A DNA stretch of 43,504 nucleotides from a virus: the IMG/VR virus record IMGVR_UViG_3300046656_000093, positions 1 through 43,504 of that record; one strand, 5' to 3'. Every line of letters starts with the position of its first letter. The stretch's first letter is position 1. Below, piece after piece: positions 1 through 43,504 of the stretch. The position numbers were made by a program, and so were the translations under genes. The notes under the pieces are model-generated. The model was not told the DNA's origin. It searched no databases and saw nothing but the letters and a program-made list of their open reading frames with translations.

Positions 1-161
1 TTCTCGCCAGCGATTTCGGTGTGCGCGCGGATGGTCGTGATGACTCCGCGGCGATTCAAGCGGCGATCGATCGGGCATCGACGACGGGCCGTGGGGCCAC
101 GGTCTGGCTTCCCCCTGGCGACATCTATGCGACGAATTTGAAACTCAAGGCCAGCATCACG
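1..161. repeat. Terminal direct repeat, left copy
   Basis: Bases 1-161 match 43344-43504 with two differences: position 4 (t here, a at 43347) and position 35 (t here, a at 43378). Bases 36-161 are identical. The repeat lies inside the tailspike gene, so it is best read as the overlap of a circular assembly or of a circularly permuted genome, not as a dedicated packaging element. Confidence 0.95.
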
Positions 162-1178
162 CTCCGCGGGTACAACTCGGCGGAGTTCTATGAAACAGCC
201 GGGCCTCCCGCGGCGACGCCCACCACGATCTTGCATAACCTCCGCGGCACGACGCCACTAATCACCTCTGCGACGGACTTCGTGGGCGGGGCGGTTCGGG
301 ATCTGTTGCTCTACGGCTTCGGGAGCGGCTCGGCGGATCGCGGGATCTATATTCCGACCGGGGTTGCGGTGGTGCGGATGCGGGTCGAGCACGTCTGCTG
401 TAATAACTTCGCCGAGCAGGGCATTTTCATCGAAAGCACGACCTCGCTCGGCGGATTTATTAACAACGTCTTCACGTTGAATTGCCTGCTCACCCGCAGC
501 CGCGCCAGCCGGACGGGCACGATTCATCTCAACTCGACCGACTGGTGGATGAGCCAGTGTGAATGCACGTCGTCCGAGAGCTCCATCACGAATGCTTCGC
601 TCTACAACTGCGGGATCTATATCAACGGGGCGAATGCCTTCGTGAATCAGTGCGTCGGTGAAACCTCGGAGATCGGGATCGCTATTGGCGCGAATAAGGG
701 TCGTGGTCGGCTTGTCGCCTGTCGTTCAGACCTGAACCGCGGCCATGGCTTCGCGATCGATGGCGGTAGTCATCACATCGTCGCCTGCTATGCGCTCAAT
801 GATGGGCTCGAGACCGCGAACACGTACGACGGCTTCAACTTCGCATCCACGGGCGCCGGATGCACGCTCGTGGCATGTGACGCGGAAACGCAGGCTGGAC
901 ACAACGCGATCCGCTACGGCTTCAATTGCGGCGATCTCTCCCTCGGATCATCGCAGTTCATCGGATGCCGGAGCCTCGGCTATGCGACGGCCGATTTTAA
1001 TTTCCCCGTCAATCAGATCCGGCATGACAACCAGATCGTGTTGCCGGAGATTACGGCCCCATCGGCCCCGACGGGCAACCAAGCCGTGTTCTTCATTCGC
1101 GACAATGGCGCGGGCAAAACGCAGGCATGCGTACGGTTCAACACGGGCGCAATTCAGGTATTAGCCACCGAGCCGTGA
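1..1178 (+). CDS. Tailspike, right-handed beta-helix (3' part of a gene split by the window ends)
   Basis: This is the C-terminal part of a pectate-lyase-superfamily tailspike. It begins with the family signature (DFGVRADGRDDSAAIQAAID), followed by regularly spaced short Gly/Asn/Cys-rich strands typical of a parallel beta-helix. The true start is ATG 43208 at the right end: joined through the 161-bp terminal repeat the reading frame is continuous and gives about 437 residues. Such proteins usually bind or cut host surface polysaccharide. Catalytic residues cannot be assigned by eye, so the enzyme activity is unproven. It ends in a GTGA overlap with the next tail gene. Confidence 0.85.
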   Translation, partial: LASDFGVRADGRDDSAAIQAAIDRASTTGRGATVWLPPGDIYATNLKLKASITLRGYNSAEFYETAGPPAATPTTILHNLRGTTPLITSATDFVGGAVRDLLLYGFGSGSADRGIYIPTGVAVVRMRVEHVCCNNFAEQGIFIESTTSLGGFINNVFTLNCLLTRSRASRTGTIHLNSTDWWMSQCECTSSESSITNASLYNCGIYINGANAFVNQCVGETSEIGIAIGANKGRGRLVACRSDLNRGHGFAIDGGSHHIVACYALNDGLETANTYDGFNFASTGAGCTLVACDAETQAGHNAIRYGFNCGDLSLGSSQFIGCRSLGYATADFNFPVNQIRHDNQIVLPEITAPSAPTGNQAVFFIRDNGAGKTQACVRFNTGAIQVLATEP

Positions 1179-3982
1179 GAACGTTTGCCCGCGGGTGGAT
1201 GCCGGACGCTAACGCGGACGGTGGACCGAAGGATGCACTCCTCCGGATGGATAACTGCGTCCTCGATGAACTCGGGGTTGTCGCCTCACGCCTCGGGTCG
1301 CAGCCGATCAATGTCGCCCCGCTCGATGATCTCGATGTCCACTCGCTCTATACCGTTACGCTCAACGGCACCCGACAACGCATGGTGGGGGCGGGTAATT
1401 CGGTCTACGCGAACGGGGCGGAGATTCTCGGGTCGATTCCCGGCAGTGAAGACATCGCGTTCGGGTCGCATCTCGGCCAAATCTTCTTTACGCGGAGCAC
1501 GACAAAGAAGAAGTACGACGGCTCCGACGTGACGAACTGGGGCCTCGCGATGACGGGCAGTGCGCCGACGGCGGCCGCCGCGGGCGATGATTCCAAAGTC
1601 TTCGCGTCGTTCAACTCGACCGAATCTCCGGCCTTTGTCGAAAATGTGGGCGATGGAATTTCTTTCGTCGCGGGATTCGACGGGACGGCCAACGGAGCAC
1701 TCAAAGCGATTGCGGACACCCCACTCGCCTACTCGCAGATTACGAAGACCTTCGCCGCCGCGACAAACTTCACGGTCTACGACAGCGGCGCGATTGGGGC
1801 GGATTCAGACATCATCGAGTTCTACGCCTATGTCCCCCCGGAACAACTCACCGCGTTCACGCAGTTCTTCATGCAGGTAGACATCAACGGCACCACGCCG
1901 TTTGTGAGTGACTACTACTTTAAGATCATCAATAACGAACCGGACGAGAACGGCAACGATCAGATCGTCGCGGGCTGGAATCTGTTTCAGTCGGCGCGGA
2001 GTTCATGGATCAGGATCGGCACGAACAACGCATGTTCCTGGTCGACTGTGAAAGCGGTGCGCGCGGTGTCCGGGGGGACGACCGCGGCAAATTATGTGTA
2101 CTTCGATCGCTGGCGGATACGCGGCGGCACCGGCAGTCCCGTCACTGGCACCGTCCGCTATAAGTACATCTATGTGAACGACACCGGGACGTACGTGATC
2201 AAGTCCGCGCCGTCGGATGTCTCGGCCGATTTGATCGTCTCAGCCAATGCGACCGCGGTCAGCATTCCGGCCGATAGCAGCCGGGACACGCAAGCCGACG
2301 AAATCTGGCTGTTCCGTCAGGGCGGTGGACTCGACACGTTCTACCGCGTTGCCACCACCGAACTCCCAGCGGGCTTCAGCTATACCTGCCATGACGAGCT
2401 GGCGCTGATTACGTCCACGTTCCCCACATATGACCCCATGCCGCAGGCGGTCATTACATATGAGGACGAGCGCAGCATCGCCTCAGCACTCAGTGCGGCA
2501 TTTGCGACGCTGGTGGCGTCACTCACCGCCAGAAATACCACGACGGCCGACAGCATCGTGGATTCCATCTCGATCACGGATCAGATGTCCGATGCGGATG
2601 CGCTGATTCTGAACATCACGCTCAACGACACGATTGACGTGCCGCCAGATGACATCATCGCGATCGAAGGCCCGTACTTTGACCGCATGTATGTGCTCAC
2701 GGCGACCGACCTCTATCCGAGCCAGGCACTCGGTCCGGATATGTTCTCCGTTGATGAAGTGATCCACATCGCGGACGAAACTGAGACGGCGCTCTGGCTA
2801 AAGAAAGCCTTCGACGGGCTCTACATCGGCACGACGAAGGACATCTACCGGCTCTCTGGCACGGGCAATCCGCTCGAGGATGGCACGCTCGATCTGACAT
2901 TGCAGCCGTTGAACATCGACGCGCCGCCGATCAGTGCCGCCATTGCGAGCGATAACACGTTTCTCGTCTATGTCGCCTCGGATGGCTGGCGTGCTGTGGC
3001 TGGGCAGTCGGGCTCATCGCGACTTGTGGGACCGACGAGCTTGCTGTATCGCGGTCTGACTCGCCATGGCGTGGAGCCGGTGAATCTAGCCGGCCGCCTG
3101 CGCGCAACGATCGCGCATGGGCAACTCGTGGCGATCACGCCGGAAGGTGACGCCGACGATGACAGTGTTGTGCTCTATCGGCATGTGCTCGGCACGCAGG
3201 GGCAAACGTGGTATCGGCATGTGTATCCATCATCCTGGCGATCGATCGCGCGAGAACCGGACGGCACGCTGATTGCGGGCGACACCGCTGGGTTTGTGTG
3301 GACCCTGGACGATACTGGCCGACTCGACGGCGAGGACGGGATCGATCTGGAATTGCTCACGATTGCCGATGACTTAGACCTCCCGCTCCAACAAAAGACG
3401 CTCAACGACGCGCGCATCGTCGCGCAGACCGGCGGAGAAGCGGCTACGGTGCTGGCCTATCTCAACGATAGCAGCGACGCCGACGCGAGCTTTACGGGCT
3501 TCACAGAAACCATGTCGCCGTTCGTGGGGTCGCTGGCCAGGTTGCCCGCCGTGTGGCGTGTCCAACTCCGGATCACGCTGACCGCTGGCGCGTTCGGCGC
3601 GTTCTTCTCTGGCTATGACATCGGGGCCGTCATGTCCCCGCTCGGACGGCTCACGTATGACTCTGGTCCGATGGATCTCGGACAGGAGTTTACCTGGGTG
3701 CGAGAACTCCGCGTGAGTCTCACGGCCGTCGGGGCCGACATCGCCGCCGTGTTGTCGTTTGATGGGCTCGAGCGTGCAGCCGTCACTATTCCGATCCCGA
3801 GTTTTGGCCCACGTACGGTCACGATTCCGGTGCCGCGCGATTTTAAGGGGTCATGTCCGCGACTCGTAATGACGAGCACGGAGCCGTTCTATCCGGAGTG
3901 GATTGATGTCGTGCGCCGTGTCAGCGGTACGGCGATGAGTGCGAAGCCGATCCGCATCAACACGAAAGTGGCGGCGGCATGA
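1175..3982 (+). CDS. Large tail hub/stabilisation-type virion protein
   Basis: This 935-residue protein starts at GTG 1175, overlapping the tailspike stop as GTGA; an ATG at 1127 would overlap far more. The N-terminus (GWMPDANADGGPKDALLRMD, then a segment naming deviations from a default state) recalls the hub or DNA-stabilisation proteins of podoviruses such as P22 gp10, which open with a similar segment and then form a beta-propeller. The middle is rich in beta-strand-like repeats ending in W and F, compatible with a propeller. It follows the adaptors and tailspike, as expected for a tail-tip or hub component. Homology is inferred from position and style, not proven. Confidence 0.6.
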   Translation: MRTFARGWMPDANADGGPKDALLRMDNCVLDELGVVASRLGSQPINVAPLDDLDVHSLYTVTLNGTRQRMVGAGNSVYANGAEILGSIPGSEDIAFGSHLGQIFFTRSTTKKKYDGSDVTNWGLAMTGSAPTAAAAGDDSKVFASFNSTESPAFVENVGDGISFVAGFDGTANGALKAIADTPLAYSQITKTFAAATNFTVYDSGAIGADSDIIEFYAYVPPEQLTAFTQFFMQVDINGTTPFVSDYYFKIINNEPDENGNDQIVAGWNLFQSARSSWIRIGTNNACSWSTVKAVRAVSGGTTAANYVYFDRWRIRGGTGSPVTGTVRYKYIYVNDTGTYVIKSAPSDVSADLIVSANATAVSIPADSSRDTQADEIWLFRQGGGLDTFYRVATTELPAGFSYTCHDELALITSTFPTYDPMPQAVITYEDERSIASALSAAFATLVASLTARNTTTADSIVDSISITDQMSDADALILNITLNDTIDVPPDDIIAIEGPYFDRMYVLTATDLYPSQALGPDMFSVDEVIHIADETETALWLKKAFDGLYIGTTKDIYRLSGTGNPLEDGTLDLTLQPLNIDAPPISAAIASDNTFLVYVASDGWRAVAGQSGSSRLVGPTSLLYRGLTRHGVEPVNLAGRLRATIAHGQLVAITPEGDADDDSVVLYRHVLGTQGQTWYRHVYPSSWRSIAREPDGTLIAGDTAGFVWTLDDTGRLDGEDGIDLELLTIADDLDLPLQQKTLNDARIVAQTGGEAATVLAYLNDSSDADASFTGFTETMSPFVGSLARLPAVWRVQLRITLTAGAFGAFFSGYDIGAVMSPLGRLTYDSGPMDLGQEFTWVRELRVSLTAVGADIAAVLSFDGLERAAVTIPIPSFGPRTVTIPVPRDFKGSCPRLVMTSTEPFYPEWIDVVRRVSGTAMSAKPIRINTKVAAA

Positions 3983-4374
3983 ACCAATCCAATGAAATGG
4001 TGAATGCGCAAGTGGATGCCGGATTGGCGTTGCTCAATAGTGGGTATCTGCGGATCTACAACGGGACGAAACCGGCCACCGCGAATACCGCCGTCACGAC
4101 GCAGACATTACTGGCGGAATTGCGGTATGGCGCGACAGCCTTCAATTCGGCCTCGGCTGGAGCGGCCTCCGCGAATGCGATGACGCAGGACTCGAGTGCG
4201 AACGCGACCGGCACGGCGACCTGGTTCCGTGCGCTGGAATCAGATGGCACGACAGCGATCTTTGACGGCACGGCCGGCGAAGTTGGGACCGATCTCGTGA
4301 TGAGTGATGCGGACGTAACGGCGGGCGTGGTGGTGAGCGTGACATCGCACACCTACACGCTGCCCAAGAGTTAA
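3979..4374 (+). CDS. Small Ala/Thr-rich virion protein
   Basis: A 131-residue protein coupled by ATGA to the large tail gene. It is rich in Ala, Thr, Ser and Asn, with a short helical start (NAQVDAGLALLNSGYLRIYN) followed by beta-prone sequence. Small proteins of this composition are common in phage structural modules, where they decorate tail or head. There is no signal peptide or catalytic motif. The exact role is unknown. Confidence 0.6.
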   Translation: MNQSNEMVNAQVDAGLALLNSGYLRIYNGTKPATANTAVTTQTLLAELRYGATAFNSASAGAASANAMTQDSSANATGTATWFRALESDGTTAIFDGTAGEVGTDLVMSDADVTAGVVVSVTSHTYTLPKS

Positions 4375-4377
4375 ACG

Positions 4378-4749
4378 ATGGCAGACGTCACCGTCAAGTC
4401 TGTCGCGCCCGTGCCAGCGGATTCCTTTGTGAAGCCGAACATCGTTACGGTGCCGGCGAATCAACTCGCACAGGACTTGTTTAAAGCGGGCGGCGTATTA
4501 GCTCGGCTGCAAGTGCTGTTCGACGCCGGGCCGATTGTGCTCGATGGCGATTCGCACTCCGCTTTCTGGGTCTACGTCCAGAACGCAACAGGCTGGCAGC
4601 ATCTCGTGAGCCTCACGGATTCTCGCGACGTGGATCTTGGATGGGACGGGCAGGAGATCACGCTGAAGATCGTCGCGGCCTTCTCTTATGCCTGCTCAGT
4701 GGGCATTGGCGTCAACGTCCTCTTTCCCAGAGAGGCGAAGGTCGGCTAG
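4378..4749 (+). CDS. Unrecognised virion-module protein, beta-rich
   Basis: A 123-residue protein starting three bases after the preceding stop. It is mostly beta-prone, with conserved-looking Gly/Trp turns (WVYVQNATGWQHL), a possible small beta-sandwich. It has no transmembrane segment or known enzymatic motif. Its place between tail proteins makes a structural role likely. I do not recognise the family. Confidence 0.55.
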   Translation: MADVTVKSVAPVPADSFVKPNIVTVPANQLAQDLFKAGGVLARLQVLFDAGPIVLDGDSHSAFWVYVQNATGWQHLVSLTDSRDVDLGWDGQEITLKIVAAFSYACSVGIGVNVLFPREAKVG

Positions 4750-5484
4750 ATGGCGGTCGCCTTCAACGCGAAATCCACCAACCAGGCCCACACGGCGAGT
4801 GGCACCAGTGTGAACTTGACCACGATGACGGTCGGGTCCGGCACGAACCGAGCGCTCGTGGCGACACTCTCGTTTGACCGCCGCCACAACGCGATTGATC
4901 CAACCAGCGTCGCGCTGAGTTGGGACAGTGCCGGGACGCCGCAGTCCATGACCTCGGTGATTGCCGCCAATGGCGCCGGCACAGGCTCGACCTCAGCCCG
5001 CGCGGAAATCTGGGGATTAGTCGCCCCGACCGCGGGAAACAAAACGCTCGCGATTTCATGGACGGGCAATCAGGAAGTCTACGTGGGCGCACTCGATGTG
5101 ACGGGCGCGAGTCAGGCTGGCGGCACCACGACATTCGCCAACTCAGGTTCCACGACAGGCTCGGGCACGACGATGACGCGCGTGCAGACGAGCGCCACGA
5201 ACGATCTCAGTGTCGTGGTGTGGTGTGTCGCGCAGAACGTGTCGGCCACGACGACGCAAACGGAAGCGTATCGCAACAACACGGGCACGAACGTCTCGGG
5301 CGGTAGTTCCTACGGCGCTGGCGCGGCGACCGTCACGCATTCCTTCACCCAAGATATCAGCACGGCCTATGTGATCGTCGGCGTGGACATCGTGGTCGCA
5401 TCCTCCGGACGGACGGCGCTGAATACGCGCGCCACGAACCTCGGCATGGAAGTGGGCATGAACTGGCGTGGAGGACCGCTATGA
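4750..5484 (+). CDS. Ser/Thr-rich beta-sandwich tail protein
   Basis: A 244-residue protein abutting the previous stop. It is dominated by Ser, Thr, Gly and Ala and has alternating strand patterns (ALVATLSFDRR, KTLAISWTGNQEVYVGALDV) that look like a jelly-roll or carbohydrate-binding sandwich. It lies directly upstream of, and is coupled by ATGA to, a glycosyltransferase gene, so it is a plausible target of modification. That link is inference from position only. Confidence 0.55.
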   Translation: MAVAFNAKSTNQAHTASGTSVNLTTMTVGSGTNRALVATLSFDRRHNAIDPTSVALSWDSAGTPQSMTSVIAANGAGTGSTSARAEIWGLVAPTAGNKTLAISWTGNQEVYVGALDVTGASQAGGTTTFANSGSTTGSGTTMTRVQTSATNDLSVVVWCVAQNVSATTTQTEAYRNNTGTNVSGGSSYGAGAATVTHSFTQDISTAYVIVGVDIVVASSGRTALNTRATNLGMEVGMNWRGGPL

Positions 5485-6449
5485 ACCTGCTCCACTACAT
5501 GAAGCGAGAGAAGTCAGGACTCGCATTCACGACGCTGGAACTCGTGCAGGCCGAAGAGAAACAGGGGCATGGCGTCTGCGTCCGCGAACCGACCGACGAC
5601 AAGGGGATGCCCGGTAAGGTGCTCTACGGAAATCCCGATCTGAACTTCGACGTGGAGTGCATTCATTCGCAGATGCCGCTGCCGAGTTACTTTACGAAGC
5701 GTCCTAAGTTTCTGTGGATGCACGGAGAACCATTGTCCTCCGTGGGCAATGGCGTGTCCATGAAAGCCATTGTGGACATGGCCCCGAAAGTGGATGCGTT
5801 CATCGCCATGCGCGAGGAGGAGATGCCGATCTGGTCCTCCATCAAGCGGACCTACCGCGTCTCGAAGGGCATCGACCTGCAACGGTTTCAGCCGGTCACT
5901 GTCCCGGCGCACGACAAAGAAAATCCACTCTCAAAACTTTCAGGTGGTCCGGCCGTGCTTTACTGCGAGCACTGGCGCGGCCAGCGGAATCCGCTCTATC
6001 TGTGCGTCGCGATGGAGCGCGTGTGGCAGAAATATCCGGAAGCGCGTCTACATCTCTACAACTGCCCCGGCGGAAAGATGGGCGACACGTTCAAGGCGCT
6101 CATTCAGCACAATAAGTGGTGGGCGTTTCTCCGCACGATCAATGGGGCCGTGGCGGATGCGGATGTGAATCTGCTCTACAACCGCGCCGACATCATCGTC
6201 TCGTGTCTCGACCCGCTCTACGCCAGAAGCATCGAAGCGTTCGGCGCAGGCAAAGCCTTCATCGGTCCCGGCTACACCGATCCGGAGTATCCGCATCACT
6301 GCGACCTGCATCCGGATTCAATGGCCGATGCCATCATCAGGTGTTGGGAATCACGCGGCACGTTCGACTATCGCGCATGGGCGGAACAGAAGCATGACGT
6401 GATGAACACTGTGAAGCAGTCCATCGCGATTTACGAGAGGTATCTGTGA
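5481..6449 (+). CDS. GT-B fold glycosyltransferase (GT4-like)
   Basis: A 322-residue protein with the layout of a GT-B glycosyltransferase. The N-terminal half carries a Rossmann-like segment ending KFLWMHGEP and a sequence like that before the linker of GT4 enzymes (SKGIDLQRFQP, where GT4 proteins have NGVDxxxF). The C-terminal domain has LYCEHWRGQRNP, LHLYNCPGG and a donor-site-like DIIVSCLDPLYARSIEAFGAGKAF (acidic plus E-x7-style site). It is coupled by ATGA to the upstream tail protein and by GTGA to a zinc-ribbon gene, then a methyltransferase. It probably transfers a sugar to a virion protein. Donor and target are unknown. Confidence 0.75.
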   Translation: MNLLHYMKREKSGLAFTTLELVQAEEKQGHGVCVREPTDDKGMPGKVLYGNPDLNFDVECIHSQMPLPSYFTKRPKFLWMHGEPLSSVGNGVSMKAIVDMAPKVDAFIAMREEEMPIWSSIKRTYRVSKGIDLQRFQPVTVPAHDKENPLSKLSGGPAVLYCEHWRGQRNPLYLCVAMERVWQKYPEARLHLYNCPGGKMGDTFKALIQHNKWWAFLRTINGAVADADVNLLYNRADIIVSCLDPLYARSIEAFGAGKAFIGPGYTDPEYPHHCDLHPDSMADAIIRCWESRGTFDYRAWAEQKHDVMNTVKQSIAIYERYL

Positions 6450-6589
6450 CCACCCGTCGTCGTCTGTGGCGCTGGATCTTGCGGTCCATTCCCAATTGGC
6501 CGCATCGATACGAGGTTGTCTGCGCGAACTGTGGGCGCATTGAGCGACCGTGGGAGCGGGCCATGCTGTGCCCGAAATGTCAGCCATGA
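6446..6589 (+). CDS. Zinc-ribbon microprotein (47 aa)
   Basis: This short gene starts at GTG 6446 in a GTGA overlap with the glycosyltransferase stop and ends in an ATGA overlap with the methyltransferase start. The N-terminus is basic (TTRRRLWRWILRS). Two CxxC knuckles follow (CANCGR and CPKC), forming a one-zinc ribbon. Perfect coupling on both sides supports real translation. It may help the flanking enzymes recognise a target; that is a guess. Confidence 0.65.
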   Translation: MTTRRRLWRWILRSIPNWPHRYEVVCANCGRIERPWERAMLCPKCQP

Positions 6590-7191
6590 GCTACGCCACG
6601 ATTGACCACTTGCGCTCGCAGCTCGGAGGGACACCGAGTCCGGACCGGTCGCCGGCTTATGCCGCGAAGATGCTCCATCCAGTCCCGAAAGCCGAGACGG
6701 TGAAGCGTGAGGAGTTCATCTTGCGACAGTGTCGCGGCAAGAGGGTGCTGGAGTTCGGTGCCTCGGGCGCATTGCATCGCGCGATTGTCGAAGTGGCCGC
6801 GCTCTGCGTCGGCGTGGACCGCGAATCCACGAGCAGCGTGATCGGGTTCGACCTCGACGCCATCGGTCCAGAACTGCCGCAAGTGCCATGCGACATCATC
6901 ATCTGCGGCGAAATAATCGAGCACTTAACAAATCCTGGCTGGTTCCTGACGCGCCTCAAGCGGCAATATCCGGACGTGCCAGTTATTATCACAGTCCCCA
7001 ATGCCTTCTCACGCGCGGGAGCGGGACACATTCAGCGCGGCATTGAAAACGTCAACATCGATCATGTGGCGTGGTATTCGCCCACGACGATTGCGGCGCT
7101 CCTGACTAAGTGCGGCTACGTGGCTGGGGCGCTCTACTACTACAACGGCGACGGCCCAACGTCCGAAGGTCTCGTGGTCTGCGCGGAGTAA
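6586..7191 (+). CDS. Class I SAM-dependent methyltransferase
   Basis: A 201-residue protein; ATG 6586 overlaps the upstream stop. Motif I is visible as KRVLEFGASGALH, an acidic residue follows strand 2 (CVGVDRE), and CDIIICGEIIEHLTNPGWFL matches motif IV and the EHL signature of Methyltransf_11/23-type enzymes acting on small molecules or sugars. Downstream lies the Ser-Asp fibre gene. Given the adjacent glycosyltransferase, methylation of a transferred sugar or of the fibre is the simplest idea. Substrate unknown. Confidence 0.75.
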   Translation: MSYATIDHLRSQLGGTPSPDRSPAYAAKMLHPVPKAETVKREEFILRQCRGKRVLEFGASGALHRAIVEVAALCVGVDRESTSSVIGFDLDAIGPELPQVPCDIIICGEIIEHLTNPGWFLTRLKRQYPDVPVIITVPNAFSRAGAGHIQRGIENVNIDHVAWYSPTTIAALLTKCGYVAGALYYYNGDGPTSEGLVVCAE

Positions 7192-7194
7192 TCA

Positions 7195-8658
7195 ATGGCG
7201 CAACGCTTCTACAAAGGTCGAACAAACAATCACCTCACATGGGTGATGGTGGATGCGACGGACTTCGCGACGCCGGAATCGGCCATGTCCGCGGCCACGA
7301 AGATCAAAATTTACGGCAAGCTGCGCGGTGCGGCCGGCGTGAACTTCGTGTCCTCCGGCACCGGATCACTAACGAACGACATCACCCATGTCGGCGCGTC
7401 GGTCCTCGGGATCTACAGCATCGGCCTCGCGAAAGCCGACCTGTCTGACGCCTCGGCCGCTTGGTATGACCAATACATCATCAGCCTGTCGGCCACGGGT
7501 GCGGCATATCAGACGCTCGTAGCGGAAGGCGTGATCGATGACAGCACGACCAGCGCGGTCATCAGCGATCTCACCTCAGCATTACTCGTGATTCAGTCAA
7601 TGGCCTCAGATGCGGCGAGTGCCGCGGTGCAGGGGAACTCACGCATCCTCGTCACGCAGTCGATGGCATCTGATGCAGCCAGCGCGGCGATCCAAGCTAA
7701 CTCGCGTGTGCTGCTGAATGTATCGGTCATATCCGATCTATATTCGCTGCTCTCAGACTTCAAGTCCGACTTTCAAAGCCGAGTGCCGAAGGCCGTGGCG
7801 ACGAACTCGCAGTTGTCGGATCTGGCCTCTGACCTCAAAAGCGCCATCGCCGGAATTACGGTCACGATCAGCGCGTCCGACGTGTCAGACATTGCGTCGG
7901 CCGTCGTCGCAGGCTTGCCAGTCACGTCCGCGATCTCTGACATCTATTCGCTGCTGTCGGATTTCATGAGCGACTTCCAAAGCCGAGTGCCGAAGCGCGT
8001 CGCGACGGATAGCCAACTCTCCGACATGGCGAGCGACATCAAATCCGCTGTCCTGCTCACGCAGTCGCTCGCCTCTGATGCCGCATCGGCGGCGGCACAG
8101 GTGAACTCGCGTGTGCTGTTGGTGCAATCCAGGCTATCTGACTTCGATTCTCGCCTCGTGAGTGACGTCTCAGACATTCGCTCGATGTTGTCGGACATGC
8201 TCAGCGACTTTCAAAGCCGCGTGCCGAAAGCGGTCGCGACTAATTCGCAACTCTCTGATCTCGCGAGCGATCTACGGTCCTATCTCGTCGGCCTGAGTGG
8301 AACAGTCTCAGACATCTACTCCGGACTGTCGGACCTGCAAAGTGACTTCCAGAGCCGTGTGCCAAAACGTGTCGCGACGGATTCTCAATTAAGCGATATG
8401 GCGTCGGACGTGAAAAGCGCGGTCACCGTCGCGAATACGAATGCGGCGGCGGCGGCCTCACGGGCGCTGCTCGTGCAGTCCAGCGTCTCGGATATTTACT
8501 CGCTCTTGTCGGATGTCTCGTCGGATCTGGGTGTGATGTCAGGTGTCTTATCTGACACCTATTCATTGCTCGGCTCCACCCCCGCCGTAAACATTAAGAA
8601 AGTAAACGATGTGACGGTGGTTGGCGATGGCTCGCTTGTACCGTGGGGGCCGGCCTAA
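7195..8658 (+). CDS. Tail fibre with Ser-Asp coiled repeats
   Basis: A 487-residue protein in two parts. Residues 1-125 form a mixed alpha/beta domain (MAQRFYKGRTNNHLTWVMVD onward) like N-terminal anchor domains of phage fibres. Residues 126-475 are saturated with SD dipeptides spaced three to four residues apart (SDIYSLLSDF, SDLASDLKS), giving heptad-like periodicity consistent with a trimeric coiled coil. Four near-identical units carry the core SRVPK-[AR]-VAT-[ND]-SQLSD at residues of about 192, 260, 338 and 384. The C-terminus is a short tip. It follows a glycosyltransferase and a methyltransferase gene. Confidence 0.7.
   Translation: MAQRFYKGRTNNHLTWVMVDATDFATPESAMSAATKIKIYGKLRGAAGVNFVSSGTGSLTNDITHVGASVLGIYSIGLAKADLSDASAAWYDQYIISLSATGAAYQTLVAEGVIDDSTTSAVISDLTSALLVIQSMASDAASAAVQGNSRILVTQSMASDAASAAIQANSRVLLNVSVISDLYSLLSDFKSDFQSRVPKAVATNSQLSDLASDLKSAIAGITVTISASDVSDIASAVVAGLPVTSAISDIYSLLSDFMSDFQSRVPKRVATDSQLSDMASDIKSAVLLTQSLASDAASAAAQVNSRVLLVQSRLSDFDSRLVSDVSDIRSMLSDMLSDFQSRVPKAVATNSQLSDLASDLRSYLVGLSGTVSDIYSGLSDLQSDFQSRVPKRVATDSQLSDMASDVKSAVTVANTNAAAAASRALLVQSSVSDIYSLLSDVSSDLGVMSGVLSDTYSLLGSTPAVNIKKVNDVTVVGDGSLVPWGPA
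7768..8422 (+). repeat. Four-copy alternating repeat in the fibre gene
   Basis: Repeat units start at 7768, 7972, 8206 and 8344. Each encodes DFQSRVPK, then A or R, VAT, then N or D, SQLSD, then L or M, ASD. Units 1 and 3 are the A/N/L type; units 2 and 4 are the R/D/M type. This gives an A-B-A-B higher-order order with 204-, 234- and 138-bp spacing. The pattern suggests duplication of a two-unit block followed by a deletion in the spacer. Confidence 0.85.
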
Positions 8659-9036
8659 ATGGGGATCGGTACGTCGTGGGTGACCGGCTCATGGGTCGAA
8701 GACTCATGGTTCGACGGCTCATGGGGCATTGAAGGGGCTGGGATTACCTGCACGCTGGCGCTCACGGCCTTCGCGGCGCGGTGCGCGTTACTCGGACAGA
8801 TTGGCGAAGGGACCGCCCGTAATAACCGGCGCAATACCAGGCGGTTGACCTCGACGCGAGAAGACATCCCGATCCCGGCGGAACAGCCGGCCGAAGTACA
8901 GCAGTCGGTGCGGGCCGCGCTCTATCGGTTGGATCACACGAGTACGAAGTCCAGGATTCCACTGCCGGCGAAAGCGGAGCCGACGGTGCAGCAGTCGATC
9001 CGCGCGATTCGGAAACGATTGGAGCGGTTACCGTGA
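8659..9036 (+). CDS. Unrecognised small virion-module protein
   Basis: A 125-residue protein whose ATG abuts the fibre stop (TAA-ATG). The first 25 residues are Trp/Gly/Ser-rich with a repeated pattern (SWVTGSW, SWFDGSWG). A hydrophobic stretch follows, then a basic region with two similar segments, QQSVRAALYRLD and QQSIRAIRKRLE, each after a Pro-rich linker. It could be a fibre cap or chaperone. No family is recognised. Confidence 0.5.
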   Translation: MGIGTSWVTGSWVEDSWFDGSWGIEGAGITCTLALTAFAARCALLGQIGEGTARNNRRNTRRLTSTREDIPIPAEQPAEVQQSVRAALYRLDHTSTKSRIPLPAKAEPTVQQSIRAIRKRLERLP

Positions 9037-9392
9037 CAGAGCGTTGGCTGCCATCAGATGAGTGGGCGCAACTACAGCCGGTCTTCGTCGCGAATGGCGG
9101 GACGATGCCGTTGCCAGAGAACGGCAAGATCCGAGTGATTGAGGACGGTGGTCACGTCGTCGCGTTTATCGTCGTGCAGTATGTGCGGCACGCGGAACCA
9201 ATTTGGATTGCTGAGGATTACCAAGGGCGCGGCCTGTGGCGATCACTCTGCGCGGCGGTTGATGCGGATGCGCCGGGTTACTACCTATTTGCACCCGACG
9301 AGCGATCGGAACACATGGCGTCCGAGCTTGGCCTCGAAAAACTGCCGTGGTCAGTATTTGCCCCGAAGGGGGTGCATTCATGCCATTCCTAA
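9033..9392 (+). CDS. GNAT-like acetyltransferase fold protein
   Basis: A 119-residue protein starting at GTG 9033 in a GTGA overlap. It shows a reduced GNAT pattern: strand HVVAFIVVQYV, then PIWIAEDYQGRGLWRSLCAAV, where QGRGLW fits the acetyl-CoA pyrophosphate loop (Q/R-x-x-G-x-G/A) followed by a helix, and a C-terminal LGLEKLPWSVF strand. It is shorter than typical GNATs (about 150 residues). It lies inside the virion operon, so a virion or fibre protein is a possible substrate, but it may be inactive. Confidence 0.55.
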   Translation: MTERWLPSDEWAQLQPVFVANGGTMPLPENGKIRVIEDGGHVVAFIVVQYVRHAEPIWIAEDYQGRGLWRSLCAAVDADAPGYYLFAPDERSEHMASELGLEKLPWSVFAPKGVHSCHS

Positions 9393-9961
9393 TTCCAATC
9401 GCTGTCTCTGCGGCCTCGGCCTATGCCGGTTCGCGAGCGTCGAAGTCGAAATCGACATCGACCTCCACGCCGACGCTAAGTCCTCAGTTCAAGCCGCTAC
9501 AGGATTTGCTACTGCAACAGGCGATGTCGCGTCTACAGAATCCGACATCTTTGCAAGGCTACGAGTCACAGGGACTCAGCGGTATTAACAAGACGTTCGG
9601 CCTTGGAGATATGGCGCTGCAGGCGAGATTGCGGGCGCGTGGATTGGGCCGGTCGAACATTGCCGGCGCGGCGGATGCACGACTCGAAGGCGACCGGCTC
9701 GGCCAAATTTCGCAGTTCCAGAATGGCCTGCCATTGCTCCAGCGCGATCTGCAGAATCAGGATCTGCAGTTCGGGCAAGGGCTGCTCGGCATGGGCCGCG
9801 GTACCACCACAACTGGTACCGCATCGTCTGGCGGAGGTGCGAAGGGAGGATTGGAAGACTTAGCATCCATACTCGGCTATTTCATGGGGCAAGGCGCCTT
9901 CGGCGGCGGCAAGAAGGGTGGCGGCGGCGGTCTTCCGTTCGGCGGCGGGTATCTCAGCTAG
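9380..9961 (+). CDS. Internal virion/ejection-type protein
   Basis: A 193-residue protein; ATG 9380 sits behind a G-rich Shine-Dalgarno. It has a hydrophobic Ala-rich N-terminus (PFLIPIAVSAASAYAGS), a Gln/Leu-rich helical middle and a very Gly-rich tail (GGGKKGGGGG). Small proteins of this type precede the large internal virion proteins in many podoviruses and may form part of the DNA-ejection channel. Assignment rests on order and composition. Confidence 0.5.
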   Translation: MPFLIPIAVSAASAYAGSRASKSKSTSTSTPTLSPQFKPLQDLLLQQAMSRLQNPTSLQGYESQGLSGINKTFGLGDMALQARLRARGLGRSNIAGAADARLEGDRLGQISQFQNGLPLLQRDLQNQDLQFGQGLLGMGRGTTTTGTASSGGGAKGGLEDLASILGYFMGQGAFGGGKKGGGGGLPFGGGYLS

Positions 9962-9976
9962 ACGGGAGTCCACATT

Positions 9977-11272
9977 ATGGGATTTGCAGAAAACTACATC
10001 GCGGGCCATCAAGCGGGCCAGCAACTCAAAAAAGATCGCGAGGATGCTCAGCTCGAAAAGATGATGATCGAGCACAAGCTCCGCGGCATGAAGATCGACG
10101 AAGCGATCCAGCGCCGCGCGCTCGAAAAGCAGAACTTCGATTTGCTGCAGGGCCAGCCCGCGGCCGACATCCCTAGTGAAGTCACGTCCATTGGCAATGT
10201 GCCGACGGGGACGGGCTTCTCGATCCCAGTACCGCATCAGCAAGCGAAGGCGCAGACGATTCACGGGGTGCCGGAACTCGGCATCGGGGACACGTCGATC
10301 CGTCCACAGTCGCAAGAGGCGATGTCATCTGCAGCCGCGGCAGCGAAGTTGCGCGAGATGATGACCACTCCGCGCGACGTCGGACCGGGCCACAAGATCA
10401 TGCTGGGCGATCAAGTGCTCGCTGATAATCCAGTGGAGCAGAAAGACCAGCCAATTCCGTCGTCGCCTTTCGCCGCGGTGCGTCAGGCGCAGGAGCGTGA
10501 ACTCGGTCGCCCGCTCAATTCGCAAGAGTTAGTCGCCCTATCGGACAAGCTGGATCAGAATCCCACGCGCGCAGGGCTGAATGAACTCACGGCAGAGTTA
10601 CGGAAGCTCCAAGTTCAGGAACTCACGCAGACCCTCGCGAATGGTCGCATGACGCCGCAGTTGTTCAATCAGGCGAACAAGCTGGCCGATGATTTCTCGG
10701 CCGCGCCACAGGTGAAGGACTTCATCACTCGGCGCTCTGGCTATCAGACCATCCTGAACGCAGCCAATGATCCATCGGCGGCGGGTGATCTCTCGCTGAT
10801 CTTCGCCTACATGAAGACGCTCGATCCCAACTCCGTCGTACGCGAAGGCGAGTTCGCGACCGCGCAGAATGCCGGGTCGGCCTTCAATCGCGTCGGGGCG
10901 CTCTATAACAAAGTGGTCAATGGACAACGGTTGACGGAGGCGCAACGCAGCGATTTCGTGGGTCAAGCGCGGAAAATCTATCAAGGCGCGAAACAGACCT
11001 ACTCCGGCTTTAAGCAGATTTTCGACGGTCGGGCGCAAGCGCAGGGCATTGATCAGAAATTCGTCACGTACGACATGCCAGATCCGGCCGCGCAGAGCGC
11101 GACGCCGGGTGCGGTTCCTGGTCCGGTCTCATCGCATGGCGGCCCTGCGGCTGCGACTCCGAGCGCGGCGCAACGGGCGGCACTGGCTGGCGCATCAGAC
11201 GGGAAACATACGCTCTCTGACGGCTCAGTCTGGACTGTCAAAGGCGGCGTGATTACGCCGGGCGGTGGCTGA
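9977..11272 (+). CDS. Large helical internal virion protein
   Basis: A 431-residue protein with a good Shine-Dalgarno (gggag) before ATG 9977. The first 60 residues are a charged amphipathic helix (QQLKKDREDAQLEKMMIEHK). The centre is helical and Gln-rich, and the tail from about residue 370 is Ala/Pro/Gly-rich. Position after the small hydrophobic protein and before another helical protein matches the ejection-protein cluster of podoviruses. No catalytic motif is visible. Confidence 0.5.
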   Translation: MGFAENYIAGHQAGQQLKKDREDAQLEKMMIEHKLRGMKIDEAIQRRALEKQNFDLLQGQPAADIPSEVTSIGNVPTGTGFSIPVPHQQAKAQTIHGVPELGIGDTSIRPQSQEAMSSAAAAAKLREMMTTPRDVGPGHKIMLGDQVLADNPVEQKDQPIPSSPFAAVRQAQERELGRPLNSQELVALSDKLDQNPTRAGLNELTAELRKLQVQELTQTLANGRMTPQLFNQANKLADDFSAAPQVKDFITRRSGYQTILNAANDPSAAGDLSLIFAYMKTLDPNSVVREGEFATAQNAGSAFNRVGALYNKVVNGQRLTEAQRSDFVGQARKIYQGAKQTYSGFKQIFDGRAQAQGIDQKFVTYDMPDPAAQSATPGAVPGPVSSHGGPAAATPSAAQRAALAGASDGKHTLSDGSVWTVKGGVITPGGG

Positions 11273-12645
11273 TGCCGCAGGGACTCAGCATCGTCAAATC
11301 TGAACCGTTGCCACAGGTGCCGTTGGCTCCGATGGAGCCCGTGGCGTCGCATCAACAGCCGCTCTCGATTGTGAAGTCTGAGCCGCTGGGCGCGCAGGTC
11401 GATTTTCTCGACCCGCTCGGGATCAACCGCTTTGCGACCGATGCCGTAATCGGCGCCGGGAAGGGACTGCTTCAGACCATCCGCGGTGGTGGGCAACTGA
11501 TTCGTAATGCCATCCCTGCGCTCAACCACGGACCAGAAGTCAATCCTCCGATCAACATCGAAACGACGAATACCGCGCAGTCGGTCGGTAAAGGCGCCGA
11601 ACGTGTGGCCGAGTTCATGGCGCCGGCTGGCATCCTCGGCAAAGCGAAGGCCGCGCTGAAGACGGGCAGCGCCATCTTAGACACCCTCATCGGGGCGGGT
11701 CTCGAAGGTGGCTCTGCGGCGGCGGTGTCGTCCGCACAGAAGGGCAGCACGGAAGGGGCGGCGACCACCGGCCTTATCGCGGGCGGCTCGTCTGTGGCCT
11801 TGCAGGGGCTATTTAAGGCCGTTGGGGCGATGAGTCAGAAGGCCGAGACCGCCCTCGTGAAACCCAGTGCCGCCGACATCCGCGACGGCTTCAAGGCGGA
11901 CACGATTTTCAAGTACAAGCTCGGCGGCTCGCTCGGCCAGACCTTTGAGAAGACAGACGCACGCCTGAAGGATCTTGGCCAGCAGCTTCGGACAGCCTTA
12001 CAGTCTGAGCCGACGGCGAAGGTGGACATCTATCGCGCCTATTCAGATGCCGCTGATGAACTCGCGAAAGACGCCGCCAAGAACTTCGGCCAGAACGCGG
12101 CGATCCAGAAAGCCCTCACGAAGATGGGCGATGAGATCGACATCGCCATCGGCAAATCCTCGGGCGGTCTCGCGGATGTGCTCACCGCCAATGAACTGAA
12201 GCAGGCTACGGGCAAACTCGGCGCCTGGTATCACGCGCCCGGTGGTCCGGCGAGCGTGGACCCTGATGCCGCGGCCATGGAACGTGTCGCGAATACCTTC
12301 TACGCCAAACTGAAGGACTCGATCAATGCCGCGATTCCCGGCGGCCGAATAAACGCGATCAATCGCGAAATCAGCGAACTCATCCCGATTCAGCGGGCGG
12401 TCTTGCGCCGCTTGCCGGTGGAAGCCCGTTCGAACGTCATCGGCCTCGGAGACATGCTCTCAGTGGTACGCGGGGATGGACTCGGCCTCGCGCTCGGCGC
12501 GGCGAATCGCCTCAGCAAATCCGGGGCAGCGATTGGTGCGGGCTTCAAAGCCGGCCAGAACGCGCCTGAATTGTCCGCTGGCATGGCGCGCATCCTCGCA
12601 GCACTACAGAGTCAGACCGTGCCGGCGCATGAGGTCAAACGCTGA
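11272..12645 (+). CDS. Internal virion/ejection protein with membrane-like segments
   Basis: A 457-residue protein coupled by TGATG. A short motif is repeated at the N-terminus (LSIVKSEPL, twice, residues 4-12 and about 31-39). Gly/Ala-rich hydrophobic segments follow (AVIGAGKGLLQTI; GSAILDTLIGAGLEGGSAAA; TTGLIAGGSSVAL), then long helices. Such alternating amphipathic and membrane-like segments are typical of ejection proteins that line the channel through the envelope. No lytic transglycosylase motif is seen. Confidence 0.5.
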   Translation: MPQGLSIVKSEPLPQVPLAPMEPVASHQQPLSIVKSEPLGAQVDFLDPLGINRFATDAVIGAGKGLLQTIRGGGQLIRNAIPALNHGPEVNPPINIETTNTAQSVGKGAERVAEFMAPAGILGKAKAALKTGSAILDTLIGAGLEGGSAAAVSSAQKGSTEGAATTGLIAGGSSVALQGLFKAVGAMSQKAETALVKPSAADIRDGFKADTIFKYKLGGSLGQTFEKTDARLKDLGQQLRTALQSEPTAKVDIYRAYSDAADELAKDAAKNFGQNAAIQKALTKMGDEIDIAIGKSSGGLADVLTANELKQATGKLGAWYHAPGGPASVDPDAAAMERVANTFYAKLKDSINAAIPGGRINAINREISELIPIQRAVLRRLPVEARSNVIGLGDMLSVVRGDGLGLALGAANRLSKSGAAIGAGFKAGQNAPELSAGMARILAALQSQTVPAHEVKR

Positions 12646-13019
12646 TGTGGATTTTCGAGCAGCACTCCGGACGGCTCTACCAGGACACCGATCTGGAGAC
12701 GTTCTATCAAGGCTATTCCGGGCATGCGGACGGGAAAAATAATCCGGCGATGCAAGGCGTGAAGAACTTTGGCCCGATTCCGGTGGGTCTATATGACATC
12801 GGCGAACCGCACGACACCGAGACGCATGGGCCGTACGTGCTTCGACTCACACCCGCGCCAGAAAACGAAATGCACGGGCGCGACAATTTTTTAATTCATG
12901 GCGATTCGCGGACGTTACCAGGGACCGCCTCGCATGGGTGCATTGTGATCAGCCGACCGGCGCGGATGGCCGTGTGGCTGTCCGAAGATCGTCCGTTGAA
13001 AGTTATCGCCGGAGGGTAG
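12645..13019 (+). CDS. L,D-transpeptidase-like (DUF2778/Tlde1-type) putative lysin
   Basis: A 124-residue protein. It has IPVGLYDIGEP, a typical YkuD/DUF2778 strand-turn, then NFLIHGDS and the catalytic-type SHGCIVIS, giving the H-x(n)-S-H-G-C arrangement of the cysteine active site. Tlde1-family proteins act on peptidoglycan stem peptides, and related small proteins are used by some phages. It is followed by membrane proteins of a lysis cassette, so it is the best candidate for the lytic enzyme. No other lysin is visible in the window. Confidence 0.65.
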   Translation: MWIFEQHSGRLYQDTDLETFYQGYSGHADGKNNPAMQGVKNFGPIPVGLYDIGEPHDTETHGPYVLRLTPAPENEMHGRDNFLIHGDSRTLPGTASHGCIVISRPARMAVWLSEDRPLKVIAGG

Positions 13020-13021
13020 CT

Positions 13022-13297
13022 GTGGACCCAACATTGTCTGGACTTCTGGTCGCCATCGTCGCGGCTGCGCTGAGTGGGTTGGGCAGTTCATTACTCACAA
13101 CCTATCGGCTTCAGGCGGTGATGGATCAGAAGGTGTCCGACGTGACGCGGCGCGTGGTGATGCTCGAGGATGAAAAGGTGGATACGGTCGTCCATCAAGA
13201 AGTGACTGCGCGCCTGATGTTGGCGGATGCAGTAAACAAGGAAGACATCTCACGGGAACGTCACCGGATGAACAACTGGGAGCAGCGACACCCATGA
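13022..13297 (+). CDS. Membrane-anchored coiled-coil protein of lysis cassette
   Basis: A 91-residue protein starting at GTG 13022 behind gggag-like bases. One N-terminal transmembrane helix (LLVAIVAAALSGLGSSLL) is followed by a charged coiled coil. This is the shape of an inner-membrane spanin or accessory holin. It is coupled by ATGA to the next membrane gene. No lipoprotein partner gene nested in another frame was found. Confidence 0.5.
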   Translation: MDPTLSGLLVAIVAAALSGLGSSLLTTYRLQAVMDQKVSDVTRRVVMLEDEKVDTVVHQEVTARLMLADAVNKEDISRERHRMNNWEQRHP

Positions 13298-13551
13298 GCG
13301 AGATGATGCACACGATCGCCGCAACACCGCGGGCCGTACTGACCAGCGATGCGCGAGTGTTCGGCTTCAGCTATGCCGAATTGCTGTTCGTGGGGATGAT
13401 CTTCGTCGGTCTCGCCACGGGACCGTGGGCGGATGTCACGAGCCTGTCGGAACTCTTGCACTTTCACAACATCGTGAGCGCGATCTCCACCATCGGCGCG
13501 TGTGCGGTGTCGTTCGCAACGGGCAGAATGTCAGCAAAGGACAAGCCTTGA
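13294..13551 (+). CDS. Two-TM membrane protein, holin candidate
   Basis: An 85-residue protein with two hydrophobic helices (AELLFVGMIFVGLATGPW and NIVSAISTIGACAVSFATG) and a charged C-terminus (RMSAKDKP). Size and topology match class II holins. It is coupled by ATGA upstream and TTGA downstream within the putative lysis cassette. Confidence 0.5.
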   Translation: MSEMMHTIAATPRAVLTSDARVFGFSYAELLFVGMIFVGLATGPWADVTSLSELLHFHNIVSAISTIGACAVSFATGRMSAKDKP

Positions 13552-14075
13552 AACTCGGCGGCATCTTCTCAAAAGCCATTCCGTTCCTCGCCGCGGCCAT
13601 TCCTGGCGGCGGTGTCGTCTCCAAGATGGCGTTCGACATCATCGGCAAGGTGACTGGCACGACGCCGAAAGATGCTGACGAAGCCGCATCCGTGCTCGCG
13701 ACGGCCACGCCGGAGCAGATGCTTGCCCTCCAGAGCGAGGAGCACAATTTCAAACTCCAGCTCGAAACGCTGAACATCAAGAGCGTGGAGGAATTGGAGC
13801 GCATTGCGGCGGGAGACCGTGACTCCGCACGCAATCGCGAAATCAAGACGGGCGACAGTTGGACGCCGCGGCTCATCACGGCGGTCATCCTCGGCGGCTA
13901 TGTGCTCGTGCAGTGGTTCATCTTGACGCACATCGTTCCGCCTGAGATGTTGCCTATCGTCATGCGGTCATTGGGCACGCTCGATACCATCGTGGGTATC
14001 GTGGTCGGATATTACTTCGGAAGTTCGGCTGGCAGCGCGGCCAAGAATGCGTTGATTGCAGAAAAGGTGAAGTGA
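13548..14075 (+). CDS. Holin of the GTA_holin_3TM type
   Basis: A 175-residue protein starting at TTG 13548 in a TTGA overlap; no closer ATG or GTG fits. The N-terminus is hydrophobic/Gly-rich, the middle is charged (SEEHNFKLQLETLNIKSVEE), and the C-terminal half has the family pattern SWTPRLITAVILGGYVLVQW ending in GYYFGSSAGSAAKN. This matches three-TM holins of gene-transfer agents and phages. Confidence 0.65.
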   Translation: MKLGGIFSKAIPFLAAAIPGGGVVSKMAFDIIGKVTGTTPKDADEAASVLATATPEQMLALQSEEHNFKLQLETLNIKSVEELERIAAGDRDSARNREIKTGDSWTPRLITAVILGGYVLVQWFILTHIVPPEMLPIVMRSLGTLDTIVGIVVGYYFGSSAGSAAKNALIAEKVK

Positions 14076-14076
14076 C

Positions 14077-14592
14077 ATGAACCGCAGGCAGACGGCCATC
14101 TTCCTCAGCATTGTCGTCTCGGTATTGGCGTTGGAATACTTCGGCGTGATTCGCGTCTACGCGCAAGCGCCCACGCCCGCGCCCACGATTGCGCTCTACG
14201 TGTCCCCGCACGTCTCGGCATTCAACACGCTCGTGCCGCGGGTGAGTCCCTTCCAGGCCACACAGGCGGCAGTGAACGATTGCAGTCTGACGACATCGGA
14301 GAAGTCCACCAAGATTTGCGTCACCGTGAAAGCAGTCGATGTGGACTCCACGGTGCCGGTGGCGAATCAGTATGTCGTGCTGTTCGAGATGGATGACTTC
14401 GCCTTTCAAAAAGGGCAATACAAGTCCACGAACGCCGCCGGCTTCGCCAACTTCAAAGTCACGAAGGGGGCGGAAGTCTTATTCTGCATTCATGCCACGG
14501 CACCTTACTCCACCGCCAGGACGGTGCAATCGCATCGGCTGAGCAGTTCGCAACACACGTTGGCGATTTGGGAGTTGCGGAAATCGAAGTGA
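14077..14592 (+). CDS. Exported Ig-like protein
   Basis: A 171-residue protein with a classic Sec signal peptide: NRR, then AIFLSIVVSVLALEYFGVI, then the likely cleavage VYA-QA. The mature part has a Pro/Thr linker and an Ig-like beta pattern (DVDSTVPVANQYVVLFEMDD) with two Cys pairs possible. It lies right after the holins, so it may act in the periplasm during lysis or in lysogens. Function unknown. Confidence 0.5.
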   Translation: MNRRQTAIFLSIVVSVLALEYFGVIRVYAQAPTPAPTIALYVSPHVSAFNTLVPRVSPFQATQAAVNDCSLTTSEKSTKICVTVKAVDVDSTVPVANQYVVLFEMDDFAFQKGQYKSTNAAGFANFKVTKGAEVLFCIHATAPYSTARTVQSHRLSSSQHTLAIWELRKSK

Positions 14593-14921
14593 AGGCGGTC
14601 CGTCCGGAGATTAAGAAGCCGGACATTTGGTTTGCGGTTCAGCACGCGCATGCGAAAGCGGCGGTGATTCTCGCGCACCCAGATAGCGGCGGGTCAAGAG
14701 AGGCATTTACGCGGGCGGTGAAGTCCTATGACGACTTCCTGACGCGCTGGCAGTATCACCTCAACCATGACATTTGCGCGCGTCCTGAGTGCGCCCAGCC
14801 ATTCTATCGGCCCCACAGGAAGGCGGGTCGGGTGCAACGGTTCTGCACGCCACGGTGCGCCAATATTGTCAACTGCCAGCGGTATCACAAGCGGCATCTG
14901 CGGCTGGTGAAATCGGCGTGA
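14589..14921 (+). CDS. CGNR-like zinc-finger protein
   Basis: A 110-residue protein starting at GTG 14589 in a GTGA overlap. The helical N-terminal half contains WFAVQHAHAKAAVILAH. The C-terminal half has C-x4-C-x18-C-x3-C (CARPEC... RFCTPRC), followed by N-x2-NCQRYHKRH, close to the CGNR zinc-finger signature. Nucleic-acid binding is likely. It is the last clear gene of the rightward late operon. Confidence 0.55.
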   Translation: MKAVRPEIKKPDIWFAVQHAHAKAAVILAHPDSGGSREAFTRAVKSYDDFLTRWQYHLNHDICARPECAQPFYRPHRKAGRVQRFCTPRCANIVNCQRYHKRHLRLVKSA

Positions 14922-15085
14922 AAGGAGTGCGCGTTTCTGAATCTGGTGGAACGCGCAAAACACCCGACACGCGCCATTTGTATCCCGCCGACACGTCGGT
15001 AAGCGGCACGAATCAGTTTACAGCCTCAGTTACGTCTCCGTGCTCGCGGTGTCCGGCCGTGGCCAGATCAACACCATCAGCGTGA
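14918..15085 (+). CDS. Possible 55-aa terminal peptide of the late operon
   Basis: GTG 14918 overlaps the previous stop as GTGA and the frame stays open for 55 codons, ending inside the convergent leftward gene. Composition is Ser/Thr-rich with one C-x2-C. Only the coupling supports it; it could be a chance frame in the convergence zone. The 108 bases 14922-15029 otherwise hold no gene and no convincing T-tailed terminator. Confidence 0.25.
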   Translation: MKGVRVSESGGTRKTPDTRHLYPADTSVSGTNQFTASVTSPCSRCPAVARSTPSA

Positions 15086-15779
15086 CGCTCTGCGGGAAGT
15101 TGCATTTGCAGATCAAGTTGGGTTGCCAGTAGCTGATTACCGGGGCTGACACTTGGCGCTCGCAACGTGGGCAGATCCAGATCGCTTGGCTCATGGCGTG
15201 CTCGCGGTGTCCGGGGGTGAGGCCAGCGCACGTATGGCAGACGGCTCTGCCGCGGGTGCCATCCCAATGGCCGGGGCCGATGTGTGGGCAGTCCGGGAAG
15301 CTGTATACCATCGGCGCCGTCTGGGCGCCGTGCGTGGTGTAGGGAGCTGTCGGCTCGGCCGTGGACGCGGCGAGGAGGGCCGCATAGAGTGTTTGGCACG
15401 TCTCGCACTGGCACTGACGCATCTGCGCTTCGGTCGCTGTCGTCGGCATGGACACGTCAAAGCCAGAGTGCCGGTCGAACACTGCATGCATGGCTTTCGA
15501 GAGGGCGTCGCGCTGGGCCTCGGCGGCTTTCAGTTTCACTTCGTAGACGCATTGCAGCGAGTCGCACGGCACGACGTTCGCAGCCAGTAGCACCTGCTGT
15601 AGCTCGGCCTGCTCTCGCTGGAGCTGCGACACCAGGGGCTGCACGAGGTAGACGATGAATCCGCGCACCGTTTTGACGTAAGCGTGCGGCGGGCACGACA
15701 TGTACTGAATCGACTCCATCGCCGTGTCGTTCAATATCTCCGCCAACGAGGACGGGGCGGCGGCTTTCTGTTCGCTCAT
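15030..15779 (-). CDS. Cys-rich early protein with zinc ribbons
   Basis: A 249-residue protein, last gene of the leftward operon; ATG 15779 overlaps the upstream stop (ATGA). It has a helical N-terminal half (QLQREQAELQQVLLAAN), then CQCETCQTL, CHTCAGL and a C-terminal ribbon CPRCERQ...CKC. It shares the AAAPSSLA segment with the 15931-16605 protein. Not recognised as a known family; zinc binding and a nucleic-acid-related role are inferred. Confidence 0.5.
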   Translation of the reverse strand: MSEQKAAAPSSLAEILNDTAMESIQYMSCPPHAYVKTVRGFIVYLVQPLVSQLQREQAELQQVLLAANVVPCDSLQCVYEVKLKAAEAQRDALSKAMHAVFDRHSGFDVSMPTTATEAQMRQCQCETCQTLYAALLAASTAEPTAPYTTHGAQTAPMVYSFPDCPHIGPGHWDGTRGRAVCHTCAGLTPGHREHAMSQAIWICPRCERQVSAPVISYWQPNLICKCNFPQSVTLMVLIWPRPDTASTET

Positions 15780-15934
15780 TTGGACTTTACTTTCTGCTCC
15801 ATTTGCCATGCCTTCACGCAGTCATCGCAGTAGCCAGCGTCGTTCATCGTCTCCCACGGAATGTAGAGGACTTTCTTACACTTCTGATTTAGACACGTCG
15901 TCTTGAAGCCGCGAGGATCGTAGGTGCAATTCAT
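15776..15934 (-). CDS. Small zinc-binding protein (52 aa)
   Basis: Starts at ATG 15934 and overlaps its neighbours at both ends (TCAT junctions). Cys residues are arranged CLNQKC and CDDC, suggesting a single treble-clef or ribbon site. The tail is charged (EQKVKSK). The tight coupling supports a real gene; function unknown. Confidence 0.55.
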   Translation of the reverse strand: MNCTYDPRGFKTTCLNQKCKKVLYIPWETMNDAGYCDDCVKAWQMEQKVKSK

Positions 15935-16605
15935 TTGATCGGTTCCTCGGGCGGGGTGGGCAACCCGACAATGAGTTGTATCGCGCGGAGCGCCTCGTGA
16001 GAACTCGGATAATCGGGCTGCTTCAGATTGACGGTGCAGGTCGCCCGGACTGTCTCGATGATCTCGCATAACTGAATCGCGTGACGTTCGCCGTTGGCAT
16101 ATGCCGTGCCCATCAGCGCGTCCAGTCCTGCCAACGCGTCACGGCGTGCGCGCACGATCTGCACGGGATCGTTTGATGGCTGCCACGGGGCGGCGGGCGC
16201 GGGCGCTGGATATTCTCGACACCGTGGCAGCGGTGAAGCCGTCCAGCCATCGGCGTGCTGATCGTAGGCCATGCGTGGTGGCGTCTTCGTGCCCGAGCCA
16301 CACGCGCAGCATGGCGAGCCGTCATACCAACAGCGGCAGTGCTGTTTGTCCTCGCGAACGGTGCATGGTGTTTCCACTTCTTCCTCGGCTGGTTTGATGG
16401 CATTCGCGATCTCGTCCGCCGCCAGCGAGGACGGGGCGGCGGCTTCCTTCATCCGACGCTTGCACTCGTCGCATTCATCGTTGCCGTTGTCGCGATGATC
16501 TGGACAGGTGGCAATGCGCTCCAGAACTTCTCCGGCGCGGTGCAATCCTTCAAGCTGATTCAGCGTGCGACGTTGCGCGTCGGCTCGTTCCTTGTCTGAA
16601 CTCAT
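15931..16605 (-). CDS. Cys-rich early protein
   Basis: A 224-residue protein with Cys/His clusters (CPDHRDNGNDECDECKRR; CRCWYDGSPCCACGSG), an AAAPSSLAADEIANAI segment shared with the 15030-15779 protein, and a C-terminus LPTPPEEP nearly identical to that of 16602-16790. The CCACGSG region resembles phage zinc-binding proteins. The patchwork of shared segments suggests assembly by local duplication. Confidence 0.5.
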   Translation of the reverse strand: MSSDKERADAQRRTLNQLEGLHRAGEVLERIATCPDHRDNGNDECDECKRRMKEAAAPSSLAADEIANAIKPAEEEVETPCTVREDKQHCRCWYDGSPCCACGSGTKTPPRMAYDQHADGWTASPLPRCREYPAPAPAAPWQPSNDPVQIVRARRDALAGLDALMGTAYANGERHAIQLCEIIETVRATCTVNLKQPDYPSSHEALRAIQLIVGLPTPPEEPIK

Positions 16606-16790
16606 GTTGGCGGCTCCTCGGGCGGGGTGGGCAAGGCGGCGAGTTTACGTAACACGCGCATCACGCGCTCGGCGTGTCCACGCTCCCATGTGTTGCCAGA
16701 CTTGCCGTAGAGCGCGATCTCCAAGTCGGTGAACGCTTGGAGTGGGCCGTAGTCCTCCGGGTGCGTCGGCGGTCGCTCGGGGGCGCTCAT
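16602..16790 (-). CDS. Small early protein (62 aa), not recognised
   Basis: A 62-residue, mostly helical protein (TDLEIALYG, HAERVMRVLRKLAAL) ending in LPTPPEEP, the same tail as its downstream neighbour. It is coupled by overlaps on both sides. No motif identifies its function. Confidence 0.5.
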   Translation of the reverse strand: MSAPERPPTHPEDYGPLQAFTDLEIALYGKSGNTWERGHAERVMRVLRKLAALPTPPEEPPT

Positions 16791-17260
16791 GGCTGGCCTT
16801 TCTCGGCTTTAGAACATCTTGGTGCGTGCGCTTCGCGGTGCGTCCACATGGCGTAGCACTCACCGCATTGTGTCCACGACGTGGAGTCAGCAAGCGGCTT
16901 CACAGTCGCCTGCTGTTGCCTGAGGAGGGCCGCGTAGCCGCGCAGGGCGGCATTGATCCGCTTGCGCTGCTGCGGCGGCAATAGGAAATGACCTGCCACT
17001 GGAACATCGCCGTGGCACACACGCTGCGTGCCGTCAATCTGCAACTGCTCGATCTCCTCTGGCGACGCCCCCACGGGATCAGGGGAGGGCGCAGCTTGAC
17101 GTTTCACCGCCCCCAGCAGCGCCGCGAGGGCGTCCGCACGCTTCTGATTGCCGGACTCCGCACGCGGCACGCCATTCTCATTCCACCAGTCGGCGCGTTC
17201 CTGAAACTCGGCCTGCATCTGCTCCACGCGGGCGATCTGATCCGTCCACTCACCGGGCAT
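16787..17260 (-). CDS. Early protein with C-terminal zinc finger
   Basis: A 157-residue protein. ATG 17260 is preferred because it overlaps the upstream stop by 11 bases, whereas the longer start at 17329 would overlap about 80 bases. It is helical (ARVEQMQAEFQERADWWNENG) with a C-terminal C-x2-C-x7-H-x3-H-x3-C arrangement (CGECYAMWTHREAHAPRC). Probably a nucleic-acid- or protein-binding accessory factor. Confidence 0.5.
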   Translation of the reverse strand: MPGEWTDQIARVEQMQAEFQERADWWNENGVPRAESGNQKRADALAALLGAVKRQAAPSPDPVGASPEEIEQLQIDGTQRVCHGDVPVAGHFLLPPQQRKRINAALRGYAALLRQQQATVKPLADSTSWTQCGECYAMWTHREAHAPRCSKAEKGQP

Positions 17261-17474
17261 GTCCAAGATCCTTTCGGTAACGTGCGAAGCCGTCAATACG
17301 GAGGTTGCCGCTGCGCCTAGAGACACCATGCAGGTAGTCGTATCCGCCGTTGGCTATGACCACCTCGCGCCACACCACTTCGGCATCGTGGCTGGCGATG
17401 ACCGCTAAGGCCGCGCACACGCCTTGCGCGAACTCCACTCGCTTACGGCTCTGTTCCAACATCTTCGCTGGCAT
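17250..17474 (-). CDS. Small early protein (74 aa), not recognised
   Basis: ATG 17474 has an optimal Shine-Dalgarno (ggag, eight bases upstream), so it was chosen over upstream in-frame starts. The protein is a mixed fold with an Ala-rich helix (GVCAALAVIASHDAEVVWRE) and a basic C-terminus. No motif is recognised. Confidence 0.5.
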   Translation of the reverse strand: MPAKMLEQSRKRVEFAQGVCAALAVIASHDAEVVWREVVIANGGYDYLHGVSRRSGNLRIDGFARYRKDLGHAR

Positions 17475-17509
17475 GATCTGCTCCTGCGGTCCCCCGGCCC
17501 CCGATCCCC

Positions 17510-17707
17510 CTACGTCACCGATTGTGATTCGATGCTCTTGAGTTTCGCCGCAACGATGCGACACGCGGCAGCTTCGGCCCGCAATTTACGAACGAGTTCG
17601 CTCATGCCGGGAATCTTCTCGGCCTGCCGCGCGATGCCGTCAGAACTGTCGGCGTCCACTTCCAAGTAATCCGCGAACTTCTGCCGCTCCGAGTCTGTCA
17701 ACAACAT
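17510..17707 (-). CDS. Small helical early protein (65 aa)
   Basis: ATG 17707 follows an agggggatc leader. The sequence is helical and charged (TDSERQKFADYLEVDADSSD; ELVRKLRAEAAACRIVAAKL). Similar short helical proteins occur in early operons of many phages. Function unknown. Confidence 0.5.
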   Translation of the reverse strand: MLLTDSERQKFADYLEVDADSSDGIARQAEKIPGMSELVRKLRAEAAACRIVAAKLKSIESQSVT

Positions 17708-17727
17708 GGCCGATCCCCCTACGTCAC

Positions 17728-18060
17728 TCACTTCACCCAGCCGCCGATTTTCAGCCACTTGATCACGTCGTCACAGGTGCCGCGGATGTAGCAGACATCT
17801 GAGTAGTGGCACTGTGAGGCGAAATCCGCTTGCGCTGTGCTGGCCCGCCCGCCGACGCGCTTCACTTCGATCCACAACGCCTGATAGTTCTCGCGCCGTG
17901 GCAGGAACGCGAACACGTCGGGGATACCTGGTGTCTGGCGCGTGCCTTGATGATCACCGGCCGGCCGACGTGTCCCAAGCACATACACCTTCGCGCCGAT
18001 GTTCTTCAACAGTTGCACGATAGCCGCTTGCTCCTGCTTCTCGCTCACTTTCAATTTCAT
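17728..18060 (-). CDS. VRR-NUC domain nuclease
   Basis: A 110-residue stand-alone VRR-NUC protein of the PD-(D/E)XK superfamily. An N-terminal helix with E (SEKQEQAAIVQLLKNIGAKV) is followed by GIPDVFAF (catalytic Asp), then LWIEVKRVGGRAS (E-x-K) and AQADFASQ. Single-domain phage VRR-NUC proteins are thought to act as Holliday-junction or flap nucleases. ATG 18060 is the sensible start. It follows the DNA methyltransferase gene. Confidence 0.8.
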   Translation of the reverse strand: MKLKVSEKQEQAAIVQLLKNIGAKVYVLGTRRPAGDHQGTRQTPGIPDVFAFLPRRENYQALWIEVKRVGGRASTAQADFASQCHYSDVCYIRGTCDDVIKWLKIGGWVK

Positions 18061-18109
18061 ATCGCCTGCTTCGAGAGGATCGCGGACACGTCCGCGGGAG
18101 TCCAGCGGG

Positions 18110-18640
18110 TCATACTTTTTGCTCCACGACGCAGACGGTATCGTTGTGCGCTCCGCCGTGGCACACGAGCATGATTTCGAGCTTGCTGTATCCGCGGTGC
18201 GATCCGAAACCGACCGAGTTCCAGCCGAATGACAACGCAACGCCACCGGGCTTCAGAAGGATGTCAAGGCTGTCGCGCACGCGCCGATACAGAGCGGCGT
18301 TCTGCGTTTCGGTGGTGCCAATGTCGAGCCCGACTGACTTGTAGACTTCGGTGATCTGCCGTGGACTGTAGGGCGGATCGAACAGCACGGCGTCTGCCAC
18401 CACGCCATCGGCCCGCCACTGTTCGCACGCGAGGCCAGCATCCACACCACCCAACGCCAGATCGTTACTGTGCGAGGCCCACATCGACGCGCCGCAGAAC
18501 GGATCGAGAATCACCGCACGGCCTTTGAGCCATTTCGCGAGCAAGTCGGAGATCGCGGGAATCTGAAACGTGTAGGGATTCGGCATCGCCCACACCCGAG
18601 ACATCTCGCACGAGCCACGCTCAAACAGCTCAACTTGCAT
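18110..18640 (-). CDS. DNA adenine methyltransferase, DPPY type
   Basis: A 176-residue protein with SAM motif I as ILDPFCGASMW near residue 43 and catalytic motif IV as FDPPYS near residue 87, diagnostic of N6-adenine (or N4-cytosine) DNA methyltransferases. It lacks an obvious target-recognition domain and has no adjacent restriction gene, so it is an orphan enzyme, plausibly for self-protection against host restriction. Confidence 0.8.
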   Translation of the reverse strand: MQVELFERGSCEMSRVWAMPNPYTFQIPAISDLLAKWLKGRAVILDPFCGASMWASHSNDLALGGVDAGLACEQWRADGVVADAVLFDPPYSPRQITEVYKSVGLDIGTTETQNAALYRRVRDSLDILLKPGGVALSFGWNSVGFGSHRGYSKLEIMLVCHGGAHNDTVCVVEQKV

Positions 18641-18862
18641 TTACGTCTGCCTCTCGGCCCGCTGATCCACAGGGGCGGCAAAGGAGATGATCGACGTGCC
18701 GGGAACGCGGTGCGTGTAGAAGCCTGACTCACCGCGGGACTCGTGCAGGAAGTGGATCTCGCCGCCATGTTTGCTCATGAACTTCGACGGCGACTTCAAA
18801 AACTCCTCACACTGCTCCTGCGAGCACTGATCGGGGACGAGGATGCGGATGGACAGACGCAT
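18641..18862 (-). CDS. Small early protein (73 aa)
   Basis: ATG 18862 overlaps the upstream TAA by one base. The sequence alternates strands and helices (RLSIRILVPDQ; QEQCEEFLKSPSKFM; TSIISFAAPV), a small alpha/beta fold. It abuts the DNA methyltransferase start. Function unknown. Confidence 0.5.
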   Translation of the reverse strand: MRLSIRILVPDQCSQEQCEEFLKSPSKFMSKHGGEIHFLHESRGESGFYTHRVPGTSIISFAAPVDQRAERQT

Positions 18863-19050
18863 TAGCGCACGCCTTTCTGACGCGCCATGATGATCTCGCG
18901 CCATTCATCGTCGCTGCGTTTCCAGCCTTTGACGGCCTGATCGTGCATAAGCTTCCAGAGTTCAACGCTTCGGCGTTCGTTGCGCCAGAGTTGGAAAAAT
19001 ACCGCGGCGATCCCAATCCCGATCCACAAGCCCCACAAAAACATGCTCAC
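18862..19050 (-). CDS. Small single-TM protein
   Basis: A 62-residue protein starting at GTG 19050 behind ggaaggagacg, the shared 18-bp leader. One N-terminal transmembrane segment (FLWGLWIGIGIAAVFFQLW) is followed by a basic, Trp-rich cytoplasmic tail. It could be a host-takeover or exclusion factor; no homology recognised. Confidence 0.5.
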   Translation of the reverse strand: MSMFLWGLWIGIGIAAVFFQLWRNERRSVELWKLMHDQAVKGWKRSDDEWREIIMARQKGVR

Positions 19051-19052
19051 GG

Positions 19053-19235
19053 TTACGTCTCCTTCCGCTGGTGCAGTAAGGCAATCGCGTCACGCACGGC
19101 TAACGCTTCGAGCGCATGATGTGCCGCGGTGATCTGATCGAACTCTGGCGCGTCTGTCGGCACGTCCGCTTCGCCTTCAAGTTGGCTGGCGACGTGTTCT
19201 AACTGCGACAACATCACGTCATGCGGCAAGTTCAC
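19053..19235 (-). CDS. Small helical early protein (60 aa)
   Basis: Starts at GTG 19235 behind the same ggaaggagacg leader as the next gene; its last codons (HQRKET) are written by the second copy of that repeat. Acidic helices (LSQLEHVASQLEGEA, TAAHHALEALAVRDAIALL). No function assigned. Confidence 0.5.
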   Translation of the reverse strand: MNLPHDVMLSQLEHVASQLEGEADVPTDAPEFDQITAAHHALEALAVRDAIALLHQRKET

Positions 19236-19255
19236 GGCGTCTCCTTCCGCTGGTG
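19056..19255 (-). repeat. 18-bp Shine-Dalgarno repeat, two copies
   Basis: The 18-bp sequence cgtctccttccgctggtg occurs at 19056-19073 and 19238-19255. Read leftward it ends in ggaaggagacg and lies just upstream of GTG starts 19050 and 19235, so it carries their ribosome binding site. Confidence 0.85.
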
Positions 19256-19266
19256 GAGGGTGCAGC

Positions 19267-19644
19267 TCACTCGGCTAACTTAATCAGCGCCGGATCAAGG
19301 CCCGCCGCTTCGGTGAACTCCCACAGCAATTCACCGAACGAATCGCCCGCGTCGCACATGCGCCAATACTCGCGCGCAAACGTGTCGGCTTCCTTCGGAT
19401 CAACATCGCGCAGTATCCGCAGACAGGCCATGAATCCAACGGCCGAGATAATCGCATGCGTCCGATCCGCGTAGAGCGCAGACTTGAAATACTCACCGTC
19501 GCGCGACTGAGCGCCTAGCTCGACTTGATTCCTGAGCCATGTGCGCTGTGTGTCCACGCCGACGCAGCGCAGAACGATGTCCACAGTGACGCCCGCTTCG
19601 TCCGTCGGCCACTTCAATAACTCTGATAGTTTTTGCTCACTCAC
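19267..19644 (-). CDS. Early protein (125 aa), not recognised
   Basis: GTG 19644 was chosen for its ggagcagg Shine-Dalgarno. The protein is helical with a central Ala/Ile segment (THAIISAVGFMACLRIL) and an acidic C-terminal half (DPKEADTFAREYWRMCDAGD). Its regulation probably follows the operon. No family recognised. Confidence 0.5.
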   Translation of the reverse strand: MSEQKLSELLKWPTDEAGVTVDIVLRCVGVDTQRTWLRNQVELGAQSRDGEYFKSALYADRTHAIISAVGFMACLRILRDVDPKEADTFAREYWRMCDAGDSFGELLWEFTEAAGLDPALIKLAE

Positions 19645-19680
19645 TGTCCTGCTCCTTCTGCGGCGTCCAGAGAGGCCCAC

Positions 19681-20331
19681 TCACGCGGCTCCGTCTTTGC
19701 GTTGCGTGCTGGCCTGAAAACGTCGCTGGATGTCGCCAATCAATCGGCCTGCTTCCTTCGGACTGGGCTCGCCGCAGTCTCCGAGCTGCTTCCGTGGCGC
19801 CGGCAGTCCTTCGACGTGAGGGATCAAGCAGGCCCCACCGCCTATGCGGTGATGCTGGCCGGCGAGCACAGGCGAGTAGCTGAATTGTCGGCCGACCAAC
19901 ACCGGAAAAATCGCCATAAACTGCTGGCGACGTTGCGACCAGCCCGGCGAGTCATAAGCGAACGAGCACGCGATTGGCCACGAGCCGAAGACCTGCCGCA
20001 CACATTCACCGATACATGGATCGGCAAACTGCACCGACCCGTACGCGCCTACGGAACCGACCGCACGCTCGAACGTGGCCCATGCCAGTGCCGCCTGCTG
20101 TTCCGGGTTGGCCTCTGGCTCGAGCAGTCCCAGTAGATCGCTCAGTGCCGGAAACCATTTCGACCGGTGCATCCATGCGATCGACGCGGCCCGAAAAGCG
20201 TCAGGCGTGAACGGCGTCAGGCCATCCAGGTAGACGCTCAACTGCACGTCATTCAACTCGTGGGCTCTGCCGTCTCGGGCGTAGTAGTTCCGCAGTACGT
20301 CCAGCCCGGCGTTGATGTCTTGGGCCGTCAC
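19681..20331 (-). CDS. Probable replication accessory protein (helicase-loader position)
   Basis: A 216-residue protein coupled by ATGA to the replication initiator upstream. The N-terminal helical part (LDVLRNYYARDGRAHELND; LDGLTPFTPDAFRAAS) resembles DUF6475-like and lambda P-like phage proteins that scan for a replicative helicase. The partner gene order (O-like then P-like) fits. No Walker ATPase motif is visible, so a loader acting by protein contact on host DnaB is suggested. Confidence 0.5.
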   Translation of the reverse strand: MTAQDINAGLDVLRNYYARDGRAHELNDVQLSVYLDGLTPFTPDAFRAASIAWMHRSKWFPALSDLLGLLEPEANPEQQAALAWATFERAVGSVGAYGSVQFADPCIGECVRQVFGSWPIACSFAYDSPGWSQRRQQFMAIFPVLVGRQFSYSPVLAGQHHRIGGGACLIPHVEGLPAPRKQLGDCGEPSPKEAGRLIGDIQRRFQASTQRKDGAA

Positions 20332-21143
20332 AGCATTTTCCCTTTCCCGGAGAGCACGCGCTCGAGCTGATCGTCCGAAGCCTCAGTAGTCAAGGGGTGA
20401 AACGGTTCGTCTTCCCAGCGCCGGCCGTTCAGCCACGATGTCGGGTACGGGATAAATTTCCCGCCCTCTTTCAGCCAGTCGCGTTGGCGTGACTGCCACT
20501 CGAGCGCCGACATAATCCGACCGACGAGGGAGCCGTCCGGCGCGATCGCATTCCATGCCCGGAGGGTGTCTGGCTTTTTGACTTTCCGTGGGTAGGCTTT
20601 CCAAAACGCCGCGAAGAGTGGCGTCGTCTCGGCCACACGGGTGTTCTTTACCCGTGTACGTTTTTGATCTTTGGAGATCGAAGACTGAAGATCGAAGACT
20701 GAAGAGCCATCGTTGGGCACAGGTTGGGCATGGCCGTTGCTATTGCTCGGGCTATGGCCACCCCATCGCGCATTAGCCCCAGCCTTGCCGTGGTCTGACG
20801 CGCGACGGGTGAACGTCTCGAGGTCGCGCCGTTGTTGCTCAAGTCGCTCATTGATCCACCCGGTTTCGGTGAGTTTCCATTTCGGGCTGAGCGTGCTCCA
20901 GACTCTCCGGAATTCACGGACACTGCCGACGATTAGCCTCGCGAGTTTGTATTCCTCTCGAGGTAGTGCGCCATTGCCCCATGAGTGGGCCAACAGCCGA
21001 ATGTACGCGCCAACTTCGGCGTTCGACATCGTGGCGGTGCCGTCGAGGAAGTCTTTCGCGTAGAACTGAAACGCGGGGGCTTTACCTCTGGATTTCGCCC
21101 GATTGCCGTTTGGCTGGATTGTGGGATGATCTAAGATTGTCAT
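20328..21143 (-). CDS. DUF1376 phage replication initiator (O-like)
   Basis: A 271-residue protein. Residues of about 23-75 match DUF1376 (FQFYAKDFLDGTATMSNAEV; AYIRLLAHSW; LARLIVGSV), a winged-helix domain of phage replication proteins. A variable Ser-rich linker follows, then a C-terminal module (LFAAFWKAYPRKVKKPDT; FIPYPTSWLNGRRWEDE) common in phage replisome organisers. The origin is often inside or beside such genes; the A/T-richer linker near 20640-20710 with repeated agatcgaagactgaag is a candidate. Confidence 0.75.
   Translation of the reverse strand: MTILDHPTIQPNGNRAKSRGKAPAFQFYAKDFLDGTATMSNAEVGAYIRLLAHSWGNGALPREEYKLARLIVGSVREFRRVWSTLSPKWKLTETGWINERLEQQRRDLETFTRRASDHGKAGANARWGGHSPSNSNGHAQPVPNDGSSVFDLQSSISKDQKRTRVKNTRVAETTPLFAAFWKAYPRKVKKPDTLRAWNAIAPDGSLVGRIMSALEWQSRQRDWLKEGGKFIPYPTSWLNGRRWEDEPFHPLTTEASDDQLERVLSGKGKML
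20675..20705. repeat. Tandem gaagactgaa(g) repeats inside the initiator gene
   Basis: Tandem copies of agatcgaagactga occur around 20675-20705 in the linker of the initiator gene. Iterons in the initiator linker define the lambda-type origin, so this is a candidate ori, but only two to three partial copies are present. Confidence 0.4.
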
Positions 21144-21171
21144 TGCGTGACTGCTCCTAACAGTCCGCTAT

Positions 21172-21221
21172 GGCCGGGGGTTGTGTGAGTGTTCAAGCAC
21201 TCGCCGGCCCCCTCTTTTTTA
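21172..21221 (+). terminator. T-tailed hairpin facing rightward in the leftward operon
   Basis: GGCCGG (21172-21177) pairs with CCGGCC (21104 equivalent: 21204-21209) and an inner stem GAGTG/CACTC (21187-21191 / 21198-21202) closes a TTCAAG loop; ccctcttttttag follows. The U-run is on the + strand, so it would stop transcription antisense to the operon. No + strand gene precedes it. On the - strand it forms a leader hairpin upstream of the initiator gene. Confidence 0.6.
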
Positions 21222-21246
21222 GCACAAAACGGCCAATATTTCACGC

Positions 21247-21528
21247 TCATTCACCCGATTTTCGTACGAGCCAGTATTCGTAAATGCCGCCCTCTATGTG
21301 CCGCTTGCCGAACTGATAGCCCTTCTTTCTGAGGTCGTGCATGCGCCCGCCGATCGCGCGCATCCCACCAATGGCCTTATCGCAAAGTTCGACGTTCGTC
21401 GCCGGCCCTTGCTCGAGCCTGGCTAAGACGCGATCCGCGGCGGCGTGCCGGCGCTTCAGTTCCACCGCGACAGGCGACGGCATCTCCACGACGTCAGGGA
21501 CGGGATCGAACAAGCAGCCAGGCTTCAT
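21247..21528 (-). CDS. Small winged-helix/HTH protein
   Basis: A 93-residue protein; ATG 21528 overlaps the preceding gene's stop (ATGA). The core DRVLARLEQGPATNVELCDK followed by IGGMRAIGGRMHDLRKKGYQ is a winged-helix pattern seen in short phage proteins, with a wing at YQFGKRHIEGGIYEYWLV. DNA binding is likely; a role near replication is suggested by its neighbours. Confidence 0.6.
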   Translation of the reverse strand: MKPGCLFDPVPDVVEMPSPVAVELKRRHAAADRVLARLEQGPATNVELCDKAIGGMRAIGGRMHDLRKKGYQFGKRHIEGGIYEYWLVRKSGE

Positions 21529-21743
21529 GACTGCACCGGCTCGACTTTCTTCGTGCGGTAGCGCGTCTCGCCAATGATTCGCTCGACGATTACCAACTTG
21601 CCGCACTTCTCGCACTCGGTTTCGCATTGGTCGTTCTCGTCGAAGGTCAACTCCCACGGTTCGCGCGTCACCCACGTCGAGCATCACCGGCAAGCAGGCG
21701 CGTAATCGTCTGAGCGAGTCCATTCGCGTTCTTCAGTGCTCAT
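21525..21743 (-). pseudogene. Zinc-ribbon gene broken by an in-frame TGA
   Basis: ATG 21743 overlaps the upstream stop as ATGA, and the frame ends at 21525 in another ATGA overlap with the next start. The 72 codons in between are open except for one TGA at 21684-21686 (after YAPACR). The downstream part keeps a Cys-rich motif (CETECEKCGK), and Cys residues flank the stop. Coupling at both ends shows it is one gene interrupted by a nonsense change or a sequencing error. A 48-residue product could still start at GTG 21671. Confidence 0.65.
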
Positions 21744-21952
21744 GGGCGTCCCCGCCGGGGTGAGCGCGACACCTCAGTAAAGTGAACTTGGCACCATGCA
21801 CCCTTGCCGTGCCGTTCAAATTTAGGCTTGTAGCGATAGATGAACGTGTCAGAGCGGAAGCCCGATACGGCGTCCTTCCACGCCCAGCCGTGCCAGTCGC
21901 GTCCGCGCTGGAGACGCCGCCGTTGAGCCTGTGTCGTGGTGGAGGTGGGCAT
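21740..21952 (-). CDS. Small basic early protein (70 aa)
   Basis: ATG 21952 was chosen since it lies just before the upstream TAA (21960-21962). The protein is strongly basic with an Arg-rich start (AQRRRLQRGRDWHGWAWK) and an aromatic middle (GFRSDTFIYRYKPKF). It could bind nucleic acid. No family recognised. Confidence 0.5.
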   Translation of the reverse strand: MPTSTTTQAQRRRLQRGRDWHGWAWKDAVSGFRSDTFIYRYKPKFERHGKGAWCQVHFTEVSRSPRRGRP

Positions 21953-21959
21953 GGCCGGG

Positions 21960-22292
21960 TTACTTCGCCGCCTGTTTCGCGAAATGCGCCGCCGCACGCT
22001 TCAGGCCGTTGACGACTTGCTGCTTCGTACGCTCTGGCCGGTTATTCCAGTCCGCTAACCTGAACGCAGCGCCGGGACCATTCGAGATGTTGAGCACCTG
22101 CGCGATGTCCGCGCCCAATCGGAAGACGGCCTCACGGTCGTGGCTGTAGTCGGCGTGCCCGTGCATCGCGAAATTGAGCGCGCCGAACGCGCACACGTCG
22201 CCGTGCTCGTTTGACAGCTGATACTGAGTCCAGCCGCGTCGCACGCGATCCGCGGCCAACCGGCACACCGTCGCTTTCTGTTTCGCGGTCAT
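21960..22292 (-). CDS. DUF6197-like protein
   Basis: A 110-residue protein with the features of DUF6197: a helix then WTQYQL, the CAFGALNFAM segment (pattern C-x-x-GA), and the ADWNNRPERT segment followed by VVNGLKRA near the C-terminus. This domain is common in phages and actinobacterial genomes, with unknown function. A related gene lies at 22606-22917. Confidence 0.55.
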   Translation of the reverse strand: MTAKQKATVCRLAADRVRRGWTQYQLSNEHGDVCAFGALNFAMHGHADYSHDREAVFRLGADIAQVLNISNGPGAAFRLADWNNRPERTKQQVVNGLKRAAAHFAKQAAK

Positions 22293-22604
22293 TTACGTCG
22301 CCTCCTGCGCGGCACGGGCCGAGGCATCAGGTGCGTCCACGAAGGAAATGTCTACGCCGAGCTGCTTCGCGATCTGCTTCAGCGTCGCGCGCTTCTCATC
22401 CAGCTCGCAGTCAGGTTCCTGATTCTTCGCGTCGTATTCGCGCGCACGCTCCAGCAGCTTGCGGAACTCCGCGATTTCCTCCGCCGTGATTGGCGACGGC
22501 CACGTCTGGCCGATGATGATCGTGTTGGGCAACGTCTGGAAGTAGTCGCGCACGGGCTCCCATTTTTCGCGGTAGTGATCCATCACCATTGAAGTCACGC
22601 ACAT
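22293..22604 (-). CDS. Early protein (103 aa) of the MCVTSMV type
   Basis: ATG 22604 has a strong leader (ggagaactgat). The N-terminus MCVTSMVMDHYREKWEPV is a recognisable start of small phage proteins of unknown role. A Pro-rich turn (WPSPITAEEIAEF) and charged helices follow. It sits directly against the DUF6197-like gene. Function unknown. Confidence 0.55.
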   Translation of the reverse strand: MCVTSMVMDHYREKWEPVRDYFQTLPNTIIIGQTWPSPITAEEIAEFRKLLERAREYDAKNQEPDCELDEKRATLKQIAKQLGVDISFVDAPDASARAAQEAT

Positions 22605-22605
22605 A

Positions 22606-22917
22606 TCAGTTCTCCGTTTCTGGCTGGGAGGGCGGGGCCGCACGCTCGGCCGCGATGGCTTTGTCAAACGCGGCGAGGACTTCGGCGTGAGAATGCGTGT
22701 CATTGAATCGCACCAACCCATTGACGCCGGTGCATCGCGCGGCACGCTTCACCGCTTGATAAGCGTCCGCGGTCTGAGGTAGCGCATATCCTCCGGTCCG
22801 ATTGATCGCAAGTCCTGCACACGTTCGTCCCTGTAGTAACGCCTCATCGCCCTGTGCCCACTTCTCGGGCGTGTCGATCAACTGGCGCGCGGCGATCAGA
22901 ATGTCCAAGGTCGTCAT
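22606..22917 (-). CDS. DUF6197-like protein, second copy
   Basis: A 103-residue protein with a helical start (DILIAARQLIDTPEKWAQG), a C-x-G-x-A site (TCAGLAI) and FNDTHSHAEVLAAFDKAI, the DUF6197 C-terminal motif. It is a diverged relative of 21960-22292. It is coupled by overlap to 22914-23216. Function unknown. Confidence 0.6.
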   Translation of the reverse strand: MTTLDILIAARQLIDTPEKWAQGDEALLQGRTCAGLAINRTGGYALPQTADAYQAVKRAARCTGVNGLVRFNDTHSHAEVLAAFDKAIAAERAAPPSQPETEN

Positions 22918-23216
22918 CGCGCCTCCGGCGTCTGCGCCCGCTCGGTTAAGCCGCAGGCGTCCAGTAACTCAGCGCGCAATTCGACCTCCGCTGATGTGTG
23001 GAAACTGTCGGCCGCGGCCACAATGGCGCTGCGGTCCACGTCAGATAATCCAAGCGCCTTAGCGGACTCGTGGTAATACCAAGTGCAGCGTTGGACGCCC
23101 TCAACGGCCGTGATCGGGCATTCGCATTCACGATTCCGCCGAATACAGCCATAAATGTTCACTTCCCAATCGCGCGGTGTCTCACGAAGTTTTTCGAGGA
23201 AGCGGTCCACGGTCAC
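22914..23216 (-). CDS. Early protein (100 aa), Cys-rich N-terminus
   Basis: Starts at GTG 23216 in a GTGA overlap. The N-terminal half reads FLEKLRETPRDWEVN, then CIRRNRECECPITAV, a pattern seen in small phage proteins. The C-terminal half is helical (RSAIVAAADSFHTSAEVELR). Function unknown. Its start lies in the 34-bp repeat also found at 23637-23670. Confidence 0.55.
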   Translation of the reverse strand: MTVDRFLEKLRETPRDWEVNIYGCIRRNRECECPITAVEGVQRCTWYYHESAKALGLSDVDRSAIVAAADSFHTSAEVELRAELLDACGLTERAQTPEAR

Positions 23217-23237
23217 GGCTGATCCCCCTTGGCTAAC
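23204..23237. repeat. 34-bp direct repeat, copy A (copy B 23637-23670)
   Basis: ggtccacggtcacggctgat and the following bases to 23237 recur at 23637-23670 with one mismatch (t at the 26th base, g in copy B). Copy A spans the end of one gene (LAKGDQP stop) and the GTG start of the next (TVD). Copy B holds the end of the HNH gene (LATGDQP stop) and the same start codons, but these run into a stop after 13 codons. Confidence 0.9.
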
Positions 23238-23611
23238 GAAAACTCAGGCACATAGCCGTGTTCATCGAAGAACGCTAAAAGTCGCTGGTAGAACAGTTCG
23301 CGATCTGGCGCGGCATCCGGTATTTCAGCCAGCACGGCATCAATGCGCGCGTAGATTTCTTCGCTGATCACATTCGGCACGATCACGAATCGACTGGCGT
23401 GTTCTGTCATCGGTGGTCCGTCCGCTCGGAGTTCCTCGTGAGCCATCTTCACGTTCCGGACACGCGCACGCACGAGATCGGCATTCTGACTGCCAAGCAC
23501 CACAGTGGAAAACCCGCCGTCATGCCAACCGATCATCACGCATGGACCACCGACTGATGCGTCGCCGGCCAGCAGTGTTTTGATAAGCGCCAGTTCTTCT
23601 TCTAACGTCAT
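23213..23611 (-). CDS. Early protein (132 aa), not recognised
   Basis: Starts at ATG 23611 behind ggagcagg. An alpha/beta sequence (CVMIGWHDGGFSTVVLGSQN) is followed by helices (EEIYARIDAVLAEI) and a tail ending LAKGDQP, matching the tail of the HNH protein. Likely a small accessory protein. Function unknown. Confidence 0.5.
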   Translation of the reverse strand: MTLEEELALIKTLLAGDASVGGPCVMIGWHDGGFSTVVLGSQNADLVRARVRNVKMAHEELRADGPPMTEHASRFVIVPNVISEEIYARIDAVLAEIPDAAPDRELFYQRLLAFFDEHGYVPEFSLAKGDQP

Positions 23612-23645
23612 GTCCTGCTCCGCGTCGAGCGCGAGGGGTCCACGG

Positions 23646-24074
23646 TCACGGCTGATCCCCCGTGGCTAACTTCAGAACAACATTGGGCGGCAGGCTGACG
23701 TACCGTTTCGTGCCGGTATCGATACGCAGTGCCCCATCCGCATTGCCGGCGATCTTCAGCGTCCGCTTGATGTAGGTCAGCTCGTGGCAACCCACACACA
23801 ACAGGCAGATATTGCCGGTGGTCTCTTTCTTCACCCCGCCGCGGCCCGTGACGTGGTGGTGCTCACGGTGGAGTTTCCGGCTCTTGTCTGGCCCCACTTG
23901 TCTGAAGCAGGCGCGGCACCGATCCCGATCGCGCACGTTCACCTTCGCGTACGCCTTCGCCCGCGCCTTGAGCACGTTCCGATCTTCGGCGTCACGTTCA
24001 TCGGCCCGTGTCCGGAACTCAGGCGAAAACTTCTGCATGGCGCCGGCTAAGGTGGAGTGCAGACGTTCCGCCAT
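23646..24074 (-). CDS. HNH endonuclease
   Basis: A 142-residue protein; ATG 24074 overlaps the upstream stop (ATGA). A helical basic N-terminus precedes the nuclease: RCRACFRQV, then LHREHHHVTGRGG and ICLLCVGCHE, which is the HNH beta-beta-alpha-metal core with a Cys4 zinc site. Free-standing phage HNH enzymes serve in packaging or recombination, or home. It is far from the terminase, so a role in recombination with Bet is possible. Confidence 0.75.
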   Translation of the reverse strand: MAERLHSTLAGAMQKFSPEFRTRADERDAEDRNVLKARAKAYAKVNVRDRDRCRACFRQVGPDKSRKLHREHHHVTGRGGVKKETTGNICLLCVGCHELTYIKRTLKIAGNADGALRIDTGTKRYVSLPPNVVLKLATGDQP

Positions 24075-24223
24075 CACTGCAACCACTTCGCAAACTCACG
24101 CTTCTGCGTGTTATCCCGTAAGCACTTCAGGCAGTGCGAGGGCACACGTCCATTCGGCCGCTTCTTCGGAAACAGATACAGCGGCTTCGCGGCCTTACAC
24201 TTGCTGCAGGTCTTCAGCGTCAT
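24074..24223 (-). CDS. Zinc-ribbon microprotein (49 aa)
   Basis: ATG 24223 and the stop at 24074 are each in ATGA overlaps with Bet and HNH. Two CxxC pairs (CSKCKA, CLKC) enclose a basic FPKKRPNGR loop. This is the common phage zinc-ribbon fold that often precedes HNH genes. Confidence 0.65.
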   Translation of the reverse strand: MTLKTCSKCKAAKPLYLFPKKRPNGRVPSHCLKCLRDNTQKREFAKWLQ

Positions 24224-25194
24224 CAGAAGGCCGGTTCGCTTTCGTCGCCAGGCTGGCGTTCCTGCTCCCACGGGGCTGTGCCCGGCGCTGGAATCGGTTC
24301 CGTGGCCTGCACTGGCTCCCACCGCTTAATCGCAAGGCACACGCGCCCATATTGGTTCGCGTTCCACGTAATCACGACGGTGGTCTCTTGCGCCTTTGAG
24401 AGCTTCGCCGTGTTGGCATGGCTCACTTCAAACGTCGAGTACGATTCGCCGTCTGCGGCCTTGATCCGAAACGGCCCACGACTGCCAGGCTTCGGTGCTC
24501 GCACGTCCACGATCTTCGTTTTCACGTCTTGGCCGGCACCGTTCGGCAGGAGTTCGCCCGTCTCGGCGTCTACGGTTTCCACGTCGGGGCGATCGAGCGC
24601 AGTTAGTACCGGGTCCATCGTCGCCGTGACGGGGCGCGGCTCTGGCTTCGGCTCGTTCGCCTGCTCCATCTCGTCACCCGTGTACAACCCCGACAACTCT
24701 TGCGGGAAGGCACGACGTAACGCGAGGCTCTCGGCACACTTCGCCAGCATGAGCGCCGGCATCCGCTTCCACAGGCCGAAGTCCTGCGCGTACGCGGTGT
24801 AGTTCGCCACGGCCCACAGTGGTTCCTTGAACGCGGTGCGATAGACACCCACCTTCGCCGCCGCGGGTGGCTTCGCCTGGAGCCATACTTCTTTCCACTC
24901 GCCGTCCTCGCCGCACCAGAACGGCCCGACTTGCCCGGCATAGTCGCCGGTCCGTTGCGCGATCAGCCGGAACCCGTCGATCGACGTTTGGATTGTCATC
25001 TTCCCGGCGCGCTTGATGGCGTAGATTTGCCGGGTAAGCGGATCGAGCCCGGTGCGCTTCGCTTGATGCAGGAACAACTTGAGTTCGTCCGGCGTCGCGC
25101 CGACAGCAATCGTCCGGGTAATCAGGTCGATCTGATCCGGCGTGAACTGCACAATCGGCGCGGCGTGCGGGACAGTGGCGAGTTCAGTGCTCAT
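24223..25194 (-). CDS. bet: Bet-family single-strand annealing recombinase
   Basis: A 323-residue protein. The N-terminal two thirds match phage Bet/Rec[53 protein letters not shown], then the terminal signature [19 protein letters not shown] and GLYTGDEM. The last 120 residues are a separate module ([18 protein letters not shown] to CLAIKRWEP) that may bind DNA or SSB-like factors. It anneals complementary single strands during phage replication and recombination. No lambda Exo or RecE-type partner is recognisable nearby. Confidence 0.85.
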
Positions 25195-25424
25195 GACGCC
25201 CTCCGTTGCAGCGTGCCGATCTCATGCAGGCATTGATCGCACGCGCGAAAGTCCTGGTTGAGCTTGCAGAGTTCTCCGAGATGTCCATCCGTCAACGGCC
25301 AGAACGTGATCGGCTGCAAGCGCCGTCCCGTGAGACATGGCGCACAGAGCAATGCCTGTTCCCCCGGCAGCCAGAAGGCCACGGCGTCGGACAGCACCAT
25401 CTCCACCTGTTGCTTGCGGGTCAT
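25191..25424 (-). CDS. Small Cys-rich early protein
   Basis: ATG 25424 overlaps the stop of the upstream gene as ATGA; an ATG at 25430 is also possible. 77 residues with CAPCLTG and CDQCLHE, two CxxC knuckles that can form a zinc site. It is directly upstream of bet and coupled to it (overlap at 25191-25194). Function unknown. Confidence 0.55.
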
Positions 25425-25840
25425 TCCCATGGCAGATCCTTCCGGCCGCATGTGGAGCACGTATTCGAGTCGATGTGGCCTTTACCGCCGCACTTCGGGC
25501 AGTGGCAGTACTTGCACTCCTGATTCGCGTACTCGCTGGAACCGCACCGCGGGCAATCCGAGCCATCCAGATCGAATTGCTTGCCGCACGCCTCGCACTG
25601 GATGAAGAAAAAACCCGCGATGAAACTGACTTCCTGTGTCGGCACGAGGCGATTGCCCATCGGGCGCTCACTGCCGAGTACCAACGGCTCCCCGCACGCG
25701 CAGCTCGGCACCTGGTTGAGCCACACGGTACGGCCGTCTTCGCGGTCGAGCTGGTAGCAGACGCCTTCGATTGTCACGGTCTCTGCCGTCACGGCCGGCG
25801 GCTTGACGCGCTCCATCGTTTTCGTGTTCAATTCATGCAT
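25421..25840 (-). CDS. Double zinc-ribbon protein
   Basis: A 139-residue protein behind a gggag leader. It carries at least five CxxC or CxC pairs (CACGE, CEACGK, CPRCGS, CKYCHCPKCGGKG, CSTCGR), consistent with two or three zinc ribbons, and ends DLPWE. The segment CPKCGGKGHID resembles DnaJ-type or DksA-type zinc centres. Function unknown; possibly RNA polymerase or nucleic-acid binding. Confidence 0.6.
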   Translation of the reverse strand: MHELNTKTMERVKPPAVTAETVTIEGVCYQLDREDGRTVWLNQVPSCACGEPLVLGSERPMGNRLVPTQEVSFIAGFFFIQCEACGKQFDLDGSDCPRCGSSEYANQECKYCHCPKCGGKGHIDSNTCSTCGRKDLPWE

Positions 25841-25854
25841 CGTCGTCTCCCTCT

Positions 25855-25884
25855 GGCCCGCCTTACCCGCGGGCCTTCTTTTTT
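25855..25884 (+). terminator. T-tailed hairpin facing rightward in the leftward operon
   Basis: GGCCCGC (25855-25861) and GCGGGCC (25869-25875) form a perfect 7-bp stem with a 7-base loop, followed by ttcttttttag. As an intrinsic terminator it acts on the + strand, antisense to the flanking genes. On the - strand it lies in the leader of the 25421-25840 gene. Confidence 0.75.
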
Positions 25885-26125
25885 AGGACCAGTCTCTGCC
25901 GTCGGTGTCGCGGTAGTCGTTACCTCTCGCGTGCGACACAGCGCGTTCGTACGCTTCATCGCGCGGGTTGATCGCGTCCTCGCAGGCTTCGCAGACGTGA
26001 TCCGCGCGTGGCTTCAACGGCGTCACGCCGTCGGTTTCCAAGTCGATCAAGTCGCCGGCACACGCGCCGCAGAGCACCACGCGCTTTCCAGATTCCGTCG
26101 GCACCGAATAGAACTGTTCCGCCAT
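25883..26125 (-). CDS. Small zinc-binding protein (80 aa)
   Basis: Starts at ATG 26125 behind ggagcag, with the repeated ccagacac leader upstream. Two CxxC pairs (CGACAG, CEACED) separated by about 24 residues suggest a zinc site. The C-terminal third is charged (RGNDYRDTDGRDWS). Function unknown. Confidence 0.55.
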   Translation of the reverse strand: MAEQFYSVPTESGKRVVLCGACAGDLIDLETDGVTPLKPRADHVCEACEDAINPRDEAYERAVSHARGNDYRDTDGRDWS

Positions 26126-26145
26126 CTCTGCTCCTGTGTCTGGAT

Positions 26146-26406
26146 CTACGACTTGCGAATTACCGGACGCAGCTTCACGAAGTTCTGCGTGATCTGCACG
26201 ACGCCTTGCGGCAGGTCCACGAATCGCTCTGGCATGTTGCTGCCGACGCAGTTCCGCAGATCCTTTTCCGCATTGTCTAAGCGGTCCCGCACGCGATTCA
26301 GTGCGCCCTCGGCGGTGCGGACGTGCTGCCGCGCGCCTTCTTCTTCGATGGCCACCTCAGCGAACACTTGCGCCATCCGATAAATTTGCTGCTCGTATTC
26401 GCTCAC
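26146..26406 (-). CDS. Coiled-coil early protein (86 aa)
   Basis: Starts at GTG 26406 behind aggaga. Nearly all helical with heptads (YRMAQVFAEVAIEEEGARQH; LNRVRDRLDNAEKDLRNC). The C-terminus has a short strand (VVQITQNFVKLRPV). Function unknown. Confidence 0.55.
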   Translation of the reverse strand: MSEYEQQIYRMAQVFAEVAIEEEGARQHVRTAEGALNRVRDRLDNAEKDLRNCVGSNMPERFVDLPQGVVQITQNFVKLRPVIRKS

Positions 26407-26443
26407 GGCGATCTCTCCTGTGTCTGGGCGCTCGGGAACAGCC

Positions 26444-26722
26444 CTACAACTTGCGCGCTTTCAACATCTCGTCCGCAATCGCGTAACTCATCTTCGCGGC
26501 CTCGCTGGCGATTTGATCTGGCGTGAGGCCGTTATCAATCAACTTCTGCCCATGCTCAAATGAGCGGTTCAACACCATCGGCAATGCCCGTGCCGCGAAG
26601 TAGTCGCGCAGCGACATGCCATCGAGGTCAGGGCCGTAACTGCACGGCCAATCCACGCGCCCATCAGCCATCACAGGCGTCTGTGGAAACGCTGGCCCGC
26701 CGTTATCATTCGTCTCGCTCAT
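26444..26722 (-). CDS. Phage protein with GMSLRDYFAARAL motif
   Basis: A 92-residue protein starting NDNGGPAFPQTP and carrying DGMSLRDYFAARALP, a widespread signature of small phage and prophage proteins of unknown function. A helical C-terminus follows (DQIASEAAKMSYAIADEML). The family is recognised; its role is not known. Confidence 0.65.
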   Translation of the reverse strand: MSETNDNGGPAFPQTPVMADGRVDWPCSYGPDLDGMSLRDYFAARALPMVLNRSFEHGQKLIDNGLTPDQIASEAAKMSYAIADEMLKARKL

Positions 26723-26752
26723 TGCGGTCCTCTGTGTCTGGGCGCTCGCCCG

Positions 26753-27067
26753 CTACGTGATCAGCGTGTAGCCGTCCTCGAACGCCTTCGCTGGTGAAAA
26801 CGACTTGTAGCCGTCCGGCGGATAGACGACGTAGTAGCCGCCAATCTTCGGCTGATGCTTGCGGAGGTAATCGGAGTCCACGCGAATCGGCGCGTAACGG
26901 CCATCGATGGGCACGATCATCGCGGAGCCGTCCGTCTCGCGATTCTCCGCGTGCGCCACATCCGCGTCGCGAATCACGTCCTTGATTTGCAATGCCCACA
27001 CTTCCTTGTGGCAGAGATAGCGCGGCATCTCGGTTTGCCCGGCTGATTCGTGCGTCGTCTCTTTCAT
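26753..27067 (-). CDS. Phage protein of the PRYLCHKEVWALQI type
   Basis: A 104-residue protein. ATG 27067 is preferred over ATG 27073 because the Shine-Dalgarno aggag lies eight bases before it. PRYLCHKEVWALQI and GGYYVVYPPDGYKSFSPAKA are strongly conserved marks of a small phage family found across many hosts, with unknown function. Beta-rich fold expected. Confidence 0.65.
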   Translation of the reverse strand: MKETTHESAGQTEMPRYLCHKEVWALQIKDVIRDADVAHAENRETDGSAMIVPIDGRYAPIRVDSDYLRKHQPKIGGYYVVYPPDGYKSFSPAKAFEDGYTLIT

Positions 27068-27110
27068 TTCCATTTCTCCTTTGCGGTGTCTGGGCGCTCG
27101 CCCGGCGAAC

Positions 27111-27320
27111 CTACTGCGTGACGCGAATTTCAGCGCGCTCGGCAGGCGTCAAACATTCTTCGGCCGAGTAGATCGCGAACGCCGAACTGAAGCGGCCCGA
27201 TGCGATTGCGTGCTTCGGATTCGCGTAAGCATCGGCCGCGCAGTCGCGCACGCGCTGCGGCAACACTTCCGTCACCGATCCATTACCCTTGTCGATGCGA
27301 TACCACACGTCTTTTGCCAC
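27111..27320 (-). CDS. Small early protein (69 aa)
   Basis: GTG 27320 follows gaggagaag, the repeated leader also seen before 27526. Mixed alpha/beta protein (DVWYRIDKGNGSVTEVLPQR). No family recognised. Confidence 0.5.
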   Translation of the reverse strand: MAKDVWYRIDKGNGSVTEVLPQRVRDCAADAYANPKHAIASGRFSSAFAIYSAEECLTPAERAEIRVTQ

Positions 27321-27548
27321 GGCTACTTCTCCTCTGCGGCAATGAACCACTGCCAAATCAGAATCAGCGTGTAAGCATCGGGTGAATAGCCGCGCTCGAC
27401 TCGACTCAGCGTGGCCGACGAAATTCCGATCTCCTTCGCCACGGCGCGCAAATCCACAGCCTTCGCCGCGCGATAAAACACCAACGCTTGCCCGAGTCGA
27501 TTACGCTGCTTAAACGCTCTCGCCATAGCGGCTACTTCTCCTCTGCGG
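27320..27548 (-). repeat. 20-bp leader repeat, two copies
   Basis: cggctacttctcctctgcgg occurs at 27320-27339 and 27529-27548. Read leftward it encodes the last codons (AEEK stop) of the upstream gene and supplies gaggagaag to the next start (27320 or 27526). It is a stop-plus-Shine-Dalgarno unit shared by two gene junctions. Confidence 0.85.
27323..27526 (-). CDS. Small HTH (XRE-like) regulator
   Basis: A 67-residue protein; ATG 27526 sits behind gaggagaag. LGQALVFYRAAKAVDLRAVA, then KEIGISSATLSRVERGYSP, is an XRE-type helix-turn-helix. Only one DNA-binding domain is present, as in Cro-like phage proteins. It could modulate the early operon. Confidence 0.75.
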   Translation of the reverse strand: MARAFKQRNRLGQALVFYRAAKAVDLRAVAKEIGISSATLSRVERGYSPDAYTLILIWQWFIAAEEK

Positions 27549-27711
27549 TCCACGCCGCACGCTTCTTCACGAAATCACGGCGTGCATCCTGCCGAGCAAT
27601 CAAGCGAGCTGCGTCTAAGCGCAAGCGCCGTCCTGTCCACGAAATCACCACCAACAGCGTGAGGAAGCCAGCCACGGACAGCCCCGTGTAGCCGAGATCC
27701 GCCAACGTCAT
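27532..27711 (-). CDS. Small single-TM protein (59 aa)
   Basis: ATG 27711 overlaps the upstream stop as ATGA. One transmembrane helix (GLSVAGFLTLLVVISW) is followed by a basic coiled tail (ARLIARQDARRDFVKKRA). It could be a host-membrane or exclusion factor. Function unknown. Confidence 0.5.
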   Translation of the reverse strand: MTLADLGYTGLSVAGFLTLLVVISWTGRRLRLDAARLIARQDARRDFVKKRAAWTAEEK

Positions 27712-28064
27712 GCGCGTCGCCTCCATGTGATCGTGTGTTCCACGGAAATGTCCTTGCCGGTGTGCGCTTCCGCGGACGCCACGAGGAACGCGCCTCTGTA
27801 GCCTTCGATCCCGTAGAGCGCGGCCATCTGCGGATTCTCGATCCCAGCTTCCCACTTGCTCACGCGCGTGTGATCCGCATGCCCGAGGCGAAACGCCAAT
27901 TCCTTCTGCGTGATCCCGAGAATCTCGCGCGCCCGCACAATCACGCGGCCAAACTCAGCGGCGGCACCTTTCGTGCCCTGCGCTTCGCCTTTCAGAGCAC
28001 GACAAGTGAGTGGCGTGGCGTCGAAGCGATCGGGGAGCATGTTGCCAGCCATGTCAGTGCTCAC
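27708..28064 (-). CDS. HTH (XRE) regulator
   Basis: A 118-residue protein with FGRVIVRAREILGITQKELA, then FRLGHADHTRVSKWEAGIEN, an XRE helix-turn-helix. The C-terminal part is beta-like and not a known effector domain. GTG 28064 overlaps the upstream stop by 11 bases; ATG 28052 is an alternative. Its place just below the Cro-like gene suggests control of early expression. Confidence 0.7.
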   Translation of the reverse strand: MSTDMAGNMLPDRFDATPLTCRALKGEAQGTKGAAAEFGRVIVRAREILGITQKELAFRLGHADHTRVSKWEAGIENPQMAALYGIEGYRGAFLVASAEAHTGKDISVEHTITWRRRA

Positions 28065-28236
28065 GCGCTGGATTGATCGACGTTTTCACCGAGAGCCGCC
28101 GCCACTGCCGCTCACGCCGAGCGATCAGGCCGCGCAACGCCTGCAGCAGGTCGCCCGCTTGGTATTGCGCCTCAGACGGGCGCGTGCGGCCCTGCAGGAC
28201 GCACTGGACGCGGTGGCTCGAGAACAGAGTTCTCAT
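28054..28236 (-). CDS. Small basic early protein (60 aa)
   Basis: ATG 28236 overlaps the upstream stop as ATGA. Very basic, helical sequence (QALRGLIARRERQWRRLSVK). No fold assigned; nucleic-acid binding is possible. Confidence 0.45.
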   Translation of the reverse strand: MRTLFSSHRVQCVLQGRTRPSEAQYQAGDLLQALRGLIARRERQWRRLSVKTSINPAREH

Positions 28237-28472
28237 GCAGACCTCAACGCGCGTGAGCGCAGAACAGCCCGTCGGTTCCCTTGAAGCTGGTTGTCGAGAT
28301 CGACTTTGAGGTAGCGCACACTGCGGCCGGCGCGGCAGGGGACGATCCCGTGACGGTATGTCCACTGGCGAAAGGCGGCGACGCTGGGGAAGCGGTAGTG
28401 CGTGGCCGCGTCGACGGCGTTCAAGTATTCGGCGCGGGACAAGTCGACCGGGGTGATGGGCGTGATGCTCAT
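28233..28472 (-). CDS. AlpA/excisionase-like winged HTH protein
   Basis: A 79-residue protein; ATG 28472 overlaps the Cro-like stop (TGATG). The core LNAVDAATHYRFPSVAAFRQ, then HGIVPCRAGRSVRYLKVDL, is the MerR/AlpA-like winged helix of excisionases and HTH_17 proteins. As second gene of the early leftward operon it is a good candidate for excisionase (Xis), opposing the integrase encoded 1.2 kb away. Confidence 0.6.
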   Translation of the reverse strand: MSITPITPVDLSRAEYLNAVDAATHYRFPSVAAFRQWTYRHGIVPCRAGRSVRYLKVDLDNQLQGNRRAVLRSRALRSA

Positions 28473-28690
28473 CACACGCGCTCAGACGGCTGCGAGAACA
28501 GCATCTCGATGTCCGCGCCTTTCGCGCCCGCCCGACGGAGCGCGTCCGTGATCGCCATGGCGACCGACAGGCTGGGATTCGCATTGCTGCCAGCTTCGAT
28601 CTTATGGACGGTGCCGCGGTCGATGCCCGCGAGCCGGTCGAGTTCGACCTGGTTGATGCCGAGTGCTTCGCGAAGTTCCTTAAGTGTCAT
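28472..28690 (-). CDS. Cro-like XRE regulator
   Basis: A 72-residue protein with LKELREALGINQVELDRLAG, then IDRGTVHKIEAGSNA, an XRE helix-turn-helix. ATG 28690 is chosen since a -10 box ends at 28701, so transcription starts near 28694; the longer GTG 28711 start would lie upstream of it. It is the first gene of the leftward early operon, facing away from a CI-like repressor. Confidence 0.75.
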   Translation of the reverse strand: MTLKELREALGINQVELDRLAGIDRGTVHKIEAGSNANPSLSVAMAITDALRRAGAKGADIEMLFSQPSERV

Positions 28691-28700
28691 ACGCACGCTT

Positions 28701-28729
28701 ACGATACGCACTCATGCGTTACGTGTCAA
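28701..28729 (-). promoter_or_regulatory. Early leftward promoter
   Basis: On the - strand TTGACA (28729-28724) and TATCGT (28706-28701) are separated by exactly 17 bases. This is a sigma70-type promoter (-35 perfect, -10 four of six). Predicted start near 28694 leaves almost no leader before ATG 28690. Confidence 0.65.
28706..28719. promoter_or_regulatory. Candidate repressor operator
   Basis: ACGCA-CTCA-TGCGT is a perfect inverted repeat lying between the -35 and -10 boxes of the early promoter, overlapping the last base of the -10. Binding here would block RNA polymerase, as expected for CI or Cro. Further TTACG/CGTAA half-sites occur at 28699, 28719, 28746 and 28759 (reverse). Confidence 0.5.
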
Positions 28730-28785
28730 GCACCAAAGTGTGAGATTACGAGAATCCGCGTAAGTAATAGGTACGTAGATACTTA

Positions 28786-29286
28786 ATGGCTACACTTCTG
28801 TCTGTGGCGACCGTGGGTGGCAACATCAGGCGGATTCGTGAGAGCCAGAAAATCAATCGCCGCGAGTTAGGGCGTCGGCTCGGCTATGAGCCTGGATCTA
28901 GCGCGGTGGCGGACCTTGAAAATGACCGCAGTCCGAATGTGGGACTCGACAAGCTATTTAAGGCGGCGGTAGCACTTGGGGTGAGTATTGAAGAGATTGT
29001 GGCGGGCGTGCATGCACCATACGACTTGGTGATTCGTGACCTCGCGCGTCAGACCCCGCGGGTAAAATCAGCGTCTCCCATCAAGGAGCGTGCTGATGCC
29101 GCTGACGTTGAAGCTCGTCTCACCGAAGCGCGGAAACAGAATGCTGACATGCGCGCTACCCTCGCGACCGCCGCCGCCGCGCTTGCGCGGGCCATCGCCG
29201 ACCTTGACGCGGTTGATGGGGAAGATCGCGCAGATGCGCGTCCACCAACCGGGACTACTGGCCGCCGTCGAGGCCATCGTGGATGA
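28786..29286 (+). CDS. CI-like repressor (XRE HTH)
   Basis: A 166-residue protein with GGNIRRIRESQKINRRELGR, then LGYEPGSSAVADLENDRSPN, an XRE DNA-binding domain at residues of about 8-60. A coiled coil follows (ADAADVEARLTEARKQNADM onward). There is no LexA-type S24 peptidase, so induction would not be by self-cleavage. Divergent to the Cro-like gene with the operator between. No Shine-Dalgarno is seen before ATG 28786, so leaderless translation is possible. Confidence 0.65.
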   Translation: MATLLSVATVGGNIRRIRESQKINRRELGRRLGYEPGSSAVADLENDRSPNVGLDKLFKAAVALGVSIEEIVAGVHAPYDLVIRDLARQTPRVKSASPIKERADAADVEARLTEARKQNADMRATLATAAAALARAIADLDAVDGEDRADARPPTGTTGRRRGHRG

Positions 29287-29305
29287 ACTCCTAAAAGGGT
29301 AGGGG

Positions 29306-29455
29306 ATGACAGAGGACCAGATCGCGAAGGAGATGCGTGCTCAGGCGCGGTTTGAGTCTTGGTTCATGGCCGTGCTCTGGCTGTTCGCTGGTGGCCTGGG
29401 ACTGGGGCTGCTCTATGCCTTGGTGAAATTCGTTAAGTGGGCGTGGGTCTCATGA
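29306..29455 (+). CDS. Small single-TM protein (49 aa), lysogeny module
   Basis: ATG 29306 follows gtagggg. The N-terminus is charged, then one transmembrane helix (WFMAVLWLFAGGLGLGLLY) ends in KFVKWAWVS. It is coupled by ATGA to the next gene, whose tail KLIKWAWYV is very similar. A role in the lysogen, such as superinfection exclusion, is inferred from position between repressor and integrase. Confidence 0.55.
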   Translation: MTEDQIAKEMRAQARFESWFMAVLWLFAGGLGLGLLYALVKFVKWAWVS

Positions 29456-29565
29456 AGTCGCGCGGGCGCGTGTTTGACTGGCTCGAAGAAACGTGGAAGG
29501 TCGTGCGCTGGCCTGTGATCGGGTTCATCCTGATCAAGCTCATTAAATGGGCGTGGTACGTCTGA
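29452..29565 (+). CDS. Small membrane protein (37 aa), lysogeny module
   Basis: Starts at ATG 29452 (ATGA overlap) and stops at 29565 within a TGATG overlap. Sequence: basic start, WLEETWKVVRWP, then a short membrane helix (VIGFILIKLIKWAWYV). The tail matches that of the preceding protein, suggesting tandem duplication and shrinkage. Confidence 0.5.
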   Translation: MKSRGRVFDWLEETWKVVRWPVIGFILIKLIKWAWYV

Positions 29566-29672
29566 TGACCTTTGTGTATTCGACGTCGATTGCGTTCGCG
29601 CTGGGCATTGTGCTGGGGGCCATCTGCGGCTATCTCATCGGGACGGACCGCGCGAAACGTGAGTCTCTATAA
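29565..29672 (+). CDS. Small membrane protein (35 aa), lysogeny module
   Basis: Starts at ATG 29565 in a TGATG overlap. One transmembrane helix (SIAFALGIVLGAICGYLIG) and a basic tail. It overlaps the integrase start (GTG 29659) by 14 bases. Third in a row of tiny coupled membrane proteins; function unknown. Confidence 0.5.
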   Translation: MTFVYSTSIAFALGIVLGAICGYLIGTDRAKRESL

Positions 29673-30732
29673 AAAGCCTGGCTCGCCCTTCTGGTGGTAC
29701 TCCATCACGCGAGATGACGACACCCGTATTCGGAAGTCCACAAAGATTCGGCACGACGCGCCAAGCAAAGACCAGCAGAAAGAAAACAGGCGTTTTGCGC
29801 TCGAAATCGAGCACGACGCGCGCATCAGTCTGAACAAGCGCGCACGTCAGGCGCCTGAGAAGCCCAGCATCGGCATCAGCGACTATCTGGTTTGGTACGA
29901 AGCTCATGTCGCGGCGCATCATAAGGGGTACATCCGCGAAGCCTCGATGCTGAAGCAGATCCGCGAGGCGCTGGGGAACAGTCCACTCCGTGAGCTCACA
30001 AAGGAACGACTGCTCGAATGGCGTACGGCGAGAGCCAAGCAGGTGAGTGCGGGGACAGTGAACCGAGAGCGTGATCTCCTGGTCGCTGCGCTCAACGCGG
30101 CAGTGCCGACCTATCTCGAGCAATCACCAGCCCAGGGTCTAAAGCGCCTCCCGCACCGTTCAACGCCGCCGGCCGTGCTCAGTCGCGAGGACGAAGGCAA
30201 CATTCTGGCCGTGCTCGAGCCACCCGACCGAGCCATCATCATCGCAGCGATCGACACGCTGGCCAGAGCTGGCGACCTCGCCAGACTCACATGGGCCGAC
30301 GACCATGGCGCCTATCTGAGTCTCAGAGACCCCAAAACAGGCAATCCGTACGAGGTGCCCATCAGCAAGCGCCTCCGGGCAGCCCTTGACGCCATGTCCA
30401 AGCAGCCAGGTGCCATCTTCAGCCACCGCCAATCAGGTAATGGCCGCCCCATGGAGTTCTGGCGCATGCTGCGTGAGGCGTGTCTCAAAGCGGGCGTGAC
30501 GGCCGGCCGGAAGCAAGGGGGCCTCACATTTCACGCGCTCAGGCACACCGGCGCGACAAGACTCGCCGCCGCAGGTGTCGACCTGAGAACACTCCAAGCC
30601 CTCGGCGGGTGGAGTTCATTGAAGCAAATAGCCCGTTACGCGCACCCGACGCAAAGCCACATGGTCGCCGCGGTTGAGACCATCGGCAAAGGCGTCCGGG
30701 TGACCAAAGTCAAAAGGTGGCGCAGAAGGTGA
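29659..30732 (+). CDS. int: Tyrosine recombinase integrase
   Basis: A 357-residue protein. GTG 29659 is preferred: from there the sequence opens SLYKKPGSPFWWYSI, a typical N-terminal arm-binding strand. The core SAM-like domain spans about 71-155. Catalytic residues are visible: Arg203 (LARAGDLARL), His292 and Arg295 (FHALRHTG), Trp318 in place of the second His (GGWSS) and Tyr327 (ARYAHPT). It mediates integration of the phage at attP/attB. Confidence 0.85.
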   Translation: MSLYKKPGSPFWWYSITRDDDTRIRKSTKIRHDAPSKDQQKENRRFALEIEHDARISLNKRARQAPEKPSIGISDYLVWYEAHVAAHHKGYIREASMLKQIREALGNSPLRELTKERLLEWRTARAKQVSAGTVNRERDLLVAALNAAVPTYLEQSPAQGLKRLPHRSTPPAVLSREDEGNILAVLEPPDRAIIIAAIDTLARAGDLARLTWADDHGAYLSLRDPKTGNPYEVPISKRLRAALDAMSKQPGAIFSHRQSGNGRPMEFWRMLREACLKAGVTAGRKQGGLTFHALRHTGATRLAAAGVDLRTLQALGGWSSLKQIARYAHPTQSHMVAAVETIGKGVRVTKVKRWRRR

Positions 30733-30745
30733 CAGGAAAGTGTTA

Positions 30746-30765
30746 TCTCGCGTGTTCTCGCGTGT
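30746..30765. repeat. Tandem 10-bp repeat near integrase end
   Basis: tctcgcgtgt occurs twice back to back, 14 bases after the integrase stop. It could be an integrase arm or core site within attP. Two copies only; function unproven. Confidence 0.5.
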
Positions 30766-30943
30766 AGGCCAGTTAACTAAATCACCTAGAACATTGAGCA
30801 AATCCTCAAATCGCCCAGTGTTCATGCGGTAGAAAATGGCGGGGTCGACGCTAATTACGATCAACGATTACCGATAGAAAATTGACAGGGTGACGTGGGA
30901 AGTGCCCCTCTTTGTGTTATGGTGCGCGCAGCACGAGTCGCAG

Positions 30944-30958
30944 TTACGAAAAACGTAA
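30944..30958. promoter_or_regulatory. Palindrome upstream of terminase, candidate operator
   Basis: TTACG-AAAAA-CGTAA is a perfect 5-bp inverted repeat 10 bases before the terminase small-subunit start. The same TTACG half-site is found several times in the CI/Cro intergenic region, so shared control by one repressor is possible. Confidence 0.45.
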
Positions 30959-30968
30959 ACTAACGACC

Positions 30969-31250
30969 ATGAAGGTTGGCGACGGCACACCCGGCCCCGG
31001 ACGTCCCAAGGGCAGCATCAACGAAAAGACACGCGAACTGCTCGAGTGGGGCAGCGAAGCCTTATCCAATCCGCAGTGGCGCAAGGGTGCGCTGAAGCGC
31101 ATGTCGGCGGGCGAAGCGCCGCACCTCGAGACCTACCTGCTCCACCGCATCCACGGCAAGCCGAAGGAAGTCATGGAAGTGCAATCCACGATTCCGTTGT
31201 TCGCATTACCCGCGGGCGCCTTTGTCGCGGTCGTGAAAGACGAGGAGTGA
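30969..31250 (+). CDS. Putative terminase small subunit
   Basis: A 93-residue protein; ATG 30969 is used because the upstream in-frame ATG at 30912 lies in the control region. The N-terminus GPGRPKGSINEKTRELLEW is a classic start of small terminase-like and DUF5681-type proteins, with basic residues to bind DNA. It is followed within 1 kb by the large terminase. The C-terminal part lacks an identifiable domain. Confidence 0.6.
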   Translation: MKVGDGTPGPGRPKGSINEKTRELLEWGSEALSNPQWRKGALKRMSAGEAPHLETYLLHRIHGKPKEVMEVQSTIPLFALPAGAFVAVVKDEE

Positions 31251-31253
31251 CCC

Positions 31254-31565
31254 ATGCTCTGGAAGTTCCGCTACCGTGACAAGTTCACCGCCCAGGATCT
31301 GTATGTCGAAGGCCAGGACTATGACGTCGTTTTCAAAGCTGCCGAAGGCTGGTGCGCCGAGCGCGAGTTCCGCTTCATTCCCAACACGCTGCATCGCTTC
31401 GTGGCCTTCACGGTGAATGAGGATGGCTCACGGACACAGCATGACGTGACCGGGGCGGTGGTGGAGAAGCCATCGCAGAGTCCTGACCCTGAAGTCCGGC
31501 AAGCGCGCAAAGTCGGGCGCCCGCGGATGCATGTCGCTTCGCCAGCGGAGCAGAACGCGCCTTAA
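31254..31565 (+). CDS. Unrecognised protein between terminase genes (103 aa)
   Basis: Starts three bases after the small-terminase stop. An alpha/beta N-terminal half (WKFRYRDKFTAQDLYVEGQD) and a polar C-terminal tail with KVGRPRM, an AT-hook-like bit. Not recognised. Confidence 0.5.
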   Translation: MLWKFRYRDKFTAQDLYVEGQDYDVVFKAAEGWCAEREFRFIPNTLHRFVAFTVNEDGSRTQHDVTGAVVEKPSQSPDPEVRQARKVGRPRMHVASPAEQNAP

Positions 31566-31789
31566 TGGCCGAAGGCAGCGTCCAAGAGTTAATCCAACGC
31601 TGCGAGGATGCGCGGCTCACGATGAGTCGGCACAACCGCAACCGGAAACTCCTGCAAGACTGCATCGAAGGCTTGATCGACCTCGCCCATCAATTGCACG
31701 AGGCGAAGAAATGTCAGCCGAAACAGGGCGAGCGATTCGGCCTGAACGTGTCCGACTTTCCCACGCCCAACCCGCTGCAGACGAAGTGA
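31565..31789 (+). CDS. Small helical protein (74 aa)
   Basis: Starts at ATG 31565, one base into the previous stop. Helical with a charged middle (VQELIQRCEDARLTMSRHNR; LLQDCIEGLIDLAHQLHEA). Ends in TGATG overlap. Function unknown. Confidence 0.5.
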   Translation: MAEGSVQELIQRCEDARLTMSRHNRNRKLLQDCIEGLIDLAHQLHEAKKCQPKQGERFGLNVSDFPTPNPLQTK

Positions 31790-31959
31790 TGCGCGTGGAA
31801 ATCCAGATCGGGCGTTGGACATGGACATCGGCCGAGCCCGGCGGCCTCCGCAATTCACGCTCCGCGTGTTTCTACTTGTGGTCGGTCTTGCATAGTTACC
31901 TCGAGCAGTGGATTAACCTCCGGCCACATGAGCTCTTCCGCGGCTTATATCGGCAGTGA
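31789..31959 (+). CDS. Small protein (56 aa) with aromatic C-terminus
   Basis: Starts at ATG 31789 in a TGATG overlap. Strand-rich beginning (VEIQIGRWTWTSAEPGG), then an amphipathic segment (ACFYLWSVLHSYLEQWI). Coupled downstream by GTGA to a 24-codon frame. Function unknown. Confidence 0.45.
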   Translation: MRVEIQIGRWTWTSAEPGGLRNSRSACFYLWSVLHSYLEQWINLRPHELFRGLYRQ

Positions 31960-32030
31960 GCCATCCGCCTGACGATCCGACCCGCTACGAGCCGAGCCAC
32001 CTGATGCTTATCGAACGCGCTAGGCAGTGA
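31956..32030 (+). CDS. Possible 24-aa micro-ORF before terminase
   Basis: GTG 31956 overlaps the previous stop (GTGA) and the frame ends at 32030, two bases before the terminase GTG 32032. It exactly fills the gap and reads SHPPDDPTRYEPSHLMLIER then ARQ. It may only serve translational coupling. Confidence 0.35.
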   Translation: MSHPPDDPTRYEPSHLMLIERARQ

Positions 32031-32031
32031 A

Positions 32032-33576
32032 GTGACTGAAGCCCAACACGAGCTGCGCTGGGCCTCTGACATCCAAGAAGCCGCGTTCAAGTATGGCCCA
32101 CAGCCGATGTGCATGTCGGGCGGGTGGGGGTCGGGCAAGACATGGTTGGGCTGCATGAAGGCCCTGTACCTCTGCGACGTCTACCCGAAGAATCGCTTTC
32201 TGATCGGCCGGCGTGTAGCGAAAGAACTTCGCAACACGACTATGGCGACGTTCTTCAAGCTCTGCCCGCCGAGCGCGTACCGCTTCGGGCGACGGTCAGA
32301 TCAGGACGGCTCGCTGATCTTGAATAATCAGAGCGAGATTCTGTTCGTCCACCTCGATAACCCGGACACCGAAGGCATCCTCGCTGGGCTGGAAATTAAT
32401 GGCTTCTTCATTGACCAGGCGGAAGAAGGGCCGGAGCGGATGGAGGGCATCTTCGACAAGCTCCTCGGGCGCCTCGGCCGCTGGGACCAGACGGAAGTGC
32501 CTGACTGGATTATGAGCGAGCACACGCGCAGGACTGGGCAGCCGTGGCCCTACTTCTACCCGCAGTCAGAGAAGCCTATGCCGCCGCCATACGCCATGAT
32601 CGCGGTCAATCCAGACACGGAACTCCACTGGGTCTATCGCCGCTTCCATCCTGATTCGCTGGACTTCAAGACGACATTCAAGCCGCGCGGCTATCGGATG
32701 TTCCACATGCCGTCAACGGACAATGTGTTCCTGTCGGACGTGAACAAAGAACAGTTGCTCGCGCACGATGAGAGCTTCGTCAGGAGGTACGTTCGTGGCG
32801 AATGGGGCAACCCGGAAGGCGTCATCCATCAAGTTGACTCGCGCAGCATCATTGAGGGTTCTCGCGAGTTTGAGGACTACCTTCGGCGTACATGCGTACT
32901 GCACCGGGTCTTGGACCATGGAGATTCAGCCCCTACTTGCTGCGGCTGGTTTGCCGTTGACCAGGATGGGAACGTGTTCGTGTACCGGGAGTACTACCGC
33001 CCGAATGCGCTTATCAGCACGCACCGGCAGGAAATCGCGGCGCTGTCTGAAGGCGAGCGTTATGTGACGAATCTGGCTGATCCCAGCATCTTCGCCAAGA
33101 CGATGCAGAAGCACGGGCAACGCTGGGCGGTGGCGGATGAATATGCCGATGCGATGAATCTGCCGCGGGAGAACGCGATTACGTGGAATCCCGCCGACAA
33201 CAATGAACTGGGCACGCGCAACCGCATCAATGAATATCTTCATGTCGATCGCAACAGAGTCCACCCAGTGACGCGAGACATGGGCTCACCGCGGCTGTTC
33301 TTCGTGAAGGCGAATGAGTCGTACCCTAACGGGGTGAACTACATCCTGACGCAGACGCGGAGTCAGCGGCGGGAGAAGATTGGCACCGACATGGGCAAGC
33401 CGACGTTTTCGGATGAGCGCGATGAAGCGGTGCCGGACCATGGGTACGATGTGTGCCGGTACTTCATTGCCTCACGGCCCTCGAAGGCGGCGCCAGATCG
33501 GCCGGCATTACCTGGGACGTTTGAGCATGCCTCACGGGTGCTGAAGGAAGCGCACCGCCTGCGTAGCGTCAGGTAA
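32032..33576 (+). CDS. terL: Terminase large subunit
   Basis: A 514-residue protein starting at GTG 32032. ATPase: Walker A GGWGSGKT (residues 30-37) and Walker B GFFIDQAEE (124-132), with an adenine-side TWLGCMKALYL helix. Nuclease domain: LDHGDSAPTCCGWFAVDQDG, then NLADPSIF and DERDEAVPDHGYD, giving the three acidic metal ligands of the RNase-H fold. It cuts and pumps DNA into proheads through the portal encoded next. Confidence 0.9.
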   Translation: MTEAQHELRWASDIQEAAFKYGPQPMCMSGGWGSGKTWLGCMKALYLCDVYPKNRFLIGRRVAKELRNTTMATFFKLCPPSAYRFGRRSDQDGSLILNNQSEILFVHLDNPDTEGILAGLEINGFFIDQAEEGPERMEGIFDKLLGRLGRWDQTEVPDWIMSEHTRRTGQPWPYFYPQSEKPMPPPYAMIAVNPDTELHWVYRRFHPDSLDFKTTFKPRGYRMFHMPSTDNVFLSDVNKEQLLAHDESFVRRYVRGEWGNPEGVIHQVDSRSIIEGSREFEDYLRRTCVLHRVLDHGDSAPTCCGWFAVDQDGNVFVYREYYRPNALISTHRQEIAALSEGERYVTNLADPSIFAKTMQKHGQRWAVADEYADAMNLPRENAITWNPADNNELGTRNRINEYLHVDRNRVHPVTRDMGSPRLFFVKANESYPNGVNYILTQTRSQRREKIGTDMGKPTFSDERDEAVPDHGYDVCRYFIASRPSKAAPDRPALPGTFEHASRVLKEAHRLRSVR

Positions 33577-33605
33577 TTGACAGTCATGAAATTGACGCGC
33601 ATACT
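33577..33605 (+). promoter_or_regulatory. Candidate sigma70 promoter before portal
   Basis: TTGACA (33577-33582), 17 bases, then CATACT (33600-33605). The -35 is perfect and the -10 matches four of six. The predicted start near 33612 falls on the portal ATG 33614, which has no Shine-Dalgarno, suggesting a leaderless message. Confidence 0.4.
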
Positions 33606-33613
33606 GTGCGCGC

Positions 33614-35539
33614 ATGGCAATTGCCAGCGATCTGCCTCCCGACGCCCCGCCAGAAGCGGCCCAACTGCTCAGTCCTGAAGATGCGAACGGTGAGGCGCAA
33701 GAGCGTGTCCGGGCGTGGCGTGGCCGGATTGAAGACGCCGACGAGACCTACACCAAGTGGGAAAAGCAGTTCGAGTGCAAGACGCTGCGGGAGTACTGGG
33801 AAGGCCGGCAGTGGAAAGGCTCCACGGAAGATGAAGCCTCCGCCGCCTACCAGGTGAATCTGTTCTACAGCTCGATTGAGACGAAGCTCCCCACGCTGCT
33901 GTTCTACAAACCCGATTACAAAGTCACCGCCCGCCCACAGCATCTGGCGACCGAAGGCTCTAACGCGGAAGCGCGGGCGCAACTCTGCGAAGACGCTTTG
34001 CAGACAGTGGTAGAAGACCCGCGCACGATGTTCCGGGCGATTACCGGGCTGGCAATGAAAGACGCGGAGTTCCGGTTTGGTATTGTCGAAGTGGGCTACT
34101 CAGCCAACTGGATCGACAATCCCAATGCGAATCGGCCGGTGCTCAAGGACGACCAGACGCCTTATCTGAACGAGGACACGGGCGATCCGTTGCTCGAGCC
34201 GGCGAAGGTGCCCGCACAGGGCTCTGAGCGTGTCTACTTGAAGCGCATCCCGCCGCAGAACTTCCGGGTGAGTAAGCGGCCCGAGTCATTGCTCCCGCTT
34301 CATGACTGGTCGGCCTATTTCGAGTGGGCCTACTGCGAGGATGTGAAGCGCAATCCGGCCTACATCAACACGGCCGACCTAAAGCCATCCGGCACGGCTG
34401 GTAAGCGCAAGCGCAATGCCGATCGCGACGACGCCCAGCACGCCGACATGGTGAAACTCTGGTTTATCCGTGACCATAGGACGAAGACCAAGACGGTGAT
34501 TGCCGAGGGGCATGACCTGCCCTTGCTCGAGGATGAGCCCTACGAGACGTTTACGCTCTGCGACCTGAAATATGTCGACCGGCCGGATGAGTACTACCCG
34601 ATTCCACCCGTGTTTAATGGTCGGAAGCCGCAGGATGAGGTGAACGAGATTCGCCAGCGGCAGCGGGAACACGGCCGGCGGTACACGCGGAAATACACCT
34701 ACAGCGAAGCCGGTATGGACCCGGAAGAAGTCGAGAAGATCGAGAAGGGCGGCGACGGCACGATCGCGCGGCGCAAGACGGCTAATGCGGCCGATGCGAT
34801 CATGCCGATTCCGGACGCGAACCTGCACCCGTACACGCAGGAAACACTGCAGACCGCCTCGGATGACTTCCACCAAGTCGTCGGGGTGACCGCCGAGCAG
34901 GAAGGCATCTCGGAATCCGACACCGCCACACAAGCCAACATCCTGAATGTCAACAGCCAGATTCGGACGACCTCACAGCGGGTGGTGGTGGCGGATTGGC
35001 TGGCGGAAATTGGGCGAGCGATGTTGGGCGTGATCATCGAGAAGATGCAGTTCCCGATGTGGATTCGCCAGAACGTGGATCTGCAGGCGTTGCAGCCCCA
35101 AATGATGCCGGGGATGGACCCGCGCCTCGCCATGGCGCAGACGTTTGGCGCGCAGCAACGCACGATGGAGACCGCCCAGCAGTACAAGGAAATCACCGCA
35201 CAGGACTTGGGCGACTTCCTTGGGGTGGACGTGTCAGTCGATGTGGGGGCGCTGAGCCCAGCGAGTCAGGCACAGGAAGCGCAAGCGTGGCAGATGGTCT
35301 TTCAGTGGCTGTCGAATCCGCCTACGCTCATGGCGATGGCGACTTCGCCGGCCATTCTGAAGAAGTTACTCACGGCGGTGGGGCTGCGTTCGGCCTCGGA
35401 CATGGCCGAGATTCAGCGACTCGCCCAGATGTTACTGATGTCCGGCTTGGCCGTAGCTGGGGCTGGGGCCGGTGCGCCCAGTGGTGAGCCGGCCGGGCAA
35501 CCGGCTGGCTTGCCGTCGGCGCCGATGAGTCTGCAGTAA
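33614..35539 (+). CDS. Portal protein
   Basis: A 641-residue protein between terminase and scaffold, in the size range of podovirus portals. Typical segments: YTKWEKQFECKTLREYWEGR, then VNLFYSSIETKLPTLLFYKP, then TRKYTYSEAGMDPEEVEKI, and late GISESDTATQANIL; the C-terminus is Gln/Met/Ala-rich helical. It forms the dodecameric ring for packaging and ejection. Assignment rests on position, size and these wing/stem-like patterns. Confidence 0.8.
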   Translation: MAIASDLPPDAPPEAAQLLSPEDANGEAQERVRAWRGRIEDADETYTKWEKQFECKTLREYWEGRQWKGSTEDEASAAYQVNLFYSSIETKLPTLLFYKPDYKVTARPQHLATEGSNAEARAQLCEDALQTVVEDPRTMFRAITGLAMKDAEFRFGIVEVGYSANWIDNPNANRPVLKDDQTPYLNEDTGDPLLEPAKVPAQGSERVYLKRIPPQNFRVSKRPESLLPLHDWSAYFEWAYCEDVKRNPAYINTADLKPSGTAGKRKRNADRDDAQHADMVKLWFIRDHRTKTKTVIAEGHDLPLLEDEPYETFTLCDLKYVDRPDEYYPIPPVFNGRKPQDEVNEIRQRQREHGRRYTRKYTYSEAGMDPEEVEKIEKGGDGTIARRKTANAADAIMPIPDANLHPYTQETLQTASDDFHQVVGVTAEQEGISESDTATQANILNVNSQIRTTSQRVVVADWLAEIGRAMLGVIIEKMQFPMWIRQNVDLQALQPQMMPGMDPRLAMAQTFGAQQRTMETAQQYKEITAQDLGDFLGVDVSVDVGALSPASQAQEAQAWQMVFQWLSNPPTLMAMATSPAILKKLLTAVGLRSASDMAEIQRLAQMLLMSGLAVAGAGAGAPSGEPAGQPAGLPSAPMSLQ

Positions 35540-35817
35540 TGGATAGCGCCGTTGCCAGCACCGTCTGCGAGCAGTGCGGGCGTACGCTCACCTTCGGTGA
35601 TTATCCCTTCTGCCCGCATGGCCGACCGCTCGCCTACACCCCATTCAAAGCCTGGGATGACATCGCCCTCGGCTGTGAAATCACCTCACTCGCCCAGTGG
35701 AACAAGGTCATGCGTCAAAAGGGCGCCCAGATGACCGACTCGATGAGCAAGGGCGCTATCTCTGCGCGCAAAGATCGATGCGAAGCCATCCGCGCCGAGA
35801 ATCGTCGTCATCGGTAG
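35539..35817 (+). CDS. Zinc-ribbon protein after portal (92 aa)
   Basis: TAATG overlap with the portal stop. CEQCGRT and FCPHGRP form a zinc-binding knuckle of the FmdB-like phage type. A charged C-terminal helix follows. It probably assists head assembly or has a regulatory role; unknown. Confidence 0.6.
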   Translation: MDSAVASTVCEQCGRTLTFGDYPFCPHGRPLAYTPFKAWDDIALGCEITSLAQWNKVMRQKGAQMTDSMSKGAISARKDRCEAIRAENRRHR

Positions 35818-35834
35818 CTCGCCCCACCATCGCC

Positions 35835-35972
35835 ATGTGCCCGTACTGCGGCGATCCCGTGAGTGCCGCGACCGAGCATGCGGTGCTTGATGCGGTGGTG
35901 GATCATGTCGCCTTCATCCATCCTGTCAAAATGTCGACATTGACCGTTGACAACGTCAAAAAACCGTCATAG
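35835..35972 (+). CDS. C2H2-like zinc-finger microprotein (45 aa)
   Basis: ATG 35835 opens CPYCGDPVSAATEH, then DHVAFIHP. The C-x2-C ... H-x4-H arrangement fits a C2H2-type finger, rare in phages. No Shine-Dalgarno is strong. Function unknown. Confidence 0.45.
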   Translation: MCPYCGDPVSAATEHAVLDAVVDHVAFIHPVKMSTLTVDNVKKPS

Positions 35973-35983
35973 CCTACGCGCCA

Positions 35984-36163
35984 ATGGGCCGTTTCCGTGA
36001 CGCGCTCGCGGAGTCCGCTTCCACCCCGTCGGCAGACGCCATTGAGCCCCCGACGTCGGAACGCGACCGCAAAGCGATGCTGCGCCACGCACTCGGCCTC
36101 GCCCATCACCTCAACAAGATGAAGAAATCTGGGAAGTTCGCGCCGAAGAAGGCTGCGAAGTGA
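35984..36163 (+). CDS. Small basic protein (59 aa)
   Basis: ATG 35984 to TGA 36163, coupled by GTGA to the scaffold gene. Acidic/Pro start and a Lys-rich helical end (LAHHLNKMKKSGKFAPKKAAK region). Its position suggests a head-assembly accessory. Not recognised. Confidence 0.45.
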   Translation: MGRFRDALAESASTPSADAIEPPTSERDRKAMLRHALGLAHHLNKMKKSGKFAPKKAAK

Positions 36164-37224
36164 GCGCGATCGAGACGTCCATCCCCACGACTGATGCGCG
36201 TGCGGACTTCATGACGCCCGATCCACCGCCATCCGCGCCGGTGAAGACCCGGAAGAATGGGTCCAGCGCGACCCCGACCAGTGAAGCTCGTCCGTCCCGG
36301 CTGCAGGCCGCGTACGCCGAGGCGAAGAAGCAGCACTCCGACGCCCCACAGGTCACGGAGCCAGTTGCCGATCCGCCCGCACGCACTGAACCCGCCGAGA
36401 CAGACATCACCCCGTCGCAATCAAAGGCCCCTGAGCCCGATGCGACTACACCCGCTCAGGAGCCGACGTTTCTCTCGGACGAGGAGTTTGCGGCGCTCCA
36501 GACGGAGCAGAACGATCCTATTGCGTTTCGGAAGGCGCTCGACAAACGGTTCAACAAGGCACTGACGCAGGGCACGCAGAAGTTATCTGCGCTGCGGAAG
36601 GCGCTCGAACCCCATGTCGATCTCCTCGACGGTCTTGAATCTGATCCCCAAGCCACCATCCGAGCACTGGCGAAGCAACACAACGTCAGTCTCGGTGAGG
36701 CGACGGCACAGACGAAGCCGGCCGAAACGTCTGCGAATGCGTTGACGATTGCGAAAGAAGCCCTTGGGCCAGAACTCGATTTCCTGGCCGACAAGATTGC
36801 CCCGGCAATTCAGCGGATTATCGCGCAAGAGTTGGGGACATCGGTAGAGCCACTCAAGGCTCGGCTTCAGGAGCAGGACCAGCGCACCGCACGGGAAGAA
36901 GTGGACAGCTCAGTGAAAGCCTTTGAAGGCAAGTACCCGAGCTGGAAACAGCACGAGGACCGGATGACGGAACTCGCGCAGTCTTTCCCGCCCAATGGGA
37001 ATGTCTCAGTCTCCGACTGGATGGAATCGCTCTATAAGCTCGCGACTTACGACACCGCCATCGCCGCGGGCCAAGCCCAAGCGATCCAGCGGATGACGAA
37101 GGCCGCGAAGACGAGTGACACCAGCCGCCCCGTCGTTCACGAGAGTCACGTCCGTCCAGTGATGCCGGCCAAACCGTCATTCCGCGACGCCTACAAAGCG
37201 GCGAAGGATGGCGTGATCTGGTAA
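36160..37224 (+). CDS. Scaffolding protein
   Basis: A 354-residue protein starting at GTG 36160 (GTGA overlap). It has a long disordered Pro/Thr-rich N-terminus, then charged helices (FLSDEEFAALQTEQNDPIAF; LSALRKALEPHVDLLDGL; QRTAREEVDSSVKAFEGKYP). A basic C-terminus (PAKPSFRDAYKAAKDG) would bind the capsid protein. Low complexity, helical content and position just before the major capsid protein fit a scaffold. No protease motif is seen. Confidence 0.75.
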   Translation: MSAIETSIPTTDARADFMTPDPPPSAPVKTRKNGSSATPTSEARPSRLQAAYAEAKKQHSDAPQVTEPVADPPARTEPAETDITPSQSKAPEPDATTPAQEPTFLSDEEFAALQTEQNDPIAFRKALDKRFNKALTQGTQKLSALRKALEPHVDLLDGLESDPQATIRALAKQHNVSLGEATAQTKPAETSANALTIAKEALGPELDFLADKIAPAIQRIIAQELGTSVEPLKARLQEQDQRTAREEVDSSVKAFEGKYPSWKQHEDRMTELAQSFPPNGNVSVSDWMESLYKLATYDTAIAAGQAQAIQRMTKAAKTSDTSRPVVHESHVRPVMPAKPSFRDAYKAAKDGVIW

Positions 37225-37246
37225 TCGCTGGAGTCGGAATGACTCC

Positions 37247-38296
37247 ATGCCCGCAGGATCTCTCACTCTCAGTTACAACGACGTCCTTTCCACGACCATC
37301 TTCAACTGGGCGCGGACGCTGGCCGATCAGATCACGACGGCCAATGCGTTCTACTACCTATTGAAGCAGCGTGGGGCCTACAAGACCACGAGCGACATCG
37401 GCGATCGCAAACAGCAGCCGCTGCGCTACGAGAACGGTGTCGCCCAGCCCTACTCGGGCTACGACATCCTTGACACGACGCCGACCGACGGCATCACCTC
37501 CGCCTTTTTCGATTGGCGGCAGGCGAGCGTCCCGGTCTCCATCGATGGCCTGAGCGAACGCAAGAACTCCGGCGAAGCCCGGATGATCAACCTGCTCGAG
37601 TCCAAGACCCAGCAGGCGGAAGACGGGATCGTCGAGTTCTTCAATCGCTCGTTCCTACGCGGCGCTGGTGGATCGTCCATCACATCGGCCGCGACGAGTC
37701 CACTGACGGGGGCGGCGTTCATTGACCCCTTGCCGCTCTTGGTCAAGTACGACCCGACGACCTCGACGACCATTGGCAACATCAATCAGTCGACGAATAG
37801 TTGGTGGCAGAACCAGACGCTCAACTCGACCTCGAGTAGCTTCGCGGGCTTCCGCAAGGAATTGCGGCGCCTCCGGAATCTGTGTTCGAAGGGGTCGGGC
37901 GGTGAACCGGATCTGCATATGTGCGATCAGGGCAGCTTCGAGCTCTATGAGCAGGCCCTGACGACACTGCATCAGAACCCGTCGTACCGCACGGCCGACA
38001 TCCCGTTCCAGAACCTGCTGTTCGATGGCCGGCCACTGACCTGGGATGAGTTTGTGGTCGATGCGCAGGGCGGCAGCGCCACGCAGTCCACGACCTCGGG
38101 CACTTGGTACATGTTGAATACCAAGTTCTTCGAGATCGAAGTCGACGAAACTCGCAACTTCACGGCGACGCCCTTTGTGAAGCCGGAAAACCAAGACGCG
38201 CGCACCTCCCAGATTCTCTGGCTGGGCGCGGCCTCCGTGTCAAACCGTCGCAAGCACGGTGTGGCGGGCGGCATCGACACGACCATCACTTCGTAA
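37247..38296 (+). CDS. Major capsid protein
   Basis: A 349-residue protein between scaffold and decoration genes. An N-terminal arm (LTLSYNDVLSTTIFNWARTL) is followed by a P-domain-like region (KNSGEARMINLLESKTQQAE; FNRSFLRGAGG), a mid region with a long helix (FAGFRKELRRLRNLC) and LTWDEFVVDAQGG, then a C-terminal strand (RNFTATPFVKPENQDART). It fits an HK97-fold capsid subunit. No delta domain for cleavage is obvious. Confidence 0.8.
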   Translation: MPAGSLTLSYNDVLSTTIFNWARTLADQITTANAFYYLLKQRGAYKTTSDIGDRKQQPLRYENGVAQPYSGYDILDTTPTDGITSAFFDWRQASVPVSIDGLSERKNSGEARMINLLESKTQQAEDGIVEFFNRSFLRGAGGSSITSAATSPLTGAAFIDPLPLLVKYDPTTSTTIGNINQSTNSWWQNQTLNSTSSSFAGFRKELRRLRNLCSKGSGGEPDLHMCDQGSFELYEQALTTLHQNPSYRTADIPFQNLLFDGRPLTWDEFVVDAQGGSATQSTTSGTWYMLNTKFFEIEVDETRNFTATPFVKPENQDARTSQILWLGAASVSNRRKHGVAGGIDTTITS

Positions 38297-38333
38297 TTCC
38301 CGCCTGCGCGCGGAGACAAGGACAGAGAGCGTC

Positions 38334-38765
38334 ATGACATTCCAGAGAATCAACCGTACGGACCCCGAGAAGGTCTTCGCGATCTACCAGAACTGCACCG
38401 CGGCCACCACGGCGGCCGGTGATGCGGCACAGCTCGACACGGGCACGCTCGACGGCATTCGTGCCGTCAAGCCGACCACGGCCGGACTGTCGCTCATTCT
38501 CGGCTGCTGGGCGACGGCCTACGCCAATTCGAGTTACGGCCTCGTGCAGATCTACGGCCTGAACTCGGACGCGACCGTGGTCGGCAACACGTCAACTGCC
38601 TACGCGGCAGGAGACATCCTCCTGCCCGTGAATGCTGTCGTGGCGTTTGCGCGGTCGGCGGCCTCGACAGGGACGGGCGGCTTCGTCTTCGCCGGCGCGG
38701 CCGTGGGCACCGTCACCAACACGACTGCGGTCGCGTCTGGTGGCGTGTTCCTGAAGTGCATGTAA
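38334..38765 (+). CDS. Capsid decoration/cement protein
   Basis: A 143-residue protein after the capsid gene. Ala, Thr and Gly-rich with beta-strand periodicity (GLVQIYGLNSDATVVGN; AGDILLPVNAVVAF) and many Ser/Thr, the profile of head decoration proteins. It directly precedes the modification cassette, so it is a candidate target of it. Inference from composition and order. Confidence 0.6.
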   Translation: MTFQRINRTDPEKVFAIYQNCTAATTAAGDAAQLDTGTLDGIRAVKPTTAGLSLILGCWATAYANSSYGLVQIYGLNSDATVVGNTSTAYAAGDILLPVNAVVAFARSAASTGTGGFVFAGAAVGTVTNTTAVASGGVFLKCM

Positions 38766-38777
38766 CAGACCCAACAG

Positions 38778-38810
38778 ACGGAGGACGGGGCATCGCGTCC
38801 CGTCCTCCGT
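38778..38810. promoter_or_regulatory. Perfect 12-bp stem-loop between decoration gene and radical SAM gene
   Basis: ACGGAGGACGGG (38778-38789) and CCCGTCCTCCGT (38799-38810) form a perfect 12-bp stem with a 9-base loop. No T-run follows (gcgcttagg), so it is a poor intrinsic terminator. It may be an mRNA stabiliser, attenuator or processing site separating the abundant capsid message from the enzyme cassette. Confidence 0.8.
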
Positions 38811-39624
38811 GCGCTTAGGAGGTTCTCTGTTCGTACAAATCGAAGCGATCGCCGTCTGTAATGCGGCATGTGTCTTCTGCCCGTATCCCACGATGACGCG
38901 CAAGCGTGGGCTGATGAGCATGGACCTGTTTCACAAGATCGCGGATGAGGCCATCAGCATTCCGATCGTGAATGCGATCGTGATTACCGGCCTCGGAGAA
39001 CCGCTGCAAGACAAGTTTCTCTTTGACCGGATTGAGTACATTCGCCAACGATCGCCGGGTATTGGGATCGAGCTCGTCACGAATGGGCAACTCCTGACGC
39101 CGCAGAAGATCGACGCACTCCGTGACGCTGGCTTGACGAAGATGTCGGTGAGTTTGAACGCCGTCACGCGCGAACGTCGGATCGCGATCATGAAACTCGA
39201 CGATTTCGATCATGTGGTCGCGATGTGCGACTACGCGATTGCTCATGGTCGGCCCATGAACGTCATCGTGAAAGCCGTCTGCGGGCCGGATCTCATGAAC
39301 GGCGCTGAACTGACGGCATTTCAGGCCCGTTGGGGCGTGAATGCCTTCCTGCACAGCGAAGGCAACTGGGCGGGCGAAACGTGGATGCCGCGGACACCGC
39401 CCCATCAGGCATGTTCACGTCCATCCACACAGATCATGGTGCTCCATGATGGGCGTGTGTCGCTCTGCTGCTTCGATGGCGAGGGGAAAGAGATTCTCGG
39501 GGATTTGAACACGCAATCAATTCGCGAGGTGTTTAATGGGACCCGCGCGACAGACATCCGCATTGCGCATCGCGACGGACGGAGACACGAGATTGAGGTG
39601 TGCAAACACTGCACAGCGATATGA
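38809..39624 (+). CDS. Radical SAM enzyme with SPASM-like C-terminus
   Basis: The CNAACVFC motif (C17, C21, C24 from GTG 38809) binds the 4Fe-4S cluster; FVQIEAIAV precedes it as strand 1. GLGEPLQD is the GGE-like SAM-binding motif, then the TIM-barrel strands. The C-terminal region ACSRPSTQ...SLCCFDG...CKHC resembles a SPASM/twitch auxiliary-cluster domain, used for peptide or sugar modification. GTG 38809 lies in the hairpin; AGGAGG at 38817-38822 points to CTG 38827 as a likely start. Substrate unknown. Confidence 0.75.
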   Translation: MRLGGSLFVQIEAIAVCNAACVFCPYPTMTRKRGLMSMDLFHKIADEAISIPIVNAIVITGLGEPLQDKFLFDRIEYIRQRSPGIGIELVTNGQLLTPQKIDALRDAGLTKMSVSLNAVTRERRIAIMKLDDFDHVVAMCDYAIAHGRPMNVIVKAVCGPDLMNGAELTAFQARWGVNAFLHSEGNWAGETWMPRTPPHQACSRPSTQIMVLHDGRVSLCCFDGEGKEILGDLNTQSIREVFNGTRATDIRIAHRDGRRHEIEVCKHCTAI

Positions 39625-40238
39625 GCACACTCCTCGCGCCATCTGAGCCGGTCTACGCCGAAGACTGGTTTTCGCACGCGATCCCCGCGTGGACGGCGAT
39701 GCTCGCGCATCTTCACCCCCATCGCCAGCCGCGGCTATTAGAGATCGGGGCCTTTGAAGGCCGCGCGACCCGTTGGATGCTCGAGCATTTCCCGAAGGCG
39801 CACGTGACGGTCATCGACCCGTTCACGGGCGGGTCGGATCAACAGCATCTCGACCTGATGAATTTGCGTGGGCGCTTCGATCACAACACGGCGCCATTTC
39901 GTGATCGTCTCCGCGTGATGCAGGACACGAGCGCGAAGGTGCTGCCGATCTTGCTGACAGGTGACTGGCGATTTGACTTCATCTACATCGATGGGTCGCA
40001 TGAGGCCGCCGACGTCCTGTTCGATGCGGTCTGTGCCTTTCGCTTACTCACGGACGACGGCCGGATCTGTTTCGATGATTTCTGTTGGGGCCTCGGCCAT
40101 CCCGGCTATCGGCAGGAATATCTACCGCGCGCCGCCATCATCCCGTTCCTCGCAACGCACGGGGATCGGGTGACGATGCCGCGGCCTCCGAATGAACAGC
40201 TCTGGATTGCTCGCATTCCCACTCAAGGAGTGGCATGA
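39621..40238 (+). CDS. SAM-dependent methyltransferase (Methyltransf_24-like)
   Basis: A 205-residue protein; ATG 39621 overlaps the radical SAM stop (ATGA). Motif I is LLEIGAFEGRATRWM, motif II VTVIDPFTGG, then YIDGSHEAADVLFDA and GRICFDDF, matching Methyltransf_24 enzymes acting on sugars or small molecules. It is coupled to the next gene (ATGA). Its partners suggest methylation of a sugar or protein side chain on the virion. Confidence 0.75.
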   Translation: MSTLLAPSEPVYAEDWFSHAIPAWTAMLAHLHPHRQPRLLEIGAFEGRATRWMLEHFPKAHVTVIDPFTGGSDQQHLDLMNLRGRFDHNTAPFRDRLRVMQDTSAKVLPILLTGDWRFDFIYIDGSHEAADVLFDAVCAFRLLTDDGRICFDDFCWGLGHPGYRQEYLPRAAIIPFLATHGDRVTMPRPPNEQLWIARIPTQGVA

Positions 40239-40531
40239 GACCTGACCCGCGGATTGATCCGGCAACCGGCGTGGACCCCTTGAAGGGGTGGGATTTCTTC
40301 CGCTGCTTCAAGTGCCATCGACTGCTCACGCGGCTCGAGGTACTGGACGGCCTGAAGCATCGTCAGGGCCAGTCATGCCCGTGCGGGTCGCTCAATGTCA
40401 GTCCGTCCAATGGCCCGGCAGCGGTCATGGATGATGCGTCGCGGTTCGCGTGGTGGCTCTACATGCTCACCCCGTGGCGGCACTGGTCGATCTGGAAGTT
40501 CACGCTCTTGCGGGAACTCGGTCGCGCATGA
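40235..40531 (+). CDS. Zinc-ribbon protein (98 aa)
   Basis: Coupled on both sides by ATGA. CFKCHRLL with SCPCGSLN forms a zinc ribbon after a Pro-rich start; the C-terminal half is amphipathic and Trp-rich (FAWWLYMLTPWRHWSIW), perhaps membrane-associated. A counterpart lies in the other modification cassette (6446-6589). Function unknown. Confidence 0.6.
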   Translation: MRPDPRIDPATGVDPLKGWDFFRCFKCHRLLTRLEVLDGLKHRQGQSCPCGSLNVSPSNGPAAVMDDASRFAWWLYMLTPWRHWSIWKFTLLRELGRA

Positions 40532-41196
40532 GTGTGATCCTCGCATCCCCGACGTATCAGGCGGTCGCGCCGGTCTGTCGCGATGGGATGATCGTGTCCG
40601 CGATGTACGCCGCGAATCGTGGCGTGAAGTGGCACAGCCTCGCGGACATTCATTCCAAGCAGACGACGATTGATGATGTGCGGAACCGGATCGTGCGGGC
40701 GGCGATTAAGGTGGCCGAGACGGATGACGTGCAAGGGATCGCCTGGATCGATTCCGACATTAGCCCGAAGCCAGATGGGCTCTACCGGCTGATCGAATCC
40801 GGCAAAGACTTCATCACCGGCATCTACACGCACCGCTCGTCCACTGGCGAGCCTGTCGTGGGGTTTCTCGACCCGCGGGCGAACGGCGGAAAAGGCGCGG
40901 TGGCCTGGATGCAGGAATGGCCGGCCAACACGATCGCCCCCGTCGATTGCTGCGGCTTCGGTATCGTCTACACGTCCATGCGGATGCTGCGGCTCATGTC
41001 GGACCCGTGGTTCTCATTCGGGGATTTGTCGGAGGACTTCACGTTCTGCGTGCGGGCGAAAGCGGCGGGATTTCAACTCTACGTCGATACGGCCGTGACG
41101 TGTGCCCATGTGGGCGATCCGCACGAGTTCACGGTCGAAGCGTATCAGGCGCGCTATCGCGCGAAGCAGAAGGATGCGGCACGCTCTGCCGCCTAG
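40528..41196 (+). CDS. GT-A-type glycosyltransferase
   Basis: A 222-residue protein coupled by ATGA. SVILASPTYQAVAPV opens the GT-A Rossmann-like fold; IAWIDSDISPKPDGL carries the DxD-like D-S-D; VDCCGFGIVYTS and SEDFTFCVRAKAAGFQL match the acceptor-side ED motif of phage GT2/GT21-like enzymes. It probably transfers a sugar to a virion protein using a UDP or GDP sugar. Donor unknown. Confidence 0.7.
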   Translation: MSVILASPTYQAVAPVCRDGMIVSAMYAANRGVKWHSLADIHSKQTTIDDVRNRIVRAAIKVAETDDVQGIAWIDSDISPKPDGLYRLIESGKDFITGIYTHRSSTGEPVVGFLDPRANGGKGAVAWMQEWPANTIAPVDCCGFGIVYTSMRMLRLMSDPWFSFGDLSEDFTFCVRAKAAGFQLYVDTAVTCAHVGDPHEFTVEAYQARYRAKQKDAARSAA

Positions 41197-41204
41197 GAGA
41201 CGAT

Positions 41205-41507
41205 ATGGCTGGACTCGATCCGCTACAGAAGTTTGAAACGCTCGTCTTTCAGAAGGTGGGCGAGCGCACGACCGCGTTCGGCGTGAAGATGGTCTATCGG
41301 CAGTTGCCCTACAAGTACGTCGAGTATGACGGCAACCCGCAACGCTTCATCGAGCCGATTGCGACCGCGACAAATCCCGCACAGACCGTCGTTCAACTCG
41401 ATGCGATCGGGGGGCAAGTTGTCGGGTGGGAAATCGTGGACGGCCGCGCCATGACCGGGTTCTCGATGGGCGAAAAGATCGACCCCACCAGTCCCACCGG
41501 GTTCTAA
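41205..41507 (+). CDS. Small virion-module protein (100 aa)
   Basis: ATG 41205 sits behind taggagacgat, a strong Shine-Dalgarno, so it restarts translation after the modification cassette. An alpha/beta sequence (KFETLVFQKVGERTTAFGVK; MVYRQLPYKYVEYDG). Position between capsid and adaptor genes suggests a head-completion protein. Confidence 0.5.
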   Translation: MAGLDPLQKFETLVFQKVGERTTAFGVKMVYRQLPYKYVEYDGNPQRFIEPIATATNPAQTVVQLDAIGGQVVGWEIVDGRAMTGFSMGEKIDPTSPTGF

Positions 41508-41509
41508 CG

Positions 41510-42157
41510 GTGACGAAGGCGGAGATCCGCACGAAGGTGTTGCGCCAGTTGCGCCAACAGAGTGCGGGTGTGCCGTTTTCCGAAGACGAGATCGACGAAT
41601 CCATCGATGCCGGATATACGGAGATGAGCGATGCCTCTGAGTGGAACGAAGTCTGGCAGACGGTCAATCTTCTGGCTGATCGACCTTATTACGATGCTCG
41701 TACGGTGCTCGGCCAGAATCTCTTGGCGATCGGCCCTGCGTATTCGACGGAGACGAGTCGATGGTTGCAGCCTGTGGTCGTGGGGGATCTGGACGGTGGT
41801 GATCGACGGTGGGAGTCGGTCGTTTCGCCCGCCGCCGCCCCCAATCAGATTTTCACGCGCGGCCTCTGGTGGTTCGGCTACTACCCGCGCGTCAGTACCG
41901 ATCTGGGCTCCGTCAAGCAGTACTTCACCGCCATCCCAGAAGCGTTGGAGGATGACGACGAGCCGGGATTCATCTCAGAATTTCACGATGGGTTGGTCGA
42001 ATACGCCGTCTACGACCTGTGGGCACAAGCCGGGGAAGCCGACCTTGCATTGAGCGCATGGACGCGATACGCAGCGATTGAGTCTGAACTGACGAAACAC
42101 ACGCAGGCGCGCGGTGGTCGCGCGAGGGTCGCTGGCTATGCCCCGCATCCGCACTGA
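41510..42157 (+). CDS. Head-tail adaptor (P22 gp4-like)
   Basis: A 215-residue protein from GTG 41510. The helical N-terminus KAEIRTKVLRQLRQQ, then FSEDEIDESIDAGYTEMSDA, matches adaptor and gp4/DUF6682-like proteins that sit below the portal. Beta-rich middle (LQPVVVGDLDG; WWFGYYPRVS) and a helical C-terminal end (LVEYAVYDLWAQAGEADLAL). It is expected to seal the portal and hold the tail hub. Confidence 0.65.
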   Translation: MTKAEIRTKVLRQLRQQSAGVPFSEDEIDESIDAGYTEMSDASEWNEVWQTVNLLADRPYYDARTVLGQNLLAIGPAYSTETSRWLQPVVVGDLDGGDRRWESVVSPAAAPNQIFTRGLWWFGYYPRVSTDLGSVKQYFTAIPEALEDDDEPGFISEFHDGLVEYAVYDLWAQAGEADLALSAWTRYAAIESELTKHTQARGGRARVAGYAPHPH

Positions 42158-43211
42158 CCTCGCGAACGCCGTCCTGTCGCGTCTGGGGGATACCCAGGAG
42201 GCGATCTGGTCTTCAGAGGAAATCAACGGCTATCTGCAAGATGGTCTGTCCGACCTCTGCCGATCGGCCAAGCCGATCATCGATCGCGTGTATCCCGAGA
42301 ACCGCTTTGAACATTTCGTCTGCACGTCGAAAGCCGACCTTGATCTGTGCGAGGTAACACCTGGCTTTGCGGCGGGTCGGATCTCGAGCATCACCTGCGA
42401 GGATGAGCGCGATCTGTTGACATCGGCGCTGCAAGTCTCGACGCCACGCGCATGCATGATTACATGCCCGCCGGAATCGGAACTCCTCGCGGACATTTCG
42501 GATGCCTTGCTACCGGCCGTGGCCGACGTCGATGATGACGTGATTGCCATTGACCGCGCCCTTTGGGACAACCGCGTTATTGCGGCTGCGACATCTCGCG
42601 ATGCGCGCGAGCTAGATTCACGCTATGAGACGAACGCGGGCGAAGTCGTCGCGGTCATGTGGCAGTACGACGGGCCGCGGACTGTCCGGAAGATCCGACG
42701 CCCAGCGGCCGAAGCCGATGTCGTGGACGTCAATGGATCGTTCGGCCTCTGCCGCGATGCCGATGACGTGGCGACGACCGATGACGATGTAACCGGCACC
42801 TTCGGCATCGCCAGACAGACCCCCGGCCATCACCCGATGGGTTCGACGTCGTTCGGCTGCCCTCGACGCTTCTACCTCGATCAGACGAATGTCCGGTTAG
42901 AAGTCGTGCGGCACGCGGCCTCGCTCGACGTATTCGATGACGCCGTTGAACTGCCGGATCGGTACGCCGACTATCTGCGCGATTACGCAATGGGCGAAGC
43001 GTTAGGCCGGCCCGGCGTGGGACAGCAGCCGAAATTGGCTCAGCACTACAAGATGCGATGGACGGTGCGACTCGCCCGCGTGGTCGCGCGGATGCAACGG
43101 GTCTCACATCAACGTGTGTCGCAACTCGGCGGCAGCCAGATGCCGCGCAATCGACCACCCTCGCCGCGGCTTCCGTGGCCGTATCCAGCGGGAATTGTGG
43201 GAGTCCGATGA
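42138..43211 (+). CDS. Second adaptor/tail-completion protein
   Basis: A 357-residue protein; ATG 42138 overlaps the previous gene by 20 bases. The opening RTDLANAVLSRLGD, then WSSEEINGYLQDGLSDLCRS, repeats the fold of the preceding adaptor's N-terminus, so the two look like diverged paralogues. The middle is beta-rich and the end has a helical/basic region (LARVVARMQRVSHQRVS). It is coupled by ATGA to the tailspike. Confidence 0.55.
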   Translation: MPRIRTDLANAVLSRLGDTQEAIWSSEEINGYLQDGLSDLCRSAKPIIDRVYPENRFEHFVCTSKADLDLCEVTPGFAAGRISSITCEDERDLLTSALQVSTPRACMITCPPESELLADISDALLPAVADVDDDVIAIDRALWDNRVIAAATSRDARELDSRYETNAGEVVAVMWQYDGPRTVRKIRRPAAEADVVDVNGSFGLCRDADDVATTDDDVTGTFGIARQTPGHHPMGSTSFGCPRRFYLDQTNVRLEVVRHAASLDVFDDAVELPDRYADYLRDYAMGEALGRPGVGQQPKLAQHYKMRWTVRLARVVARMQRVSHQRVSQLGGSQMPRNRPPSPRLPWPYPAGIVGVR

Positions 43212-43504
43212 GCGTCAAATACGAGAAAGCCGTCAGCGAAGACCTCAACACGGGCTATGGGTCCGTCTCCGTCACGATGCCGGGCGGTGGGAGCGCCACC
43301 GGCTCAAAAATCGGCCTGCATTCATTCAGTCAAAATGGCTGGTTTCACGCCAGCGATTTCGGTGTGCGCGCGGATGGACGTGATGACTCCGCGGCGATTC
43401 AAGCGGCGATCGATCGGGCATCGACGACGGGCCGTGGGGCCACGGTCTGGCTTCCCCCTGGCGACATCTATGCGACGAATTTGAAACTCAAGGCCAGCAT
43501 CACG
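43208..43504 (+). CDS. Tailspike, right-handed beta-helix (5' part, continues at base 1)
   Basis: ATG 43208 overlaps the previous stop as ATGA. The first 52 codons (SVKYEKAVSEDLNTGYGSVS onward) form a short head-binding segment, with WFHASDFGV leading into the pectate-lyase-like helix. The gene then passes through the 161-bp terminal repeat, so it continues at base 1 and ends at 1178. Confidence 0.85.
   Translation, partial: MSVKYEKAVSEDLNTGYGSVSVTMPGGGSATGSKIGLHSFSQNGWFHASDFGVRADGRDDSAAIQAAIDRASTTGRGATVWLPPGDIYATNLKLKASIT
43344..43504. repeat. Terminal direct repeat, right copy
   Basis: Right copy of the 161-bp terminal repeat (see bases 1-161); identical from 43379 onward, with a at 43347 and 43378. 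At 43347 the change is CAC (His) here versus CTC (Leu) at base 3-5; the other is synonymous (GGA/GGT, Gly). Confidence 0.95.

What the first reader, a model, noticed from the sequence alone, without database searches (positions are those of the whole stretch)
38809..41196. Radical SAM, methyltransferase, zinc-ribbon, glycosyltransferase cassette inside the capsid/tail operon
Four coupled genes (ATGA overlaps at 39621, 40235 and 40528) sit between the decoration protein and the head-tail adaptor. Seen directly: CxxxCxxC radical SAM motif with a SPASM-like end, a Methyltransf_24-type enzyme, a zinc ribbon with a Trp-rich tail and a DSD-type GT-A enzyme. Known: SPASM radical SAM enzymes modify peptides or sugars. 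Inference: the cassette installs a methylated, possibly radical-modified, sugar on a virion protein such as the Thr/Ala-rich decoration protein. A radical SAM enzyme encoded within a phage head module appears unusual.
Basis: partly seen in the sequence, partly recalled or inferred. Interest (0 to 1): 0.85.

Follow-up and report, generated by a model that had tools for sequence, protein, structure and literature searches.

The report
Phage sugar-coating cassette with radical enzyme
Inside the head-building genes of this virus of bacteria sits a small set of enzymes that most likely builds an unusual, methylated sugar and attaches it to the protein studs on the virus shell; what is new is that one of the enzymes is a radical-chemistry enzyme related to an antibiotic-sugar enzyme, and the set recurs at the same place in many related uncultured viruses.

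Summary
38809-41196 encodes a radical SAM/twitch enzyme, a Methyltransf_24 enzyme, a zinc ribbon and a GT-A glycosyltransferase, coupled by ATGA overlaps, between a decoration protein (AlphaFold/Foldseek: known phage decoration folds) and an SU10-type adaptor. The cassette recurs: 20 of 57 non-redundant capsid loci carry the rSAM, nearly all with GT, methyltransferase and zinc ribbon. The methyltransferase slot is filled by unrelated families or fused to the GT. The GT tracks the decoration gene: 43 of 44 decoration-positive loci have it (the exception runs off its contig), 0 of 13 decoration-negative capsid relatives do. The rSAM's closest solved relative is BtrN, a cyclitol dehydrogenase (E 1e-23; next 7e-10). 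Distant rSAM relatives sit beside CMP-sugar synthetases and sugar aminotransferases, including in Helicobacter. Best reading: a virion-glycosylation module in which the rSAM edits the sugar (epimerisation or oxidation), the GT attaches it to the decoration protein, and the MT caps it. Acceptor, sugar and chemistry are inferred. Virion glycosylation by phage enzymes is known; I found no report of a radical SAM enzyme in a head-module cassette. New variant of a known kind. Extra: a conserved-position stem-loop follows the decoration gene.

The parts
37247..38296 (+). major capsid protein (phrog_9953)
   Evidence: PHROGs E 8.1e-45; used to find related loci
38334..38765 (+). decoration (cement) protein, proposed acceptor of the glycan; Thr/Ala-rich
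   Evidence: AlphaFold model pLDDT 88, Foldseek best hits are phage decoration/cement proteins (HFTV1, Pam3, T1, lambda gpD, P21 SHP, TW1), E 1.8e-3 and weaker, probability 1.00; homologues upstream of the cassette in the other loci
38778..38810 (+). GC-rich stem-loop (14-bp stem, 5-nt loop) directly after the decoration gene; proposed transcript boundary or attenuator between structural genes and enzyme cassette
   Evidence: hairpin score 37.5 against shuffled maximum 21.5; same position in 29 of 49 loci beyond all 20 shuffles, about 2.3 expected
38809..39624 (+). radical SAM / twitch (half-SPASM) enzyme, BtrN-like; start codon uncertain (GTG 38809 or CTG 38827)
   Evidence: Pfam Radical_SAM 2.9e-20, SPASM 9.5e-14; profile vs PDB: BtrN 9.6e-24 over core and twitch
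39621..40238 (+). SAM-dependent methyltransferase, Methyltransf_24 family (other loci carry a Methyltransf_11-type enzyme or a GT fusion instead)
   Evidence: Pfam 6.5e-16; other families in the slot
40235..40531 (+). zinc-ribbon protein with Trp-rich/amphipathic tail; accessory or regulatory, role unknown
   Evidence: invariant C24, C27, C48, C50 in 9 homologues; Zn_ribbon_Com below cut-off
40528..41196 (+). GT-A glycosyltransferase with DxD (D75, D77), ED (E169, D170) and H194 invariant
41205..41507 (+). small protein of unknown function between cassette and adaptor, homologues in other loci
41511..42157 (+). SU10-type head-tail adaptor, right boundary of the cassette site
   Evidence: Pfam SU10_adaptor 9.4e-9

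Best explanation
A late-expressed virion-glycosylation cassette. A nucleotide sugar, or a sugar already transferred, is edited by the BtrN-like twitch radical SAM enzyme: the 5'-deoxyadenosyl radical takes an H atom from a ring carbon, and the product is the epimer if a cysteine returns an H atom, or the keto sugar if the auxiliary cluster takes the electron. The GT-A enzyme transfers the sugar from its nucleotide carrier to a side chain of the decoration protein encoded just upstream. The methyltransferase O-methylates the sugar as a cap. The zinc ribbon is an accessory protein of the GT. A stem-loop after the decoration gene keeps the enzymes at lower dose than the structural proteins. Shown: gene identities, recurrence, fixed site, linkage of GT and decoration gene, fold of the decoration protein (predicted), BtrN as nearest solved relative. 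Inferred: acceptor, sugar, order of steps, rSAM reaction, role of zinc ribbon and hairpin. My estimates: GT acts on a virion protein 0.7; decoration protein is the main acceptor 0.55; rSAM acts on a carbohydrate 0.65; epimerisation rather than oxidation 0.5.
For: Gene set and order recur between decoration and adaptor genes. GT present in 43 of 44 decoration-positive and 0 of 13 decoration-negative capsid loci (one search read: L001 is decoration-positive, L053 is cut by its contig end). L008, inside the rSAM clade of the capsid tree, has other decoration-type genes and no cassette; L121, also inside, has only a very divergent decoration-like gene (25 bits) and no cassette. The methyltransferase is retained through different families (Methyltransf_24 in the window, Methyltransf_11 type elsewhere, GT-MT11 or GT-MT24 fusions). 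P22-coat phages L032/L033 independently pair a related rSAM with a GT-MT24 fusion after a putative (unnamed) decoration gene. Nearest solved rSAM relative is BtrN over both domains. Distant rSAM relatives adjoin CTP_transf_3 CMP-sugar synthetases, DegT or class-III aminotransferases, and a GFO_IDH oxidoreductase in L040, L041, L044 and Helicobacter. Some cassettes add further GTs (GT2 and PLOD-type GT in L009; PLOD-type in L036). The decoration model matches decoration proteins. The GT model matches glycoprotein GTs including the PBCV-1 capsid GT. Phage-encoded virion glycosylation is established in mycobacteriophages (PMC12363180 citing Freeman 2023).
Against: No glycan has been seen on any of these virions and no relative carrying the cassette is known to be cultured. 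The GT/decoration co-occurrence rests on few independent events (3 to 4 pairs, all one way, sign test p 0.25), so linked inheritance could produce it. Three loci in the rSAM clade (L001, L118, L119) keep GT and MT without rSAM, so the rSAM is not essential to the module. No Ser or Thr is invariant across decoration homologues; the near-invariant Asn is not an obvious sequon. rSAM families change substrate class easily, and BtrN similarity is about family, not reaction.
Confidence: 0.5

Rival explanations
1. The radical SAM enzyme modifies a side chain of the decoration or capsid protein directly (RiPP-like or sulfatase-maturase-like), and the GT and MT decorate that modified residue, comparable to lysine hydroxylation followed by galactosylation in collagen.
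For: SPASM/twitch enzymes include peptide modifiers; peptide-acting SkfB (2.5e-3) and YydG (4e-4) are weak PDB profile hits; the GT model resembles COLGALT1 and LH3 and PLOD-type GTs occur in L009 and L036; rSAM-positive decoration proteins share residues such as R44 (20/20 against 5/27) and G117 (19/20 against 3/27).
Against: Nearest solved relative is a cyclitol enzyme, with peptide enzymes far weaker; distant relatives sit in sugar-nucleotide neighbourhoods; the residue differences follow one clade and may be descent alone; the GT is common without any rSAM.
Confidence: 0.15
2. The cassette alters host surface polysaccharide (O-antigen) for superinfection exclusion, as proposed for glycosyltransferases in other phages.
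For: GT and radical SAM genes in pelagimyophages were read this way (PMC7029224); the window phage is probably temperate (integrase).
Against: Fixed site inside the head operon, downstream of a decoration gene and tracking its presence; the GT ORF is about 220 aa with no extra domain, and no flippase or polymerase is named in the cassette.
Confidence: 0.13
3. DNA hypermodification: the GT and methyltransferase modify phage DNA, and the Com-like zinc ribbon regulates translation as Com does for Mom in phage Mu.
For: Weak Zn_ribbon_Com match (2.8e-4) and the zinc ribbon overlapping the GT start in many loci; phage GTs often act on DNA.
Against: Match below cut-off and found in 1 of 9 homologues; in one clade the zinc ribbon lies downstream of the GT; no special RNA structure at the GT start (z between -0.94 and 1.5 in 7 loci); no nucleotide-modification partner was recognised in the window genes scanned.
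Confidence: 0.07
4. The cassette is a moron at a hypervariable site; linkage to the decoration gene is only shared descent and the function is host metabolism.
For: Only three or four independent pairs support the linkage; gene content varies, with homing-endonuclease-like genes in the same gap.
Against: GT kept in 43 of 44 decoration-positive loci across long capsid divergence; methyltransferase slot refilled by unrelated families; same pairing in P22-coat phages.
Confidence: 0.15

Closest known systems
Virion glycosylation in mycobacteriophages Che8, Corndog and Myrna (Freeman et al. 2023, via PMC12363180)
   Same: Phage-encoded glycosyltransferases that glycosylate capsid and tail-tube subunits
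   Different: Radical SAM enzyme and zinc ribbon added; probable acceptor is a decoration protein; different phage group; no glycan shown here
BtrN, twitch radical SAM 2-deoxy-scyllo-inosamine dehydrogenase (PDB 4m7s, 4m7t)
   Same: Same domain layout (core plus one auxiliary-cluster twitch domain), best PDB match over both domains (9.6e-24)
   Different: Phage family has a near-invariant second Cys (C221) beside the auxiliary ligand where BtrN has Phe; substrate unknown
HygY and NeoN, radical SAM sugar epimerases (cited in PMC10991966)
   Same: Carbohydrate-acting enzymes whose epimerase outcome depends on one cysteine (HygY, a twitch enzyme, by its title; NeoN Cys249)
STIV A197 and PBCV-1 capsid GT, GT-A enzymes
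   Same: GT-A fold of virus-encoded glycosyltransferases
   Different: Other virus groups; only 12-16% identity
Mu Com zinc ribbon (Zn_ribbon_Com)
   Same: Small zinc ribbon encoded next to a modification enzyme
   Different: Below Pfam cut-off, not always upstream, no leader structure seen
Campylobacter phages CP220/CPt10 radical SAM clusters (PMC2853527) and pelagimyophage GT/radical SAM islands (PMC7029224)
   Same: Phages carrying radical SAM genes, with GT genes in the pelagimyophages
   Different: Interchangeable modules or host-recognition islands, not a compact cassette tied to a decoration gene

Membership tests
Radical SAM superfamily | CxxxCxxC motif and Pfam PF04055 above cut-off | tested here: met
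   C17, C21, C24 in all 44 homologues that cover them; 73.5 bits against 29.5
Twitch (half-SPASM) subgroup | CX9-15GX4C-gap-CX2C, one auxiliary cluster, no second SPASM half | tested here: met
   C202-X12-G215-X4-C220, C265xxC268, protein ends 3 residues later
BtrN-like enzymes | full-length homology over core and twitch | tested here: met
   two matched domains, E 9.6e-24
BtrN-like enzymes | oxidation of a cyclitol secondary alcohol | not testable with these tools
   no assay; substrate unknown
HygY/NeoN-type epimerases | catalytic H-donor cysteine near the active site | tested here: inconclusive
   second Cys C221 conserved in 42 of 46 homologues; position not aligned with HygY/NeoN
GT-A glycosyltransferase | GT-A fold with DxD | tested here: met
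   AlphaFold pLDDT 85, Foldseek 8e-10 to A197, 1e-8 to COLGALT1; D75 and D77 invariant
Pfam glycosyltransferase families | score above curated cut-off for the window protein | tested here: not met
   14.5 bits against 27; relatives reach 7.6e-6
Methyltransf_24 | Pfam PF13578 above cut-off | tested here: met
   59.6 bits against 26.3
Com zinc ribbon | Pfam PF10122 above cut-off | tested here: not met
   20.7 against 22.9 bits; 1 of 9 homologues
Phage decoration proteins | decoration-protein fold and place after the capsid gene | tested here: met
   Foldseek best hits are decoration proteins, E 1.8e-3 and weaker, probability 1.00; place
Phage virion glycosylation systems | phage-encoded GT linked to structural genes | tested here: met
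Phage virion glycosylation systems | glycan on a virion protein | not testable with these tools
   needs mass spectrometry of virions or co-expressed protein

The most novel reading that the evidence does not exclude
A virus uses radical SAM chemistry to mature its own particle: the enzyme acts directly on the decoration protein, or on the glycan once attached, creating a residue or sugar not previously seen on a virion that the GT and methyltransferase then extend or cap.
Probability: 0.2. Interest if true: 0.87.

Novelty: new variant of a known kind. Interest (0 to 1): 0.66.

Why it matters
If true, phages build non-standard, methylated, radical-edited sugars for their shells from a four-gene cassette linked to a decoration protein. 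That extends virion glycosylation beyond the mycobacteriophages, gives a role for some of the unexplained radical SAM genes in phage genomes, and offers compact enzyme sets for making rare sugars on proteins.

Tried and rejected
Single-protein search of viral contigs with the rSAM found nothing; capsid and alignment searches did. The window Methyltransf_24 gave no close viral relatives. An RNA leader structure at the zinc ribbon/GT junction, as the Com/Mom idea would need, was not seen. A genome-collection scan meant to find prophage hosts returned only distant Helicobacter sugar-cluster rSAMs, so the host is unknown; the genome search does not draw relatives for a virus record. Comparing decoration proteins of rSAM-positive and rSAM-negative phages gave only clade-linked differences. 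The HygY, BtrN and mycobacteriophage glycosylation papers are not held in full. Simple scans found no matching terminator or promoter at the hairpin, so it is not called an intrinsic terminator. The decoration gene of L001 and the cut-off of L053 were corrected by hand.

Full report
OBSERVATION. The first is a radical SAM protein with a half-SPASM ('twitch') end, the second Methyltransf_24. The third is a zinc ribbon with only a sub-threshold Com match. The fourth is a GT-A enzyme: Pfam is weak for the window protein, but relatives match GT2 models, a family profile hits the viral GT-A structure A197, and an AlphaFold model (pLDDT 85) matches A197, COLGALT1, LH3, Mnn9 and the PBCV-1 capsid GT. 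The gene before the cassette has no family match, but its model (pLDDT 88) is closest to phage decoration proteins; E-values are modest (1.8e-3 and weaker) though nearly all top hits are decoration or cement proteins. The gene pair after it is SU10 adaptor.

RECURRENCE. Capsid, GT, rSAM and decoration searches of viral contigs gave about 180 loci, many overlapping. The set recurs between decoration and adaptor genes; examples are L002, L004, L006, L007, L009, L013, L022, L023, L025, L028, L048-L051, L056, L060, L062, L071. After collapsing capsids at 90% identity and requiring 3.5 kb downstream, 57 loci remain. All 44 decoration-positive loci but one have the GT, and that one (L053, with rSAM, MT and zinc ribbon) reaches its contig end before the adaptor. 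None of 13 decoration-negative loci has the GT (with L001 counted as decoration-positive). L121 has a very divergent decoration-like gene (25 bits) and is counted negative. Twenty loci of the capsid tree carry the rSAM, 19 of them in one well-supported capsid clade. In that clade L001, L118 and L119 lack rSAM and have the GT fused to a methyltransferase. L008 and L121, also inside, lack the cassette; L008 has other decoration-type genes. Independent pairs: 3 to 4, all one way, not significant.

METHYLTRANSFERASE SLOT. The window has Methyltransf_24; most others have a Methyltransf_11-type enzyme at varying positions. L001, L118, L119, L068, L088 and L126 have GT fused to a methyltransferase domain (Pfam-confirmed for L118 and L068), and L032/L033, which have a P22-type coat, have a GT-Methyltransf_24 fusion next to a related rSAM. 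Keeping the step through different families argues that methylation is part of the function. L111 has no methyltransferase I could recognise.

WHAT THE RADICAL ENZYME DOES. The rSAM profile's best PDB match is BtrN, over both domains, at 9.6e-24; the next is 7e-10, and peptide-modifying enzymes SkfB and YydG are at 1e-3 to 1e-4. With the single window protein BtrN is again first (4.5e-14) and the cytosylglucuronate decarboxylase second. Distant rSAM relatives lie beside CTP_transf_3 CMP-sugar synthetases (L041, L044, Helicobacter L047), a DegT aminotransferase with further GT-like genes (L040), and class-III aminotransferase and GFO_IDH genes (Helicobacter). This favours a carbohydrate substrate. 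C221, next to auxiliary-cluster ligand C220, is conserved in 42 of 46 homologues where BtrN has Phe. The related sugar epimerases HygY and NeoN depend on a donor cysteine, so epimerisation is a concrete but untested prediction.

EXPRESSION. Right after the decoration stop lies a 14-bp GC stem-loop (38778-38810). Stem-loops at this spot beat all 20 dinucleotide shuffles in 29 of 49 loci (about 2.3 expected), against 3 of 46 after the GT, 1 of 31 after the adaptor and 14 of 47 after the capsid. The stems differ in sequence, so the position is kept. A plausible role is to separate abundant structural protein from low-dose enzyme synthesis, or to stabilise the upstream message; this is inference.

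ZINC RIBBON. It overlaps the GT start in many loci and lies just downstream of the GT in one clade. It fails the Com cut-off, and no special RNA structure was found at the junction. An accessory role for the GT is a guess from linkage.

KNOWN AND NEW. Phage-encoded virion glycosylation is established in mycobacteriophages (PMC12363180 citing Freeman 2023). Radical SAM genes in phages are reported as an oddity in Campylobacter phages (PMC2853527) and in host-recognition islands of pelagimyophages (PMC7029224). Among 50,697 phage records only one weak match to the window rSAM exists. I found no report of a radical SAM enzyme in a cassette inside a head module, within the limits of the open papers searched. 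I therefore rate it a new variant of a known kind. Host, sugar, acceptor and chemistry remain open.

Noticed in passing
window 38778-38810: Strong GC stem-loop immediately after the decoration stop codon, conserved in position but not sequence in most related loci; possible transcript boundary.
   Followed up: yes
window 38809-38829: The rSAM start codon is unclear: GTG 38809 abuts the stem-loop, while an AGGAGG precedes a CTG at 38827.
   Followed up: partly
L009 9693-10475 and 12285-13016; L036 977-1708: Additional glycosyltransferases in extended cassettes, including PLOD-type (collagen hydroxylysine) GT domains.
   Followed up: partly
L046 7353-8324, L047 5357-6127: Helicobacter relatives of the rSAM in sugar-nucleotide clusters (CMP-sugar synthetase, class-III aminotransferase, oxidoreductase).
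   Followed up: partly
L040 4720-9446: Phage cluster of DegT aminotransferase, Methyltransf_24, GT-like genes, rSAM and GT directly before an SU10-type adaptor: the site before the connector seems a recurrent home for glycan genes.
   Followed up: partly
L002 6369-6881; L119 8494-8991: HNH or endonuclease-VII-like genes in the gap between decoration gene and cassette, suggesting homing into the site (judged by eye).
   Followed up: no
L077 2498-3250; L049 935-2080: A second rSAM between portal and scaffold (L077), and a GT-MT fusion upstream of the scaffold gene (L049).
   Followed up: no
window 29572-30732 and 24226-25194: Integrase and RecT genes: the window phage is probably temperate.
   Followed up: no
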